64,000 nucleotides of DNA from Prevotella sp. (GTDB taxonomy: Bacteria; Bacteroidota; Bacteroidia; Bacteroidales; Bacteroidaceae): NCBI GenBank assembly GCA_017548605.1, contig JAFYZT010000040.1:124001-188000 (forward strand), given 5' to 3'. Under the pieces are notes generated by a model. The model saw only the letters and a list, made by a program, of their open reading frames with translations, did no database searches and was not told the DNA's origin. Each line of letters begins with the position of its first letter. Within the stretch, counting starts at the first letter, position 1. A program made the translations under genes and the position numbers. This document shows, one piece after another, positions 1 through 64,000 of the stretch.

Positions 1-597
1 CCACATGCTCGGTATCATTTTCCTTCATGGCTTTTTCGAGGTTTTCCAAGGAGCCATGAACCGGCATGTAGGGAGGCACATATATCTCCGTTGACGCCGC
101 CCAGATAACTACGACCCGTTGCAGGTCATTGTCTTTTCTGAACCGACGGATATCTTCGCGCAACTGTTCCACCATGTCCCACCGAGTTGAACAGTCCTTT
201 ACATTGTCGCCATCGATTCGTTTGGCATAATTTTTGTCGAAAGCGGCCTTCAAAGGAACGATTTTTTCCAATTCCTGTCTCACCGGTTCAATATCTTTTT
301 CCTTCAGCACCTCCGCATACATGGCAGCCTGGTAAGCATTTTGCGGGTACACGTCCCATGTGGCGAATACCAAATCGTCGAGTTTAGCCAGCGGCACAAT
401 GTCCGCATAATGCAGGTATTTCTTATTATCGCCTTTTCCTACGCGTATTTTGTCGTACTGTGTCATTGAGCCGATTGGTTTGGCCAGTCCTTTGCGTACC
501 ATGAACACCCCTGTCAAGAATGTTGTAGCCACGGCTCCGCATCCAACGATCATCACGCCCAGTTTACCCTCAGCTGGTAACACGTTATTCTGTTTCA
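1..597 (-). CDS. myo-inositol-1-phosphate synthase (inositol-3-phosphate synthase), 3' part beyond window
   Basis: The N-terminal 199 codons are present and the gene runs off the left edge. The protein begins MKQNNVLPAEGKLGVMIVG and carries a nucleotide-binding turn (GCGAVATTF), then DKIRVGKGDNKKYLHYADI and IDGDNVKDC, which I recognise from the Bacteroidetes form of inositol-3-phosphate synthase. The enzyme converts glucose 6-phosphate to inositol 3-phosphate with NAD+. It is the last gene of a five-gene minus-strand cluster, starting 12 bases after the HAD phosphatase stop. With a CDP-alcohol phosphatidyltransferase and a phosphatase next door, it most likely supplies the headgroup for phosphatidylinositol. 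The C-terminal catalytic part cannot be checked here. Confidence 0.85.
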
Positions 598-609
598 TAT
601 ATAGTATAT

Positions 610-1329
610 TTAATTTTTAAGCAACATTGTCAGTTGGCTTAGATGAGAAATGACATAGTCGGCACAGCAATTTTCATGCTGTTTTCCCTCCCATGTTTCC
701 CCTTTCAGCCATGCTGTTTTGCATCCTGACTGTTTTGCCGGAATGATGTCCTTTTCCATGCTATCGCCCACGACAAGCACTTCTTCCGGCTTCATTTCCA
801 ACGCCTCCACCCCCAATTTGAAGATTGCAGGGTTAGGCTTTCTCACCCCCACTTTTGCAGACTCCACCACATGACAAAAACAATTTGCAATGTCGAATTC
901 ATTCAACACCACCTCGATATTGCCATAGAAGTTCGTCACGAGTGCCATCGGAAAAGATTTCCCCAACGAGTTCAACACTCCCTTGCTTTCAAACGTATAT
1001 TTCCCTACCTTATTGTATAGCATTTGCAATAAAGAATCGACCGTTGATTGAGCGACCTCATCCGTTACGTTCCACAGTTCTTTTTCCCTGAGGCACGCTA
1101 CTTGCATTTGCAATTTTCTTTGCAGTGTTTGTCGGAACGTATAATCCGATTGGATGATATGTCCAGCACCCAATGCTTTCTCCGCATACACATATGCCAC
1201 TTTATATTGATCCCATGATATAGGGATACACATTTCTTCATACCCATGCCAGATGAAGCGACCCCAATGACACCCACCCGTATCGAGAGTGCCTCCATAA
1301 TCGAATATCAGCGCTTTGAGCTTACTCAT
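610..1329 (-). CDS. HAD-family phosphatase, probable phosphatidylinositol-phosphate phosphatase
   Basis: This 239-residue protein has all four HAD motifs: DYGGTLDTGG near residue 10 (nucleophile Asp), VTNF near 130, the Lys motif KVGVRKPNPAIF and the acidic motif VVGDSMEKD. There is no signal peptide, so it is cytoplasmic. Its start overlaps the end of the CDP-alcohol phosphatidyltransferase gene by 8 bases and the inositol-phosphate synthase follows 12 bases later. From this position I infer that it removes the phosphate from phosphatidylinositol phosphate, as proposed for the matching gene of the Bacteroides thetaiotaomicron inositol-lipid cluster. The fold is certain; the substrate is inferred from context, and another small phosphoester is possible. 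Confidence 0.8.
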   Translation of the reverse strand: MSKLKALIFDYGGTLDTGGCHWGRFIWHGYEEMCIPISWDQYKVAYVYAEKALGAGHIIQSDYTFRQTLQRKLQMQVACLREKELWNVTDEVAQSTVDSLLQMLYNKVGKYTFESKGVLNSLGKSFPMALVTNFYGNIEVVLNEFDIANCFCHVVESAKVGVRKPNPAIFKLGVEALEMKPEEVLVVGDSMEKDIIPAKQSGCKTAWLKGETWEGKQHENCCADYVISHLSQLTMLLKN

Positions 1330-2323
1330 TTCCGTTGTTGTCGGTCATCATATCTTCCCTCATCTTCCGGCATAAGCTCTCATGGGTACGGTGCATGTGT
1401 ATATAAATGCACATAAGCACGATTATCTCAAAGAGAAAATATACCCAGGGACAATTAGCAAGGCATGTGATATATAACACAATAGCTCTTGTGTTGAAAG
1501 AGAGGATGTTGGTATATTTCATGAGTGGTCGGCTACCATCGAGGAACCGTTCACGTACCTTCGCCGGCACCTTTTCCACTTCTCCATATTTTTTTTTCAG
1601 TGTAGCGTAGAAATTTTGGAACTCCGGTGTTCTTCGTTCCTGTGCCTTGCAGTAGTTGGCATAGTTGTAATAGAACAATCGTTTCCAGAACGCATTCTTT
1701 TTCGGCAAATTATCATAAATACTGCGTTGCTGCGCATAAGTGTCCAGTTCACTTCCTTTTTTCCCTTTCAGAAAGAGGAGGTGTATCTGTCGGTAGTAAT
1801 CTGCGTCAGAGCTTTGCGGAGAGTGGCAAATGAGTCCCGCCACGGCAGCGAGCACCCATATCCATACGCCCCATTTGATGTCTGTCCCAGGCATCAGTTG
1901 CGGCATGATTCTCAAACAAAGTGCGAAGTATATGGAAAAGAACCATACATCACCTGCAAATCCATCGAGAACCCTTCCCACAAGTGTTTTCTGATTCGTC
2001 AACCGAGCCAGTTGGCCGTCGGTGCTGTCACAGAAATTCGCCGTCATGAGCAGCAACATTCCCGCCAAGTTATGCCACAAGTCGGTATAATAGAACATAA
2101 CCGCTGCCGCAATGCCGAGAAATATGGAAAGAATGGTGATAACGTTTGGATGCACGCCCAGTTTTCGCCAGATGAGAGCAAAGAACAGACCTATGGGTCG
2201 AGTGAAATGCACATCGAGCCATTCCTCCGTGTCTTTCGATTTAAGAGAGGCGCGCAGCAAATCCCTAAACGACTGTTTTTGGTTGCTCTTGCCCATATTT
2301 TGCATGTTATCTCTTTTTGTCAT
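1322..2323 (-). CDS. CDP-alcohol phosphatidyltransferase, probable phosphatidylinositol-phosphate synthase
   Basis: This 333-residue integral membrane protein carries the CDP-alcohol phosphotransferase signature: DSTDGQLAR, then eight residues, then GRVLDGFAGD, giving the DG-AR-G-D-D pattern that binds CDP-diacylglycerol and two metal ions. Hydrophobic segments flank it (HPNVITILSIFLGIAAAVMF, a stretch after the motif, and two near the C terminus). The C-terminal half is longer than in minimal family members. It lies between an ATP-grasp gene (7-base gap) and a HAD phosphatase (8-base overlap), with an inositol-phosphate synthase in the same cluster, so inositol phosphate is the likely acceptor alcohol. 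Glycerol phosphate or another polyol phosphate cannot be ruled out from sequence alone. Confidence 0.85.
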   Translation of the reverse strand: MTKRDNMQNMGKSNQKQSFRDLLRASLKSKDTEEWLDVHFTRPIGLFFALIWRKLGVHPNVITILSIFLGIAAAVMFYYTDLWHNLAGMLLLMTANFCDSTDGQLARLTNQKTLVGRVLDGFAGDVWFFSIYFALCLRIMPQLMPGTDIKWGVWIWVLAAVAGLICHSPQSSDADYYRQIHLLFLKGKKGSELDTYAQQRSIYDNLPKKNAFWKRLFYYNYANYCKAQERRTPEFQNFYATLKKKYGEVEKVPAKVRERFLDGSRPLMKYTNILSFNTRAIVLYITCLANCPWVYFLFEIIVLMCIYIHMHRTHESLCRKMREDMMTDNNGNE

Positions 2324-2330
2324 GTGTATT

Positions 2331-3155
2331 TCATACCTGATTCTGCCTTTTTTGCAGGCACATCGTGGCCAATCGTGCTATGGCCTCAGCCGCATCCGTC
2401 CTACAACGAGAAAAACTAGGCCAGTCATTAAAATCAATGAGGAAGAATCGTCCTTTTTCATCAACGATGCAATCTCCCCCGTATATCTTTACGTCAAGTG
2501 TCCTTGCCAACTGTTCAGCCACCGTTTTCAAACCTTCCACATTAAATCGAAAATGATTTGCCGGTCCATTTACCTTTTCATGTTCGAATTTAGTGATTCC
2601 GTCGTCGGTTGGGTAAAAGTATCGGAAGAAGCCCGTGTCAAGCACACCATAGAATTTTACTACGTCGCCCGGAACATGAGCCATAACCGACACCTCCTTG
2701 ACCCCACGATTATGGAAACGCGACACCCATTCATCCACCGATTCATTCTTTGGCACGAACACCACATCGTCAGCATGCTGTGCCGCCATGTCACCTCTTT
2801 TCACCCAATGCCCCTTATCCCCCCGTTCCGGAGGTATAGGCCAATGATGCTCCCTCATGACAGCATGCCAAACGCTTCTTGCACAACGGGCCACCCCCAT
2901 CGGACTATTGAGAACCACCGCCCCCTCTTTCTCCCTCTGGGCCAACCATTGCAAAGTCTCCGGCATTCTTCCCATAGAGAGGAAAAGCGTTGTGGAAGCG
3001 AATTCTTGTCTCGATTTTTCAAAAATCAGTTCCTTTTCGCTAACGAGCACGTCAATGCCCATCCTTTCTGCCACTTCTTGCAGGATAGCTTTGTCATTCC
3101 TTTCTGAATTTGGCGAGAATAGGGCATCTCGTATCACGGCCACTCTGCTTGTCAT
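2331..3155 (-). CDS. ATP-grasp-like protein of the inositol-lipid cluster
   Basis: This 274-residue protein ends with an ATP-grasp-like metal site, VKIYGGDCIVDEKGRFFLIDFNDWPSF, where the acidic GGD and the D-x-N of IDFND match the Mg-ATP ligands of RimK and inositol-polyphosphate kinase-like enzymes. The middle (VSVMAHVPGDVVKFYGV) resembles the nucleotide-binding lid. There is no signal peptide or membrane segment. Its start overlaps the stop of the upstream nucleotidyltransferase by four bases (ATGA type), so the two are probably translationally coupled. I cannot assign the substrate; phosphorylation or ligation of an inositol-containing headgroup is a context inference. Confidence 0.7.
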   Translation of the reverse strand: MTSRVAVIRDALFSPNSERNDKAILQEVAERMGIDVLVSEKELIFEKSRQEFASTTLFLSMGRMPETLQWLAQREKEGAVVLNSPMGVARCARSVWHAVMREHHWPIPPERGDKGHWVKRGDMAAQHADDVVFVPKNESVDEWVSRFHNRGVKEVSVMAHVPGDVVKFYGVLDTGFFRYFYPTDDGITKFEHEKVNGPANHFRFNVEGLKTVAEQLARTLDVKIYGGDCIVDEKGRFFLIDFNDWPSFSRCRTDAAEAIARLATMCLQKRQNQV

Positions 3156-3862
3156 GGTTCCTTTACGAATTGGTTTGCCAGAGCCACGTCGGCAACATGA
3201 TCCACATCCAGCACCTTTGAGAATTTGAATGCCTTTATGCGCAGTCCATTTGCTATCAAAGCCCTTTGAAAATTACGCATCCGCCGTTCACCACGGCGAA
3301 CACATTCATCCAATATGGGCCACACAACAGGTGTCATGCCGTATATTCCCCCCGACACATATCTTACATTCGATGAGCTGTCGAGAAATGCCGTGATGTT
3401 CATATCGTCGTCAACCTCCACATATAGCGGTTTTTCATCGTCGACAAAATCCGTCACCCCCATGAGCGCATCACAACCATCTTGTGTTACGAATTGTTGG
3501 AAGACATCGACATATTCGGCAAATTCCTTTTCCCTGAACACTGTGTCGACTGTTGTCAGACAGAACGGTCCATCGCCGATGAAGCTATGCAATACATGCA
3601 GGCTATGCATGGAACTGGGTGTTCTTTTTTCTACTATCTGCAATGGTAACTGTTTTTCCTGCATTTTTCGAAGATGAACTCCTACCTGCGGCCATTTGTC
3701 ATTGCATATAATAGCAATGGATTCCGCGTCATGCTCCATGAATATTCTCATCAGTCTGTCGACGAGACATTCCCCATCCACCTCCACCAGCGGTTTAGGA
3801 CATTTCAATCCCTCTTCCGCCAGCCTCGACCCATCGCCTGCCGCTATGATGGCATACTTCAT
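3152..3862 (-). CDS. Sugar/alditol-phosphate nucleotidyltransferase (NTP_transferase fold)
   Basis: With the start placed at 3862 the protein begins MKYAIIAAGDGSRLAEEG, the glycine-rich nucleotide-binding loop of GT-A nucleotidyltransferases, followed by KCPKPLVEVDGE (the conserved Lys-Pro-Leu segment) and a TTVDTVF metal-binding region. About 236 residues, cytoplasmic. An in-frame ATG at 3901 would add 13 residues unlike the family, and the TATCTTTG promoter element at 3917-3924 would leave it almost no leader, so 3862 is preferred. It is the first gene of the inositol-lipid cluster. It may make a nucleotide-activated inositol or polyol phosphate (CDP-inositol type), but that is inference. 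Confidence 0.75.
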   Translation of the reverse strand: MKYAIIAAGDGSRLAEEGLKCPKPLVEVDGECLVDRLMRIFMEHDAESIAIICNDKWPQVGVHLRKMQEKQLPLQIVEKRTPSSMHSLHVLHSFIGDGPFCLTTVDTVFREKEFAEYVDVFQQFVTQDGCDALMGVTDFVDDEKPLYVEVDDDMNITAFLDSSSNVRYVSGGIYGMTPVVWPILDECVRRGERRMRNFQRALIANGLRIKAFKFSKVLDVDHVADVALANQFVKEP

Positions 3863-3916
3863 AACCTTTTGTTTCGCCTTTTTTGGTTGTATACTTCCCA
3901 TTCAGGCATTAGACCG

Positions 3917-3924
3917 CAAAGATA
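3917..3924 (-). promoter_or_regulatory. Bacteroidetes -7 element for the inositol-lipid cluster
   Basis: Read on the minus strand these bases are TATCTTTG, an exact match to TAnnTTTG. Transcription would begin near 3911, about 50 bases before the chosen start at 3862. No TTTG sits at the ideal 19-20 base distance; a TTTG at 3948-3951 is 23 bases away. Confidence 0.5.
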
Positions 3925-3998
3925 ACCATTATTGTCGACAACTAAAACAAAAAAAGCAAAAAAAAGCGTTTTCGTGAGAGATATTCGTGTAAATTGTG

Positions 3999-4006
3999 TA
4001 CTTTTG
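3999..4006 (+). promoter_or_regulatory. Bacteroidetes -7 element for cysE
   Basis: TACTTTTG matches TAnnTTTG exactly and lies 40 bases before the cysE start. No clear -33 TTTG at the expected distance, so only the -7 element is supported. Confidence 0.45.
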
Positions 4007-4046
4007 CAACATCATATAAGAATCATTTATTGACACACCGCTCATC

Positions 4047-4934
4047 ATGAGTCCAAGCGACACGACCCTCACACTGACACGCGCAGTAAAGGCTTTATCA
4101 GAGCCTTCATCGTTGAAGGGACTGTTCCACAATCACCAGTCTGGAGCGCCATTGCCCTCCGGCGTGACATTGCAGGAAATCATTGAGATTTCCAGGTCTA
4201 TTCTTTTTCCCGGTTTTTATGGAAAGGCTACCCTGCACCTTTCCACCCTTGAATACCACCTCGGTGTCAGTGCCCAGCGTCTGCACCACCTGTTGACCGA
4301 ACAGATACATGCTGGTCTTTGTTTTTCCGGCATTCATGAGAATAATGTAACGGAACAGGAAAAGAATCATGAACGTGCCGAGCACATTGCCACCGATTTG
4401 ATAAGCCGTCTGCCCGAAATCCGCCAGATATTGGCCACAGACGTGGAAGCCGCCTATAATGGTGACCCAGCTGCTGAAAGTTTTGGTGAGATTATCTCTT
4501 GCTATCCCGTTATCAAAGCCCTTTCGAACTATCGCATCGCCCATGAATTGTACCTTCTTGGTGTACCTTTGATACCTCGCATGATGACAGAAATGGCCCA
4601 TTCCGAGACTGGTATAGATATTCATCCCGCTGCCACAATAGGCCATCATTTCACTATCGACCATGGTACGGGAGTTGTTATTGGAGCCACCTGTATTATC
4701 GGCAACCATGTGAAACTATACCAAGGTGTGACCTTAGGTGCGAAGAGTTTTCCTTTAGACGCTGAAGGCAATCCCATCAAAGGTATCCTCCGACATCCCA
4801 TTCTCGAGGACAATGTGATAGTATATTCCAATGCTACTATTTTGGGGCGCATCACCATTGGTGAAGGTTGTGTTGTGGGTGCGAACCAATGGGTGACCAA
4901 GGATATGGAAGCGGGTGAAAAGATAAAAAAATAA
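4047..4934 (+). CDS. cysE: Serine O-acetyltransferase
   Basis: This 295-residue protein has an N-terminal helical region (1-150) and a left-handed beta-helix built from hexapeptide repeats (from about 190: GIDIHPAATIGHHFTIDHGTGVVIGATCIIG and onward). The HPAA and IDHGTGVVIG segments are diagnostic of serine acetyltransferases, the second carrying the catalytic Asp-His pair. The enzyme makes O-acetylserine from serine and acetyl-CoA, the first step of cysteine synthesis. It is the first plus-strand gene after a divergent intergenic region, with a TACTTTTG promoter element upstream. The C terminus is short (ends MEAGEKIKK), so the cysteine-feedback tail of enterobacterial CysE is not obvious. 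Confidence 0.92.
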   Translation: MSPSDTTLTLTRAVKALSEPSSLKGLFHNHQSGAPLPSGVTLQEIIEISRSILFPGFYGKATLHLSTLEYHLGVSAQRLHHLLTEQIHAGLCFSGIHENNVTEQEKNHERAEHIATDLISRLPEIRQILATDVEAAYNGDPAAESFGEIISCYPVIKALSNYRIAHELYLLGVPLIPRMMTEMAHSETGIDIHPAATIGHHFTIDHGTGVVIGATCIIGNHVKLYQGVTLGAKSFPLDAEGNPIKGILRHPILEDNVIVYSNATILGRITIGEGCVVGANQWVTKDMEAGEKIKK

Positions 4935-4987
4935 ATATTAAGATTTATTATTACCATTTATTCTGAAACATATAAACTCTATATACG

Positions 4988-6547
4988 ATGGAATTTGAAT
5001 TAATTGCCAAGACGTTCATGGGTCTGGAACCTGTTTTGGCCCAGGAACTTACCCAATTGGGAGCGAACAATGTACAGATAGGTAGGAGGATGGTGTCTTT
5101 TACCGGCAATCAAGAATTGATGTACCGTGCCAATTTCCAATTACACACGGCTATCCGTATCTTGAAACCCATCAAGCATTTCAAGGCACGCACTCCCGAT
5201 GAAGTGTACGAAGAAGTGAAGACCATCGACTGGCAGCGCTTTTTGGGCAACGACAAGACCTTTGCCGTTGACTCCGTTGTTTTTTCCGAAGAGTTCCGCC
5301 ACAGCAAGTTTGTCAGTTACAAGGTGAAAGACGCCATTGTTGACCAGTTTCGTGAACAGACTGGTTCCCGTCCGAATATTTCCGTAAGCAATCCAGATAT
5401 TCGTTTACATATCCACATTGCCGAGACAGACTGCACGTTAAGTTTGGATTCGAGTGGAGAGTCGCTTCACCGTCGTGGTTACCGTCAAGAATCCACCGAA
5501 GCCCCCTTGAATGAAGTGTTGGCCGCCGGCATGATTCTTCTTACCGGTTGGCATGGCGACACCGATTTCATAGACCCTATGTGTGGCTCCGGCACTTTGT
5601 TGATAGAAGCCGCCTTGATAGCCCGCAACATATCACCTGGTGTTTTCCGCAAAGAATTTGCTTTTGAGAGATGGCCGGATTTCAATCAGGATTTGTTCGA
5701 TGAAATCTATAACGACGACTCGCAGGAGCGTGAATTCCAGGGACATATCTACGGTTACGACATCGATATGAAATGTGTGAACACCGCCCGTTTGAATGTA
5801 AAGGCCGCCGGTCTGTCGTCATGTATTACCGTTGAACAAGCCGACTTCCAGAATTTCACTCAACCCGAGCGCAAGAGCATCCTTGTGACCAATCCCCCAT
5901 ACGGTGAGCGTATCAGTACACCTGACCTGTTGGGAACATATCGTATGATTGGCGAGCGTCTGAAACATGCGTTTCAGGACAACGAGGCCTGGGTGCTTAG
6001 CTATCGCGAGGAGTGCTTCGACCAGATTGGTCTGAAGCCTTCCATCAAGATACCCCTTTATAATGGTTCTTTGGAATGTGAGTTCCGCAAATACAACATT
6101 TTTAGCGGTAAGTTGCGTGAGTTCCGCCAGGAAGGCGGTCAGGTGAAAACCGACGAGGAACGTGCCGCCATGGCCGAGAAACATCGTTTCAAGAAAGTGC
6201 GTGAGTTCAAAAAGCGTCTCGATGAAGAACAAGAGAATGAAGAAGGTGATATCCGTTCGTTCACGTTCCACTCTATCGAGCGTCAGGACGAGCGTGAGCG
6301 CGAACGTCTTGCTCGCAAGCGTCGTTTTGAGGGAACACGCGAGGAGCAAGGCCGCGGTTCCCGTCCTTGGCGGCGTGATGACGGCACAGAGAGTCGTCGT
6401 TTTGGAGACCGAGGCAGAGGACGTTTCGGAGACCGGGACAGAGGACGATTTGGTGACCGTGATTCCAACAAGCCATGGAAAAAAGACGGAAGAACACGTG
6501 ATGGCTTCCGTAAAGGAGAGAAAGGAGGTAGCCACCATGATGATTAA
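4988..6547 (+). CDS. rlmL: THUMP-domain 23S rRNA (guanine-N2)-methyltransferase, RlmL-like, with basic low-complexity tail
   Basis: Residues 1-160 form the ferredoxin-like/THUMP RNA-binding part, followed by a class I methyltransferase with motif I DPMCGSGTLLIEAAL near 198 and motif IV TNPPYGER near 307, the NPPY catalytic loop of exocyclic amine methyltransferases. It matches the N-terminal (RlmL) half of the E. coli RlmKL fusion, acting on G2445 of 23S rRNA. After about residue 385 comes a charged helix, then a disordered tail with three FGDR repeats (RRFGDRGRGRFGDRDRGRFGDRD, split here for reading: FGDRGRGR, FGDRDRGR, FGDRD). The last 11 bases overlap the next gene. Symbol given by similarity; the tail is absent from E. 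coli RlmL. Confidence 0.88.
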   Translation: MEFELIAKTFMGLEPVLAQELTQLGANNVQIGRRMVSFTGNQELMYRANFQLHTAIRILKPIKHFKARTPDEVYEEVKTIDWQRFLGNDKTFAVDSVVFSEEFRHSKFVSYKVKDAIVDQFREQTGSRPNISVSNPDIRLHIHIAETDCTLSLDSSGESLHRRGYRQESTEAPLNEVLAAGMILLTGWHGDTDFIDPMCGSGTLLIEAALIARNISPGVFRKEFAFERWPDFNQDLFDEIYNDDSQEREFQGHIYGYDIDMKCVNTARLNVKAAGLSSCITVEQADFQNFTQPERKSILVTNPPYGERISTPDLLGTYRMIGERLKHAFQDNEAWVLSYREECFDQIGLKPSIKIPLYNGSLECEFRKYNIFSGKLREFRQEGGQVKTDEERAAMAEKHRFKKVREFKKRLDEEQENEEGDIRSFTFHSIERQDERERERLARKRRFEGTREEQGRGSRPWRRDDGTESRRFGDRGRGRFGDRDRGRFGDRDSNKPWKKDGRTRDGFRKGEKGGSHHDD

Positions 6548-8708
6548 TATAAGAACAACGTTTGCTATCTCCCTCTTATTATTTACCACGCAAGCCATGG
6601 CTCAGAAAAAACAATTCACGTTAGAAGACCTGAACTACGGTGGTAACAATTACCACAATATGATTCCCGAGAACCGCTACACCACATGGTGGGGCGATGA
6701 GTTGGTTCGTACCGAGTACGACCATTGTTCCGTGGTAAACAAACAGACAGGTGAAGAGACCCTTCTGTTTGACCTTGTGGAGTTGAACGACTGGGCTGGA
6801 ACGGTCGACAGCACGCGCATCCGCCATTTCTACTACGCCACCTTCCCCTATCCAGAGAAATCACTTGTTTTGTTGAGCAGTAAGCAAGAGCGCATATTAG
6901 TAAACTGGCAAGAGAAACGCTGCGTATGGCGTCAGAGTCGTCAGGTGAACGGTCTGCGTGAGGACAATGAAGACTGGAACAGTGAATCACGTGCCGTTGC
7001 TTTTGTTGCCAACCACAACCTCTACGTGACCGACGCCGAAGGTAAGTTACATCAGGTTAGTCGTGATGGCAGTCGCGAATTGGTGTATGGCCAGAGCGTA
7101 CATCGCGACGAGTTCGGCATTGAGAAAGGCACCTTTTGGAGTCCCGACGGAAAACGTCTGGCCTTCTACCGCATGGATCAGAGCATGGTCTCGGATTACC
7201 CACAGGTAGACATCGACAACCGCATTGCCAGTTATGAGCCAGATAAATATCCCATGGCCGGTGAGACATCGCACAAGGTAACCGTTGGTGTGTTTGATTT
7301 AAGTACTGACCGCGTGGTCTATCTTGATGCAGGTGACCCTACCGACCGCTATTTCACCAATATCCAGTGGAGTCCTGATGGCAGCACTATCTACATGTTT
7401 GAGTTGAACCGTGACCAGAACGACTGTCGTCTTACCTATTACGACGCCGTAACAGGTAAGAAGAAAGGTGAGTTGTATCACGAAACCAGCGATAAGTATG
7501 TAGAGCCCCTGCACCCCATCACCTTTCTACCTTGGGACGCGAAGAAATTCATCCTACAAAGCCAGCTAGACGGTTACAACCACCTCTATTTATACAATAC
7601 CGAGGGTAAGCTGCTCAAGCAGTTAACCAAGGGCGAATGGGTGGTCATGGAGTTGGTCGGTTTCAACGAGAAGAAGAAATCCGTGGTTATTCTGAGTAAT
7701 GAAGAAAGTCCTATTCAAGCCAATTTCCATGAGGTAAGCATTAACAACGGGAAGCGTACCTTATTGGACAACGGCCAAGGCTATCACCATGGTGAGTTGA
7801 GCAAGAGCGGACAATATCTTTGCGACATCTCTTCCGCACCCACTACCCCACGGGATATTGACATCATCGACTTTAGCGGCAGCAAAAGCCAACGTTTTAC
7901 CTGGCTCCATGCCGCCGACCCCTGGAAAGACTACGAGGTGCCCACCTATGAGAGCGGCACCATCAAGGCCGCCGACGGCACTACCGATTTGTATTACCGA
8001 TTGGTGAAACCCACCCATTTCGACCCCACGAAGAAATACCCCACCATCATCTACGTATATGGTGGCCCTCATGCCCACTGTGTTGATGCCTCATGGCACT
8101 ACAGCAGTCGCAGTTGGGAAACCTACATGGCCCAGAAGGGTTATGTGCTGTTCATCCTCGACAACCGCGGTTCCGAGAATCGTGGCCGTGATTTTGAACA
8201 AGTAACGTTCCGTCATCTGGGACAGGCAGAGATGACCGACCAGATGAAAGGCGTGGAATACCTGCGTTCACTGCCCTTTGTGGACCGTGACCGTATGGGC
8301 GTTCATGGTTGGAGTTTCGGTGGTTTCATGACCATTTCTTTGATGGTGAACCATCCCGACGTTTTCAAAGTTGGTGTTGCCGGGGGACCTGTGATTGACT
8401 GGAAATGGTATGAGGTGATGTATGGTGAACGTTATATGGACACCCCCCAAACCAATCCTGAAGGCTACGCCCAAACTTCGCTCGTCGATAGAGCTAAGGA
8501 TTTGAAAGGAAAGTTACAGATTATCACAGGCTACAACGATGCCACGGTAGTCCCCCAACACTGTCTGTCTTTTATTGCCGCTTGTATACAAGCTGGTACT
8601 CAGCCCGACTTCTTCGTGTATCCCGGGGAACCCCACAATATGCGTGGCCACCAGAGCACCCACTTGCATGAGCGCATCAGTCAGTATTTTGAGGACTATT
8701 TGAAGTGA
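6537..8708 (+). CDS. Dipeptidyl peptidase IV (S9B prolyl oligopeptidase family), secreted
   Basis: Chosen start 6537 gives 723 residues, a signal peptide ([16 protein letters not shown]...AMA) and an AGGAGG ribosome-binding site at 6523-6528; an upstream in-frame extension has no such support. The N-terminal beta-propeller (DPPIV_N) spans about 40-470 and the alpha/beta-hydrolase domain follows. The catalytic triad is visible: Ser593 in GWSFGG, Asp668 in GYNDATV and His700 in GEPHNMRG. The enzyme removes X-Pro or X-Ala dipeptides from peptides in the periplasm or at the surface and supports amino-acid scavenging. Its first 11 bases overlap the methyltransferase gene, so translation may be coupled despite unrelated functions. 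Confidence 0.92.
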
Positions 8709-8784
8709 TAGCAAAAAAGTGAGTGATGAGAGAATTGATTGTTATAGGAAGGAATTAATACTGAGGAATTTATCAACAAATAAT

Positions 8785-10053
8785 ATGAACATATTGTTAT
8801 TAGGCAGTGGCGGTCGTGAACACGCCTTAGCATGGAAGATAGCGCAGAGCGCACAAGTAGACAAACTATTCATTGCCCCTGGCAATGCAGGTACTACAGA
8901 CTGTGGAGAGAATGTCGACATTAAGGCCGACGACTTTGTTGCATTGAAGGCATTCGCCCTCTCACACGATGTCTCAATGGTTGTTGTCGGTCCCGAAGAC
9001 CCATTAGTTAAAGGTATCTACGATACTTTCAATGCTGATGCCTCCACGAGCCATATCGCCGTCATTGGTCCGTCGAAAGCCGGAGCTCAGTTGGAAGGTT
9101 CAAAAGATTTTGCCAAGGCATTCATGATGCGCCACGGTATTCCCACTGCCCGATACCAAACGTTTGACGGCACAACGCTTGATGATGGTTTGCGCTTTTT
9201 AGAAACTTTGCAGCCCCCTTACGTGTTGAAGGCAGATGGACTATGTGCCGGCAAAGGTGTGCTCATTCTTCCAACCTTAGAGGAGGCGAAAAAGGAGCTG
9301 CGTGAGATGCTTGGTGGCATGTTCGGCCAAGCATCTGCCCAAGTGGTAATAGAAGAGTTTTTGAGCGGCATCGAGTGTTCTGTTTTTGTACTCACCGACG
9401 GCCAGCACTACCAAATTTTGCCCGAAGCCAAAGACTATAAACGCATTGGAGAGGGTGATACCGGTCTGAACACCGGCGGCATGGGCAGTGTCAGTCCAGT
9501 TCCCTTTGCCACGGAGGAATGGATGAAGAAGGTTGAAGACCGTATTATCCGTCCCACGGTGGAAGGTTTGAAGAGTGAGAACATCGACTATAAGGGTTTC
9601 ATCTTCTTCGGTCTTATCAATGTTGGCGGCGACCCGATGGTTATTGAGTACAACTGTCGCATGGGCGACCCCGAGACAGAGACTGTAATGTTGCGTTTGA
9701 AAAGCGATATAATTGATTTGTTTAAAGGCGTGGCAAATGGTACTTTGGATGAGTGTCATGTGGAATTTGACCAACGAGCTGCCGTGTGCGTGATGCTTGT
9801 CAGTGGCGGATACCCACAGTCATACAAGAAAGGCTATCCCATCAAGGGCTTGGATAATGTTGACGGCAGTATCGTATTTCACAGCGGTACAGCGCTGAAA
9901 GACAATGAGGTTGTAACCGCTGGTGGTCGTGTTATCGCCGTGAGCAGCTACGGAGTCAATAAGGAAGACGCCCTGCGCAAGAGTTTCGAAGAAGCCAGCA
10001 AGATTCATTTCACTGACAAGTATTTCCGCAGCGACATTGGTAAAGACCTTTGA
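8785..10053 (+). CDS. purD: Phosphoribosylamine-glycine ligase (GAR synthetase)
   Basis: Starting at 8785 the 422-residue protein begins [19 protein letters not shown], the invariant PurD N terminus; an in-frame ATG at 8719 would add 22 unrelated residues. Other family marks are [14 protein letters not shown], the ATP-grasp region ([14 protein letters not shown] near 150) and [12 protein letters not shown], with [12 protein letters not shown] near the C-terminal metal site. It joins glycine to phosphoribosylamine in purine synthesis. It sits 76 bases after the dipeptidyl peptidase gene, a gap holding a short GTGAGTGATGAGAG element related to the heptamer arrays found elsewhere. Confidence 0.95.
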
Positions 10054-10063
10054 AAAGAATAAC

Positions 10064-10107
10064 GGGAAAAAAGTAAAAGGGTAAAAAGATAACAGGGAAA
10101 AAGAGAA
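10064..10107 (+). repeat. Period-8 intergenic array (RRGTAAAA type)
   Basis: Aligned in octamers from 10071 the sequence reads AAGTAAAA, GGGTAAAA, AGATAACA, GGGAAAAA, and it runs into the GTG start of the next gene at 10108. The unit resembles the array before thiL at 62017. Confidence 0.6.
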
Positions 10108-11049
10108 GTGGCATTCAAGCGATTTCAGAACATCTTTGCTGAGAGTAGGTTTTCCCTACCCTTTCTGATGGTGGTCACCGTGGCCACCTGGATGTTCCGT
10201 GGATTGTTGGAAGACCGTTTGTGGATGCAATTTATCTGCTTGGGAATGTCGACCTACCTGATGATTGAGTTGAACAACGCCAATCAGTTGTTGAGGGTTT
10301 ACAGCAAGATGGTGAGCGGTAGTTTTCTATTGTTACTCATTGCCGCCAACCCTCTCTTTCCAAGTCTCCGCATGAGCATCATCGCCCTGTGCAGCGTTGC
10401 ATTATACACGATGCTTTTCCGCTGCTACCAACAGAAAAAGTCATCGGGCTGGGTGTTTTACGGTTTTCTCTGTTATGGTCTGGCTAGTCTTGTGTTTCCA
10501 CAGATAGTATTTTTCATTCCCTTTTTGTGGGGATCCATGGCCTTCAACCTATATGCATTGAATGCCAAGACTTTCTTCTCCTCTTTGCTTGGACTGCTAA
10601 CCCCCTATTGGTTTTTGTTTGGTTACAGTGTATTCAGTGGTAACTTGTCCTTTTGGCCAGAACATGTGTCACAATTGAGCCAATTCGCCCCTTTGTTCGA
10701 TTACAGTGGTGTGAGTGAACACCAATTGGTGACATTCGGCTTTGTGGCCATTTGTGCATTAATAGGCATTATCCATTATATGCGCAACAGTTTCAGTGAC
10801 AAGATTCAGACCCGTATGTTGTTTGAAGTATTCATCCTGATGGATGTGATGTCGCTATTGTTCCTGGTGTTGCAGCCCCAGCACTATGAGCCGTTGATGG
10901 GTATGCTTATTGTGAACACTGCTCCCTTGCTGGCTCATTTCATCACGCTCACAAGGACATGGCTGACGAATATAGCATTTTATCTCATTCTATTGCTTTC
11001 TTTCACCATTGCCGCTTATCATCTATGGATGCCCTCACTGATCTTTTAA
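10108..11049 (+). CDS. Multipass membrane protein of unknown function
   Basis: 313 residues with about eight to nine hydrophobic segments spread over the whole length and only short loops, so it is an integral inner-membrane protein. I do not recognise a catalytic motif. The start is GTG at 10108, giving MAFKRFQNIFAESRFSLPFLMVV; the next ATG (10168) would cut the amphipathic leader. Its last 25 bases overlap the start of the DedA-like gene, so the two are probably translated together. It follows purD by 54 bases filled with a period-8 repeat. Confidence 0.75.
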   Translation: MAFKRFQNIFAESRFSLPFLMVVTVATWMFRGLLEDRLWMQFICLGMSTYLMIELNNANQLLRVYSKMVSGSFLLLLIAANPLFPSLRMSIIALCSVALYTMLFRCYQQKKSSGWVFYGFLCYGLASLVFPQIVFFIPFLWGSMAFNLYALNAKTFFSSLLGLLTPYWFLFGYSVFSGNLSFWPEHVSQLSQFAPLFDYSGVSEHQLVTFGFVAICALIGIIHYMRNSFSDKIQTRMLFEVFILMDVMSLLFLVLQPQHYEPLMGMLIVNTAPLLAHFITLTRTWLTNIAFYLILLLSFTIAAYHLWMPSLIF

Positions 11050-11477
11050 TCAACTACGGTTATTGGGGAATGCTTATTGCCGCCTTTGTTGCCGGCAGTT
11101 TCTTTCCTTTCAGCAGCGAAGCAGTGATGATTGGGTTGCTGTATTACGGTCTGGAGCCTTGGCCTTTGGCCATTTACGGAACCATTGGTAATTGGTTGGG
11201 CAGCATGTTCAATTATGGTGTGGGACACATGGGCAAAATGGAGTGGATAGAGCGTTATCTGCATGTAAAAAAGGAAACACTCGACAAAGCCCAGCGTTTC
11301 TTAGGTGGCCGCGGGGCATGGATGGGTTTTTTCGCCTTTCTGCCGCTGATAGGCACTGCCGTCAGTATTCTCCTTGGGTTGATGCGCGCCAACCTGCCGA
11401 TTACGGCTTTCAGCACCTTCGTGGGCAAATTTTTGCGTTATGTACTGGTGATGCAAGGGGCACACCTTCTGTTTTAG
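11025..11477 (+). CDS. YqaA-like DedA-family membrane protein
   Basis: About 150 residues from the ATG at 11025: MDALTDLLINYGYWGMLIAAFVAGSFFPFSSEAVMIGLL. The F/E-containing first segment (PFSSEAVM), GNWLGSMFNYGVG and the later FFAFLPLIGTAVSILLGLMR match the YqaA/SNARE-associated (DedA-like) family, thought to act in lipid translocation or membrane homeostasis. It overlaps the preceding membrane protein gene by 25 bases. The partner relation of the two is inferred only from coupling; substrate unknown. Confidence 0.8.
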   Translation: MDALTDLLINYGYWGMLIAAFVAGSFFPFSSEAVMIGLLYYGLEPWPLAIYGTIGNWLGSMFNYGVGHMGKMEWIERYLHVKKETLDKAQRFLGGRGAWMGFFAFLPLIGTAVSILLGLMRANLPITAFSTFVGKFLRYVLVMQGAHLLF

Positions 11478-11580
11478 ACATAGTGACAGTAGTTTTTTAG
11501 ACAAATGAACATAAAGACATATATTTAGACAAAGGAACAGAGGGGCATAATTTTAGACAAAGGAACATAAGGACAAAGTT
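11478..11580 (+). repeat. Intergenic array of RACAWARG octamers
   Basis: Three related copies of a roughly 28-base block beginning TTTAGACAAAKGAACA, themselves made of octamers such as GACAAAGG, AACATAAG and GACAAAGT. The same octamers recur at 30828-30873 before another gene. The gap 11478-11735 otherwise holds the promoter below and no gene. Confidence 0.65.
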
Positions 11581-11663
11581 TTTTGTGTAGTATTCGGTTT
11601 GCACTAATTTTAGATTATTTACGCTACGTTACGGAAGTATAAAGAAAAAATAACTTTTTTCTT

Positions 11664-11694
11664 TTTGTACTTCGCTCAACTTGCAGTAATTTTG
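11664..11694 (+). promoter_or_regulatory. Promoter for the DUF2723 gene (TTTG-N19-TAATTTTG)
   Basis: TTTG at 11664-11667, a 19-base spacer and TAATTTTG at 11687-11694 form an exact Bacteroidetes primary sigma promoter, 41 bases before the start at 11736. Confidence 0.75.
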
Positions 11695-11735
11695 TAGCCA
11701 TTATTTCGAAATAATCAAATATTATATATTTTCGG

Positions 11736-14700
11736 ATGAAAAAGTACAGATTGGTAGACAATACGTTGGGATGGTTGGCTTTTTTGATTGCCGCCGTGAC
11801 GTATTGTTCGACCGTAGAGCCGACAGCCAGTTTTTGGGACTGTCCGGAATTTATCCTCACTGGTTATAAACTCGAAGTAGGCCATCCCCCAGGCGCCCCG
11901 TTCTTCATGTTGACAGCAAACCTGTTCTCACAGTTTACAAGTGACCCGTCGACGGTAGCCTTCTTGGTGAATATTATGAACGCCCTGTTGAGTGCGCTGT
12001 GTATTTTGTTCCTTTTCTGGACTATCACCCATCTGGCGCGGCGTTTGATTTTGAAAGATTGGTCGGAACTGACTACAGCCAAGCTCATCGCCATTGAAGC
12101 ATCGGGACTGGTTGGTGCGTTGATATACACATGGAGCGACACCTTCTGGTTCAGTGCCGTTGAGGGTGAGGTCTATGCGTATTCATCCGCTTTCACCGCT
12201 GTGGTGTTTTGGTTGATACTAAAATGGGAGGATCATGCCGACGAGCCTCATAGCGACCGCTATTTGGTATTAATCGCTTACATGACAGGACTTAGTATCG
12301 GCGTCCACTTGTTGAACCTTTTGTGTATCCCCGCTATCGTACTTGTATATTATTACAAGCGCTACCCCGACGCCAACCTGAAAGGGTCGTTGTTTGCCCT
12401 GTTGGTATCAGCGGTCATCGTTGCTGCCGTGCTGTATGGTGTTGTTCCCGGCATCATCACTGTTGGTGGCTGGTTTGAGTTGTTCTTCGTGAACACCCTC
12501 GGGATGTCGTTTAACACTGGTCTGATTATCTATATCATCCTGTTGGTAGCCGCCGTGCTTTGGGCCATCCGCGAGAGTTACCAAGACAAGAGTCTGAAAC
12601 GTCAGAACATCTCATTCATTCTAGCCATTGCCATGTTGGGCATCCCTTTCTATGGTTACGGGTGGAGTGCTTTCTTCATCGGCGTAATCGTGCTCGCCCT
12701 GGTTTATTTCTTCTTGTTAAAGCGCACGCGCAAGGACGGCAAAGCATTTGTTACAGCTCGTGTGAAGAACACCATCACGCTGTGCATGCTGATGTTGATG
12801 ATTGGCTATTCCACTTATGCCGTGATTGTCATCCGTTCATCTGCCAACCCGCCAATGGACCAGAACTCACCAGAGGATATTTTCACATTAGGCAATTACC
12901 TGAGCCGTGACCAGTACGGCTACCGTCCGTTGCTGTATGGCCAGGCCTACAACTCAGAATACGCCGCTACCGAAGACGGTCATGTGAAGATGTCGGGCGG
13001 TGCTCCCATCTGGCAGCGCAGAGAAAAGGCCAGTGCCGACGAACCCGACTCATATTTCATCGTTAGTCGTAAGGAGAATGCCGAATATGTTCAGAATATG
13101 GTATTCCCGCGTATGTACAGTGCCGCACACGCCCAGGCCTACGAGAGTTGGATGGGAGGTGTGACGGGTAGATACGTTCCTTCCGCCTACGGCATGGATC
13201 CTGTGAAGATGCCCACTTTCATCGAGAATTTGAAATTCTTCCTCTCCTACCAGTGCAATTTCATGTATTGGCGTTATTTCATGTGGAACTTTGCAGGACG
13301 TCAGAATGATATACAAGGCTATGGTGAATATGAGCACGGAAACTGGTTGACAGGTATCCCGTTCATCGACAATGCCCGATTAGGCGACCAGGATACGTTG
13401 CCAGATGACCTGAAGAATAACAAAGGTCATAACGTATTCTACTGTCTCCCCCTGCTACTTGGGCTCATCGGCTTGTTCTGGCAAGCCTTCCGAGGTCAGC
13501 GTGGTATTCGTCAGTTCTGGGTGGTCTTTTTCCTGTTCTTCATGACAGGTCTGGCCATTGTTCTATATCTGAACCAAACTCCCAACCAACCCCGTGAGCG
13601 CGACTATGCCTATGCCGGCTCATTCTACGCATTCGCTATATGGTGCGGTCTGGGTGTTGTCGCCCTGATTGACTTGTTGAAGCGCATCAACATCAAGGGA
13701 ACCGTGGCGGCCGCATTGGTTGGTGCTGCCTGTTTGCTGGTTCCCATCCAGATGGTATCGCAGACCTGGGACGACCACGACCGCAGCGGTCGTTACTGTT
13801 GCCGTGACTTCGGCAGGAACTACCTCATGTCGTTGCAAGAGAGTGGCTATCCCATCATCTATACGAACGGCGACAACGACACCTTCCCATTGTGGTATAA
13901 CCAAGAAGTGGAAGGAGAACGTACTGATGCCCGTGTATGTAACCTCAGCTACCTGCAGACCGACTGGTATATCGACCAGATGAAACGTCCTGCATACGAT
14001 TCACCAGCCGTACCCCTCAGTTGGCCACGTCTGGACTATTGTGCCGGTACCAATGAAGCTGTGAGCATCCAGCCCGATTTGAAGGAAGGCATTCTTGACA
14101 TTTACAAGCGTGACCCCAAAGGAGCAAAGAAAGTGTTCGGCGACGACCCGTTCGAGTTGAAGAATATCTTGAAAATCTGGGTACGCGGCGATGTCACGCC
14201 CGAGCAGCAAGCCGTGATGAACTCTATGTTTGGTCTGGCCAACGGCGGTAGTACAGAAAAGATACAGGTGATACCTACCGACTCGGTATATATGACTATC
14301 GACAAGGAAGCCGTGCGCAAGAGCGGCATGATGATTCCTGGCGACAGCATTCCCGACAAGATGGTTATCTCGTTGAAGGGTCACCGTTCGTTGGGCAAGG
14401 GCGACCTGATGATTTTGGAGATGCTCTCTCAGTGCAACTGGACACGTCCCATCTACGTAGCCATTACCGTTGGTGACGAGAACTACATGAACCTTGGCGA
14501 TAACACCATCCAGGAAGGTCTGGCCTACCGTATCACACCGTTTACTACGAGGGGCGATGACAAGTTCGATGTCGACAAGACCTACGACATGATGATGAAC
14601 AAGTTCAAGTACGGCGGTTTGAGCGAGAAAGGTCTTTACCTTGACCAGACCGTATACCGTATGTGTTGTACTCATAAACGTCTGTTTGCTCAACTTGCAC

Positions 14701-15092
14701 TTGCCTTGGCTAACCGTGGTGACATTGAGAAAGCCAAGTTAGCGTTGGCAAAGATGGAGAAAGAGATGCCCGAATATAACATCCCATACGAGTACCTCAG
14801 TGGTGGTTTGGACTTCATCAAGGCTTACGGAGCCGTGGGTGACAAGGCCAAGGCGACACATGTATCCGACCAGATGTGGAAGACTTCGAAACAATACCTG
14901 AATTGGTATATGAACCTTGACACTGCAGACTTCCTCACCTACCAGCGGGAGTGTCAGATGCACATGATGTTCCTCTCGGCCATCATCGAGTCGATGCAGA
15001 CAGTGGACGAAGGCTGGGTGGAGAAACACTACACTGAGGCCAGCAATTTGATGAATACCTATCAAAGTCGTGGTGGGCAGTTGGTTCGTTAG
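11736..15092 (+). CDS. DUF2723-family membrane glycosyltransferase (GT117-like)
   Basis: 1118 residues. The N-terminal half has about a dozen membrane segments and opens with the DUF2723 signature: TASFWDCPEF near 32 (acidic residues of the first periplasmic loop, as in PMT-like GT-C enzymes) and GHPPGAPFFML. A long soluble C-terminal half (about 700-1118) contains TPR-like helices (ALANRGDIEKAKLALAKMEKEMP). The family is related to the human O-mannosyltransferase TMEM260, so a role in O-glycosylation of exported proteins from a lipid-linked sugar is likely. It has its own strong promoter and is followed by a deacetylase and queG with tiny gaps, suggesting one transcript. Confidence 0.82.
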   Translation: MKKYRLVDNTLGWLAFLIAAVTYCSTVEPTASFWDCPEFILTGYKLEVGHPPGAPFFMLTANLFSQFTSDPSTVAFLVNIMNALLSALCILFLFWTITHLARRLILKDWSELTTAKLIAIEASGLVGALIYTWSDTFWFSAVEGEVYAYSSAFTAVVFWLILKWEDHADEPHSDRYLVLIAYMTGLSIGVHLLNLLCIPAIVLVYYYKRYPDANLKGSLFALLVSAVIVAAVLYGVVPGIITVGGWFELFFVNTLGMSFNTGLIIYIILLVAAVLWAIRESYQDKSLKRQNISFILAIAMLGIPFYGYGWSAFFIGVIVLALVYFFLLKRTRKDGKAFVTARVKNTITLCMLMLMIGYSTYAVIVIRSSANPPMDQNSPEDIFTLGNYLSRDQYGYRPLLYGQAYNSEYAATEDGHVKMSGGAPIWQRREKASADEPDSYFIVSRKENAEYVQNMVFPRMYSAAHAQAYESWMGGVTGRYVPSAYGMDPVKMPTFIENLKFFLSYQCNFMYWRYFMWNFAGRQNDIQGYGEYEHGNWLTGIPFIDNARLGDQDTLPDDLKNNKGHNVFYCLPLLLGLIGLFWQAFRGQRGIRQFWVVFFLFFMTGLAIVLYLNQTPNQPRERDYAYAGSFYAFAIWCGLGVVALIDLLKRINIKGTVAAALVGAACLLVPIQMVSQTWDDHDRSGRYCCRDFGRNYLMSLQESGYPIIYTNGDNDTFPLWYNQEVEGERTDARVCNLSYLQTDWYIDQMKRPAYDSPAVPLSWPRLDYCAGTNEAVSIQPDLKEGILDIYKRDPKGAKKVFGDDPFELKNILKIWVRGDVTPEQQAVMNSMFGLANGGSTEKIQVIPTDSVYMTIDKEAVRKSGMMIPGDSIPDKMVISLKGHRSLGKGDLMILEMLSQCNWTRPIYVAITVGDENYMNLGDNTIQEGLAYRITPFTTRGDDKFDVDKTYDMMMNKFKYGGLSEKGLYLDQTVYRMCCTHKRLFAQLALALANRGDIEKAKLALAKMEKEMPEYNIPYEYLSGGLDFIKAYGAVGDKAKATHVSDQMWKTSKQYLNWYMNLDTADFLTYQRECQMHMMFLSAIIESMQTVDEGWVEKHYTEASNLMNTYQSRGGQLVR

Positions 15093-15105
15093 TGACGAGT
15101 AACGG

Positions 15106-15717
15106 ATGATATTAGAGCAACCATCCTTCTGGTTCCGTTGGGCTTTCCCGAATGCCCTCTTTCGGATGGACAAAAACGAGCGTTCTGTTTATCTGACGTT
15201 CGATGACGGCCCTATCCCTGAATCCACGCCGTTCATTCTCGACACTTTGCGCCATTACGGCATCAAGGCGACCTTTTTCATGGTTGGCGACAATGTTGTA
15301 AAACATCCCGAGTTATACGACCAAATCCTTGCCGAAGGTCATCAGGTGGGTAACCATACCCATAATCACCTGGGTGCGTTCAAGCATTGGACGGTGACAT
15401 ATATCATCAACACGATGAAAGCCAACGAACATATCCATTCCCACCTGTTCCGTCCTCCCCATGGTGTAATGCGTTGGAGTGAGTATTACTGGTTGAGCAA
15501 AGTGTTCCGTGTAGTGATGTGGGACTTGGTGACCCGCGACTATTCGAAGTGGATGAGTGCGGATGATGTTGTTAACAACGTGAAACGTTACGCTCGTAAT
15601 GGTTCCATCATCACCTTCCACGACTCCCTGAAAAGCATCGACAAATTGAAAACCGCCCTGCCCGAAAGTATAGAATGGCTACAACAAGAGGGTTATGAGT
15701 TCAAGATCTTCGAATGA
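15106..15717 (+). CDS. Polysaccharide deacetylase (NodB homology, CE4)
   Basis: 203 residues with the full NodB motif set: TFDDGP near 32 (catalytic base and metal Asp), HTHNH near 84 (metal His pair), RPPHG near 113, a DLVTRDYS segment near 140 and ITFHD near 167. No clear signal peptide; the N terminus (MILEQPSFWFRWAFP) is mildly hydrophobic and may contact the membrane. The enzyme should remove N-acetyl groups from a glycan such as peptidoglycan or lipid-linked sugar. It starts 13 bases after the DUF2723 gene and its end overlaps queG by 23 bases. Confidence 0.87.
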   Translation: MILEQPSFWFRWAFPNALFRMDKNERSVYLTFDDGPIPESTPFILDTLRHYGIKATFFMVGDNVVKHPELYDQILAEGHQVGNHTHNHLGAFKHWTVTYIINTMKANEHIHSHLFRPPHGVMRWSEYYWLSKVFRVVMWDLVTRDYSKWMSADDVVNNVKRYARNGSIITFHDSLKSIDKLKTALPESIEWLQQEGYEFKIFE

Positions 15718-16621
15718 GATCAAGGCTGCGGCATTAGATTTGGGTTTCAGTGCCTGTGGCATAGCTCCCGCTGATGCCGTCGATGCCGCTACCCAACACC
15801 TTTTCCGTCAATGGCTGGCCGATGGCGCCCATGCAGACATGGGCTATATGGCCGGCCACATTGACAAGCGTCTTGACCCCCGTCAGTTGATGCCTGAGGT
15901 GAAGAGCATTATCTGTGTGGCCCTCAATTACGCTCCCAAACATCGCATCCCTGATAGCGAACCCCAATTGGCGGTATACGCATATGGTCACGATTACCAT
16001 GATGTGATGAAAGAGAAACTGCATCTTTTGGCGCAACGTATTGGCGCTGAGCATTATCGCGCTTTTTGTGATACCGCTCCTGTGCTTGAACGACATTGGG
16101 CTGTACGTTCTGGCATAGGGTGGATTGGCAAGAACCACCTCTTGATTATTCCCCATGCCGGGAGCATGTTTTTTTTGGGAGAGTTGTTCGTCGACTTCGA
16201 ATGTGAATATGATAATCCCCTCGTTTCCCGTTGCGGCAACTGTCGTCGTTGTGTCGATGCCTGTCCCACACATGCCTTACGTATCTGCGAGGGTGGTATG
16301 ACCCATTTTGATGCCCGTCGCTGTCTCTCCTACCTCACCATCGAGAACCGTGGTGCCTTGCCGGAGGGAACGGGTGAAAAGATGGGGCATACCATCTACG
16401 GCTGCGACCGTTGTCAGGAAGCCTGTCCGTGGAACCGCTTTTCCCGTCCAACGGAGGAGCCGCTGTTACAACCATCGGAAGAATTGCTTGGCATGACAGC
16501 CAAGCAGTGGGAGGAACTAAGCGAGGAAGAGTGGCGTCGGTTGTTCAAGGGCAGTGCTGTGAAACGAGCGAAGTATGAGGGGTTGATGCGGAACATCAGA
16601 GAGGCAAAAGAAGGGCAATAA
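15695..16621 (+). CDS. queG: Epoxyqueuosine reductase
   Basis: 308 residues. The catalytic Asp lies in CDTAPVLER (Asp126), followed by GWIGKNHLLI and two [4Fe-4S] cluster motifs: Cys180, 183, 186 and 190 in CGNCRRCVDACP, and Cys237, 240 and 244 in CDRCQEACPW, plus Cys210. This cobalamin-dependent enzyme performs the last step of queuosine formation in tRNA. It lacks the C-terminal HEAT repeats of some longer QueG proteins. The start at 15695 overlaps the deacetylase gene by 23 bases. queC, an early gene of the same pathway, lies at 63215-63880 but is not linked in an operon. Confidence 0.92.
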   Translation: MSSRSSNEIKAAALDLGFSACGIAPADAVDAATQHLFRQWLADGAHADMGYMAGHIDKRLDPRQLMPEVKSIICVALNYAPKHRIPDSEPQLAVYAYGHDYHDVMKEKLHLLAQRIGAEHYRAFCDTAPVLERHWAVRSGIGWIGKNHLLIIPHAGSMFFLGELFVDFECEYDNPLVSRCGNCRRCVDACPTHALRICEGGMTHFDARRCLSYLTIENRGALPEGTGEKMGHTIYGCDRCQEACPWNRFSRPTEEPLLQPSEELLGMTAKQWEELSEEEWRRLFKGSAVKRAKYEGLMRNIREAKEGQ

Positions 16622-16625
16622 CCAT

Positions 16626-16702
16626 TCTTCTACAACGAATGATTCTTTCTTATACAACGGATTATTCATTCTTATACAACGAATTGCACGAATGATTCTT
16701 TC
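16626..16702. repeat. Short repeats between converging queG and the papain-like gene
   Basis: The stretch holds three related copies of TTATACAACGRATT with GAATGATTCTTTCTTAT in between. Similar words (ACAACGGATTACACGAAT) recur at 28045-28080. No terminator hairpin is evident. Confidence 0.5.
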
Positions 16703-19700
16703 TTATAATGAGATGTTTGTTATGTCATAGTAATCAGACTGTATGACAAGCAGGGCATCGGGGAGAGTCAAGTTCTCGCATAACGGAGTAGATGGGCAAT
16801 AAGGCGCACACTCCTGTCGGAATTGTGTCGTGCAGTCTGCCGGATGTTTTGCAAGGATAGTCACCTGTGTTCCTGCGGTGTTATTCATCGGCACGAGGAA
16901 TATTTTTGAATAGGCAGTCATGGCTTTTCTCAACAGTTGTTGCATCTGTCTGTTATCGCCATTGATGAACGGGAATCGTCCAGTATTCTTGATGAAATGA
17001 TAGACCGAGAAATGTTGCAAACTCTCTTCCAGTTTGTTGACGATTGTTTGTTTGAGGTTATTCTTGAATTGAACAACGCTTTTCTCGTTAATGTCATAGT
17101 TGCCATGCTCAAGCAGTTCCGACAGTTTGATATTGCTTATGAGCACCTGTTCATTTTGTTGGTAGAAGCGTTCGAGCGTTGCATTGTCGAGCAGAGCGAT
17201 GAATGGTGGTTTTTGGACAGGTGACATTTTTTCCACACATTGCCTTTCCTCCTCATACCATGCTATGAGGTTATTGACATATGATTTTGCCGTGACGTTG
17301 AACGATCCCATTTTGTTGTAAAGGTTTGACAGCGAATCGAGCATCATTCCCGCCACAAACGCTTTCATGTCGAGTTCCCCGTCTTCTTTTTCTATTTCAC
17401 CAATGACCATTCCTTGTTGATACAACTGCTGCTCAAGACTGTTTCTCAGTGAAGCCAGGCTATGCCTCCTTTCTACCAGATAGCCAACAAGAGCAATGAG
17501 ATCGATGCCAGCGAAAGCCAACAGTATGAGGTTGACCGCCCCCCAAGTTTTTGTTATCCATGATAAGACAAACGCCAATACGATGAAAACAGCCGCCATC
17601 AGTCCGATGACAAATGCGTTTCTCCGCGTCGTTTTTTTATGTTCCTCTATCTTCGGCCCTTTCTCCATGGCCATCCGGTCCTTTTGCTCTTTGGCCAGAA
17701 TTATCCTTTCATGTAGCAACTGATGAGCGTCGTCGACGATGGCATCACGTTTAGTCTTATCCTTGAGGACATTGTCGAGATATGTAAAATCAGCATACAC
17801 CTGTTTGTATTCGGTAATCCACTGTTTCTGTTGTACCTTCTTCAGTTCCTTGAGCGACTGCAGGATAGCCATTCGAATGGCCGTGTCGGTACTGTCGAAG
17901 GAGATACGGTGCTTTGTGGTCACTCCCTTTACATTGTCGAGGCTGGATATTTCGGTGATGATGTATGCTGCGTTAAGATATTGTTTTTGTGCAACATACG
18001 CATAGGGCATGTAACAATATCCCTCATCTCCGAATTTTGTACCCCAGGAATTTCTCACCTTGAAGAATCCCGTTTCATCGTCGAATCCGCAGATGACCAA
18101 GGCATGGTTAGAGCCCTCATCTCCTTCTTGTGGCATCGCCACGAACGGCAATCCCAGATCCATCTCCTTAAACACCTTCATTGACACGATGACGGGGTAT
18201 CCCTCTGCGACGGCCGTTCTCAGGACATCAAGGTTATGCTGGAGGTCAGGACTCACATCAATGCTCAGTGCTTTTAGGATACGGTGTTTTATGCCGTCGT
18301 CGTATGCCTCCTGTGTCGGTTTGTCATCTGCATGTTCCTTTAGATACGGGCATTTGGTTTCCGAGCATACCCCCTTTTCCCCTATCGACTCGATGACCTC
18401 GAAGATGGCTGCCCCTTGTTGTCCCAGTTCACCCTTTCTCTCCCTTACATTATAATATACGAACCTTTCGCTGAAGTCAGATCCCAATTTCTTGTTTTTC
18501 TTGAGGATATACTCCATGACAGCCGTCACAGCGAACACTGCGCAGGCACCCAGTTCCCCTTGGTTTTTCACCTGTGTAAAATCCGCTGTAAGGTCAACGT
18601 TTTTATCCTGCGTCGTTGTCGTCGGCACATATTTTTCCTTCAGAGGATGTTCCTCGATGGCCATCTGTGCCGAACGGAACCGAGAGTTCTCGAAATTGAA
18701 ATTCTCCCCCACCACCACCTGCTGAGCCACCACAGCAGCCGTCTGCTGTTTCCTTGCCGCCTCTATCTCGTTGTCCATGCGTCGGATATATTCCGAAGCC
18801 TGTCGGATGTCGATACGGTATTTCTTTATGATGTCGATGGGTACCTGTATGGAGCCGTCATCATCTTGCGGACGGAATAACGTTGAATGGTCGATGACAG
18901 GGATATTCGTATCATTGTCGCATTTCACATTATCGTCTTCATCATGTTGGAACGTCATGGCCATATTGTTGTATCGTGTGAAGAAGGCCATCGGTTCCTT
19001 GAACAGATCAAGGAATGTGAGTTGTTTTCCATTAAAGAGCGATCCAGATAGAAGGTCATCATCGCTGAGCAGGATCTGTGCCATTACCGCCCGTTTCTCC
19101 GGCAGTGAGAGGTTGTCATCCTTTAAGAAGCCCATCACTTCATGTTCAAAATCATAGACAAATCGGTTCAAGTCGGCTGCGATGTGCGGTGTCAGTTGTC
19201 CCAGTGTCTTTCCTGCATGAAGATGTGCCGCCACGTGTCGTTCATAGAACGAGGAGAAGAAATTTGCTTTTCCTTCGAGGCGTCGTTGTGCCACATCGGC
19301 CACCTTGTTCACATCCACCTCCTGCATATGCAACCCCTCGCGTTGCATGACGGCGAGATAGGTATGGTGCAGCATGAAATGCAAGTAATAATACCTGTCG
19401 AAGTAGAGGCATGACAATCCGAATGTTGCTACCTTTTCCATATTGTGCTGCATCACCACCGAGTTATGGAGACACTCGTCGCACTCCACGTTAGCAATGG
19501 CGAACCATGCCAATGCCATCGCCATGGATTGTCCGTCAAATCCCAGGGCCACCTTATCCGCGTTGCAATTCTGGATGAGTATGACCTGTTCGAGTGAAGA
19601 ACAATCCTTTTTTGCCTCACACAGTTTCGTTGCATTCTCTATTGTCGTCCTGTTGTGGACAGACATATCCTCGTCGATACTCTTTTTCCACGACTCGTCG

Positions 19701-20170
19701 AAGAGCCTTGCCACGTCGGGGGCCAGTAGCAACACATCCACCCTACCCCTTATATTGCCTATTCCGGAAATGCACCGTGCCATGTTGGCAGCAGTTTCTA
19801 CACCCTGCGTGTCGTGCCCGGCGACTACAAGACAGAAAGCCATTTTCGTATCATTGGAAGCCTGTCCAAGGGTTATCCTTTGTTGGTAATGCCGCAGGAA
19901 AAAGGCTTTCATCTGTTTGTCGTCTTCCGGAGTGTCATTGACTACGGTCTGTTCCACCTCATAGAGGTTTCTCAGGTCAGGTGTGAATTGTTCACCATTG
20001 ATGCCAACAGACTTGAAATAAGCGATGTCGGGTACTTCTTTCCCCTGACACCATGAGAAGGTGTCAAAGTCCCTTGCGGCATCAGGTGCGTTTTTCTTTA
20101 CCTGTTCGCACACCTTGCCTGCCATCGGGCGAAGTTCTTTTCCGAGGAATATGTACGTTGTATGGTGCAT
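16703..20170 (-). CDS. Membrane-anchored papain-like (C1A) cysteine protease with tubulin-like N-terminal region
   Basis: 1155 residues, no signal peptide. Residues 530-745 are a papain-like protease: oxyanion Gln537 and catalytic Cys543 in NQGELGACAVF, His689 in NHALVICGF and Asn707 in VRNSWGTKFGDEGY. Two adjacent membrane segments (about 851-871 and 876-898) form a hairpin, and a helical region of about 250 residues follows, so protease and both ends should face the cytoplasm. Residues 105-280 show blocks resembling the neighbouring tubulin-like protein (AFCLVVAGHDTQG...LLLAPDVARLF; LYFDRYYYLHFMLHHTYLAVMQ) but without its GGTGCGT loop. Third gene of an operon with the VWA and tubulin-like genes, 42 bases after the latter. 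Function of the whole unknown. Confidence 0.85.
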   Translation of the reverse strand: MHHTTYIFLGKELRPMAGKVCEQVKKNAPDAARDFDTFSWCQGKEVPDIAYFKSVGINGEQFTPDLRNLYEVEQTVVNDTPEDDKQMKAFFLRHYQQRITLGQASNDTKMAFCLVVAGHDTQGVETAANMARCISGIGNIRGRVDVLLLAPDVARLFDESWKKSIDEDMSVHNRTTIENATKLCEAKKDCSSLEQVILIQNCNADKVALGFDGQSMAMALAWFAIANVECDECLHNSVVMQHNMEKVATFGLSCLYFDRYYYLHFMLHHTYLAVMQREGLHMQEVDVNKVADVAQRRLEGKANFFSSFYERHVAAHLHAGKTLGQLTPHIAADLNRFVYDFEHEVMGFLKDDNLSLPEKRAVMAQILLSDDDLLSGSLFNGKQLTFLDLFKEPMAFFTRYNNMAMTFQHDEDDNVKCDNDTNIPVIDHSTLFRPQDDDGSIQVPIDIIKKYRIDIRQASEYIRRMDNEIEAARKQQTAAVVAQQVVVGENFNFENSRFRSAQMAIEEHPLKEKYVPTTTTQDKNVDLTADFTQVKNQGELGACAVFAVTAVMEYILKKNKKLGSDFSERFVYYNVRERKGELGQQGAAIFEVIESIGEKGVCSETKCPYLKEHADDKPTQEAYDDGIKHRILKALSIDVSPDLQHNLDVLRTAVAEGYPVIVSMKVFKEMDLGLPFVAMPQEGDEGSNHALVICGFDDETGFFKVRNSWGTKFGDEGYCYMPYAYVAQKQYLNAAYIITEISSLDNVKGVTTKHRISFDSTDTAIRMAILQSLKELKKVQQKQWITEYKQVYADFTYLDNVLKDKTKRDAIVDDAHQLLHERIILAKEQKDRMAMEKGPKIEEHKKTTRRNAFVIGLMAAVFIVLAFVLSWITKTWGAVNLILLAFAGIDLIALVGYLVERRHSLASLRNSLEQQLYQQGMVIGEIEKEDGELDMKAFVAGMMLDSLSNLYNKMGSFNVTAKSYVNNLIAWYEEERQCVEKMSPVQKPPFIALLDNATLERFYQQNEQVLISNIKLSELLEHGNYDINEKSVVQFKNNLKQTIVNKLEESLQHFSVYHFIKNTGRFPFINGDNRQMQQLLRKAMTAYSKIFLVPMNNTAGTQVTILAKHPADCTTQFRQECAPYCPSTPLCENLTLPDALLVIQSDYYDITNISL

Positions 20171-20174
20171 TTAA

Positions 20175-20216
20175 GAGTGATGAGGGATGAGGGATGAGTG
20201 GTGAGGGATGAGTTAG
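20175..20216 (+). repeat. Period-7 intergenic array (GAGKGAT), six units
   Basis: Units GAGTGAT, GAGGGAT, GAGGGAT, GAGTGGT, GAGGGAT, GAGTTAG fill the gap between the tubulin-like gene and the protease gene and reach the stop codon of the former. Confidence 0.75.
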
Positions 20217-23008
20217 AGTTCGTTTTTGACGTATGCCACTTCGTCTTCCATCTGTTTGCGATGGTCTTCGTAGCCTTTTGCCTTGAGCAGTTCCTTGGTA
20301 ATTCGTCCGTTGAGGATGAACATATCGAGATAACCGGCCTTCACCTTAGCAATGAGTTCGTTGAAAGCCTCGTCGCCCATATTGGATCGTTTCTCGTTGA
20401 TTTTCTTCACCAGTTGGTCGTGAACGTCGGTGCGTGCCACCTGTCGGAACGCCTTGAACGCCTCTGCCCTTTCGTCGTTGGCAGCGAGTGTCACCCAGTA
20501 GTCGTCGAGGATATCTCCATTTTCCTCGTCGTAGTATTGGTATGTCCCCTCGTTGTTGCGTATGAATCCGAAGATGAGCGATTTGACCCACAGTTCCATG
20601 GTGTCGTCGTCGCGTTCGCTTGGGAAAAGCGAGTAATGTTCGCTTCTCATTCGTGCCTGTATGATGGTGTCGAAATGGCAGTTCACCTTTCTACGATGGT
20701 CTTCGTACTTATCCTTATATGACTCCACCGCCGAGATGATATACGGCGGTATCACTCCCACCTGTCGGTAGAACACGATGGAGTTCGGTGAACCTATGGA
20801 CACGAAGTCGGGCATGGTTGTTGTCTTGAGCATCGACTCGACGAGGTGTTCATTGATGAGCAACGACTTCGTCTTGTCCTCCACGCCGATATAGAAATAG
20901 TTTTCCGCCTCTTTGAGCGGCACATGTCCATGAGCCTGGTACGAGAATGAGAGCAGTGGTTCCGACTTGTCGATAGCCATATGCACGATGCGTTTCACGC
21001 TGTCGGGGTTGTTTTTGTACATCTCTTCCAGCACCCCTTCTATATTGACGTTCTTCCACTTTCCTGCTTCCGCCGTAGTTTCCGCATATTGCATAAAGAA
21101 TGTTTCCAATTGGCTGACATCGCATCCGTCGAGGTCTAGAATATTCCCTTTCCGTCCCATGACATTTATGCTACGAGCAAAGTCGGGAACGAGCAGGTTT
21201 TCCGTGTTTACCACCACGCTGCTGACATAATTTGCCGTGAGGTCTATCTGGAAGGTCAGCGGTGCCGATGCCATGATATTCTCCTGTTCCGCCACCTTTG
21301 CCCCCAGTTGTCTGATCAGCGTTTCGAGTGCATCAGTGAGGTTTTTCAGTCGTCTGAGATAACCTTCAATATATCCTTTCAGGCCATTGTAGAACGAAAT
21401 AGCCGCCGTCCGTCTTACTGCCTCACGTTTGTTCACTGCCACGTTTAGTGCAGCCATGATGACATCGTTCACCTTGTCTTCCATGGCGTTTTTGCCGAAG
21501 AATGGTTTTTTGTATGACCGCAAGGCATTCTCTGCTCCCGTCAGTTGTGCTTCGAAAGCCTGTTGACGGTCGTTGATGGCCGTCTGTTCCTGTGTCATCT
21601 CTCCGAGGAACACATCTATCTGGCTGATGACCGTTTCGAGTATCTCTCGTGTCATCCTGACACCCCCCTCTTGGTTGATATGGTCGGCCACGAGTTTATC
21701 GACTTGGTTATTCACCCTTGCAGACAGTTCCCGTACACGTTCGACATAGGTCTTCACGTCATTAGCCTCCTCGGCCACCACCCTTATCCATTCTCTTGAT
21801 TCGAGTGCCGGGTTTTCACGGTCTTCTATGTCTGCCAACGGGTATCTCGGCGATTTGGGCAGCATGAAGTCGATGACGTTGTCCTGTCCGTTATTTTCGC
21901 GTATGTTCACTTCCGGCGAGTCTATCCACTGATTGACGAGGTTGTTGACATCCATTTGCGACGACAGGAGTTTTCTCGCCAGTGCCTGTGCTGCCTTGAG
22001 TGCATAGAGGTGGAATAGCCTTTCGCCATCGAACTTTATTTCCGCCACACCCATGCCCGAGGCCCATGCCCTCTTGTCGAGAATATCCATGTCGCCCGCC
22101 GCTATTTCCTTTGCCACATTATCGACAGTGGAAGCGGATGCTGATGCCAGTTCACCCGATGCCGTGACGAGTGAGAGCGAAATCATCTCGCACAATTGGT
22201 CGATATCGTTATATGTGTCGCCGTGGTTGTTTTTGTTGTCGATGAACATAAACGCATCAAAGGGCTGCACGTTGGTCTCTACAGGGTCGTTGAGATTATC
22301 GACATGTACAGATTTTGATTGCAGGTCGAAGTGCATGAGCCAGTCAAGGTCCTGTATGGCTCCGTATGCGTTCGGCTTTACGTTTGGCATGGCCGTCGGT
22401 CTCATGGTCTCGAACACATCGGGAAGGACACCATATCCAATGAGTCGTCCCTCTCCAGCCGGAATAAGATGTTTGCGGAGAATATACGCCATGTTGATGA
22501 ACGTGCCGCATCCTGTTCCTCCACATACCGAGAACACCATGTGAATTTCTGTCTTTCCAGGTAAAAGTTGATACCTACCATTGTCGAGGTTTACAGCATC
22601 GTGAATGTCTGCCCACCGTTGTTTTATTTTGTTGGTGACTGGTTTGACGTTGAACCAGAGTGCGAATCGTCCATTGGAGCGTATCTGTCCTGCTCCGTCA
22701 GTCATTTTCGACAGGGCGTACAGGTTTTCTTTCGGGAACCACTCCAGTTTTTCCATATTTGCCTCATAAATGGGTCTTGGCAGGTCCACCTGTATGGGCA
22801 GTTGCTCGTTAGGTTCGAGACGTACCGTCCCATATTTTGAAGGCAATGTGTTGTTGTAGGCTCCTCCGTCGGTATCTATTCCGAGGAAGGCCACCATGGG
22901 CGGTACTTCGCCATACGTATCAATAAACATTTTCTTGGTATGCAGCAGTGCGTTCATGCCTGTGCCGCCGAGTCCGAGGTATAGACATCTTCTGATTTTT
23001 GTTGGCAT
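20213..23008 (-). CDS. Tubulin/FtsZ-like GTPase (tubulin_2 / FtsZl type)
   Basis: 931 residues. The N-terminal nucleotide-binding domain has a GLGGTG loop (12-17), an acidic strand end (LGIDTDG, 42-48), a GAGQIR loop (105-110) and the tubulin signature loop VCGGTGCGTF (161-170) that contacts GTP phosphates. FDAFMFIDNKNN (250-261) and KFDGERLFHLYALKAAQALARK (325-346) follow. The C-terminal 500 residues are mostly helical with coiled-coil character (about 400-560), far longer than FtsZ. No membrane segment. This belongs to the large tubulin-like proteins reported to co-occur with VWA proteins in a predicted membrane-remodelling system. It lies between the VWA gene (91-base gap with a period-9 repeat) and the protease gene. 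Confidence 0.85.
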   Translation of the reverse strand: MPTKIRRCLYLGLGGTGMNALLHTKKMFIDTYGEVPPMVAFLGIDTDGGAYNNTLPSKYGTVRLEPNEQLPIQVDLPRPIYEANMEKLEWFPKENLYALSKMTDGAGQIRSNGRFALWFNVKPVTNKIKQRWADIHDAVNLDNGRYQLLPGKTEIHMVFSVCGGTGCGTFINMAYILRKHLIPAGEGRLIGYGVLPDVFETMRPTAMPNVKPNAYGAIQDLDWLMHFDLQSKSVHVDNLNDPVETNVQPFDAFMFIDNKNNHGDTYNDIDQLCEMISLSLVTASGELASASASTVDNVAKEIAAGDMDILDKRAWASGMGVAEIKFDGERLFHLYALKAAQALARKLLSSQMDVNNLVNQWIDSPEVNIRENNGQDNVIDFMLPKSPRYPLADIEDRENPALESREWIRVVAEEANDVKTYVERVRELSARVNNQVDKLVADHINQEGGVRMTREILETVISQIDVFLGEMTQEQTAINDRQQAFEAQLTGAENALRSYKKPFFGKNAMEDKVNDVIMAALNVAVNKREAVRRTAAISFYNGLKGYIEGYLRRLKNLTDALETLIRQLGAKVAEQENIMASAPLTFQIDLTANYVSSVVVNTENLLVPDFARSINVMGRKGNILDLDGCDVSQLETFFMQYAETTAEAGKWKNVNIEGVLEEMYKNNPDSVKRIVHMAIDKSEPLLSFSYQAHGHVPLKEAENYFYIGVEDKTKSLLINEHLVESMLKTTTMPDFVSIGSPNSIVFYRQVGVIPPYIISAVESYKDKYEDHRRKVNCHFDTIIQARMRSEHYSLFPSERDDDTMELWVKSLIFGFIRNNEGTYQYYDEENGDILDDYWVTLAANDERAEAFKAFRQVARTDVHDQLVKKINEKRSNMGDEAFNELIAKVKAGYLDMFILNGRITKELLKAKGYEDHRKQMEDEVAYVKNEL

Positions 23009-23010
23009 AA

Positions 23011-23091
23011 TGGTATAGAGATTTTAGTTATTTATAGTTGTAATAGTTTGGATAGAGGCTATAGACGGGATAGTTGCTATAGTATTTATAG
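23011..23091 (+). repeat. Period-9 intergenic array (NNNNNATAG), seven to nine units
   Basis: From 23029 every ninth base closes an ATAG: TATTTATAG, TTGTAATAG, TTTGGATAG, AGGCTATAG, ACGGGATAG, TTGCTATAG, TATTTATAG. It fills most of the gap between the VWA and tubulin-like genes. Confidence 0.8.
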
Positions 23092-23099
23092 CGTTGTCG

Positions 23100-24839
23100 T
23101 TACAGGGCTTGTATTTTCATTTTGAGGTTGGTGTCGGTTTCTTCGAGTTCCGTTTCCGCGCCCCTTGGGAGTTTGTTGAGGGGTATACAGAGCACATTTT
23201 GAGCCGTTCGCAGTCTTACAGCCCTGCCGTCGGGTTCTGCCGTTATGATGGACTGGAGGAAGGACGGATTGATGAAATAGACTATTTTTCCTTTGAACAG
23301 TTTTCCGAGTGCCGACTGTTTTTTCTGTGGTAGTTTATTGGCAATAACCACCCGTCGCACCCCTTTCAGTTTTTTCACTGCGAACACCGGTTCAGTAACT
23401 TTCAGTTGACTTACGCCACGGAATGTGGGGAAGAAGAAACGTTTGAGTACAAGGAACCATAAGAGAGCCGCTGCTACGAGGATGATGCCAATCACTAATA
23501 GTGCCCTGGCCCATGGGTTCCAATTGATGTCGTAGTCTGCCGCAAGGTCCATTCTGTAGTCTGGTGCAGGCAGTCCGTTAACCATTTCAAGATTTGTTGC
23601 CGCTATGGGAGAGAGCAGGAAATGACGTTTTTCAGTATTGGCATCACGATGGAACTGCAGTGTGAGCGTTGCCTCTTTTTCTTTTGCCTGAATGATGAAC
23701 GAACAGTCGGGACAAGGTTGTCCGTTGTAAATCACGTCGAAATCATCGTTTCCTTTGTCGGAAGTCACCTTGTATTGTATCGCCCCGTTGTTTTTCAATG
23801 CATGACGGTTGAATACCGCCTTAAGGTCGCATACGACCGTTGCCGGTTCGCTCTCCCTGAAGAAGAGGAACGAGGGGTAATAGTCAGCATCGCCCAGATT
23901 TAGGTTATTGTCACCTGCGAGCAGTTGCAGCGAGTTGATAGGTCGGTTGGTCACCTCCGCCGGGAAGGTGGGATTGATGATGTTCACACGCCGGGCATCT
24001 TTCGGTACGATGGTTACTTCGAAGTCGAGCTTCTCCGGCAGTTGTTCCAGTTGTTCGTCGGGTACCCGTTTGATGGCCATGAGCCGTGCCACACCTTGGT
24101 TGACCGATCCCCCGTCTATTACCACATCATAATACGGACTGTTTTCCTGTGCCTGCGCCTCGAAGGTATGCCGATAAGTGAAGAACAGTTCAGCCCTTAC
24201 CGTGTCGGAGCCCGTGTCGAATCGCCACACGATGCCGTTCATGGTGATGATGTTGTCGTTGATTCCCTTCACCAACCGAATATGTTCATCGCACTCATTG
24301 ATGGCCTGTTCTATCTCTGGGTTTTCCGATGCCGGCGTGAGCATGAAATATACCACCTGTACATTATCAGGTGCCGTGGGGCACCAGTTGCGTATAAGGT
24401 CGGCCACGGCATGGGTGCCATGCACATTGTCGGAACCATCGGTAAGGAGGTAGATAACGTTCTGTCCGTGTGGGTTCACCGCTTTCATGGCTCTATTCCA
24501 CGCGCCCACGATGTCGGTGTTTGTCGGTTTATCGACCACCCCATCTATCCGGCTTTCGAGGTCATCCCAACGGAACTGGTCACGGCGAAAAGTATTAGTA
24601 GAAAGGGGGTTGCTGTCTTGGAAAGGAATAAAGAGGATGTCGCACTGGTCAGTTTTCTTTTCTATGTCGCCGCGCAGACAGTCTTTTGCTTTCTGCCATA
24701 TATCAGGAGCCCCACCATATCCTTTCATGGATGTGGTGCAGTCGAAGAGGTAGATATATTTCACTTCCTTGTTTTGTGCGTTTGTCTGGGCAAACGATAT
24801 TAACAGGAGCAGCAGTGTCAGTAATTTTCGCCAGTTCAT
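23100..24839 (-). CDS. Membrane-anchored von Willebrand A (VWA) domain protein
   Basis: 579 residues from the ATG at 24839 (an upstream ATG at 24887 lies inside the promoter region). A signal peptide (MNWRKLLTLLLLLISFAQTNA) leads to a VWA domain with MIDAS ligands Asp33, Thr35 and Ser37 in FDCTTSMKG, Thr108 and Asp134 in LLTDGSDN. Beta-rich regions follow, then one membrane helix (444-465, ARALLVIGIILVAAALLWFLVL) and a basic C-terminal domain of 114 residues in the cytoplasm. Thus the VWA faces the periplasm and the tail can reach the tubulin-like protein made by the next gene. First gene of the operon, with its own promoter at 24875-24906. Confidence 0.87.
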   Translation of the reverse strand: MNWRKLLTLLLLLISFAQTNAQNKEVKYIYLFDCTTSMKGYGGAPDIWQKAKDCLRGDIEKKTDQCDILFIPFQDSNPLSTNTFRRDQFRWDDLESRIDGVVDKPTNTDIVGAWNRAMKAVNPHGQNVIYLLTDGSDNVHGTHAVADLIRNWCPTAPDNVQVVYFMLTPASENPEIEQAINECDEHIRLVKGINDNIITMNGIVWRFDTGSDTVRAELFFTYRHTFEAQAQENSPYYDVVIDGGSVNQGVARLMAIKRVPDEQLEQLPEKLDFEVTIVPKDARRVNIINPTFPAEVTNRPINSLQLLAGDNNLNLGDADYYPSFLFFRESEPATVVCDLKAVFNRHALKNNGAIQYKVTSDKGNDDFDVIYNGQPCPDCSFIIQAKEKEATLTLQFHRDANTEKRHFLLSPIAATNLEMVNGLPAPDYRMDLAADYDINWNPWARALLVIGIILVAAALLWFLVLKRFFFPTFRGVSQLKVTEPVFAVKKLKGVRRVVIANKLPQKKQSALGKLFKGKIVYFINPSFLQSIITAEPDGRAVRLRTAQNVLCIPLNKLPRGAETELEETDTNLKMKIQAL

Positions 24840-24874
24840 ATCGTTTAGGTTTAGTTGGTCATAAGATTGTTGTG

Positions 24875-24906
24875 CAAATGTAATCAATTGTCACGATACT
24901 GACAAG
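24875..24906 (-). promoter_or_regulatory. Promoter of the VWA / tubulin-like / protease operon
   Basis: On the minus strand CTTG (24906-24903), 20 bases, then TACATTTG (24882-24875), close to the TTTG-N20-TAnnTTTG consensus. It lies 35 bases before the VWA start at 24839. I see no comparable element in front of the two downstream genes. Confidence 0.65.
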
Positions 24907-24937
24907 AAAAGGGGCTATTTTTTGCAAAATAATTGAT

Positions 24938-25007
24938 GAAGGACGAGTGATGAGGGATGAGGGACGAGTGACGAGGGATGAGAGATGAGAGATGAGGGAC
25001 GAAAAAG
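24938..25007 (+). repeat. Period-7 intergenic array (GAGNGAY), ten units
   Basis: Ten consecutive heptamers from GAAGGAC to GAAAAAG, eight fitting GAGNGAY. They lie upstream of the VWA promoter and just beyond the terminator at 25012-25039. The rest of 24840-25127 holds that hairpin and a purine-rich GGAAAAGGGAG-type repeat; no gene. Confidence 0.8.
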
Positions 25008-25011
25008 ACAA

Positions 25012-25039
25012 GAGGGTGTGTCAAAATAGGCACACCCTC
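25012..25039 (-). terminator. Terminator after the GH20 gene
   Basis: Perfect 9-base stem GAGGGTGTG / CACACCCTC with a 10-base loop; on the minus strand it is followed by TTGTCTTTTTC. It should end the transcript of the GH20 gene. Confidence 0.75.
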
Positions 25040-25127
25040 AGGTTAGTCTGCTTAAAAAAGGAGGGGAAAAGGGAGGATACTTTGGAAAAGGAGGGAAAAG
25101 GGAGTTAGAGGCGGAAAGGAGGGAAAG

Positions 25128-26783
25128 TTAATCTGTTTTTTGTTTCCAGGCGTAGTCGCAGTATTTCCAGTTGTAACGGTCATAGAGGGCGGTGAGGCGT
25201 TGTGCGCGTTCGAGGAACTGTGTATAGTTCTTCTTTTCCGGTTGCAGCCATTGGAGTTCCGCCAATGCTGCCATGCGAGGCAACACCTGGTATTCTGCCA
25301 GTTCTTTATATGCGATGTATTCCGTCCATAGGTTCGCTTGGACGCCAATAATATGGCTGCGAACAGCGTCTGAGAATGATGCCGGTGCCGGTTCGTAGTT
25401 ATAGACCTTTTCGAGTGTCGACTCACCGCCGATGAGCAGCGGCTTATACCATTCATCCTCCGAGAACTGGTAGAAGTCAAAATAAAGTGTGGAGTTAGGA
25501 ACCATGATCAGGTCGTGTCCCTTTTCTGCCGCTTCTCTCACGTCGTCGTCCGTATTTCCACTTCTCCAACTCATGATAGTTGCCGTAGGATTGACATTCC
25601 CCTCGAGCAATTCGTCCCATCCGATGATTTTCCTTCCCCGTTCAGCCAAGTATTTCTCTACCCTTTTCGTGAAATAGCCCTGTAGCAAGTCTTCCGCTGA
25701 GTGTTTGCCGTCAGAGACAATATGCTCGTCGGCTATGCGTTGCTGACAACGTGGACACACCTTCCACCGGGTACGCGGAGCCTCATCACCACCAATATGA
25801 ATATACTCCGACGGGAAGAGCCGCATCACCTCATCGAGCACAGCGAAGACAAAGCGGAACGTTTCTTCCTTTCCCATGCATAACACATCGTCAAATATGC
25901 CCCAATTCTGCTCCACCTCATAAGGTCCGCCCGTACATCCCAATTCAGGATAAGCCGCCAACGCAGCCACCATGTGTCCCGGCATATCGACCTCGGGTAT
26001 AACAGTGATGTAGCGGTCTTTGGCATAGGCTAAGATGTCACGTATCTGTTCACGTGTGAAGTAGCCACCATGACGCTGATGGTCATACAATCCCGTGTTA
26101 CGTCCTATGACTGTCCCCTCACGAAAAGCAGCGACCTCTATGAGTCGTGGGTATCCCTCCACCTCGAAACGCCATCCCTGGTCATCAGAGATATGCCAAT
26201 GCAAGGTGTTGAGGCCATGAAGCGTCATGATGTCGATATATTCCTTGACAAAATCGACACCAAAGAAATGTCGGCTAACGTCGAGGTGCATACCCCTATA
26301 AGCAAAGCGTGGATTTCCTGTTACCTCCACTGCTGGTATAATCACATCCTTGGCATCTGTCTGTGGCAGAGCCTTGCGGAATGTCTGTATGCCATAGAAC
26401 ACTCCTTTTGGTGTGGCTCCCTCGATTCGAATAACCTTCTTCCCTACAGAGATGATATATCCTTCGGGATTAGTTATTCTCTTTTTATTCAGTGCCAGTT
26501 CAATGTGTGGTATGGAACGTGAAACATCAATCTGCTGTGGCAGTTGTTCGCCGGTTGCCTCATTGATATACTGAGCCAGGAAGCGGGCGTTGCGCTGCAT
26601 ATCCTGGTCGTCGGCACCATAGTTGCCGAAGCATATACACTCCATGGTTGAAAGGTTGATGTCAGTGGCGTTTTTTGCCGGAGTGATGCTGTTGGGCAGT
26701 GGTACGACATTGAAGTCAGCACGTGGCTGTGCCGATGCAGTTATTGCGACGAAAGATAAAATGGACAGAATTAAGGATTTCAT
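25128..26783 (-). CDS. Beta-N-acetylhexosaminidase, GH20, secreted
   Basis: 551 residues. A signal peptide (MKSLILSILSFVAITASA) is followed by the GH20 N-terminal alpha/beta domain (about 25-150) and the TIM barrel. Family marks are YRGMHLDVSRHFF, LHWHISDDQGWRFE, the catalytic Asp-Glu pair in HIGGDEAP, and the active-site Trp segments (IIGWDELL, ATIMSWRSG, QANLWTEYI). It releases terminal GlcNAc or GalNAc from host glycans or peptidoglycan fragments in the periplasm or at the surface. It lies 85 bases after the AlaX-like gene, a gap filled with a period-9 repeat, and is followed by a strong terminator. Confidence 0.93.
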   Translation of the reverse strand: MKSLILSILSFVAITASAQPRADFNVVPLPNSITPAKNATDINLSTMECICFGNYGADDQDMQRNARFLAQYINEATGEQLPQQIDVSRSIPHIELALNKKRITNPEGYIISVGKKVIRIEGATPKGVFYGIQTFRKALPQTDAKDVIIPAVEVTGNPRFAYRGMHLDVSRHFFGVDFVKEYIDIMTLHGLNTLHWHISDDQGWRFEVEGYPRLIEVAAFREGTVIGRNTGLYDHQRHGGYFTREQIRDILAYAKDRYITVIPEVDMPGHMVAALAAYPELGCTGGPYEVEQNWGIFDDVLCMGKEETFRFVFAVLDEVMRLFPSEYIHIGGDEAPRTRWKVCPRCQQRIADEHIVSDGKHSAEDLLQGYFTKRVEKYLAERGRKIIGWDELLEGNVNPTATIMSWRSGNTDDDVREAAEKGHDLIMVPNSTLYFDFYQFSEDEWYKPLLIGGESTLEKVYNYEPAPASFSDAVRSHIIGVQANLWTEYIAYKELAEYQVLPRMAALAELQWLQPEKKNYTQFLERAQRLTALYDRYNWKYCDYAWKQKTD

Positions 26784-26793
26784 AGGTTTGGCA

Positions 26794-26868
26794 GTTATTA
26801 GAGTTAATAGTAGCTATAGGGGCTATAGTTATAATAGGGGCTATAGTTATAATAGGGATTATAGAGGA
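26794..26868 (+). repeat. Period-9 intergenic array (GGCTATAGT / TATAATAGG)
   Basis: Nonamers GTTATTAGA, GTTAATAGT, AGCTATAGG, GGCTATAGT, TATAATAGG, GGCTATAGT, TATAATAGG, GATTATAGA fill the gap between the GH20 start and the AlaX-like stop. The ATAG core matches the array at 23011-23091. Confidence 0.8.
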
Positions 26869-27360
26869 TTACACTATTTTGAAGCGTATGCGGAAGGTGT
26901 GCGTTATCTCATCCCAGTTAGTGCCGAGCATCTCGAATCGTCCTATCTGCGATGTGCTTCGCACATGTTTTCCAATGCACGGACATACATCATAGTCGCC
27001 AATGCGCACCAATCGTACGGTATCGCTGGCATCATCTGGTAGTCGTTCGAGGGACAGTTTAGCATCAGGAGAGTCTGGTTCTGCATCCATGATGATGCCT
27101 TCGAGTTCAGCACGAGAGACGAACTGAAACGTCACCGGCATATCCTCATCAATGAGCCGATTCATCTCACGTTCTATCTCACGTTCTTCCCGTCGATCAG
27201 GTTTATGGTCAACAACATAGCTTATTTTGCTCTTTTTCCGTTCAATATGTGCATTGCGCGAACGTTCGCAGCCGAACATGCGCACCATCAGTTGGTTAAG
27301 CAGGTGTTCGGCGGTGTGAGCAGGCGGAAATTCTTCTTTGTTATGTTCGTTGAGTTGCAT
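26869..27360 (-). CDS. AlaX-like tRNA-editing (tRNA_SAD) protein
   Basis: 163 residues. The HTAEHLLNQLM segment near 15 supplies the HxxxH zinc ligands and CPCIGKHV near 126 the CxxxH pair typical of the second additional domain of alanyl-tRNA synthetase and of free-standing AlaX proteins. Such enzymes hydrolyse Ser- or Gly-mischarged tRNA-Ala. There is no catalytic synthetase domain. It starts 26 bases after the SanA-like gene. The exact amino acid cleared is not decided by the visible sequence. Confidence 0.82.
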   Translation of the reverse strand: MQLNEHNKEEFPPAHTAEHLLNQLMVRMFGCERSRNAHIERKKSKISYVVDHKPDRREEREIEREMNRLIDEDMPVTFQFVSRAELEGIIMDAEPDSPDAKLSLERLPDDASDTVRLVRIGDYDVCPCIGKHVRSTSQIGRFEMLGTNWDEITHTFRIRFKIV

Positions 27361-27386
27361 AGGTTTTTAGGATGTTATAGGTGGTA

Positions 27387-28022
27387 TCATTTTATTTCAA
27401 TTGTTTCACCGAGAAAATGGGGTTGTTTCCCAATAAGAAGGTCGATAAACATCTTTACACGTGCCAGGTATTCCCGCAATCGAACCTTGAGTCCATGCGA
27501 ACCCGGTACATCTTTAGCATCATAAGCGATGGCATTCAGTCCCGTCTTTTCTGCGAGATACAGAGCCCTTTCATTGTGGAAATGCTGGCTTATGACGGTG
27601 ACGGAATCTTGCATGAACACCTCTTTTGCCCTGACCATCGAATCGAGAGTACGGAAACCTGCGTAGTCAAGGAATATGGCTTGCTCAGGAACGCCTTGAG
27701 CGATGAGCGCCTTTTTCATCTCCTCAGGTTCATTGTACTCCCTTTTGTTATTATCACCACTAAGAATAAGGTATTTCACTTTTCCTGCCTTATAGAGCTG
27801 TGCTGCTGCTTGTATGCGATAGGTGAAAAAAAGGTTTTCAAGTCCGTTTTTGTAAAGAGGCGATGTTCCGAGAACAACCGCCACTTGCCTTTGCGGTATC
27901 TTCTCCAGTGAAGAGTAGCATTTTCCGTCGGCATTACTCGCAATGATACGGTCACAGACGAGAGCGACGACTGTGGCGAGCACGAGGAGTGCGAGAAGGG
28001 ACCACAACATTTTTCTTTTCAC
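27387..28022 (-). CDS. SanA-like DUF218 membrane protein
   Basis: 211 residues with one N-terminal membrane anchor (LLALLVLATVVALVCD, about 8-24) and a DUF218 domain: AVVLGTSPL near 50, YLILSGDN near 86, GFRTLDSMVRAKEVF near 122 and ITVISQHFHNERAL-type segment near 143. It matches the SanA/YdcF group, membrane-tethered proteins linked to envelope barrier function and vancomycin exclusion in Enterobacteriaceae; the biochemical activity is not firmly known. It lies 96 bases after the GH13 gene, with an ACAACGGATTACACGAAT-type repeat in the gap. Confidence 0.82.
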   Translation of the reverse strand: MKRKMLWSLLALLVLATVVALVCDRIIASNADGKCYSSLEKIPQRQVAVVLGTSPLYKNGLENLFFTYRIQAAAQLYKAGKVKYLILSGDNNKREYNEPEEMKKALIAQGVPEQAIFLDYAGFRTLDSMVRAKEVFMQDSVTVISQHFHNERALYLAEKTGLNAIAYDAKDVPGSHGLKVRLREYLARVKMFIDLLIGKQPHFLGETIEIK

Positions 28023-28118
28023 TGGTGTTTGTGAATAATTTTTTTACAACGGATTACACGAATAACACGAATTAATAATTCAGTGCAATTGTGCGGATTA
28101 TAATTCGGGTGTGTAGCT

Positions 28119-29780
28119 TTAGAGTTTGATTTTCCAGACACGGGCACCATGGGCTGGCACTGTCATGGTTATGGGTGTATCGGCAGAGAGTTGTCCAGAA
28201 ATCTTTTCTTCAGAGAGAAGGTCGTCAGCATTGAACGCCCGTTGAGGTATGGCCAGGAAGTCAAAAGCATGCTGGGGGATGGTTACGTTTACAGTGACCT
28301 CGTTACCATCAAAATTGGCAATGACGAGCAAGATGTCTGTAGCTGCTTTTCGGAGGAAGGCAAACTGTCGTTGAGATAGTTGTGGATTTACATACATGAG
28401 GTCGAAAGTCTGTCCATCGTACACAGCTTTCTCCTTTAACAGTTGCTTCAGCACCTTTTGGTAACACTGCTCCAGTTGTCTTTCCTCTTTACGCATCCTT
28501 CGTCGGTAGAAGAACGCCCTTTGTAGAGAGTCAACCGTCCAATAATCAAAGATAGTGGTTCGTCCGTCATGCCCGCTAAACCCCTCTTCATTCATCCCTC
28601 GTTCTCCCACTTCCTGTCCTGCATACAGCATGAACGCGTTGGATTGCAGCAGGGTGGCCACAACGAGTGCCGGAATTGCCTTTTGGGCATCAACTGCGAA
28701 GAAATCTGAAGTTATTCGCTGCTCGTCATGATTTTCGAGGAAATAGAGCATATGGTCGCGAATGTCATCCGTAGCCTGCCAAGCATGTGTAATGTCAGCC
28801 GCATTACAACGACCGCACACCACGTTGCGCAGGCAATCGTACATACCCACTTTATCATAAAGCAGGTCAAATCCCGCATTGAGGTAATTCCTATATTGAT
28901 TGGGGTCGTAAACCTCTCCGATGAACTGTATCTGGGGATGGAGGAATTTCACCTTGTCAATAGCCCATTGCCAGAATGCCGTGGGCACCATCTCTGCCAT
29001 GTCGCATCGAAAAGCATCAATACCTTTCTGAGCCCAAAACAAGAGGATGTCCGTCATCTTGCTCCAAGTGTCGGGAATCGGGTTGAAATGCTCCGACCTT
29101 CCCCCTGCGTCGCAATAGTCTATGCCGTAATTCAGCTTTATTGTCTCATACCAGTCATTACGCCCCGGTCGATTGTCGAAATGATCGTTTCCCGTAGCCT
29201 TTGCCGGTTGTTCCTGGTAACGATTGCCATCCGAGTTTGTGGGGATGTCCGAAAGGTCAAGCGGTTGTCCCCAACAGTAATAGAAATTGTTGGCAGTGGA
29301 AAAATGATAGTCTGTATTGTCACCTTCTCCCAAGTCCTTCACGCCCAATGGTTTGGCTATGGAATGGTACTGTCGTGCCACATGGTTGGGCACAAAGTCC
29401 ATGACGACCTTCATGCCCATCCGATGTGTACGTTCAACGAGAGCCATCCACTCCTCCATGCGTTGGTTGACATTTACTGCCAAGTCTGGATCTACATCAT
29501 AATAGTCTGTTATGGCGTATGGAGACCCTGCCCTACCCTTTACGATGTCAGGGTGTTGGCAAGGAATGCCATATTGAGTGTAGTCCGTTTGCGTGGCATG
29601 TCTAATTACGCCTGTGAACCAAACATGTGTGGCCCCCAAGTCGTGGATATGTTGCAACACCCGTTCATCGAAATCATTGAACTTGCCGCAACCATTCTGT
29701 TCCACAGAGCCACAAGGGATGTTCCTGACCGGTTCACGTCCAAGGAGTCGTGGTAGGACTTGGTAGATGACTTGCTTCAT
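28119..29780 (-). CDS. GH13 alpha-amylase family protein, cytoplasmic
   Basis: 553 residues, no signal peptide. All GH13 regions are visible: DFVPNH (128-133), GIDAFRCDMAE with nucleophile Asp260, FIGEVYD with acid/base Glu289, and FLENHDEQR with Asp352. A C-terminal beta domain follows (about 460-553). The cytoplasmic location suggests glycogen or maltooligosaccharide metabolism rather than extracellular starch use. Its start codon overlaps the fabD stop as TAATG, so translation is coupled to a fatty-acid synthesis gene, an odd pairing. Confidence 0.9.
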   Translation of the reverse strand: MKQVIYQVLPRLLGREPVRNIPCGSVEQNGCGKFNDFDERVLQHIHDLGATHVWFTGVIRHATQTDYTQYGIPCQHPDIVKGRAGSPYAITDYYDVDPDLAVNVNQRMEEWMALVERTHRMGMKVVMDFVPNHVARQYHSIAKPLGVKDLGEGDNTDYHFSTANNFYYCWGQPLDLSDIPTNSDGNRYQEQPAKATGNDHFDNRPGRNDWYETIKLNYGIDYCDAGGRSEHFNPIPDTWSKMTDILLFWAQKGIDAFRCDMAEMVPTAFWQWAIDKVKFLHPQIQFIGEVYDPNQYRNYLNAGFDLLYDKVGMYDCLRNVVCGRCNAADITHAWQATDDIRDHMLYFLENHDEQRITSDFFAVDAQKAIPALVVATLLQSNAFMLYAGQEVGERGMNEEGFSGHDGRTTIFDYWTVDSLQRAFFYRRRMRKEERQLEQCYQKVLKQLLKEKAVYDGQTFDLMYVNPQLSQRQFAFLRKAATDILLVIANFDGNEVTVNVTIPQHAFDFLAIPQRAFNADDLLSEEKISGQLSADTPITMTVPAHGARVWKIKL

Positions 29781-30670
29781 TACTCTTCTATGCTGTGTGC
29801 GTTGACGTTGCGGTCGATGCGCCCAATCATGCCCTGGAGAGCCTTACCTGGTCCGCATTCCGTAAAGTCATCAGCCCCATCGGCAATCATGTTTTGCACG
29901 CATTGCGTCCAGCGAACACTTGATGTAAGCTGTGCGATGAGGTTCGCCTTAATCTCTGCCGGGTCGGTATGGGGTTTACCATCAACGTTTTGGTAAACGG
30001 GACATTTTGGTGTGTTGATATCCGTTTTTTCAATGGCTGCTTGCAATTCATCTTTTGCCGGTTGCATGAGCGGTGAATGGAAAGCTCCTCCCACCTTCAG
30101 CGGTAATGCGCGTTTAGCACCGGCTTCTTTGATAACCTGGCACGCCTCTTCGATAGCTTCAACATTACCCGATATCACCAGCTGTCCCGGACAATTATAG
30201 TTTGCCGGCACCACCACATATCCTTCTTTGTTGATTCCAGCACAGATCTCCTCAATTTTCTCGTCATCCATACCCACGATAGCTGCCATGGTTGAAGGAG
30301 CTGCTTCACAAGCTTTCTGCATGGCCATGGCACGCGCATAGACCAATCTGAGGCCATCCTCGAAAGACAGTGCGCCAGCTGCCACAAGTGCCGAGAATTC
30401 GCCGAGTGAGTGACCCGCCGTCATGTCGGGTTTGAAGTTATCGCCCATGCATAGTGCGCTGATGACGCTATGGAGAAACACCGCCGGCTGTGTCACCTTT
30501 GTTTGCCGGAGGTCTTCGTCCGTTCCCTCGAACATGATATCGGTAATGCGATAGCCGAGGATTTCGTTTGCTTTTTCGAATAATTGTTTTGCGAGCGGGT
30601 TATTATCGTAAAGATCTTTACCCATACCCACGAACTGTGCTCCCTGACCGGGAAAAACGAATGCTTTCAT
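29780..30670 (-). CDS. fabD: Malonyl-CoA:ACP transacylase
   Basis: 296 residues from the ATG at 30670 (MKAFVFPGQGAQFVGMG); an in-frame ATG at 30694 adds eight residues unlike the family. Ser88 in GHSLGEFSALVAAG and His198 in GGAFHSPLM form the acyl-transfer dyad. The enzyme loads malonyl groups onto acyl carrier protein for fatty-acid synthesis. A TAATTTTG element at 30735-30742 lies about 65 bases upstream. Downstream, the GH13 gene overlaps by one base, and no other fab gene is nearby. Confidence 0.95.
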   Translation of the reverse strand: MKAFVFPGQGAQFVGMGKDLYDNNPLAKQLFEKANEILGYRITDIMFEGTDEDLRQTKVTQPAVFLHSVISALCMGDNFKPDMTAGHSLGEFSALVAAGALSFEDGLRLVYARAMAMQKACEAAPSTMAAIVGMDDEKIEEICAGINKEGYVVVPANYNCPGQLVISGNVEAIEEACQVIKEAGAKRALPLKVGGAFHSPLMQPAKDELQAAIEKTDINTPKCPVYQNVDGKPHTDPAEIKANLIAQLTSSVRWTQCVQNMIADGADDFTECGPGKALQGMIGRIDRNVNAHSIEE

Positions 30671-30734
30671 TTTTTTAATCTTAAAATTGTTCATGTTTCC
30701 GACGTCAAGATACGTCGGTTCCTAATTGACGGTG

Positions 30735-30742
30735 CAAAATTA
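30735..30742 (-). promoter_or_regulatory. Bacteroidetes -7 element for fabD
   Basis: Minus strand TAATTTTG, exact TAnnTTTG match; no -33 TTTG at the usual distance. Confidence 0.45.
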
Positions 30743-30816
30743 CTGAAAAAAAAGCAAAAGGCATTAGAAGTCAACTTTTTTTTGAAAAGACATAGGGACG
30801 GATAAGTTTTTTTGAT

Positions 30817-30824
30817 TATCTTTG
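30817..30824 (+). promoter_or_regulatory. Bacteroidetes -7 element for the P-loop/CYTH gene
   Basis: TATCTTTG, exact TAnnTTTG match, 53 bases before the start at 30878. The leader in between (30828-30873) consists of RACAWARG octamers (GACAGAGG, GACATAAG, AACATAAG, GACAAATA). Confidence 0.5.
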
Positions 30825-30827
30825 CAT

Positions 30828-30873
30828 GACAGAGGGACATATTTTTCTTAGACATAAGAACATAAGGACAAAT
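30828..30873 (+). repeat. RACAWARG octamer array in a 5' leader
   Basis: GACAGAGG, GACATATT, a 7-base break, GACATAAG, AACATAAG, GACAAATA. Same unit family as 11478-11580, and here it would be transcribed as the untranslated leader. Confidence 0.6.
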
Positions 30874-30877
30874 AACT

Positions 30878-31975
30878 ATGAACGACATCAAGAAAATTGT
30901 GCTTACAGGCGGACCTTGTGCCGGCAAAACCACCGCATTGGTGAAGGTGATAGAACATTTTTCGAGTTTGGGCTACAAGGTGTTTACGATACCTGAAGTA
31001 CCCACGATGTTCACTCAATCGGGTATGGACTATCTCACAAAAAACAAAGACTTTTTCTTTGAAGGCGAGAAAGCTACGTTGGAAGTCCAGTTGGCATTGG
31101 AGGACAAATTCATGCGCATGGCAGAGGCTTACGACGGCCGATGCCTCATCGTGTGCGACCGTGGTGCCATGGACATCTCAGCCTATATGACACCCGAAGA
31201 CTGGTCAAAACTCATGAGTATTGTAGGAACGTCGACGGCCACAATGCGAGACCAACGATACGATGCCGTACTCCATTTAGTGAGTGCTGCCGACGGAGCT
31301 GAGCAGTTTTATACAACAAGTAATAACAGCAGCCGCAATGAGGCAGCTGACGAGAAAGGTTTGGAGATAGCACGTATGCTGGACAAGCGAGTGATTGAGG
31401 CATGGACCGGACACAGTCATTTACGTGTTATCAACAATCACGAGAATTTCGATCATAAATTGAATCGCGTGTTGAAAGAGATTTCCAATGTCCTGGGTAT
31501 TCCCCAACCCATCGAGGAAGAGCGCAAATATATCGTAGAGATAACAGGAGAGTTACCCGATTATATTGAGAGCGACATCACGCAGACATATTTAGTAGCC
31601 GAACCTGGCTGCGAGGTGCGGTTGCGTCGTCGTGGTTGGGGCAGTAAGTTTGTGAATGTTCACACAACGAAGAAGAAGATTTCGGAGAGCGAGCAGTTAG
31701 AAACCGAACGTCAGGTGAGTAACAACTTATACCAATCGTTGTTGCAACAGGCCGACCCGTATCGCCAGACTATCCATAAAGTTCGTAGAAGTTTTATTTG
31801 GAAGGGGCAGTTTTTTGAGCTGGACAAGTTTTACACGCCACGTCAGGGTTTAATTATCTTGGAGACAAAGGGTATTGTTGAGGGAGAGGACGTGAAATTC
31901 CCCCCGTTCATCAAGGTTTTGGAAGAGATAACAGGAGACACCCGGTATTTCAACTATAATTTGGCGTTGAGGTAA
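30878..31975 (+). CDS. P-loop nucleotide kinase-like domain fused to a CYTH domain
   Basis: 365 residues. The N-terminal half is an AAA_28-type P-loop domain with Walker A GGPCAGKTT (11-19) and a CDRGAMD segment (93-99) like the Walker B/lid region of nucleoside kinases. The C-terminal part starts with the CYTH signature ExExK (Glu213, Glu215, Lys217 in EEERKYIV), followed by alternating basic and acidic strands (EVRLRRRG, ETERQV, KVRRSF, ELDKFY, ILETKG) that line a triphosphate tunnel. Plant TTM proteins show a comparable kinase plus CYTH layout. A role in handling a triphosphate-containing metabolite is likely; substrate unknown. Single-gene unit facing a bidirectional terminator. Confidence 0.82.
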   Translation: MNDIKKIVLTGGPCAGKTTALVKVIEHFSSLGYKVFTIPEVPTMFTQSGMDYLTKNKDFFFEGEKATLEVQLALEDKFMRMAEAYDGRCLIVCDRGAMDISAYMTPEDWSKLMSIVGTSTATMRDQRYDAVLHLVSAADGAEQFYTTSNNSSRNEAADEKGLEIARMLDKRVIEAWTGHSHLRVINNHENFDHKLNRVLKEISNVLGIPQPIEEERKYIVEITGELPDYIESDITQTYLVAEPGCEVRLRRRGWGSKFVNVHTTKKKISESEQLETERQVSNNLYQSLLQQADPYRQTIHKVRRSFIWKGQFFELDKFYTPRQGLIILETKGIVEGEDVKFPPFIKVLEEITGDTRYFNYNLALR

Positions 31976-32028
31976 TAATGGAGGGAAAAAGGGAGGGGGA
32001 GTGGAAGAAATAGAGGTGGAAAATAAAA

Positions 32029-32061
32029 GAATCCCGACGATACGTGCATCTGTCGGGATTC
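32029..32061. terminator. Bidirectional terminator between the P-loop/CYTH gene and rplI
   Basis: Perfect 10-base stem GAATCCCGAC / GTCGGGATTC with a 13-base loop, T-rich on both sides, between converging genes. Confidence 0.8.
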
Positions 32062-32117
32062 TATCTATTTAACTGCTTTACAGTGCGAAAAATTCGGATG
32101 TAAATTATAATCAATGA

Positions 32118-32678
32118 TTACTCTGCAGCGGGTGTTTCTTCTTCCTCGGCGGGAGCTTCCTCTACAACGGGAGCCTCTTCCACAACGGGAGTCTCTTCCT
32201 TGACAGGAGCCTCTACTGCTACTTCCTCTTTGGGAGCGTTCTCAGCAACCACCACGATAGGCAGTTTAACCTCCACATCTTTGTAGAAATGGATAGTAGC
32301 TTCAAATTCACCAACATGCTTAGCATCACGCATGGTGATAATCTTGCGGTCGATGTCGAATCCACGTTTCTTGAGTTCATCGGCCACCACATTGGCGTTG
32401 ACCGAACCGTAAGTAACGCCAGTGGCGCTCACCTTCATGGCGATTTCCACCACCACATCTTTCAGCTCGTCGGCACGTTTCTGAGCAGCAGCCTTCTGAA
32501 CCTCAATCTTATGAGCCTGCTGACGAAGGTTCTCAGCGAGAATTTTCTTAGCTGACGGAGAGGCGATAACACCTTTTCCCTGCGGGATGAGATAGTTACG
32601 TCCATATCCAGCTTTCACATTCACGATATCGTTCTTGTAACCCAGACCGATGATGTCTTCTTTCAATATGATTTCCAT
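32118..32678 (-). CDS. rplI: 50S ribosomal protein L9 with acidic C-terminal extension
   Basis: 186 residues; bacterial L9 is usually near 150. The N terminus (MEIILKEDIIGLGYKNDIVNVKAGYGRNYLIPQG) and the long connecting helix are typical, and the C-terminal RNA-binding domain ends near 150 (VKLPIVVVAEN). Then a tail of Glu, Pro, Ala and Val (repeats of PVVEEA and ending PAEEEETPAAE) is added. A good AGGAGG site precedes the start. Last gene of rpsF-rpsR-rplI, followed by a terminator. Confidence 0.96.
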   Translation of the reverse strand: MEIILKEDIIGLGYKNDIVNVKAGYGRNYLIPQGKGVIASPSAKKILAENLRQQAHKIEVQKAAAQKRADELKDVVVEIAMKVSATGVTYGSVNANVVADELKKRGFDIDRKIITMRDAKHVGEFEATIHFYKDVEVKLPIVVVAENAPKEEVAVEAPVKEETPVVEEAPVVEEAPAEEEETPAAE

Positions 32679-32696
32679 ACTTTGTCCTCCTTTTTA

Positions 32697-32966
32697 TTAT
32701 TTCATCAAATCGGTTACGTAGGGCAACAGGGCAATCTGACGTGCACGTTTGATAGCCTGAGCTACACGGCGCTGGTATTTGAGCGATGTGCCAGTAATAC
32801 GACGGGGCAGGATTTTTCCTTGTTCATTGAGGAATTTCTTCAGGAACTCGGGATCCTTGTAGTCGATATACTTAATACCACTTTTCTTGAAGCGGCAATA
32901 CTTCTTTTTCTTAGTGTCAACTGACGGCGGTGTCAGGTAGCGGATTTCTTGATCTTGTTCTGCCAT
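32697..32966 (-). CDS. rpsR: 30S ribosomal protein S18
   Basis: 89 residues with the S18 core ([25 protein letters not shown], then [35 protein letters not shown], each recognisable). It starts three bases after rpsF and 18 bases before rplI, as in most Bacteroidetes. S18 pairs with S6 on the platform of the small subunit. Confidence 0.97.
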
Positions 32967-32969
32967 GGT

Positions 32970-33314
32970 TTAAGCCTCCTCTTTTTTACTTAGTTTGTTG
33001 CGACGCTTTTCAGCATACTGAACAGCATACTTGTCAAGCTTCACAGTCATAAAACGAATTACTTTCTCGTCGCGACGGAAAGCCACTTCGAGCGTGTTAA
33101 TCACTTCCGGCTCAGCCTTGAACTCGAACATGCAGTAGAAGCCCGAGGTCTTTTTCTCAATGGTGTAAGCCAGTTTTTTGAGTCCCCAGGTCTCTTCATT
33201 CACAATTTCTGCACCTTTGTCAGTGAGAATCTTCTTGAATTTAGCGACCGTTTCCTTCATCTGTTCATCAGACAAAACGGGAGTCAAAATGAAAACGGTT
33301 TCGTATTGATTCAT
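32970..33314 (-). CDS. rpsF: 30S ribosomal protein S6
   Basis: 114 residues starting [14 protein letters not shown], with the family segments [18 protein letters not shown] and [16 protein letters not shown]. First gene of the rpsF-rpsR-rplI operon. A strong promoter lies at 33371-33402. The leader between promoter and start (about 50 bases) could hold the S6:S18 autoregulatory structure known from other bacteria, but I could not identify its CCG-containing fold. Confidence 0.97.
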
Positions 33315-33370
33315 ACTACTTTAAATGGTTGATAAAATGTTAAAAAAATGGATTTTTGCAAAATGCGGTG

Positions 33371-33402
33371 CAAAATTAGTGTTTTTTTTTCAGTCGGCCA
33401 AA
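33371..33402 (-). promoter_or_regulatory. Promoter of rpsF-rpsR-rplI (TTTG-N20-TAATTTTG)
   Basis: Minus strand TTTG at 33402-33399, a 20-base spacer and TAATTTTG at 33378-33371: an exact Bacteroidetes promoter. Confidence 0.8.
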
Positions 33403-33435
33403 TAATTTTAGTAATTTCGCCCCAAAATCATATTT

Positions 33436-33624
33436 ATGGCGCAAGAATCTTCTTTTTTTGAGCATATAAAGCCTCATTTAGGCGAGTTTGTGGTTATTTT
33501 TGGTGCCCTTCTTCTTTTTGCAGGGTACCTATTGGGTTGGACTAAGAGCAATGTCTTTTTGGCATTGCCTATCCTTATTATTTTGGGAGGAATTGGGTGG
33601 TATATTAGAAGATTAAAGAATTAA
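33436..33624 (+). CDS. Small two-helix membrane protein
   Basis: 62 residues: a polar start (MAQESSFFEHIKPHLGEF), two membrane helices (about 19-35 and 41-56) and a basic end (WYIRRLKN), so both ends probably face the cytoplasm. It starts 33 bases downstream of the divergent rpsF promoter, and a weak TAATTTCG element sits at 33412-33419. Its last four codons lie in a period-8 repeat that continues past the stop. The hydrophobic pattern and spacing favour a real gene; function unknown. Confidence 0.65.
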   Translation: MAQESSFFEHIKPHLGEFVVIFGALLLFAGYLLGWTKSNVFLALPILIILGGIGWYIRRLKN

Positions 33625-33673
33625 AAGATTAAAAAATTAGAAGATTAAAGAATTAAAAAGATTAGATGATTAA
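33610..33673 (+). repeat. Period-8 array (RRATTAAA) spanning two converging gene ends
   Basis: Octamers AGATTAAA, GAATTAAA, AGATTAAA, AAATTAGA, AGATTAAA, GAATTAAA, AAGATTAG, ATGATTAA. It begins within the last codons of the small membrane protein and ends over the stop of the next, minus-strand gene. Confidence 0.8.
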
Positions 33674-34623
33674 ATGTTGAAGACGAGGTGGAAAAGCCCT
33701 TGGCCATCGTCGGAAAGGGTGTAAGTGGAGTCATCGGAACTTGGTGTCCAATCGTCTGAAGCGTAGGTTGTTTCCGTCATTCCTTCCACAACACGTGTAC
33801 GTTTTTTGAAGTAGCCATGCTGTGCCAGTTGTTTTTCGTAAGCGGGAATGAGTTTTGGATTTGAGAAGATGATACGCACCTCTATATATTCACTTTTCTT
33901 CTTGAGGAAATGGATGGCTAGTGCATCGTCAGCGGTCTTTGTAAACAACCAGTTCTTTGCCTCGATACCCCTGCCCCATGTTTCATAGATATAGTCGTTA
34001 GGGTCGGCTGTCTTCTTGTCGAGCAGCCGTAGTTCTTTCCCTCTGCATGTTTCTGCTATAACATTTGGGTTTATTTCATAGAAATTAAAGACATTGACCA
34101 TATCTTCTACATTCAGTTCCTGGTCATTTGGGTTGACCACAGTAATCTTATTTGTTGCCGGTTCGGCTTTCCATTCATATTCCCCTTCAAAGAGCAAGTT
34201 GACCGAGGATGCTGTCAAGTTGGAATAGATGAATGAGGAATACCATTCATCGTTGCCATCACTATTTATTTCCACCTCTCCTTTGTTGCCATTAACATTC
34301 ACTATACGGAATTTATCTGACGAGATGAGATAGAACACGTCTTTATCAAAAGCACCATGGTAATAATTCAGGTCCTCGTCAGAATATGTTCTTGCCTCAA
34401 TGAGATGTTGTCCGTCGCTGAGGTCATAGAGCATCTTCGTACCATCTTCGTAAGTAATAATCCACTGTTGAAACAATGGGTTATCAGATGGTTTTTCGGT
34501 AGGATTATTCACTGAAGCCACATCCTGGGATATCTTTTTTGCACAGGCGAAATTGCAGAAAAGCAAAAACATGAACAACACCCATCCCTTGTTGACGAGC
34601 GATTTGATGGCTAAGGTTTTCAT
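33670..34623 (-). CDS. Secreted protein of unknown function
   Basis: 317 residues with a signal peptide (KGWVLFMFLLFCNFACA) and no convincing lipobox. The mature part is polar, rich in Asp, Asn and Tyr, with beta-type segments (WIITYEDGTKMLYDLSDGQ; FDKDVFYLISSDKFRIVNV), ending SDDGQGLFHLVFNI. I recognise no family. It has its own promoter at 34653-34684 and lies after the rprY terminator, so it is a single-gene unit. Confidence 0.75.
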   Translation of the reverse strand: MKTLAIKSLVNKGWVLFMFLLFCNFACAKKISQDVASVNNPTEKPSDNPLFQQWIITYEDGTKMLYDLSDGQHLIEARTYSDEDLNYYHGAFDKDVFYLISSDKFRIVNVNGNKGEVEINSDGNDEWYSSFIYSNLTASSVNLLFEGEYEWKAEPATNKITVVNPNDQELNVEDMVNVFNFYEINPNVIAETCRGKELRLLDKKTADPNDYIYETWGRGIEAKNWLFTKTADDALAIHFLKKKSEYIEVRIIFSNPKLIPAYEKQLAQHGYFKKRTRVVEGMTETTYASDDWTPSSDDSTYTLSDDGQGLFHLVFNI

Positions 34624-34652
34624 CGTTATCTGTTTTTAGGGTTATTACGATG

Positions 34653-34684
34653 CAAATATAACTAATAATCGTGATGGATACAAA
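34653..34684 (-). promoter_or_regulatory. Promoter of the secreted hypothetical gene (TTTG-N20-TATATTTG)
   Basis: Minus strand TTTG at 34684-34681, 20 bases, TATATTTG at 34660-34653, about 30 bases before the start at 34623. Confidence 0.75.
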
Positions 34685-34732
34685 TTACCAAGGAAAATAA
34701 ATATAAGAATTGCGAGTAGATTGTAAAAGAAA

Positions 34733-34759
34733 GAAAAGACCGGAGGCTCCGGTCTTTTC
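34733..34759. terminator. Terminator after rprY
   Basis: Perfect 12-base stem GAAAAGACCGGA / TCCGGTCTTTTC with a GGC loop, followed on the minus strand by a T-rich run. Confidence 0.85.
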
Positions 34760-34797
34760 TTATGAGATTCGAACTAATCTATTATTCCTCTTCTCTA

Positions 34798-35496
34798 TTA
34801 TTCCTCTTCGGGTGTGATGAGTTTGTAACCTTTTCCGTGGATGTTGATGATTTCTATCTGCGGATCGTCCTTGAGATGTTTACGCAATTTGGTGATGTAA
34901 ACGTCCATGGAACGAGCATTGAAATAGTTATCGTCAATCCAGATGGTCTTCAGGGCGAAGTCACGTTGCAGGATTTCATTGGCATGACTGCAGAGGAGTG
35001 CCAACAGTTCGTTCTCCTTGGTGGTTAGCTTCGTCTGCTTTTCGCCCATGGTAAGCAGTTGCTTCTGCGTGTCGAATGTGAATTGTCCGATTTGGTAGAG
35101 CGTACTCTCCTTATTTTTCTTCCCCCTGACGCGGCGTAAAATAGCCTCGATGCGGAGCACCAGTTCCTCCATGGAGAAGGGTTTGGTGATATAGTCGTCG
35201 GCACCGATTTTGAATCCTTCAAGGATGTCCTCCTTAAGTTGTTTAGCAGTGAGGAAGATGATAGGTATTTCAGCATTCGCCTGGCGTATTTCCTGTGCCA
35301 GCGTGAAACCGTCTTTCTTAGGCATCATCACGTCGAGGACGCAGATGTCAAACTTGCTCTTCAGGAAAGCCTTGTAACCGGCTTCACCATCGGGGCACAA
35401 CTCAGCCATAAAACCTTTGGCCTGAAGATACTCACGAAGCAGCATACCGAGGTTCTCGTCGTCTTCGCACAATAAGATTTTCAATTTTTCTTCCAT
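34798..35496 (-). CDS. rprY: OmpR-family response regulator RprY
   Basis: 232 residues. The receiver domain has the acidic pair in LCEDDEN, phosphoacceptor Asp in CVLDVMMPKKDG near 55, Thr in IFLTAKQ and Lys in YITKPFS. The C-terminal winged helix (about 132-230) has the OmpR pattern RSMDVYITKLRKHLKDD and INIHGKGYKLI. It follows the kinase gene by 77 bases and shares its transcript. It matches RprY of Bacteroides, which answers to RprX; its regulon here is not visible. Confidence 0.92.
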   Translation of the reverse strand: MEEKLKILLCEDDENLGMLLREYLQAKGFMAELCPDGEAGYKAFLKSKFDICVLDVMMPKKDGFTLAQEIRQANAEIPIIFLTAKQLKEDILEGFKIGADDYITKPFSMEELVLRIEAILRRVRGKKNKESTLYQIGQFTFDTQKQLLTMGEKQTKLTTKENELLALLCSHANEILQRDFALKTIWIDDNYFNARSMDVYITKLRKHLKDDPQIEIINIHGKGYKLITPEEE

Positions 35497-35573
35497 AATT
35501 CTTGGTTTTTATGAGTTATTATTTTGTGATTCCAGAAAATCCCTGGTGATAGTTGGTGTTTATTTGTTTTCAA

Positions 35574-37133
35574 TTATTCTATGATAGCGGGTAGTGAGAT
35601 AGTGAATTTTGTACCTTTGCCAAGGTCGCTTTCCACTTTGATTTCTCCATCGTGAAGGTCGACGATTTTCTTGACGTAAGCCAGTCCTAATCCGAATCCT
35701 TTCACGTCGTGAACATTTCCAGTGTGTACCCGGTAGAATTTATCAAATATTTTTTTGAGGTTTTCTTTCTTGATTCCTATGCCATCATCAGCAATGGAGC
35801 AGAATAGCCGGTCTTTGTCATTCCAAGTATGTATAGTGAGGTTTACCGGTTTTTCCGGTTTCCTATACTTGATGGCGTTGTCCATGAGGTTATATATCAT
35901 GTTGGTGAAATGCACCTCGTCAACATAGATAGCCGAGTCGACCGCTTCAATATCAACATTAATCTTACCGCCCGTATGTTCCACACGCAGTTGGAAAGAA
36001 TGTGCCGCATTTTCCACCAGTTCGTTGAGGTCCAGTTCTTTTCGCTTGAACACTGCTTTTTTTCTGTCGAACATGGACATCTGCAACACTTTTTCTACCA
36101 GGAAGCGCAGTCGTTTCGACTCATCGCCGATAACTCCGCCCACATGTTTAAGCATGGCAGGTGACTTTGTCAGGGCATCATCGTTGAGCATTTGTGCTGC
36201 GAGAGAAATGCTGGAGATAGGTGTCTTTAATTCATGCGTCATATTGTTGATAAAGTCATTCTTTATCTCAGAATACCGTTTTTGTCGGAAGATGACAACG
36301 ATGGTAAAGAGGAATGTTACGAGAAGTATGATGGTGAATACGATAGAAGGAATGAGGAATTTCACGCTGGAGAAGATATAGCTGTCCATGTCGGGGAAAT
36401 GAATTCGCATCATTCCCATTTTGTTTGCCGGGTCATTACGGAAAAGAGCCATCTCGTAGCCATTTTCTTCTCCTTCGTCAGAATAGTCTGGGCAACGGTA
36501 CACTTCCCTTCCATCCTGTGTAGATACGGTGAAGTGGTAGGGAATATTGATCCCATTGTTTATAAGTTCCACCTTAAGGTCTTGGTCGAGCAGTTTGAAG
36601 TTTACCCTTTCACGCAGCGGTTTTTCCGAAGCCGAATAAAGGATGTTCATTACCACCCTGTCGAGTAGAGCCTTTTGGTAGACATATCTGTTTCTAACAA
36701 TCTCTTTCATCGACTGGCTTGCCTGTGACAATGTGTTCTTGTCGCTATAAAGAATCATAGCTTTCGGCATGGTCGACGGTTTGAGTCGAGACGTTTTCAT
36801 TTGGAATGAAGAATAGACATTTCCCTGTTCATCGGTGACACTGAACTGATGTGACTGTTGTAAAAGAGTGTCACCATCCACGGCGATGAGAGAGAGAGAG
36901 TCTGCCTGTTGAGCGCGGCGTTCCGTTTCGTTGACGTCATGTTCGAGGTATCGCAGTGTCTCGTTGAGTTCAAGGTTTTTCGAGGCCTGGTTGAGAGATC
37001 GGTTAACCGACTCGTCAAACTGTTCCTTTTTCATCCTTGCCATTTGTTGGATGTATTTCAATTGGAGGAAGATGAGAGCGAGGAACGAGAACCCCATGAT
37101 TACTGCGATGCTCCAGATTGTTTTTTTCGTCAT
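35574..37133 (-). CDS. rprX: Sensor histidine kinase RprX
   Basis: 519 residues. An N-terminal membrane helix (about 7-27), a periplasmic domain of about 235 residues and a second helix (VKFLIPSIVFTIILLVTFLFTIVVIF) precede the kinase core: H-box NNMTHELKTPISS, N-box NLMDNAIKYRKP, G1 DDGIGI and G2 GFGLGLAYV. It phosphorylates RprY, encoded next. A TATCTTTG element at 37163-37170 lies about 30 bases upstream. The pairing and order match RprXY of Bacteroides fragilis. Confidence 0.92.
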   Translation of the reverse strand: MTKKTIWSIAVIMGFSFLALIFLQLKYIQQMARMKKEQFDESVNRSLNQASKNLELNETLRYLEHDVNETERRAQQADSLSLIAVDGDTLLQQSHQFSVTDEQGNVYSSFQMKTSRLKPSTMPKAMILYSDKNTLSQASQSMKEIVRNRYVYQKALLDRVVMNILYSASEKPLRERVNFKLLDQDLKVELINNGINIPYHFTVSTQDGREVYRCPDYSDEGEENGYEMALFRNDPANKMGMMRIHFPDMDSYIFSSVKFLIPSIVFTIILLVTFLFTIVVIFRQKRYSEIKNDFINNMTHELKTPISSISLAAQMLNDDALTKSPAMLKHVGGVIGDESKRLRFLVEKVLQMSMFDRKKAVFKRKELDLNELVENAAHSFQLRVEHTGGKINVDIEAVDSAIYVDEVHFTNMIYNLMDNAIKYRKPEKPVNLTIHTWNDKDRLFCSIADDGIGIKKENLKKIFDKFYRVHTGNVHDVKGFGLGLAYVKKIVDLHDGEIKVESDLGKGTKFTISLPAIIE

Positions 37134-37162
37134 ATGCTAACGATGTTTTTTTATTTCTAACG

Positions 37163-37170
37163 CAAAGATA
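37163..37170 (-). promoter_or_regulatory. Bacteroidetes -7 element for rprXY
   Basis: Minus strand TATCTTTG, exact TAnnTTTG match; no clear -33 element. Confidence 0.5.
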
Positions 37171-37290
37171 AGAGAAATCTTAATTTTCTAACATTTAATC
37201 GTTAAGAATTAGATGGAAATTTTGTTAAATTAACTTTTTATATTTAATTTAGTTGACAATTATTAAGTATATAGTTGTATTAGGGAGATA

Positions 37291-37330
37291 AAGGAAGGGA
37301 AAAGAAGGGAAAAGAAGGGAAAAGAAGGGA
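37291..37330 (+). repeat. Period-10 array (AAGAAGGGAA), four units
   Basis: AGGAAGGGAA then three exact copies of AAGAAGGGAA. It lies between the rprX promoter and the terminator of the EF-G paralog; the rest of 37134-37391 is AT-rich without a gene. Confidence 0.8.
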
Positions 37331-37343
37331 AAGGACAAAAGAA

Positions 37344-37370
37344 AAGGCAGTCCTTTGTGAGGACTGCCTT
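37344..37370. terminator. Terminator after the EF-G paralog
   Basis: Perfect 11-base stem AAGGCAGTCCT / AGGACTGCCTT with a TTGTG loop, followed on the minus strand by TTCTTTTG. Confidence 0.8.
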
Positions 37371-37391
37371 AAAATAATATCAAGGGAATAA

Positions 37392-39548
37392 TTAGTCTTC
37401 CTGCTGTTCAGCTTCGTGCTCTTTGATAAGGTTCTGCTGAATATCATTGGGCACTAGTTCATAGCTTGAGAACTTGGTGGTGAAGGAAGCGCGTCCACCA
37501 GTGAGCGAACTGAGAGCTATGGAGTAGCTTGCCAGTTCCTTGAGAGGTATCTTGGCTGAAAGCTTTTGGTATCCCGCTTCACTGTCCATACCCATAATGA
37601 TGGCGCGTCGTCCTTGCAAGTCGCTCATCACGTCGCCCATATAGTCACCCGGCACGAGAACCTCGAGGTCGTAAATGGGTTCGAGCACCTTTGGTCCTGC
37701 CTCTTTGAATGCCATGGAGAACGCATTACGGGCAGCAAGCATGAAGGAGAGTTCGTTAGAATCCACCGGGTGCATCTTACCATCGTACACCACGACGCGG
37801 ACATCGCGAGCATAACTACCAGTGAGCGGTCCCTGCTCCATACGTTCCATGACACCCTTGAGAATGGCCGGCATGAAACGGAGGTCGATGGCACCACCGA
37901 CGACAGAGTTGAGGAATACCAGTTTTCCGCCCCATTCAAGGTCGATTTCCTCTTTGCTCTTGATGTTCATCTTGTATTCCTGACCACCGAACTTATAGAC
38001 CACGGGATCCGGCATGCCTTCGGTATAGGGCTCTACGATGAGGTGTACCTCACCAAACTGTCCTGCACCACCCGACTGTTTCTTGTGACGATAGTCAGCC
38101 CGTGCCGCCTTGGTGATGGTCTCACGGTAAGGAATCTTCGGTTCCTCGTATTTCACTTGAATCTTATCATTGTTTTCGAGGCGCCATTTCAGCGTACGGA
38201 GGTGGAATTCACCCTGACCGTGAATGATGGTCTGTTTGAGTTCCTTACTCATTTCCACCACCCATGTGGGATCTTCCTGACGCATGCGGAGCACTGCCGC
38301 CATGAGTTTTTCCATTTCGCTTTCGTTCACCGCCTTGATGGCACGCGAATACTTCGAGTTAGGATACTGAATGAAATTGAACTGGTTTTCCACGTCCTTG
38401 GCATTGAGCGTGTTACCTGTCTTCACGTCTTTCAGTTTGACGGTGCTACCGATATCACCTGCACAGAGTTCGTCAACAGCGATGCGGTTGGCACCTGCGC
38501 TGGCATAAATCTGTCCGATGCGCTCTTTCGAGCCGCGGTCAGCATTGGTCAGGTCGTCACCCGGCTTCACCGTACCGCTCATCACTTTGAAGTAGCTCAC
38601 TTCGCCAATGTGCGGTTCCATACCAGTCTTGAAGAAGAAGAGCGACACAGGTGCGTCGGCCTTGGGAGCCACCTCTTCGCCTTTTGCATTTTTGACAGGA
38701 GGCATCTCATCAACAAAGGGCACCACGTTTCCGAGGAACTCCATGAGGCGGCGTACGCCCATGTCTTTTCCTCCGCAGACGCAGAATACAGGGAATATAC
38801 TCCTTGTGACAAGTCCCTTGCGGATACCTTCGCGCATCTCATCCTCGGTAAGGTCTTCCTCTTCGAAGAATTTCTCCATCAGCGCATCGTCATTGCCTGC
38901 AGCAGCTTCGATGAGAGCAGCATGCAGTTCCTGTGCCTTATCCATCTGGTCAGCCGGAATCTCCTCAATAGTGGGTGCTCCGCCTTCCGGTTTCCATGTA
39001 TATTTTTTCATGGTGAGCACATCGATGAGGGAGTTGAAGCCCGGTCCTGTTTCGATAGGATACTGTACCTCGACACATTTGGAACCGTAAATCTCGCGCA
39101 TGTTCGACATGATGGTGTCAAAGTCGCAATGCTCGCGGTCAAGTTGGTTAATGAGGAAAATGACCGGCTTGCCGATTTTTTCCGTATTGCGGAAAGCATT
39201 CATCGTACCCACTTCAGGTCCGTACTGTCCGTTAACCACGATAAGAGCCTGATCTGTAACGTTGAGTGCTGTGATGGTACCTCCGACGAAGTCGTCAGAA
39301 CCCGGGCAGTCGATAAAATTCAGTTTCTTACCATTCCACTCAGCATGGAAAACCGTTGGGAACACGGAATAGCCATATTCCTGTTCAACGGGGAAGTAGT
39401 CGCTGACCGTATTTTTCGCTTCTACTGAACCACGACGTTTGATAACACCAGCTTCGAAGAGCAATGACTCGGCAAGAGTAGTCTTGCCGCTACCCGCACT
39501 GCCAATGAGTGCGATGTTTTTGATTTCGTTAGTCTTATAGACTTTCAT
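37392..39548 (-). CDS. fusA2: EF-G paralog (EF-G2 type) with altered GTPase motifs
   Basis: 718 residues from the ATG at 39548 (MKVYKTNEIKNIALIGSAGSGKTTL). All five EF-G domains are present, including domain IV (KQSGGAGQFGEVHLIVEP) and the C-terminal LQGRRAIIMGMDSEAG. The G domain departs from canonical EF-G: P-loop GSAGSGKT (16-23), EYGYSV instead of RGITI in switch I (57-62), DCPGSDDF (80-87) where Ser84 replaces the catalytic His of DTPGHVDF, and NQLD (134-137) for NKxD. This fits the Bacteroides EF-G2 paralog reported to work without normal GTPase activity and to matter for gut colonisation. Own promoter and terminator, no ribosomal genes next to it. Confidence 0.88.
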   Translation of the reverse strand: MKVYKTNEIKNIALIGSAGSGKTTLAESLLFEAGVIKRRGSVEAKNTVSDYFPVEQEYGYSVFPTVFHAEWNGKKLNFIDCPGSDDFVGGTITALNVTDQALIVVNGQYGPEVGTMNAFRNTEKIGKPVIFLINQLDREHCDFDTIMSNMREIYGSKCVEVQYPIETGPGFNSLIDVLTMKKYTWKPEGGAPTIEEIPADQMDKAQELHAALIEAAAGNDDALMEKFFEEEDLTEDEMREGIRKGLVTRSIFPVFCVCGGKDMGVRRLMEFLGNVVPFVDEMPPVKNAKGEEVAPKADAPVSLFFFKTGMEPHIGEVSYFKVMSGTVKPGDDLTNADRGSKERIGQIYASAGANRIAVDELCAGDIGSTVKLKDVKTGNTLNAKDVENQFNFIQYPNSKYSRAIKAVNESEMEKLMAAVLRMRQEDPTWVVEMSKELKQTIIHGQGEFHLRTLKWRLENNDKIQVKYEEPKIPYRETITKAARADYRHKKQSGGAGQFGEVHLIVEPYTEGMPDPVVYKFGGQEYKMNIKSKEEIDLEWGGKLVFLNSVVGGAIDLRFMPAILKGVMERMEQGPLTGSYARDVRVVVYDGKMHPVDSNELSFMLAARNAFSMAFKEAGPKVLEPIYDLEVLVPGDYMGDVMSDLQGRRAIIMGMDSEAGYQKLSAKIPLKELASYSIALSSLTGGRASFTTKFSSYELVPNDIQQNLIKEHEAEQQED

Positions 39549-39582
39549 AAAGTTGTATAGGTTTAAGTGATTTATGTATATT

Positions 39583-39600
39583 TGTTTTGTATCAAAAACA
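39583..39600. promoter_or_regulatory. Inverted repeat in the EF-G paralog leader
   Basis: TGTTTT, six bases, AAAACA: a perfect 6-base dyad between the predicted transcription start and the start codon at 39548. It could be an operator or a weak RNA stem; low confidence. Confidence 0.3.
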
Positions 39601-39621
39601 GGGTTTTTCAAAATTTGGGCA

Positions 39622-39653
39622 CTAAAGTACGCATTTTTTGATGAACAGCCAAA
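39622..39653 (-). promoter_or_regulatory. Promoter of the EF-G paralog (TTTG-N20-TACTTTAG)
   Basis: Minus strand TTTG at 39653-39650, 20 bases, TACTTTAG at 39629-39622 (one mismatch to TAnnTTTG). Confidence 0.6.
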
Positions 39654-39692
39654 AAAAATGTCGGAAAACCTAATATCTTTTAATATTATTAG

Positions 39693-39700
39693 TATTTTTG
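39693..39700 (+). promoter_or_regulatory. Bacteroidetes -7 element for hemW
   Basis: TATTTTTG, exact TAnnTTTG match, 65 bases before the hemW start; the surroundings are AT-rich, so chance matches are possible. Confidence 0.4.
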
Positions 39701-39765
39701 TAAGACTAAAAAATCAAAATATTAAAAAAACCAAAGAACAAAGGTTATTATTTACATGAATCATC

Positions 39766-40932
39766 ATGTATAATCAACAATATCGTTGGTCATCGGTGTA
39801 TGTACACGTTCCTTTTTGTGCCAGTCGGTGCGTGTATTGCGGGTTCTATTCCACTGTGGGAAGTGGTTTGGAAACAGACTATGTGTCGGCTATGGAGCAA
39901 GAGTTGTCGTTGCGAGCCGATTACCTTCCGAAAGAATACCCCATCCGCACCATATACTTTGGCGGCGGCACCCCATCGCAGCTATCTCCCACCCTTTTGG
40001 CGCGCATGTTACGTAGTATCAATGACCAGATTGTATTACCTCGTAACCATGGCAGTGCCGTAGAAGAGTTGACCATCGAGTGTAACCCTGATGATGTGGA
40101 TATGCCCTTAGCCATCTCCCTTCGTGCTATGGGTGTGAACCGTGTCAGTTTAGGTATTCAGACCTTCGATGAAGCTCGTTTGCATTTTCTTCATCGCCGC
40201 CATACTGCCCATGAGGCCGTAGAGGCCATATCCCATTTGCGATCCGCCGGCATTGACAACATCAGCATTGACTTAATGTTTGGTTTTCCCGATGAAACCA
40301 TAGAAGATTGGGAGCACGACATCGAGTGTGCTCTGTCATTACGACCTTCACACCTCTCCGCATACGGGCTGACCTATGAAGAAGGCACCCCTTTGGAACG
40401 GTTGTTACGCGAGGGAAGGGTGAACGCTATCGACGAAGAAGTCAGCCGTGACATGTATGATGTGCTGTGCACCCGTTTGAATGATGCCGGCTATGAACAA
40501 TATGAAATCAGCAATTTCGCACTTCCCAATAGGCGCAGCATCCATAACAGCGGATACTGGAGCGGTGTTCCTTACCTTGGCATAGGAGCCGCCGCACACA
40601 GTTACGACGGTGTTAGCCGTCAATGGAACGTGAGCGATTTACGGCAGTATATTGAGCAGGTGGGTCATGGTGTCGTGCCCATGGAGCGTGAGGTATTGGA
40701 TGAGCCTACACTCTGGGATGACATGATAGTTACCGCCCTACGCACATGCGAGGGCATCTCTCTCGACCATGTTCGTAAGGTATTTGGAGATGAATATTTG
40801 CAATTCCTGCTCCAAACATCGCAATCGTATCTGGAACATGGTTTATTAAAGATAGATGACAACCATCTCCATTTAACTCATGAAGGCATCCATGTGAGCG
40901 ACATGATAGTGTCGGAACTTATGAAAGATTAA
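39766..40932 (+). CDS. hemW: Radical SAM heme chaperone HemW
   Basis: 388 residues. Cys18, Cys22 and Cys25 in FCASRCVYCGF bind the radical-SAM [4Fe-4S] cluster; the fourth small residue (CGF rather than CxxC-C) and the lack of a coproporphyrinogen-binding N-terminal extension mark HemW rather than HemN. GGGTPSQL, ECNPDD, NRVSLGIQTF and HLSAYGLTYEEGTPL are family segments. HemW is thought to insert heme into target proteins. The stop codon is part of a period-8 repeat that fills the gap to the GH43 gene. Confidence 0.9.
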   Translation: MYNQQYRWSSVYVHVPFCASRCVYCGFYSTVGSGLETDYVSAMEQELSLRADYLPKEYPIRTIYFGGGTPSQLSPTLLARMLRSINDQIVLPRNHGSAVEELTIECNPDDVDMPLAISLRAMGVNRVSLGIQTFDEARLHFLHRRHTAHEAVEAISHLRSAGIDNISIDLMFGFPDETIEDWEHDIECALSLRPSHLSAYGLTYEEGTPLERLLREGRVNAIDEEVSRDMYDVLCTRLNDAGYEQYEISNFALPNRRSIHNSGYWSGVPYLGIGAAAHSYDGVSRQWNVSDLRQYIEQVGHGVVPMEREVLDEPTLWDDMIVTALRTCEGISLDHVRKVFGDEYLQFLLQTSQSYLEHGLLKIDDNHLHLTHEGIHVSDMIVSELMKD

Positions 40933-40957
40933 AAAATTAAAAGATTAAAAGATATTA
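40926..40957 (+). repeat. Period-8 array (RRATTAAA) at the hemW end
   Basis: AGATTAAA, AAATTAAA, AGATTAAA, AGATATTA, covering the hemW stop and ending one base before the GH43 start region. Same unit as 33610-33673. Confidence 0.75.
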
Positions 40958-40958
40958 T

Positions 40959-42635
40959 ATGAACAAACGAATTATGAAACCGATCTACACATTAAAGGCG
41001 TTGGTATTATTGCTATTTATGGCCATGCCTGTCATCACATTCGGGCAATACCGTTCCGAAGTATGGTCACCCGATAATGGGGACGGCACCTACACCAACC
41101 CCGTGATAAATGCCGATTATTCTGACCCCGACGTGTGTGTGGGAGCCAGTGGCGAGGATTATTACATGACCGCCTCATCGTTTCAATGTGTTCCCGGCCT
41201 ACCGATTCTCCATTCCAAAGACTTAGTGAACTGGGAGATTGTGGGCTATGCCCTGAAAGAGTTGTATGCCGGTAATCCCGAAATGGTGGAACATTTCAAC
41301 GTTCCCCGTCATGGAGAAGGCGTATGGGCACCCTCCATCCGTTATCACAATGGTTTGTACTACATCTATTGGGGTGACCCCGATTTCGGTGTTTATGTGG
41401 TGAAGACAACAGATCCCGCAGGTGAGTGGGACCCACCTGTGTGCGTTCTGAAGGGCAAGGGATATATCGACACCACTCCCTTGTGGGATGATGACGGCCG
41501 CTGTTATTTGGTAAACGGCTGGGCCAATTCACGCGCCAAATTCGCCTCAATATTGACCGTTCGCGAGTTGTCGGCAGACGGCATGCGCGTTATCGGTCAA
41601 CCCGTGATTGTATTCGACGGCAACGGCACGGAGAACCGGACCTGTGAAGGACCAAAGTTCTACAAACGTGACGGATGGTATTGGATTATGTGTCCTGCCG
41701 GCGGTGTACCCACCGGTTTTCAATTAGCCATGCGCTCAAAATCACCATACGGTCCATACGAGAGCAAAGTGGTGTTGTCCCAGGGCAAGACACAGATTAA
41801 CGGTCCCCACCAAGGCGGTTGGGTACACACCAAATACGGAGAGGACTGGTTTATCCATTTCCAAGACAAAGGAGCCTATGGCAGGGTTGTCCACTTAAAC
41901 CCTGTGGACTGGAGCAGTGGTTGGCCCATCATGGGTAGGAAAGGTGAACCCGTGACCACCTATAAGAAACCCCAATCATCATCGACTGTTATCGTAAATC
42001 CCGTTGAGAGCGACGAATTCAACACCCCCGTCATGGGTAAGCAGTGGCAGTGGCATGCCAACTATGACGAAAAATACGGTATGGCCACCGCCTTCGGCAC
42101 TTTCCGCATCTACAGCTATAAGTTGTCAGACGGATGGAAGAATTTCTGGGAGATTCCCAATCTGTTGTTGCAGAAAACCCCAGCCGACCATTTCACGGTA
42201 ACTGCCAAGCTACGTTTGACCTCTAAGGCAGACGGTCAGTTTGGCGGGTTAGTAATGATGGGGCTTGACTATTCCGCCCTTGTGGTAAGGCGTACAGGCA
42301 AAGCCTTTGAGTTGGTTCAAATGACTTGCCACGGAGCCGACAAGGGCAAGGCACAGGCAGAAACTGTCCTCGCCACGTTGAAACCCTCCGCTGAAGACAA
42401 GATAGACTATAAACCTGGCATCCACAAAGACATATTCCTTCGTATGAAGGTGAATGACAGTAAATTACGTTTCAGTTACAGCCAAGATGGCAAAACGTTT
42501 ACCGACTGCGGCGAAGCTTTTACTATGCGTGAAGGCAAATGGATAGGAGCTAAGTTCGGCTTTGTTTGTGCCGAGAGCGATGCCCAGAGCGACCGCGGTT
42601 GGGTGGAAGCCGACTGGATCAGAGTGACGAAGTAA
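40959..42635 (+). CDS. GH43 glycoside hydrolase, secreted (beta-xylosidase/arabinofuranosidase type)
   Basis: 558 residues with a signal peptide (about 1-29, ending VITFG). The five-bladed propeller has the GH43 residues: general base Asp in NADYSDPDV near 55, the pKa-setting Asp in GYIDTTPLWDD, and the acid Glu in CEGPKF. A C-terminal beta-sandwich (about 345-558) matches the GH43 C2 domain found in beta-xylosidases. It likely trims xylan or arabinoxylan oligosaccharides. No SusC/D pair is nearby, so it is not part of a classical polysaccharide-utilisation locus in this window. Confidence 0.88.
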   Translation: MNKRIMKPIYTLKALVLLLFMAMPVITFGQYRSEVWSPDNGDGTYTNPVINADYSDPDVCVGASGEDYYMTASSFQCVPGLPILHSKDLVNWEIVGYALKELYAGNPEMVEHFNVPRHGEGVWAPSIRYHNGLYYIYWGDPDFGVYVVKTTDPAGEWDPPVCVLKGKGYIDTTPLWDDDGRCYLVNGWANSRAKFASILTVRELSADGMRVIGQPVIVFDGNGTENRTCEGPKFYKRDGWYWIMCPAGGVPTGFQLAMRSKSPYGPYESKVVLSQGKTQINGPHQGGWVHTKYGEDWFIHFQDKGAYGRVVHLNPVDWSSGWPIMGRKGEPVTTYKKPQSSSTVIVNPVESDEFNTPVMGKQWQWHANYDEKYGMATAFGTFRIYSYKLSDGWKNFWEIPNLLLQKTPADHFTVTAKLRLTSKADGQFGGLVMMGLDYSALVVRRTGKAFELVQMTCHGADKGKAQAETVLATLKPSAEDKIDYKPGIHKDIFLRMKVNDSKLRFSYSQDGKTFTDCGEAFTMREGKWIGAKFGFVCAESDAQSDRGWVEADWIRVTK

Positions 42636-42638
42636 GGG

Positions 42639-44117
42639 CTAATGAAATCTCTGTTTCAGATATTGCATCAGTCTTGTTTTCTTTTTCAAGGACTGGAAGG
42701 ATAAGAAAGCGCTTATTCCGGCAAGAATCAGTCCCAGTGTATAATATAAAATACTTTCTTCCATCCATGAAAGCGCATAGGCCAACAGGCCTATGGGTAA
42801 TTGCCGTGCTGCCATGTTCATGACCCTTGTGGAGAACTTAAACCCATATTTCACACGCATGCAAGCAGCAAGCATGATGAAATCAACCACCGACATAACT
42901 GCCAGCGCCACACCCGTGCCGAACAACCCCCACATGTTGAATCCTATGATGCTCATGATGATGATGCCTACGGCATAGAACCCCTCGATAAACAAGTAGA
43001 AAAGAGAATCGCCTTTGGCCAAGGGTATATATGAGAGAGGCAGTTTTATCGCTCTCATATATAATGCCAATACTGACACCTGCACCATGGGCACCACTCC
43101 GACAAACCGTCCTGAGAAAAGCAGCGGCACCAATATGGGCAGGAAGATGATGAGCATCACCAACAATGGAGCCACGATAAGCAGCGACACTTCTATTTGT
43201 TTGTTTACCAACAAATTAAACGACCTATTATCATCGTTTACCGCAGAGATACGAGGAAAATAATCCGTTTCCATGGCCGCAAAGACCATTCCCCCATACG
43301 TCATACTTATCATATAGCCCGCATTATACAGGCCGAGTATTTCCAATGACCCGTTATTATTTAGAAACGACCTAATGACAAATTCAGCGAGCGACCCCAT
43401 GAGCAGAGCCACCACAAAGCCCACTCCAAGGCGTATCATGCCCCACCCTTCGTGCAGAAAAGATTTTCCAAACGACAGCCGTAGCGGAAACATACGCCAA
43501 GAATAGGCTATAGTTAGCACCATCAATGTCAGAGCCATGAGAACCAACGAAGGGATGATACCCGACTCGCCAAGATAGAAATAGAGAGGTACGGAGATGA
43601 GCAAAGCCAACAGGACATGGAAAACCGAAATGGAAGCCAAGGACTTCAGTTGTCTTGTTCCTTTCATGACAGCCATTTCTCCACCTGTGATGGCGGTGAG
43701 TCCGATAACTGGCGACAACAACACATAGTGCAGCGTGTGATTTCCCCATGAGAACGTCCAATTGTTAAGGAAAGGACTGAGAATGATACAAAGCACCGTT
43801 CCGATGATGGCCGTCACAATACTCCACGACCTGATGAGTTTCACAGTGTGCGCCATCTGTTTCTTATCACCGTTCTGATAAGCATCGGACATATTCCTCA
43901 CACCGCTGGTCTGTATTCCCAATCCCGTGGCGTCGGACATCATTTTCGTGGTGGAATTGAAAAGCGACACCAATCCCATGCCCGAGGGTCCGAGCAGCAT
44001 AGCCACCAATTTATTTCTCACTATTCCTAAGAGAATGGTGAGAAACTGCACACCGCCGAACAGACCGGTGTACTTGATGATGTGAGAATAACTAGTATTA
44101 CCGCTGGTTTTGTGCAT
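42639..44117 (-). CDS. Wzx-type polysaccharide flippase
   Basis: 492 residues with about 12-14 membrane helices and little else. The N terminus (SYSHIIKYTGLFGGVQFLTILLGIVRNKLVAMLLGPSGMGLVSLF) is typical of O-antigen translocases of the MATE/MOP superfamily. It should flip lipid-linked repeat units to the periplasm. It ends 3 bases from the converging GH43 gene and is divergent from three glycosyltransferase genes, with which it probably forms one surface-polysaccharide locus. A TACTTTAG element at 44124-44131 ends six bases before the start codon. Confidence 0.87.
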   Translation of the reverse strand: MHKTSGNTSYSHIIKYTGLFGGVQFLTILLGIVRNKLVAMLLGPSGMGLVSLFNSTTKMMSDATGLGIQTSGVRNMSDAYQNGDKKQMAHTVKLIRSWSIVTAIIGTVLCIILSPFLNNWTFSWGNHTLHYVLLSPVIGLTAITGGEMAVMKGTRQLKSLASISVFHVLLALLISVPLYFYLGESGIIPSLVLMALTLMVLTIAYSWRMFPLRLSFGKSFLHEGWGMIRLGVGFVVALLMGSLAEFVIRSFLNNNGSLEILGLYNAGYMISMTYGGMVFAAMETDYFPRISAVNDDNRSFNLLVNKQIEVSLLIVAPLLVMLIIFLPILVPLLFSGRFVGVVPMVQVSVLALYMRAIKLPLSYIPLAKGDSLFYLFIEGFYAVGIIIMSIIGFNMWGLFGTGVALAVMSVVDFIMLAACMRVKYGFKFSTRVMNMAARQLPIGLLAYALSWMEESILYYTLGLILAGISAFLSFQSLKKKTRLMQYLKQRFH

Positions 44118-44123
44118 CTTTCA

Positions 44124-44131
44124 CTAAAGTA
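44124..44131 (-). promoter_or_regulatory. -7-like element next to the flippase start (possible leaderless transcript)
   Basis: Minus strand TACTTTAG (one mismatch), with only TGAAAG between it and the ATG at 44117. Confidence 0.35.
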
Positions 44132-44200
44132 ACGAGAAATACCTTTTATTATTTTATTATTTCATAATAAAAACATAAAAAAAGCGTTACCTAAACAACG

Positions 44201-45136
44201 ATGAAGCTGAGTGTCATTATACCAGTGTTCAATACAGAGCGTACACTGGAAGCCTGCGTTGAAAGCGTTCTGTCCCAAGGAGTGTCCGACATAGAGATTA
44301 TCCTTGTGGACGACGGTTCGGAAGACCAATCGCCCGAACTTTGTGACGCTTTGTCCGAAGCTAACGACACCATCTATGCTATTCACCAGTCCAACAGAGG
44401 TCTGTCTGCCGCCCGCAACAAAGGCATTGAGATGGCGTCAGGTGACTATATCACCTTTATCGACAGCGACGATAGTCTGGCTCCCTATACTCTTCCTGTG
44501 CTGTTAGCCCGTCTTGGTGCCCATCCCGAATACGACATTCTGGAATATCCTGTGATATGGCACTATGGCAGCGAGGACCAGCTCGTTTTGAAATTTGGCC
44601 GTCATGAATATACCGATATGCGTGACTATTGGTTGGATGGCAGTGCTTACGCCCATGCCTACTCGTGCAACAAGCTGTTCCGGAGATCATTGTTTGATGA
44701 GGTGAAATACCCGGTGGGACGTTTGTTTGAAGATGCCTACACCCTCCCCCGTTTGTTGTCCCACTGTCGTGTGGTGGCCACCACCGAGGAAGGAGCCTAT
44801 CAGTACACCTATTCACCTGAAGGAATAGTAGCAACCGCCGACGGTCACGCTCTTTCGCAGTTGCTTGAAGTACATGTGGATATGCTTGAACAATATGGTT
44901 TAACAGAGGATCCCAGCGAGTATTACGTACATGTATTAAATTTACAGTTAGATGTCTATGCCCGTACCAAGGAGCCGCCCATCCTTCCCGAATTGTCAGC
45001 CCTCACGCGCCAGTCAATCAAGCAATTGCCCGTCAACCGCAAGGGCAAGATTAAGCTAAGACTTCTGAAACTATTAGGAATCAATCGTTTATGCAAGCTA
45101 TACAGACTAAGACACACACTACATCGGAACCACTGA
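44201..45136 (+). CDS. Family 2 glycosyltransferase
   Basis: 311 residues. The GT-A fold shows MKLSVIIPVFN, LVDDGSEDQS, NRGLSAARNKGIE and the metal-binding FIDSDDS. The C-terminal part is helical and basic. It is the first of three sugar-transfer genes facing the flippase and overlaps the next gene by 46 bases. The sugar donor cannot be read from the sequence. Confidence 0.88.
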   Translation: MKLSVIIPVFNTERTLEACVESVLSQGVSDIEIILVDDGSEDQSPELCDALSEANDTIYAIHQSNRGLSAARNKGIEMASGDYITFIDSDDSLAPYTLPVLLARLGAHPEYDILEYPVIWHYGSEDQLVLKFGRHEYTDMRDYWLDGSAYAHAYSCNKLFRRSLFDEVKYPVGRLFEDAYTLPRLLSHCRVVATTEEGAYQYTYSPEGIVATADGHALSQLLEVHVDMLEQYGLTEDPSEYYVHVLNLQLDVYARTKEPPILPELSALTRQSIKQLPVNRKGKIKLRLLKLLGINRLCKLYRLRHTLHRNH

Positions 45137-46062
45137 TTAGTTTCGTCATCACCACCTACGACCTGCCTTCGAGCATGCTGCGCAGTTGTATCGATTCCAT
45201 TCTCGCTCTGTCGTTAGACAAGGGTGAGCGTGAGATTGTGCTTATCGACGATGGCTCCAAAACATCACCTCTTACTGATTTGGCCGACTATAGAGAAGAC
45301 ATTCTTTATATTCGTCAGCGGAACAGCGGGTTGAGCCAAGCCCGCAACCGCGGTATCCAGTGCAGTAGCGGCATATACCTTCAGTTTGTTGATGGTGATG
45401 ACATGCTGAACGTGCAAGCCTATGATTACTGTCTTGACCTGCTGAGACAGCATTCGCCCGACATAGTAACCTTTCATCTCACAGACAAACGTGATGTACA
45501 GGTGCCGAACAGTCATGAAGGTACTATGTCCGGCAGTGAATTTATGCGCCACCACAACCTCCGCGCTTCCGCCTGTGGTTATCTTTTCAAGAAAGCACTA
45601 TTGCTGAACCACCGTTTCACCCCAGATATCTTGCATGAAGACGAAGAATTTACTCCTCTGCTGTTTCTGCGTGCCGACCGTCTCATCGCCACGGAGGCAC
45701 GTGCCTATTACTACCGCGAGCGCCCGTCGTCAATCATGCACCAAAACGACGAGCAGTGGATAAGCCGCCGTCTGAGCGACATGCGCGAAGTACTTTTTCG
45801 TTTGCACGACCGTTGTGCCACTCTTCCCCAGGAAGAGCGTGAAGGCTTACAGCGCCGCGTTCACCAATTGACAATGGACTATTTGTATAATATCATTACG
45901 CTCACCCACAATAGCGACCAATTGGAGGATGCTCTGCCACTCCTTCAGGAGCGAGGTCTTTTCCCTCTGCCCGACAAAAACTATACAGCAAAATATGCGA
46001 TGTTTAGGAAGATGGTGAACAGTTCGCATGGCAGGAAGTTGCTGTGTAGGTTGCTGAAATGA
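45091..46062 (+). CDS. Family 2 glycosyltransferase
   Basis: 323 residues with LISFVITTYDLPSSML, LIDDGSKTSP, RNSGLSQARNRGIQ and VDGDDML as the metal site. The start at 45091 overlaps the preceding glycosyltransferase gene by 46 bases; no later ATG keeps the first strand. The stop codon opens a heptamer array. It resembles the preceding protein in layout and may extend the same oligosaccharide. Confidence 0.87.
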   Translation: MQAIQTKTHTTSEPLISFVITTYDLPSSMLRSCIDSILALSLDKGEREIVLIDDGSKTSPLTDLADYREDILYIRQRNSGLSQARNRGIQCSSGIYLQFVDGDDMLNVQAYDYCLDLLRQHSPDIVTFHLTDKRDVQVPNSHEGTMSGSEFMRHHNLRASACGYLFKKALLLNHRFTPDILHEDEEFTPLLFLRADRLIATEARAYYYRERPSSIMHQNDEQWISRRLSDMREVLFRLHDRCATLPQEEREGLQRRVHQLTMDYLYNIITLTHNSDQLEDALPLLQERGLFPLPDKNYTAKYAMFRKMVNSSHGRKLLCRLLK

Positions 46063-46123
46063 GTGACGAGTGATGAGTGACGAGTGATGAGTGACGAGTG
46101 ATGAGTGACGAGTGACGAGTAAT
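46061..46123 (+). repeat. Period-7 array (GAGTGAY), nine perfect-length units
   Basis: Nine heptamers in a row: GAGTGAC and GAGTGAT alternate six times, then GAGTGAC twice and GAGTAAT. It starts inside the stop codon of one glycosyltransferase gene and ends at the start region of the next. Best example of the heptamer class in the window. Confidence 0.9.
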
Positions 46124-46136
46124 GGAGAGCCGAAAG

Positions 46137-47225
46137 ATGAAAATACTTTTATTGGGAGAATACAGCAATGTGCATGCTACTCTGGCCAAAGGATTAAAAG
46201 CCATGGGGCATGAGGTAACGGTTGTGTCGAACGGTGATTTCTGGAAGAACTATCCCCGCGACATCAACCTAGTGCGTCGTCCTGGAAAGTTAGGCGGTCT
46301 CTCCTACTATCTGAAAATCAAGCGGTTATTGCCCAGTTTACGCGGTTATGATATTGTACAGCTCATCAACCCAATGTTTTTGGAAATCAAGGCCCGTCGC
46401 ATTCTTCCTATCTACCAATATCTTCGTCGACATAACGGTAAAATGATCATGGGAGCATTCGGAATGGATTATTACTGGGTGAACGAGTGTGTGGAGCACA
46501 AGCCGTTACGCTACAGCGACTTTAATATAGGAGAAGAATTACGTACGGATTCTGATGCGATGAAAGAACGCTCCGACTGGATAGGTACTGACAAGGAGCA
46601 TCTGAACCGTTATATTGCCGAAGACTGTGACGGTATTGTAGCCGGTCTGTATGAATACTGGGTATGTTACCAGCCGTATTTCCCCGAAAAGACAGTTTAT
46701 ATTCCCTACCCCATCGTCGTGGACACCACAACGACTGCTGTAACGCCTGTGCATCAGCCTCTGCGTCTGTTTATCGGTATCAATCGTGAGCGCAGTGCCT
46801 ATAAGGGTACCGACATCATGCTTCGAGCTGCCGAAAAGGTGGTAAAAGCCTATCCCGGTAAAGTGGTATTGGAGAAAGCCGAATCTGTTCCGTATGCACA
46901 GTACCAGACGATGATGGAAAACAGCGATGCCATACTGGATCAGTTATACAGTTACACCCCTTCGATGAATTCGCTGTTAGCCATGTCGAAAGGCATTGTC
47001 TGCATTGGTGGTGGAGAAGAGGAACATTATAAATTGCTGAAAGAGGAGAAGCTGCGCCCCATCGTTAATGTGGAACCCACGGAAGAGAGCGTCGTTACCG
47101 CGTTGGTGAAGCTGGTTACCCATCCCGAAGAAGTAACACGTCTGAAAAAAGAAAGCATAGAATACATACTTCGCCATCACGATTATATGAAAATAGCGAA
47201 GGTGTGGGCTGCGAGATATCTATAG
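46137..47225 (+). CDS. Glycosyltransferase (GT-B fold, GT4-like)
   Basis: 362 residues from the ATG at 46137 (MKILLLGEYSNVHATLAKGL), with GGAG at 46124-46127 as ribosome-binding site; an ATG at 46122 adds five residues. The N-terminal domain begins with a nucleotide-sugar type Rossmann strand, and the C-terminal domain has FIGINRERSAYKGTDIMLRAA and LDQLYSYTPSMNSLLAMSKG, positions where GT4 enzymes contact the donor. Third sugar-transfer gene of the flippase locus, ended by the terminator at 47248-47283. Confidence 0.82.
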   Translation: MKILLLGEYSNVHATLAKGLKAMGHEVTVVSNGDFWKNYPRDINLVRRPGKLGGLSYYLKIKRLLPSLRGYDIVQLINPMFLEIKARRILPIYQYLRRHNGKMIMGAFGMDYYWVNECVEHKPLRYSDFNIGEELRTDSDAMKERSDWIGTDKEHLNRYIAEDCDGIVAGLYEYWVCYQPYFPEKTVYIPYPIVVDTTTTAVTPVHQPLRLFIGINRERSAYKGTDIMLRAAEKVVKAYPGKVVLEKAESVPYAQYQTMMENSDAILDQLYSYTPSMNSLLAMSKGIVCIGGGEEEHYKLLKEEKLRPIVNVEPTEESVVTALVKLVTHPEEVTRLKKESIEYILRHHDYMKIAKVWAARYL

Positions 47226-47247
47226 AAGGGCTATCATCATAGGATAC

Positions 47248-47283
47248 AATGAAGGCCGGCACAGGAAAGTGTCGGCCTTCATT
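47248..47283. terminator. Bidirectional terminator between the GT4-like gene and rpsP
   Basis: 15-base stem AATGAAGGCCGGCAC / GTGTCGGCCTTCATT (one G-T pair) with an AGGAAA loop, T-rich on the plus strand afterwards. Confidence 0.85.
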
Positions 47284-47300
47284 TGATTTTTGGGCTACGA

Positions 47301-47831
47301 TTAAGCCTCAGCGGGAGTTTCCTCAGCAGGTGTTTCTGCGGGAGCCTCTTGTTCGGCTTTCGCGGCAGCCTCGGCAGCTTTTTTATCAGCCACCTTCTTG
47401 GCTATTTCCTCTTTGATTTTCTTTTCAGCTTCGAGTTCCTTGGCTACGGCAGCTTTCTTGGCTTTTTCCTCGTCAGTGCGAATCTTCTCCAAGCCTTTCT
47501 GTTTGTCGTTCTTCCAAGCATCGAATTTACGTTCGAGGGCAGCCTCGTCGAAAGCGCCTTTCTTCACGCCACCCTTGAGGTGCTTCATCATGTAAACGCC
47601 TTCACGTTTGAGGATGTTGCGCACGGTGTCGGTAGGCTGTGCACCCACTTCGACCCAATACAATGCACGTTCGAAATTCAAATCTACGGTAGCGGGATTG
47701 GTGTTGGGATTATACGTACCAATCTTCTCAGTAAACCGACCATCACGTGGTGCTCTTGCGTCAGCAATCACGATGCTGTAGAAGGCATAGCCTTTGCGTC
47801 CGCGACGCTGCAATCTGATTTTTGTTGCCAT
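47301..47831 (-). CDS. rpsP: 30S ribosomal protein S16 with long charged C-terminal tail
   Basis: 176 residues; S16 cores are near 80-90. The core ([24 protein letters not shown], then [16 protein letters not shown] and [17 protein letters not shown]) is followed by a Lys/Glu/Ala-rich helix (about 100-155) and an acidic Pro-Ala-Glu end ([14 protein letters not shown]). The tail composition resembles that of L9 in this window. A TAATTTTG element lies at 47884-47891. Single-gene unit here; rimM and trmD are not adjacent. Confidence 0.95.
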
Positions 47832-47883
47832 TAAATGAAAAATTTTAGGTTTGAATTATATGCCATTATCTCGTAATGGCGTG

Positions 47884-47891
47884 CAAAATTA
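47884..47891 (-). promoter_or_regulatory. Bacteroidetes -7 element for rpsP
   Basis: Minus strand TAATTTTG, exact TAnnTTTG match, 53 bases before the start at 47831. Confidence 0.5.
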
Positions 47892-47954
47892 CTTCAAAAA
47901 ATTGGAATAACGATTTACCTCATCTAACAAGACAAGAAAATTAACAGACATTAA

Positions 47955-49724
47955 CTATTTCACCTGTTTCTTTACCACCGTTCCATCATTGAATTGAATG
48001 ATATATACCCCTTCATGCCGTCTCATTAGCTGTTCTGTGGGTATTTCTTTTCCTTCGATAGTAGATATGTGTCTGATGGTTTTATGTCCGTTTTCCGTCA
48101 TTATGACAGAAGAGACAGGGCTATTCTTATTTTCGAATCGGAAAGAAGCCAAGGCTTTTTCCGAATCATAAGATATCTGATCAACTGGTTTATGCATATA
48201 GAAGGAACCGTCGGTATTGGCATGGAAAAGCGTTGCAGCAGGCAGGGAAGTGTCAGTGAGGCTGTCGTTATTTTCATATGGATAAGCTGTATTAGCCGCT
48301 TGATTTAGACCATCTGCATGGAAGAAAGCCAAACGAAGATGGTCGTTCATACTCCCCACGGTGTTGACCAAATTGTCATTCCATAGCTGTTCGTCATAGT
48401 CGATATGCGAGATGAGCAGTCCCTGTCCCGGGAGGTATGAGTCCCATCGTGATTGTGTACGGTGTTCAAGCAAGTAATACTCATCTGGATAGCCGTCGTT
48501 GTAGATTACATAAGCCACCGGTTGTACTGTTAGAGGAGACATATCGATGACGGTAGTATCGTTGTTGAGCGTTATTGGCTCAAGCCATCCTGCGAACCAC
48601 CGTTCATATGCAGAATATGCCGGTGGCACCCACCCCGCCGATGTCGGTCCATTGTAATTCCCTTTGGCAAGCAAATCCCAGTTGCCTAATGTGAAATTGG
48701 AACTACTGTTGACATCATAAAGGTCAGGCAATCCGAGACAATGCGAGAACTCATGGCATATCGTGCCTATTCCCATTTCCACGGCACCCTGTTTGCCATA
48801 CAATTCGTTGCTGCACGCATACACATCTACTGCAACACCATCATAGGAGACCGGTCCGTCGAGTACGCCCTCCTCCTCTTTAGCCTCGGAGAGCGACCAC
48901 ATGTGCGGCCAGATGGTATTCCACGGGCCTCCCGTTGCCTGTCCGTATCCCGCATAAAGCAGGAAAACCTGATCAACCTTTCCATCGTCGTTCCAGTCAT
49001 ATTGGGAGAAATCGATATCCTCATCGACCATATTGCATATTTCTACCAACATCTCCGGCACATGTAAGTCTAAACCATGTTCCCCCAGGTCCATTCCATA
49101 GTAGGTATATGACTCAGGCATGGTGACAGGCCCGACGATATCGAATGAGAGGTCAAACTGCCCATAGCTTTGTTCGAGGAAATAGTCATGGACGCTCCCA
49201 ATAGCACCCATGTCGTTGGTATATCCTGTTTGATTAGCCAAATTCTCATAGCGTTGCCTTGTCAGCATACTATCTCCAGTCCCATCATCGTCATGAAATT
49301 TGCGGTCTGGGAAATCCACCAGTATAATCAACCCTTTTTTCTCACCAATATATGAAAGTTGTTTTTTAGGATTAATATATCGTCTTGTTGCTTTGCATCG
49401 TGATGACCTTATCTTCTCAACCGTTTCGATATTGGTTATGGCATTATTTTCGATGCTTGTCCTATATTCCTTTTCATGTGCAACAATACCAGTGCTGACA
49501 AGTTTATTGTGTTGTATTTTGGCATAATAGAATGTCCCCTCTATTTGTATCACCGGCACATGATCGTCGGTAATATAATAGTGGAACCATTCGTCGCCCA
49601 TGAGTTGTAGTCGCAGGGTAGAACCATCATTCTGGCGGAATACTTGCCATTCATTATATGCAGGTATGGCATTGCCAAGCAATGCCATACACATGAATAT
49701 CAATATGATGTTGATTCTTCGCAT
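47955..49724 (-). CDS. M6-family metalloprotease, secreted
   Basis: 589 residues with a signal peptide (IILIFMCMALLGNA). A propeptide of about 130 residues precedes the catalytic domain: GLIILVDFPDRKF, AIGSVHDYFLEQSYGQFDLSFDIVGP and the zinc site ICHEFSHCLGLPDLYD, the HExxHxxGxxD motif of immune inhibitor A-like M6 peptidases. The C-terminal end (GVYIIQFNDGTVVKKQVK) looks like a type IX secretion sorting domain. It lies nine bases after a related gene, so both form a tandem pair in one transcript. Confidence 0.88.
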   Translation of the reverse strand: MRRINIILIFMCMALLGNAIPAYNEWQVFRQNDGSTLRLQLMGDEWFHYYITDDHVPVIQIEGTFYYAKIQHNKLVSTGIVAHEKEYRTSIENNAITNIETVEKIRSSRCKATRRYINPKKQLSYIGEKKGLIILVDFPDRKFHDDDGTGDSMLTRQRYENLANQTGYTNDMGAIGSVHDYFLEQSYGQFDLSFDIVGPVTMPESYTYYGMDLGEHGLDLHVPEMLVEICNMVDEDIDFSQYDWNDDGKVDQVFLLYAGYGQATGGPWNTIWPHMWSLSEAKEEEGVLDGPVSYDGVAVDVYACSNELYGKQGAVEMGIGTICHEFSHCLGLPDLYDVNSSSNFTLGNWDLLAKGNYNGPTSAGWVPPAYSAYERWFAGWLEPITLNNDTTVIDMSPLTVQPVAYVIYNDGYPDEYYLLEHRTQSRWDSYLPGQGLLISHIDYDEQLWNDNLVNTVGSMNDHLRLAFFHADGLNQAANTAYPYENNDSLTDTSLPAATLFHANTDGSFYMHKPVDQISYDSEKALASFRFENKNSPVSSVIMTENGHKTIRHISTIEGKEIPTEQLMRRHEGVYIIQFNDGTVVKKQVK

Positions 49725-49733
49725 CGACAGGTA

Positions 49734-51578
49734 TTATCTTGCCGGGAGTGTAATCTTCATTGACTTTCCATCGTTGGAACGCACGACATAGAGTCCCGGT
49801 TTAAGGTTTTCGTTCCCCGTGAAGTCATCCGTCAGCATCACCTTCACACCATCTGCTCTGAAGATAGAAACTGCTTTTCCATAGACGGTTGTTGAAGAGT
49901 CGTCATACATCTCTTGAATGCCTGTTGACTCATCGCTCCATTCTTGTTTACCATCATTATAAACGAAATCGACGACGCCACCTCTTTTCGACACCTTCAC
50001 CTTGGCATGCAGCAAGTATGAGCCGTCAGTGTTAGGATTATAGAGCGTACATGCCGGTGTTGACGTATCGGATAGCGTGTTATTTCTTGCCCCGTTAACA
50101 AACGTTGGCCAAGCATCGCCAGCGTCGCCGTATCCTATCGCTTCACCATTACTATTGTAAACATATAGGCTGAGCACTCCGTCGGCTGGTACAGGATTGA
50201 AGCATGGGGATCCTGCACCGCTTGTATTCACCGTGTTCCACTCCCACCTCTGGGGTATATAGTTAACATGGTAGATAAGCAGTCCTTCTCCCTCCAAACC
50301 TTTGTCCCACCCTGTCTTATACCGGTTTTCAAGCAGGTAATATTCGTTATTGTTTCCCGGATTATATATGACATACGTCTCACCTCCGCTATCAACGGAT
50401 TTCAGTCCAGTAACCTTGCAAGGATCTTTCAATTCCCTGTAATCGGCCCAACCGCAGAAATTACGCTCATATCCGCTATAGTTGGAGGGCACCCATCCAT
50501 TGTAATTATAGCACCCCGAATCCATGAGATCCCAGAATCCCATGCCGTATTGACCCTCGGTTAATGCCGAGTTGCTCGCTGTATCGTAAAAGTCGGGTAG
50601 TCCGAGGCAATGAGAGAACTCATGACAAATTGTACCTAGTCCGGACAGTAGAGGAACGTATCCTGCCACATCCGCTTCACTGCCATCTCCCGCCAGTTCT
50701 TCGCTACAAGCATAAGTGTCAATAGTCATTCCATCGAAAGACATGGCATAGGAGCCGAGTTTCGATTCATGTGGCCATATCGTGTATGAAGGTGCACCTC
50801 CCGCCTCGCCATATCCTGCAAAGAGGATAAACACCTGATCCACCTCTCCGTCATTGTCCCAGTCATAGTCCTGGAAGTTGACATCGGGATTAGCCGACGA
50901 AATGGCATAGCGAATAAATTCCCTCACGGTCTTCGGATTGTCGCTCTTCCCCTGGTTTGCACCGTAATAAGTGACGCTTTTGGGAGCGGTGTACGGTCCC
51001 ACCACATCGAATGTGAGGTCGAACAATCCGTTACTCTGTTTGAAGAAATAGTCATGAACGCTGCCTATTGCACCATAATTATTTCTGTAGCCCACGGTGT
51101 TCACAATATCATCCCATGTAGCATGAGGATCTTCAGAATAGAATTCCAGGTCGCTGAACTGCACGAGAATAATGAGTCCTTTTTTACTTCCCGTGAGGTC
51201 ACCTATTGGACTCCCGACAAATCGTGGTTGAGTCACTCTCGGCGCTCTTCTTGCCGTTTCGGACAGCACTTCTTGAGAAGGCAACGAATTGATAATTTCC
51301 ATTTCCCTTACCGTCCGTTGTTCAACATTATGTGCCAATTGGTCGGTTATTTTGAGGTTGTCGCCCTCCACCATCGCATAGTAATACGCCCCTTGCTCTT
51401 CCAGCACGGGGAGTCCATCAACCGTACGATAGAAATGGAAATTCTCATCGCCGACGAGCATCAGTTTGACATAAGTGCCGTCGGCTTGTTTAACCGTTTT
51501 CCACACTTTTTTTGCAGGAACAGCATTTACCATCAATGCCGTGGTTATGAGAATAATTGACAATATCAGTTTTTTCAT
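49734..51578 (-). CDS. M6-family metalloprotease, secreted (paralog)
   Basis: 614 residues from the ATG at 51578 (MKKLILSIILITTALMVNA signal peptide); an ATG six bases upstream is an alternative. The order matches the downstream gene: propeptide, GLIILVQFSDLEFY, AIGSVHDYFFKQSNGLFDLTFDVVGP, ICHEFSHCLGLPDFYD zinc site and a C-terminal sorting-like end (LKPGLYVVRSNDGKSMKITLPAR). The first gene of a tandem duplication, with a strong promoter at 51599-51629. These proteases probably degrade extracellular proteins; specificity unknown. Confidence 0.88.
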   Translation of the reverse strand: MKKLILSIILITTALMVNAVPAKKVWKTVKQADGTYVKLMLVGDENFHFYRTVDGLPVLEEQGAYYYAMVEGDNLKITDQLAHNVEQRTVREMEIINSLPSQEVLSETARRAPRVTQPRFVGSPIGDLTGSKKGLIILVQFSDLEFYSEDPHATWDDIVNTVGYRNNYGAIGSVHDYFFKQSNGLFDLTFDVVGPYTAPKSVTYYGANQGKSDNPKTVREFIRYAISSANPDVNFQDYDWDNDGEVDQVFILFAGYGEAGGAPSYTIWPHESKLGSYAMSFDGMTIDTYACSEELAGDGSEADVAGYVPLLSGLGTICHEFSHCLGLPDFYDTASNSALTEGQYGMGFWDLMDSGCYNYNGWVPSNYSGYERNFCGWADYRELKDPCKVTGLKSVDSGGETYVIYNPGNNNEYYLLENRYKTGWDKGLEGEGLLIYHVNYIPQRWEWNTVNTSGAGSPCFNPVPADGVLSLYVYNSNGEAIGYGDAGDAWPTFVNGARNNTLSDTSTPACTLYNPNTDGSYLLHAKVKVSKRGGVVDFVYNDGKQEWSDESTGIQEMYDDSSTTVYGKAVSIFRADGVKVMLTDDFTGNENLKPGLYVVRSNDGKSMKITLPAR

Positions 51579-51598
51579 AGTCATTTATTTATTTGGTG

Positions 51599-51629
51599 CA
51601 AAAATAAACAAAAGGTATTAATAATCAAA
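51599..51629 (-). promoter_or_regulatory. Promoter of the M6 protease pair (TTTG-N19-TATTTTTG)
   Basis: Minus strand TTTG at 51629-51626, 19 bases, TATTTTTG at 51606-51599, giving a very short leader. Confidence 0.7.
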
Positions 51630-51644
51630 ATAAATCTCCGAAAA

Positions 51645-51676
51645 TATGATAAAAAGGGAAAAAGGTATTACCTTTG
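51645..51676 (+). promoter_or_regulatory. Promoter abutting a glycosyltransferase start (possible leaderless transcript)
   Basis: TATG at 51645-51648, 20 bases, TACCTTTG at 51669-51676, then only TCCC before the ATG at 51681. Confidence 0.5.
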
Positions 51677-51680
51677 TCCC

Positions 51681-52571
51681 ATGATAACCGAGCTGAGCAT
51701 AGTCATCCCCACCTACAACCAAGCATGCTTATCGCTTGTGGAAGAACTGCACAAGCAGGCCTCTCAAGCGACAGGGTTGACTTTTGAGGTTATCGTTGCC
51801 GATGATGGTTCGAATGATGAGAAAATCATTGTAGCCAACCGTCACATCAATGCCCTTCCCCATTGTCGATACATAGAAAGACATGTCAATATAGGCCGCG
51901 CCGCCATCCGAAATTATCTTGCACAAGAGTCCCGTTATTCGTGGTTGTTATATATCGACAGCCGGATGCGTATAGTAAATGAAGACTATCTGCATACTTA
52001 TCTGTCACAGGACGGCAATGATGTGACATACGGCAGTTATATGGTAATTGAAGACCCTTCTTTAGCCTGCAATTTACGATATATGTATGAGCGGCATTAT
52101 CTGCTCCGCCATCCCGCCCATATACGTCAGGAGCATCCTTATCAAGATTTTCACACCTCCAATTTTTTGGTCAGGCGTGATGTGCTGATGGATTGTCCTT
52201 TCGACGAGCGTTTCAAGCAATATGGTTACGAAGACGTTTTATACGGCCGACAGTTGGAAGAGCATGGATATGGTTTGGAACACCTTGACAACCCCGTTTT
52301 ATTCGAGCATTTTGAAAGCAACGAGCGTTTTGTGGAGAAGACCGAAGAAGCACTTCGCACGCTTTACACCTACCGTGATGATATGTCGAATTATTCGCGT
52401 ATGATTGATCTGACGAACAAGTTCAGGCAATGCGGTATGTTGTGGTTGGTGCGTTTGGCTTATCAGTTGTTTGGAAAGCGTTGGCGTCGGAAATGTTCAG
52501 GCGAGCACCCCACCCTAAAAACATTTAATTATTTTAGGTTGGGGTATTTTGCGGATTTATTAAGGAAATAA
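51681..52571 (+). CDS. Family 2 glycosyltransferase
   Basis: 296 residues: ELSIVIPTYNQ, VADDGSNDE and YIDSRMRI, where the usual DxD metal motif is replaced by DSR. The C-terminal YGYEDVLYGRQLEEHG has the Glu-Asp pair of the galactosyltransferase C-terminal domain (Glyco_transf_7C). The start fits the family exactly, so the promoter element five bases upstream is notable. It stands alone between a divergent protease operon and a converging kinase gene. Confidence 0.85.
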   Translation: MITELSIVIPTYNQACLSLVEELHKQASQATGLTFEVIVADDGSNDEKIIVANRHINALPHCRYIERHVNIGRAAIRNYLAQESRYSWLLYIDSRMRIVNEDYLHTYLSQDGNDVTYGSYMVIEDPSLACNLRYMYERHYLLRHPAHIRQEHPYQDFHTSNFLVRRDVLMDCPFDERFKQYGYEDVLYGRQLEEHGYGLEHLDNPVLFEHFESNERFVEKTEEALRTLYTYRDDMSNYSRMIDLTNKFRQCGMLWLVRLAYQLFGKRWRRKCSGEHPTLKTFNYFRLGYFADLLRK

Positions 52572-52607
52572 GAAGACGTCATTTACCCAGTTATTCTTAG
52601 AGGGATA

Positions 52608-54152
52608 TCAGGTCGTCTGTTCTTTTTTCAGGGTTTGTGAGATATTTTGTTCTCGATGGCAGATACGAACTTCTATGCCGTATTTGCTATGGATATGCTC
52701 AGCCAGGTGCTGTGCACTGTAAACCGACCGATGTTGCCCACCTGTACATCCGAAGGAGAACATGAGACTTGTGAAACCCCGCTGCAAGTATCGCTCCACA
52801 TGAGCATCTGCCAGTCGATATACACTATCCAGGAACGTAAGGATTTCGCCATCATCCTCAAGGAAACGGATGACCGGTTCGTCCAACCCTGTTAGTTTTT
52901 TATATGGTTCGTATCTTCCAGGATTATGCGTCGACCTACAATCGAAAACATATCCCCCTCCGTTTCCCGACTCATCATCGGGAATACCTTTTTTATAGGA
53001 GAAGCTGAACACCCTGACAACGAGCGGTCCAACACCATCATATTTCGAATAAGTAGCCGGTCCATCTTTAGGATGAGCTTCATAAACATTTACCGTAGTG
53101 GTTTTATATCCATCAGCCCGTGTTGACACCACTTGTTTTTCGATGTTGAACTGCGGTAATTCCGTGAGGCGTTGCAGTACCTCGATGAGATACGGATATG
53201 GGAACTGTTGCGTATTGATCATCTCACGCAGGTTGTCCATGGCCGGGGGGATTGATTCCAGGAAATGTCGTTTCCTTTCAAAATACCCACGGAAGCCATA
53301 TGCGCCCAGCACCTGTAGTGTACGGAAGAGCACGAAAAGGCTCAGTCGGTTGACGAAATGCCGTTTTGTTGGCACCTCCGTCACATTTTTAAGAGCCTCG
53401 TAATACTCTGCCACCAGTTCCCGTCGCAGTTTATTGGGATATTTTGCTGATGCCTGCCAAATAAATGAGGCGAGGTCGTAGTAATATGGTCCGCGCCGCC
53501 CTCCTTGGAAATCAATAAAGAATGGATTTCCCTCGTCAGAAAGCATCACATTACGTGCCTGGAAATCACGATACAGAAAGCTGTCCGTTTTTTCAGCCGT
53601 AAGGTCCTTAGCCATCAGACGAAAGTTCGCCTCCAATTTCAATTCATGGAAATCAATGTCAGTAGGTTTGAGGAAGCAATATTTGAAATAATTGAGGTCA
53701 AAAAGAACGCTATCCTCGTCAAACTCCGGCTGTGGGTAACAATTGTCGAAATCCAGCCCTCGTGCGCCACGTATCTGCAGTTCCGGCAACAGCCGTATCG
53801 TTTTTTTCAGCAGTTCCCTTTCGTTGAGGTTATACCGTCCTCCCGCTTCCCGTCCTCCTTTGATGGCATCGAAAAGTGACACTTTACCAAGGTCGGTCTG
53901 CAAGTATCGCAGTTCGTCATTGCTCACTGCAATAATTTCCGGTACAGGCAGTTGTCGCAACCGGAAATGACGGGCAAGGTATATAAACGCATGATTTTCG
54001 TCACGTGAAGTACCCACGACTCCCACCACAGAGGAATTGTCGCTGGTAGAGAGCCGGTAATATTGTCGGTTACTGCCCGCCTTGGGCATTTCCTCAATAA
54101 TTACTGGTTGAGTGTTGAACCGTTGTTCGAATAGTTGCACCAACTGTTTCAT
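52608..54152 (-). CDS. AmgK-like sugar kinase fused to RapZ C-terminal domain
   Basis: 514 residues. Residues 1-330 are an aminoglycoside-phosphotransferase fold resembling AmgK, the anomeric MurNAc/GlcNAc kinase: catalytic Asp196 and Asn201 in LYRDFQARNVM and metal Asp214 in FIDFQGGRRGPYYYDLASF. Residues 378-510 match the RapZ C-terminal domain: RVFSFSYKKGIPDDE, GGGYVFDCR, TGLDEPV and FGCTGGQHRSV. In E. coli RapZ this half senses glucosamine 6-phosphate and binds RNase E and small RNAs; the N-terminal RapZ nucleotide domain is missing here. The start overlaps the small membrane protein gene by four bases. An amino-sugar or cell-wall recycling role is likely. Confidence 0.87.
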   Translation of the reverse strand: MKQLVQLFEQRFNTQPVIIEEMPKAGSNRQYYRLSTSDNSSVVGVVGTSRDENHAFIYLARHFRLRQLPVPEIIAVSNDELRYLQTDLGKVSLFDAIKGGREAGGRYNLNERELLKKTIRLLPELQIRGARGLDFDNCYPQPEFDEDSVLFDLNYFKYCFLKPTDIDFHELKLEANFRLMAKDLTAEKTDSFLYRDFQARNVMLSDEGNPFFIDFQGGRRGPYYYDLASFIWQASAKYPNKLRRELVAEYYEALKNVTEVPTKRHFVNRLSLFVLFRTLQVLGAYGFRGYFERKRHFLESIPPAMDNLREMINTQQFPYPYLIEVLQRLTELPQFNIEKQVVSTRADGYKTTTVNVYEAHPKDGPATYSKYDGVGPLVVRVFSFSYKKGIPDDESGNGGGYVFDCRSTHNPGRYEPYKKLTGLDEPVIRFLEDDGEILTFLDSVYRLADAHVERYLQRGFTSLMFSFGCTGGQHRSVYSAQHLAEHIHSKYGIEVRICHREQNISQTLKKEQTT

Positions 54153-54331
54153 GCGTCATTGTCTTTGGATTGTTGTTCCTTTTTTTTCTGGTAGACCTGA
54201 ATAAATGCATCGGCCAGAAGAAGGAGCATGAGAATACCAAGCGACATCCACCACGATTCAGTGATGAAGAGTAGTCCGGCAGAGACCACAAACAGCATGA
54301 TAATGTGCAGGATTTTTGCTTTGTTGTCCAT
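54149..54331 (-). CDS. Small membrane protein coupled to the kinase-RapZ gene
   Basis: 60 residues (MDNKAKILHIIMLFVVSAGLLFITESWWMSLGILMLLLLADAFIQVY then a basic, Gln/Lys-rich end), two membrane helices. The start at 54331 is supported by a TACTTTTG element ending 7 bases upstream; earlier in-frame ATGs lie upstream of that promoter. It overlaps the kinase gene by ATGA. Function unknown; it could tether the kinase to the membrane. Confidence 0.7.
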   Translation of the reverse strand: MDNKAKILHIIMLFVVSAGLLFITESWWMSLGILMLLLLADAFIQVYQKKKEQQSKDNDA

Positions 54332-54338
54332 TGTGGTG

Positions 54339-54346
54339 CAAAAGTA
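54339..54346 (-). promoter_or_regulatory. -7 element abutting the small membrane protein start
   Basis: Minus strand TACTTTTG, exact match, with CACCACA between it and the ATG at 54331: a leaderless transcript candidate. The gap 54347-54741 also holds two copies of TAAGAATAAAAA 16 bases apart, a hairpin at 54463-54490, an AT-rich stretch and the groEL terminator; no gene. Confidence 0.5.
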
Positions 54347-54462
54347 GGGAAAAAAAGTAAGAATAAAAAATTCTAAGAATAAAAAGATGCTTTTGAAGTG
54401 AAAGTGGAAGTTAAAAAGAACGAATGCCAGAATAGTGAGAGCGTAGAAGTGATGGTATAAAA

Positions 54463-54490
54463 AAATCGGATGTCTCACGACAACCGATTT
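54463..54490. terminator. Hairpin of unknown role
   Basis: AAATCGG / CCGATTT with an inner TGTC / GACA stem, flanked by A runs on both sides. It could be a second terminator between groEL and the small membrane protein gene. Confidence 0.4.
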
Positions 54491-54665
54491 CCAAAAAACA
54501 AACTACTTAAAAACTAATCTACTAAAACAAATCAAAAAAATATCATGTTTCGGAATCACTCCGATACTTCAAACGTATTGCATTGCAAAAATAATTGTTT
54601 CCGCACACATTGACAAAAAAAAATGCAAAAAAAACAACAAAATACCATATTTTTAGTATAAAAAT

Positions 54666-54690
54666 GGGGAAATCCATTGTGGACTTCCCC
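54666..54690 (-). terminator. Terminator after groEL
   Basis: GGGGAAATCC / GGACTTCCCC with one mismatch and a five-base loop; on the minus strand ATTTTTAT follows. Confidence 0.75.
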
Positions 54691-54741
54691 TATTTTGCAA
54701 AGTAGAGTTGTCAATTTGACACTATTCTTTGTCAGAGAATC

Positions 54742-56382
<1,641 letters not shown>

Positions 56383-56384
56383 TT

Positions 56385-56419
56385 AGAAGTGAGAGGTAAG
56401 AGGTAAGGGGTGAGAAATT
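56385..56419 (+). repeat. Period-7 array (AGRGGTA) between groS and groL
   Basis: AGAAGTG, AGAGGTA, AGAGGTA, AGGGGTG, AGAAATT, starting 14 bases before the groL start codon. Confidence 0.65.
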
Positions 56420-56439
56420 ACCTTTACTTGACACTTTGG

Positions 56440-56479
56440 AATATTAAAAGAATAAAATATTATAAGATTATAAAAATGG
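56440..56479 (+). repeat. Period-8 array between groS and groL
   Basis: AATATTAA, AAGAATAA, AATATTAT, AAGATTAT, AAAAATGG, reaching the groS stop. Confidence 0.6.
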
Positions 56480-56480
56480 A

Positions 56481-56753
56481 TTATTTTTGGATGACGGCGA
56501 GGACATCGCTTTGCCTCATGATAAGGTATTTTTCTCCATCGAGTTCGATTTCAGTACCGGCATATTTACCATAGAGCACTTCGTCGCCCTCTTTGAGAAC
56601 CATTTCCTCATCTTTTGTTCCGTTGCCGGCAGCAACAATTTTTCCATGCAGAGGTTTTTCTTTTGCTGTGTCGGGAATGATAATGCCCCCCACTTTCTCT
56701 TCGGCCGGTGCAGGCAACACGAGCACGCGGTCAGCTAAAGGTTTGATATTCAT
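56481..56753 (-). CDS. groS: Co-chaperonin GroES
   Basis: 90 residues: [41 protein letters not shown], split by the mobile loop, then [30 protein letters not shown]. It caps GroEL. First gene of the groS-groL operon. Upstream (56754-56811) I find no exact TAnnTTTG element and no CIRCE operator. Confidence 0.97.
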
Positions 56754-56811
56754 AATTTTATAGATTAAATGGTTTAAAAATTTCTATTTTCTATAACGGG
56801 TATAGCGAAAA

Positions 56812-56848
56812 GTGTGCCAAACCTGTTTGTTTGACAGTTTTGGCACAC
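56812..56848 (-). terminator. Terminator upstream of groS (end of the esterase operon)
   Basis: On the minus strand GTGTGCCAAA, a mismatch, CTGT, a CAAACAA loop, ACAG, a mismatch and TTTGGCACAC, followed by TTTTC. It ends the SGNH esterase transcript. Its left arm is duplicated 22 bases away (TGACAGTTTTGGCA at 56832-56845 and 56854-56867 on the plus strand). Confidence 0.65.
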
Positions 56849-56873
56849 CTTTCTGACAGTTTTGGCAGAGTTT

Positions 56874-57968
56874 TCAATCCCACTGCATGAGGTCTCTCAG
56901 GAATGGAATGAGCTCATCGGCCATCTGTGCATGGTGTGCAGCATTGGGATGCCCCTGGCTTCCCATTCCCAATGCTTTATCAGACTCTTGGAACTCGAAG
57001 ATATAGATATTGTTGTCGCCCATGGCTGCATATTCGTCGATAACCATTTGTTGTGCCGTCTTAAGGTCGTTACGTCTTTTCTCCCCCATCATCGGTCCCA
57101 CCAGGAACACAATTATCGCATTGATGTAGCGTTCGCGAAGCATCGCTACGAAACGACGGAATCCACCTGTAAGTCCAGTAACTGAATATGAACCCGTTGT
57201 GTCATTGGTACCCAGTGCCACGCAGACCACATCTGGTTGGTAAAGCGAGAAATCCCACAGTTCCCCCTTTGTGGTATACATAGTATGAGGATAGATAAAC
57301 GGCATGATTTGTTCAGGTATTTTCCCCATATAGTTTCGATAGACACCAATTCCCGAACGTGCCACCACATGGTATTGAGCCTGCAGAGCCTGTGCTGTGA
57401 GATAAGCATAGGTAAGACAGAAGTTTTGCAGGCTGTAATAGAATGTTTTTTCCTTTCCGTTGCCTTCAATGCCATATCCACAAGTGATGGAGTTCCCAAT
57501 AAATTCAATTTTCCTTTCCGGCAAAGTAGGCGGTTCCAGCAGTTGTGCACTATCATCGAGAAAGAGACCATAAAACACCGGTTTTTTTCCGTGTCCTTCT
57601 ATGGCATATATGATACGCAAGGTATGATCACCCTCGTTGAGATTTTTAGCAATAGCCGTGATGTCCTCTCCTTTTTTCGACTCCACCTTAAATGGTTGAC
57701 GGTCATCAATTTTGATGATATAAAAGCCACTTCCCGGATTCGTTTTCATACTAACAGATGTACCTGTAAAACGACACAGGATTTGCACACCCGGGTATGT
57801 CCACGCCACCGTTTCCGGGTTCGCACGACTGATGCGCCCCATAAAAACGAAACGGTCGTCGGAAGCTTTTACGAATGTCGATGCCCCTGCGTGCGTTGCT
57901 GCAGCCACAAGGCAAAATAAAATGAATAATGAACGTTTAAGAGTGGACATTGAGCTTTTTGAAACCAT
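56874..57968 (-). CDS. CE2-type SGNH esterase, secreted
   Basis: 364 residues with a signal peptide (about 10-30, LFILFCLVAAATHAGA). An N-terminal jelly-roll (about 35-145) precedes the SGNH hydrolase domain: catalytic Ser in FIGNSITCGYG, Asn in LGTNDTTG and the Asp/His region GHPNAAHHAQMADEL. This order matches carbohydrate esterase family 2, which removes acetyl groups from xylan or other glycans. The start overlaps the preceding SGNH gene stop (TAATG), so they are coupled; an internal ATG at 57950 is an alternative. Confidence 0.85.
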   Translation of the reverse strand: MVSKSSMSTLKRSLFILFCLVAAATHAGASTFVKASDDRFVFMGRISRANPETVAWTYPGVQILCRFTGTSVSMKTNPGSGFYIIKIDDRQPFKVESKKGEDITAIAKNLNEGDHTLRIIYAIEGHGKKPVFYGLFLDDSAQLLEPPTLPERKIEFIGNSITCGYGIEGNGKEKTFYYSLQNFCLTYAYLTAQALQAQYHVVARSGIGVYRNYMGKIPEQIMPFIYPHTMYTTKGELWDFSLYQPDVVCVALGTNDTTGSYSVTGLTGGFRRFVAMLRERYINAIIVFLVGPMMGEKRRNDLKTAQQMVIDEYAAMGDNNIYIFEFQESDKALGMGSQGHPNAAHHAQMADELIPFLRDLMQWD

Positions 57969-58777
57969 TAATAGAATCCTTTGTCTTTGGTTTGCATGAC
58001 GGTGAGGTTCTGAATTGTCGACTTTTGCTGTGGTGTATTGAGGATGACCGGATGGCGAGTCAGTTCACTCTGCATCCATGTTGCCAACTGTTCCATCCAG
58101 ACTACTGCCCCTTTCATTGTCGGGTGCAATCCGTCGCGTGCCCGATCCATCTGCATATCGCGGCTGTCGAAGAACCTGTCAGCCCCTACCAGTTGTATGA
58201 GTTGGTCATTATATCCACTGTCAATCCACCGTTTGATGCCATTGGGGTTGTTAGCCGTATAGCTTGGCGGTCCAATCCACACAAAAGGTATATCTCCGAC
58301 CTTTTCGAGCACCCTGTTGACATTTTTAGTCACCGTGTTCATATCTTTGAGCGTCAACTCATTACTTCCCATACAAAGGATGATGAACGTTGGTTTCACC
58401 TCATCCATGAAATGTTCGAGTGTACGTGTACCGCCCCAGCTATACGATGACGAACCATACCATGTCACCGTATACAACTCATGCCCATTTTCCACAGCAT
58501 AATTCCAGAAATAATGTGCTATAGGCTCCACCATCGAATCGCCCACGAAAAGGAATCGCTGTGGTGAGACGTCAGTCACTTTTTGCTGAATGAGCGGCAC
58601 TGAGTCGGATGATTGGACATCAGCTGAATCATTCTCCAGAGCCGCCAACGACGCATTCATGTCGACTTTTCTCACTGGTTCGTCGCCAAGAGAGAAACTA
58701 AGCGGACTGATAGCATAAGTGAAAATTACTATGCACACATTAAAGAGCAAGAGGAGAGTTTTTATCTGGGTGTTCAT
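57968..58777 (-). CDS. SGNH hydrolase, membrane-anchored or secreted
   Basis: 269 residues with an N-terminal hydrophobic segment (LLLLFNVCIVIFTYAISPL) and an SGNH domain: FLFVGDSMVEPI (Ser), the Gly block SYSWGGTRTL, Asn in MGSNELTL and DGLHPTMKG (Asp-x-x-His). It resembles the DUF459/OafB-type group acting on acetylated glycans. Translationally coupled to the CE2 esterase downstream. It starts 6 bases from a heptamer array. Substrate not determinable from sequence. Confidence 0.8.
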   Translation of the reverse strand: MNTQIKTLLLLFNVCIVIFTYAISPLSFSLGDEPVRKVDMNASLAALENDSADVQSSDSVPLIQQKVTDVSPQRFLFVGDSMVEPIAHYFWNYAVENGHELYTVTWYGSSSYSWGGTRTLEHFMDEVKPTFIILCMGSNELTLKDMNTVTKNVNRVLEKVGDIPFVWIGPPSYTANNPNGIKRWIDSGYNDQLIQLVGADRFFDSRDMQMDRARDGLHPTMKGAVVWMEQLATWMQSELTRHPVILNTPQQKSTIQNLTVMQTKDKGFY

Positions 58778-58783
58778 TATTTT

Positions 58784-58839
58784 AAGTGACGAGTGATGAG
58801 TGACGAGTGATGGATGACGAGTGATGGATGACGAAATGA
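58784..58839 (+). repeat. Period-7 array (GAGTGAY / GGATGAC), eight units
   Basis: AAGTGAC, GAGTGAT, GAGTGAC, GAGTGAT, GGATGAC, GAGTGAT, GGATGAC, GAAATGA, in the divergent gap between the SGNH gene and sppA. Confidence 0.8.
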
Positions 58840-58906
58840 ATAATGTGTATTTTTGGGTTGCAAAGGTAATGAAAAAAAAGGGAAAGGGGGAAAAAAAACG
58901 TATTTA

Positions 58907-58938
58907 TTTGGTCATTGTTTGAAAAATCACTATTTTTG
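58907..58938 (+). promoter_or_regulatory. Promoter of sppA (TTTG-N20-TATTTTTG)
   Basis: TTTG at 58907-58910, 20 bases, TATTTTTG at 58931-58938, 25 bases before the start at 58964. Confidence 0.75.
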
Positions 58939-58963
58939 CAGAAATAAACCCATTTTAATTGTT

Positions 58964-60724
58964 ATGAAAGAATTTTTCAAGATGGTATTTGCCACGATGG
59001 TTGGCATGTTGCTTTTTGGTTTGGTGATGACCATTATTGGTGTGATGTGCATCATCGGCATGGTAGCCTCTGGTAGTGGTACACGTGGTGTGGAGTCGAA
59101 CAGCGTTATGGTAATGAACTTCAGTGGAAGCATGGACGAGCGTTCCGAAGGTGGTGTCCTGAGCCAATTTACGGGCGAAGGAGCCATAGGATTAGACGAA
59201 GTGCTTGCCTCCATTCGCTTGGCGAAGGAAAACGAAGACGTGAAGGGCATCTATATTGAAGCCGGTCTGTTCAGTGCTGACTCTTATGCATCCGTTCAAG
59301 CCATCCGCAATGCTTTGTCCGACTTTCGCAAGTCGGGCAAGTGGGTTATCGCTTACGGAGACACCTACACCCAGTCAACCTATTATTTGGCCAGTGTCGC
59401 AGACAAGATCTATTTGAACCCTCAGGGTCAGATTGACTGGCATGGTCTGGCTTCCGAGCCGCTGTTTTTGAAAGACGTCTTGGCTAAGTTCGGCGTGAAG
59501 ATGCAGTTATCGAAAGTTGGTGCTTACAAGAGTGCTCCCGAGATGTTCACAGCAGACAAGATGAGTGACGAAAACCGCGAGCAGATAACCGCCTACGTCA
59601 CAGGTATTTGGGATAATATTTTAAAAGGGGTGTCAGAGAGCCGCAAGGTAAGTGTCGACAGTCTGAATGCCTGGGCCGACCGTCTGATTACGTTTGACGA
59701 CCCGCAGAACTACGTGAAATACAAGTTGGTTGACGGTTTGTTGTATACCGATGAGGTGAAGAAGATTGTCAAGGAGCAGATGCAATTATCCGAGGACGAC
59801 CGTATTCCCCGCTTGAGCATGTCGGAAATGTTACAAACGAAGCACAAGCGTGACGGTGAGCAAGTGGCCGTTTATTATGCCTACGGTGATATTGTTGACG
59901 GAGATGCGCAAAGTATGCTGTCGGATGGTCATGTCATCGATGCCCAGGAAGTGTGTAAGGATTTGGAGCAATTAATGAACGACGACGATGTGAAGGCCGT
60001 AGTGCTACGCATTAACTCCGGTGGCGGCAGTGCCTATGCATCCGAGCAGATTTGGCATCAGGTAGAGATGTTGAAAGCCAAGAAGCCTGTTGTGGTGTCC
60101 ATGGGTGGCATGGCTGCTTCTGGTGGTTACTACATTAGTTGCGGTGCCAACTGGATTATTGCCGAGCCCACCACATTAACAGGTTCGATAGGCATTTTCG
60201 GCATGTTCCCCGATGCCAGCCAGTTGCTCACAGAGAAACTGGGTGTTAAGTTCGACGAAGTGAAGACCAACAAAAACAGTGGTTTCGGCACCATGTCTCG
60301 TCCCTTCAACGCAGAAGAGATGGGTTACCTTGACGCATACGTTGAAAGAGGGTACAAACTGTTCCGTCAGCGTGTGGCCGATGGGCGTAAGCTGGCTGTC
60401 GACTCTGTGGAAAAGATTGCCCAAGGTCATGTTTGGTTAGGACAAGACGCCATGAAGATTAAGTTGGTGGACGAGTTGGGTGGTTTGGATGCTGCTGTCA
60501 AGAAAGCCGCTCAGTTGGCCAATCTCAGCGAGTACCACGCCACTTACTATCCTGGCAAGAAAGACTGGTTGGAGTCGCTGTTGGGTGAAGCCACCCAAGG
60601 CAGTTATCTTGACGAATACCGTGCTGCTCTTGGCGACTACTGGCAGTTGTTCACTCTGTTGAAGAACATGAACATACACAACGCTATCCAAGCACGCATA
60701 CCTTATTATGTAAATATAAGATAA
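58964..60724 (+). CDS. sppA: Signal peptide peptidase SppA, 67 kDa type
   Basis: 586 residues from the ATG at 58964 (MKEFFKMVFATMVGMLLFGL); an earlier in-frame ATG lies upstream of the promoter. One N-terminal membrane helix anchors two S49 domains. The catalytic Lys is in KVGAYKSAPE (first domain) and the Ser in GGMAASGGYYIS (second domain), with RINSGGGSA before it. It degrades cleaved signal peptides at the periplasmic face of the membrane. Followed by lpxK and thiL in the same direction. Confidence 0.93.
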   Translation: MKEFFKMVFATMVGMLLFGLVMTIIGVMCIIGMVASGSGTRGVESNSVMVMNFSGSMDERSEGGVLSQFTGEGAIGLDEVLASIRLAKENEDVKGIYIEAGLFSADSYASVQAIRNALSDFRKSGKWVIAYGDTYTQSTYYLASVADKIYLNPQGQIDWHGLASEPLFLKDVLAKFGVKMQLSKVGAYKSAPEMFTADKMSDENREQITAYVTGIWDNILKGVSESRKVSVDSLNAWADRLITFDDPQNYVKYKLVDGLLYTDEVKKIVKEQMQLSEDDRIPRLSMSEMLQTKHKRDGEQVAVYYAYGDIVDGDAQSMLSDGHVIDAQEVCKDLEQLMNDDDVKAVVLRINSGGGSAYASEQIWHQVEMLKAKKPVVVSMGGMAASGGYYISCGANWIIAEPTTLTGSIGIFGMFPDASQLLTEKLGVKFDEVKTNKNSGFGTMSRPFNAEEMGYLDAYVERGYKLFRQRVADGRKLAVDSVEKIAQGHVWLGQDAMKIKLVDELGGLDAAVKKAAQLANLSEYHATYYPGKKDWLESLLGEATQGSYLDEYRAALGDYWQLFTLLKNMNIHNAIQARIPYYVNIR

Positions 60725-60725
60725 G

Positions 60726-60788
60726 GAGCAAGGGGCATGGAGCAAGAGGTTAGAAATGAGAGGTGAGGGGCAAGAGGTGAGAGAATTG
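60726..60788 (+). repeat. Period-7 array between sppA and lpxK, nine units
   Basis: GAGCAAG, GGGCATG, GAGCAAG, AGGTTAG, AAATGAG, AGGTGAG, GGGCAAG, AGGTGAG, AGAATTG, starting right after the sppA stop. Confidence 0.7.
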
Positions 60789-60848
60789 CCTGTAGGGAAT
60801 GATGTCTGGATCCCTGAAACTGTCGAACTGCTGAGATAATAATTTGTC

Positions 60849-62012
60849 ATGGAAGGTGACCACATTAAGGTGAACAAATGGCTGTTGCCCGTAAGTTGGT
60901 TTTACGGGTTGGGCGTGCGATTACGAAATAAATGCTTCGAATGGGGCGTTTTGAAGAGTCGTTCGTTCAGTATACCCATTATCTCCGTGGGTAATATCAC
61001 CGTTGGTGGCAGCGGCAAGACCCCTCATGTGGAATACCTCATTGAGATGTTGAAGGACAAGGTTCGCGTAGCAGTTTTGAGTCGTGGCTACAAGCGTAAA
61101 AGCAAAGGCTACCAGTTGGCCTCTCCCCTATCGACAGTTGCCGACATTGGTGACGAGCCCCTGCAGATGAAGAAGAAATATCCCGACATCTATATTGCCG
61201 TGGACGCCAAACGTTGTGAAGGCATCGACCGACTGACTCATGACGAAGAGACCAAAGACACCGACGTGATTTTGCTTGACGATGCTTTCCAGCATCGTTA
61301 TGTTAAACCTGGCATCAATATCTTGTTGGTAGATTACCATCGTTTGATTATCTACGATAAGCTGTTGCCCGCCGGTCGATTGCGTGAGCCCAAGGAAGGC
61401 AAGCGCCGTGCCGACATGGTCATCATCACGAAATGTCCTGAGGGTCTGAACCCTATCGATTTCCGTGTAGTGATGCGAGCCATGGACTTGTACCCTTACC
61501 AGACCTTGCTATTCAGCCGCATGGAATACGGCAAGTTACGCCCGTTGTTCAGTGGTGATGAACGGCCGTTGGACAGCATAGGGCGTGAAGAGCATGTATT
61601 ATCTTTGACTGGTATTGCCACGCCCGAGCAGATGGAAGACGACCTTCGCAAATATTGCTCCGAGCTGACACCGATGCGTTTCAGCGACCACCATGAGTTC
61701 ACTGCCGAAGATGAAGAACGTATCAACAGCGTATTTGAGTCACTACCCTCGCCCAAGCTCATCATCACCACAGAGAAAGATGCTGCTCGTCTGGCATCGC
61801 TCACGGGATTAAGTGAGGATGTCCGCCATCATCTTTACGTTTTACCAGTAAAAGTATCATTCTTGTTGGATCATGAAGAAATCTTCATGCAAAAAATCTT
61901 CAGTTATGTCCAAAAAAATTCAAGAAACAGCATCCTGGCTACGGGAAAGGTTGACTACAAGCCCAAAGACAGCAATCGTGCTGGAGACCGGCCTCGGACA
62001 ATTAGCTTCTGA
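60849..62012 (+). CDS. lpxK: Tetraacyldisaccharide 4'-kinase
   Basis: 387 residues. The N terminus (MEGDHIKVNKWLLPVSWFYG) gives the membrane-associated helix; VGNITVGGSGKTPHVEYL is the P-loop, LSRGYKRKSKGY and DVILLDDAFQHR are family motifs, LPAGRLREP the acceptor region. It phosphorylates the lipid A precursor at the 4' position. About 40 residues longer than E. coli LpxK. It lies between sppA and thiL, spaced from thiL by 45 bases made of octamer repeats. Confidence 0.93.
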   Translation: MEGDHIKVNKWLLPVSWFYGLGVRLRNKCFEWGVLKSRSFSIPIISVGNITVGGSGKTPHVEYLIEMLKDKVRVAVLSRGYKRKSKGYQLASPLSTVADIGDEPLQMKKKYPDIYIAVDAKRCEGIDRLTHDEETKDTDVILLDDAFQHRYVKPGINILLVDYHRLIIYDKLLPAGRLREPKEGKRRADMVIITKCPEGLNPIDFRVVMRAMDLYPYQTLLFSRMEYGKLRPLFSGDERPLDSIGREEHVLSLTGIATPEQMEDDLRKYCSELTPMRFSDHHEFTAEDEERINSVFESLPSPKLIITTEKDAARLASLTGLSEDVRHHLYVLPVKVSFLLDHEEIFMQKIFSYVQKNSRNSILATGKVDYKPKDSNRAGDRPRTISF

Positions 62013-62016
62013 TAAA

Positions 62017-62056
62017 AGGTAAAAGGGTAAAAGAGTAAAAAAGTAAAAGGGAAAGT
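62017..62056 (+). repeat. Period-8 array (RRGTAAAA) before thiL, five units
   Basis: AGGTAAAA, GGGTAAAA, GAGTAAAA, AAGTAAAA, GGGAAAGT, ending one base before the thiL ATG, so it holds the position of the ribosome-binding site. Confidence 0.85.
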
Positions 62057-62057
62057 A

Positions 62058-63131
62058 ATGACTGAGATTTCGACATTGGGAGAGTTTGGTTTGATACGCC
62101 ATCTCACCGAAGACATCAAGATAAAAAATATATCGACAACATGCGGCGTAGGCGACGACTGCGCCGTGCTTCATTATCCCGACAGCGAGACGTTGGTCAC
62201 CACTGACATGCTTGTTGAGGGTGTTCATTTCGACCTTACCTATATCGACATGGCCCACCTGGGCTATAAGTCAGCGATGGTGAATATCAGCGACATCTTT
62301 GCGATGAACGGCACACCTCGTCAGTTGCTGGTAAGCGTTGCCCTAAGCAAGCGATTCAAGGTAGAAGACCTCGAGCAGTTCTACCATGGTCTGCGCATGG
62401 CATGTGAGAAGTGGGGTGTTGACATTGTCGGAGGCGACACCACCTCGTCATATACCGGTCTGTCAATCAGTATCACCTGCATTGGCGAGGCCAAAAAAGA
62501 AGACATTGTATACCGACACGGGGCGAAGGACACTGACCTTATCTGCGTGAGTGGCGATTTAGGAGCCGCCTATATGGGTTTGCAGTTATTGGAGCGTGAG
62601 AAACGCATCTATTACCAGCAGGTGGAAGAAGCCCGCAAGAAAGGCGACCAGAATGCGCTGAACGCCCTGAGCGATTTCCAACCCGATTTTGCCGGACGCG
62701 AATACCTGTTGCAGCGTCAGTTGCAGCCCGAGGCCCGTGGCGACATTCTCGCACGTCTGCGTGAGTTAGGCATCCGCCCCACGTCGATGATGGACATCAG
62801 CGACGGTCTGAGCAGTGAGCTGCACCATATCTGTGAACGTAGCGGCTGTGGCTGCCGTATTTTCGAGAAGAATATCCCCATCGATTACCAGACTTCTGTG
62901 ATGGCCGAGGAACTGAACCTGAACGTCACCACTTGCGCCTTGAACGGCGGCGAAGATTACGAATTGCTATTCACCGTTCCCATCGGCGATCATGAGAAAG
63001 TGGAGCAAATGGAAAGTGTGAAGCTCATCGGTCACATCACCCGCAAGGAATTGGGCATGAAGCTCGTCAGCCGCGACGGCCAAGACTTTGACATCCCCGC
63101 CCAAGGATGGAATCCGCTGAAAGGGAAATAA
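62058..63131 (+). CDS. thiL: Thiamine-monophosphate kinase
   Basis: 357 residues. VGDDCAVLHY, VTTDMLVEGVHFDL, AMVNISDIFAMNG, VGGDTTSSYTGLSISITCIGE and MMDISDGLSSELHHI are the metal- and ATP-binding motifs of ThiL. It converts thiamine phosphate to the diphosphate cofactor. Other thi genes are not nearby. Its last six codons form the left arm of the terminator and the stop codon lies in the loop. Confidence 0.94.
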   Translation: MTEISTLGEFGLIRHLTEDIKIKNISTTCGVGDDCAVLHYPDSETLVTTDMLVEGVHFDLTYIDMAHLGYKSAMVNISDIFAMNGTPRQLLVSVALSKRFKVEDLEQFYHGLRMACEKWGVDIVGGDTTSSYTGLSISITCIGEAKKEDIVYRHGAKDTDLICVSGDLGAAYMGLQLLEREKRIYYQQVEEARKKGDQNALNALSDFQPDFAGREYLLQRQLQPEARGDILARLRELGIRPTSMMDISDGLSSELHHICERSGCGCRIFEKNIPIDYQTSVMAEELNLNVTTCALNGGEDYELLFTVPIGDHEKVEQMESVKLIGHITRKELGMKLVSRDGQDFDIPAQGWNPLKGK

Positions 63132-63148
63132 GTCCCTTTCAGCGGATT
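63111..63148 (+). terminator. Terminator overlapping the thiL stop codon
   Basis: Perfect 16-base stem AATCCGCTGAAAGGGA / TCCCTTTCAGCGGATT with loop AATAAG; the thiL TAA is at 63129-63131 inside the loop. T-rich sequence follows. Confidence 0.88.
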
Positions 63149-63160
63149 TACTCATTTATC

Positions 63161-63214
63161 TTTTCCCGTTCCCTCTTCCCTTTTTACTCTTTTACCTTTT
63201 TACCCATTTACTTT
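63161..63214 (-). repeat. Period-8 array (RRGTAAAA), inverse copy after thiL
   Basis: Read on the minus strand it gives AAGTAAAT, GGGTAAAA, AGGTAAAA, GAGTAAAA, AGGGAAGA, GGGAACGG. It is the same unit as at 62017 but on the other strand, matching the orientation of queC. Confidence 0.75.
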
Positions 63215-63880
63215 TCAATCGTATTCCGTTGTATCTTTAATGCCTGCTGCTGCCAATGCCTCTTTGCGTTCGAGGCATGTTGCACAACGACCACATTGTT
63301 TTTCTCCCCCCCGGTAACACGACCAGGTGCGTGAATAATCCACGCCCAGTTCTTTTCCGTGACGTGCAATATCAGCCTTGGTGACATTCGTGTAGGGAGC
63401 CCATAGCTTCGCTCCATTGACCGTACCCGCTACTATGGCTCCTGACATGGCATTTACAAATTCCGGTGTACAGTCTGGGTATATTGCATGGTCGCCCCCA
63501 TGGTTGGCCATCATCACGTAGCTGAGACGGTGAGTCTCCGCCATTCCCGCAGCTATGGCAAGCATGATACCGTTGCGGAAAGGCACCACCGTAGAATGTA
63601 TATTCTCTTCCTGATAATGTCCTTCCGGCACAGCCTCATCCCCTTCGAGCAGTGAGCTTTTGAAATATCGTTTCATGAAGTCGAGCGGAATGACCACATG
63701 GCGTATGCCCAATTTTTCGCAGTGGTACTGTGCGCAAGGAATCTCGCGGTGATTATGGTTGCTGCCGTAGTCAAACGAGATAGCCAGTGCTATACGTTGC
63801 TGGTATTCATACAGCAAGGTGATGCTGTCCATTCCTCCGCTGATGATGGCTATGCTGTCTTTTTGAGGATTTGAGTTCAT
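63215..63880 (-). CDS. queC: 7-cyano-7-deazaguanine synthase
   Basis: 221 residues. The N-type ATP pyrophosphatase loop is SGGMDSITLLYE near 15, with SFDYGSNHNHRE after it; four Cys in CYRGGEKQCGRCATCLERKEAL bind zinc. QueC makes preQ0 in queuosine synthesis. A TACCTTTG element lies at 63925-63932. The late-pathway queG is at 15695-16621. Confidence 0.95.
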   Translation of the reverse strand: MNSNPQKDSIAIISGGMDSITLLYEYQQRIALAISFDYGSNHNHREIPCAQYHCEKLGIRHVVIPLDFMKRYFKSSLLEGDEAVPEGHYQEENIHSTVVPFRNGIMLAIAAGMAETHRLSYVMMANHGGDHAIYPDCTPEFVNAMSGAIVAGTVNGAKLWAPYTNVTKADIARHGKELGVDYSRTWSCYRGGEKQCGRCATCLERKEALAAAGIKDTTEYD

Positions 63881-63924
63881 GAGATGTTATTGGAGTGGTT
63901 TTTGAATGATAATTATTATTTATA

Positions 63925-63932
63925 CAAAGGTA
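63925..63932 (-). promoter_or_regulatory. Bacteroidetes -7 element for queC
   Basis: Minus strand TACCTTTG, exact TAnnTTTG match, 45 bases before the start. No preQ1 riboswitch pattern was evident in the short leader. The rest of the window to 64000 is AT-rich with no gene seen. Confidence 0.5.
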
Positions 63933-64000
63933 CAAAAATGTGTGAAAGAAGCAGTCTATTATTAAGAAAAAATACTAAGATTTTGCATTATATCCTTTTT

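Follow-up and report, generated by a model that had tools for sequence, protein, structure and literature searches.

Three minus-strand genes and their products

The 64,000-nucleotide stretch of Prevotella DNA analysed here (the window) carries three co-directional genes on its minus strand: VWA (23100..24839, 579 aa), TUB (20213..23008, 931 aa) and PROT (16703..20170, 1155 aa), separated by intergenic gaps of 91 nt (VWA-TUB) and 42 nt (TUB-PROT). VWA was defined by ORF reading, alignment, profile and hydropathy, TUB as a Tubulin_2 (FtsZ-like-1) protein by Pfam and alignment, and PROT by Pfam, alignment, profile and hydropathy. The analysis confirmed the proposal of an earlier note that three minus-strand genes encode a VWA, a tubulin-like and a papain-like protein. 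A candidate operon promoter, TTGTCA-N17-TACATT (24877..24905, minus strand), was selected by consensus match and is also compatible with TAnnTTTG, which we take to be the Bacteroidota -7 motif. The promoter and terminator scan of the region gave matches not above chance, 14 promoter-like matches being found for 11.1 expected.

The seven flanking genes of the window that were scanned with Pfam (TMEM260-like, deacetylase, QueG, GH20 hexosaminidase, tRNA_SAD, DUF218 and alpha-amylase) are of metabolic or envelope type. No GTPase, OmpA or kinase gene was found among these seven, in agreement with the reported absence of GTPase and OmpA parts. Pfam likewise gave no GTPase match in VWA, TUB and PROT themselves and no AAA+ match in them or in these seven neighbours, NCBIfam gave no match for the trio proteins, and 3/3 of them matched none of the PADLOC families.

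Counted from the ATG at 24839-24837, as opposed to the TTG of the ORF list, the VWA protein has D33, T35, S37, T108 and D134 at the positions previously assigned to its MIDAS. This metal site (D-x-T-x-S / T / D) is invariant in 13/13 aligned sequences (the window, 10 other trio loci, L099 and L134; the split VWA genes of L008 and L009 were excluded). In Pfam, the VWA domain falls short of the threshold (VWA_2, E = 0.022, 15.8 bits for a cut-off of 27), and the family profile matches VWA-type PDB chains with a best E of 8.6e-5; the Pfam VWA threshold is passed by the VWA of L094 and narrowly missed by that of L091. The predicted layout begins with what, by eye, resembles a signal peptide, followed by a periplasmic part with the VWA and a beta-rich region, a transmembrane helix and a cytoplasmic tail of ~115 aa. 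By hydropathy the helix lies at residues ~447-465 (23445..23501, minus strand) and is the one strong segment, as expected from the earlier description of one helix with a cytoplasmic tail; a single strong helix is predicted in the VWA of 13/13 trio loci. The N-terminal hydrophobic segment is above the cut-off in 10/13 loci and below it in the window, L069 and L070.

TUB matches Tubulin_2 (PF13809) over residues 9-343 with E = 3.8e-48 (165 bits for a curated cut-off of 27), which bears out the view of this 931-residue protein as tubulin/FtsZ-like. Residues G12, G14, G15, T16 and G17 of the GTP loop, and G163, G164, T165, G166 and G168 of the GGTGCG signature loop (residues 163-168; 22505..22522, minus strand), are invariant in 17/17 aligned sequences; as read from the alignment, TUB keeps its GTP loops. 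The assignment of a tubulin fold to TUB rests on Pfam, because the structure model, built on three sequences (window, L008 and L009), has a mean pLDDT of 33.9. Long helices are predicted at residues 418-581 in this same model of mean pLDDT 33.9. Two of its long helices are separated by a putative coiled-coil tip, the aromatic/basic stretch KKPFFGKN (residues 500-507; 21488..21511, minus strand; alignment, loose regex and low-confidence model), which may contact the membrane. Hydropathy gave no transmembrane segment in the TUB of 13/13 trio loci.

PROT has, in order, a tubulin-fold-like N-terminus, a papain domain, a transmembrane hairpin and a C-terminal domain. The papain (C1) domain, with Cys543, His689 and Asn707 (18005..18583, minus strand), was identified by Pfam (Peptidase_C1, residues 530-722, E = 1e-17), alignment and family profile, for which 3ois is the best solved match (E = 2.5e-43). 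Residues Q537, C543, H689 and N707 are invariant in 13/13 sequences; by this alignment, PROT keeps its protease residues. Hydropathy places the hairpin at residues 852-899 (17474..17617, minus strand), with hydrophobic segments at 852-870 and 881-899 in the window; two segments are found in 7/13 trio loci, and one above threshold in 6/13. No N-terminal hydrophobic segment was found by hydropathy in 13/13 PROT proteins, and the protease is therefore expected on the cytoplasmic side. The papain domain, the transmembrane segments and the missing N-terminal signal thus agree with the previously proposed membrane-tethered, cytoplasm-facing cysteine protease. PROT shares domain and catalytic residues, with 3ois as best solved match, with papain C1 peptidases; however, its domain is embedded in a large membrane-tethered protein that lacks an N-terminal signal.

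Conservation and distribution of the trio

Among 398 Prevotella genomes, 77 have a PF13809 match at E <= 0.001 and 60 a match above the curated cut-off. Of the 60 strong Tubulin_2 places of the genus, 59 contributed neighbourhoods, to which one from another family, L008 and L009 were added; weaker Tubulin_2 rows, mostly frames of ~470-570 aa that are probably ordinary FtsZ, were excluded. ORF clustering placed the PROT cluster in 14/62 loci, none of which (0/14) was without VWA. These correspond to 13 distinct loci, L085 being the contig of L008 and dropped from the counts. The three genes are adjacent and in the same order in 13/13 distinct PROT loci, found in 12/398 Prevotella genomes plus L009. 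Rare adjacency in related genomes had been named as one observation that would speak against a system; instead, the trio is kept at every distinct protease-gene locus. Chance adjacency of the trio was considered and rejected, given that 13/13 loci keep it. VWA, TUB and PROT constitute a conserved operon-like trio. A vWA gene adjoining TUB, the majority feature of the predicted FtsZl1 operons, is likewise present in 13/13 distinct trio loci.

Across these loci the lowest identity to the window protein is 35% for TUB, 25% for PROT and 23% for VWA. The distance matrices of the trio proteins agree (r 0.79-0.91, with permutations for the two TUB pairs); matching distance trees are also expected from the joint inheritance of neighbours. 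The flanks of the trio vary between loci, except in close pairs, and ORF clustering revealed no fourth gene cluster that accompanies it. Twelve other loci of the genus match queG well; a deacetylase gene adjoins queG in 12/12 of these, and a trio gene lies beside queG in 0/12, within the ~1.5 kb examined; within the same distance, the far-side neighbour of queG in these relatives differs from the hexosaminidase gene of the window. As no trio gene lies within this distance and the far-side neighbour is not shared, the comparison indicates an accessory position of the trio and falls short of a clean empty site.

Among mobile elements, viral contigs yielded no confirmed TUB relative and 141 PROT matches, of which 80 were kept, those listed all lying in the papain region; one unannotated phage record has a putative TUB-like stretch. 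Among plasmids, TUB relatives occur in 8 records, and in 7 and 0 records when the TUB of L057 and that of L144, respectively, served as query; PROT matches occur in 22, the best 10 of the 22 covering the papain region only.

The third gene and its peptidases

We compared 28 third genes, chosen by us as the gene after TUB: those of the 13 PROT loci, L091, L099, L094, four c22 loci, L132, L134, L141, L144 and L145 (5/21 order and phylum neighbourhoods) and three Thermaceae plasmids; the remaining Tubulin_2 loci, with other gene contexts, were excluded from these counts. In 22/28 loci the third gene or a close neighbour has a peptidase domain or motif, and in 3/28 BrxL is found. The second copy in the genome of the window, L091, whose TUB is 28% identical to that of the window, has VWA, a transmembrane gene and TUB, together with a third gene of 976 aa whose C-terminal Transglut_core domain (E = 6e-18) has Cys, His and Asp motifs; L099 is a relative of L091. 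In L094 the third gene encodes a calpain domain instead (E = 9.1e-17), in which Cys, His and Asn motifs are present. In L057, L071, L079 and L081, a third gene without a protease match (that of L057 having been scanned) is followed by a transmembrane protein with HExxH...E, and a transmembrane protein of this type lies one gene further along in L141, from another class of the phylum, where the contig ends before any VWA gene. Pfam matches of the HExxH...E proteins to metallopeptidases are all sub-threshold; we presume a resemblance to DA1/LIM peptidases. A transmembrane transglutaminase-like protein adjoins in L144 (sub-threshold match). In the three Thermaceae plasmids, BrxL comes after a vWA, a tubulin and a hypothetical gene, in that order; in L229 an IS element precedes it. 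No peptidase was seen in or near the third gene in 3/28 loci: L134, in which a DnaJ-type gene directly follows the trio, L132, whose next genes were unscanned, and L145, at a contig end. Outside the 28, the tubulin gene of Azospirillum L233 is followed by 710- and 1118-aa genes without a Pfam peptidase match. The comparison of loci supports a view of the protease as a swappable output module.

What carries these enzymes is probably a second, degenerate tubulin. Residues ~1-257 of PROT (19400..20170, minus strand) are tubulin-fold-like and have no GGTG loop; this loop is found in 0/28 third genes within the first 430 residues. The evidence for a tubulin-fold domain without the GGTGxG loop is modest and of two kinds, a comparison of folds and profile statistics. 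The fold comparison matched residues 1-257 to the tubulin/FtsZ fold on a low-confidence PROT model (mean pLDDT 51.1, pTM 0.49, from three sequences). Plain Foldseek on this model ranked C11 proteases first (E 7e-4, TM about 0.2) and CetZ2 20th, and VIA-align re-aligns Foldseek's candidates only. In profile searches, TUB picks out relatives only, and not the PROT of the window itself (score -3.3, with 70/200 shuffles equally good). The whole-length profile test gave a best real domain E of 0.058 against 0.054 for the best control, a reversed sequence, and the domain-wise profile test was designed after this result, which was no better than controls; the C-domain half of that later test was not decisive either. 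With hhalign, among the third-gene families and against TUB, a single clear match was obtained, c82-L134 (97.6%); PROT-L132 scored 27%, and nothing was obtained for the remaining third-gene families or the Thermaceae proteins. By sequence, no tubulin signal was found in the c22, c339, L132, L141 and Thermaceae third genes. If the N-terminus of PROT is indeed a tubulin fold without GGTGxG, the trio comprises one GTP-binding tubulin and one degenerate, enzyme-carrying partner. The claim that the protease replaces the GTPase and OmpA components is too simple: the protease sits on a third core protein with a degenerate-tubulin-like N-terminus, and other protease types are present elsewhere. From the earlier interpretation, the three-gene system, the tubulin superfamily and the membrane-tethered protease stand, and the protease as a simple GTPase/OmpA substitute is unsupported.

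Relation to known systems and possible roles

FtsZl1 was described with vWA proteins, GTPases, kinases and OmpA (Makarova and Koonin 2010, PMC2875224). The proposed link to these systems is upheld by what the trio has in common with them in the passages concerned, a PF13809 TUB with GTP loops and a vWA partner; in contrast to them, it probably has as its third member a degenerate tubulin that bears a protease, and no GTPase, OmpA or kinase gene lies among the scanned flanking genes of the window. None of the terms protease, peptidase, papain, transglutaminase, calpain or caspase occurs in the main text of PMC2875224. Passages of PMC7159879 (Kaur et al. 2020) treat GAP1-N2 GTPase-centric tubulin/vWA systems as conflict systems, confining the tubulin theme to Firmicutes and Actinobacteria, with two tubulin genes in the Firmicutes forms; for other vWA systems they mention peptidase domains that are rarely of transglutaminase-like type. 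A tubulin with a coiled coil, putative in TUB, and a membrane vWA are common to the GAP1-N2 systems and the trio, as may be the two tubulin genes of the Firmicutes forms; however, a GTPase gene was not seen with the trio, and the peptidase appears grafted on its second, tubulin-like protein. The conflict-system reading of tubulin-vWA operons (PMC7159879) did not figure in the earlier note. As portrayed in parts of PMC7159879 and PMC12839542, MoxR-vWA peptidase systems share with the trio the logic of an NTP switch, a vWA and an exchangeable peptidase, but the trio has no AAA+ protein, so that tubulin would be the NTP switch, and its VWA is predicted to be periplasmic and is unfused to the peptidase. 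The trio is probably a new form of tubulin-vWA systems, in which a probable pseudo-tubulin bears interchangeable proteases. Among the titles and abstract openings listed in searches of the mostly open-access literature, we found no paper on a tubulin-protease fusion or a VWA-TUB-PROT trio, and none on the function of FtsZl1/Tubulin_2, a family described since 2010.

The reading that we favour, with a confidence that stops just short of an even call, is an accessory, membrane-associated signalling cassette that works as a GTP-switched, membrane-anchored protease system. Beyond the conserved trio with its intact sites, we infer every step. VWA would be the receptor, its periplasmic domain sensing an envelope ligand or damage; TUB would be the cytoplasmic NTP switch, and PROT the effector carrier at the cytoplasmic face of the membrane. 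The cytoplasmic tail of VWA might seed a GTP-dependent assembly of TUB and PROT beneath the inner membrane, which would cluster or release the protease; the papain domain would be turned on once PROT is clustered or changes its conformation, and would then cleave targets in the cytoplasm or the membrane. Since the output module is exchanged and the cassette occurs sporadically, we favour as its putative use a regulated response to stress or conflict (immunity-like). A more specific version, which we put forward tentatively, is that an active tubulin and a pseudo-tubulin assemble together at the inner membrane when the periplasmic VWA receptor signals, and that unrelated proteases have repeatedly been grafted onto the pseudo-tubulin platform. 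The set of grafts would comprise papain, transglutaminase-like and calpain domains, or a neighbouring metallopeptidase. If true, this platform would represent a new class of prokaryotic switch, a cytoskeletal analogue of the apoptosome. If the partner in this lineage is a dead tubulin with a replaceable protease, the FtsZl1/Tubulin_2 family gains a concrete output, proteolysis, and tubulin-fold assemblies would stand beside STAND and MoxR ATPases among the NTP-driven platforms that activate proteases.

Anti-phage defence in the strict sense, in which a VWA or TUB assembly would detect infection and trigger abortive infection through the protease, like NTP-switch conflict systems with variable peptidase effectors, is possible but rather unlikely. 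Tubulin-vWA GTPase systems are classed as conflict systems in passages of Kaur 2020 (PMC7159879), and a MoxR-vWA group with vWA fused to variable peptidase effectors is described in part of PMC12839542. All three Thermaceae cassettes adjoin BrxL, one also lying near a HmaC/DUF499 gene, and an IIG restriction gene flanks L070, a TIR-like gene L061 and a MkoA-like gene L009; however, these last three were hand-picked, without a control, from 51 flanking genes of 14 loci, the scanned flanks of the window are metabolic or envelope genes, and PADLOC matches none of the trio proteins.

It is improbable that the trio is a membrane-remodelling machine as proposed for FtsZl1, in which VWA and TUB would shape the inner membrane and the protease would trim or disassemble the complex. 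This reading would account for the TUB family and vWA partner shared with the systems of PMC2875224, in the passages cited above, and for the membrane segments predicted by hydropathy on VWA and PROT, but leaves the change of protease type unexplained, and one reviewer quoted in PMC2875224 raised doubts about remodelling. It could also draw on the putative tip of TUB described above: a loose regex chosen post hoc detects an aromatic/basic tip in 16/17 TUB sequences of the alignment that includes the window; however, by the same regex the motif is absent or displaced in most of the 11 remaining TUB partners. Envelope-stress housekeeping, in which the periplasmic VWA would recognise a ligand that is misfolded or metal-bound, with the protease adjusting the proteins of the envelope, is equally doubtful: the metal site of VWA is intact in 13/13 and a DnaJ-domain gene follows the L134 trio, but a sporadic presence (12/398 genus genomes) with flanks that differ except in close pairs is atypical of housekeeping.

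Elsewhere, vWA and tubulin proteins are noted near CRISPR loci in a passage of PMC10910872, and part of PMC9871819 treats Tubulin_2 as distinct from the FtsZ/tubulin family in the strict sense.

Tubulin_2 operons in Prevotella

Clustering of the ORFs at 62 loci with a Tubulin_2 gene (59 of them fetched from the genus Prevotella) identified, at 38 loci, a Tubulin_2 operon of another type than the VWA-tubulin-protease trio of the window, and commoner than this trio. The operon, exemplified by L048:8831-18892, comprises genes for a small membrane protein, a tubulin of ~1035 residues, a TM protein of the zinc-ribbon/Big_2 type, several proteins that look secreted and had no match in Pfam, and a DUF4440-like protein; at one such locus, L055, a PEGA/outer-membrane barrel protein was found. 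The cluster of the window's VWA protein had no gene in any of these loci (0 of 38).

The genome of the window itself carries a second Tubulin_2 system (L091; contig C32, 1-19600), in which a transglutaminase-like domain is present where the window's system has the papain domain.

Ends of the cassette

By eye, both ends of the trio carry short degenerate repeats, of the ctcatc type upstream (window about 24935-25000) and of the aatgattctttcttatacaacg type downstream (about 16620-16710).

Neighbours of tubulin genes at other loci

At L134, a gene encoding a DnaJ-domain protein (14465-15559) directly follows a VWA-tubulin-third-gene trio, the third gene of which had no protease match. On a plasmid of Azospirillum sp. 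TSA2s (L230), two caspase-family genes and OmpA genes adjoin the tubulin-like gene; one of the two caspase-family genes was scanned and matched Peptidase_C14 (E=2.3e-21). The Thermaceae megaplasmid loci L227, L228 and L229 share the gene order vWA-tubulin-hypothetical-BrxL, and HmaC/DUF499 and DUF1156 genes lie upstream at L227. Tubulin systems may thus be connected with BREX-related defence.
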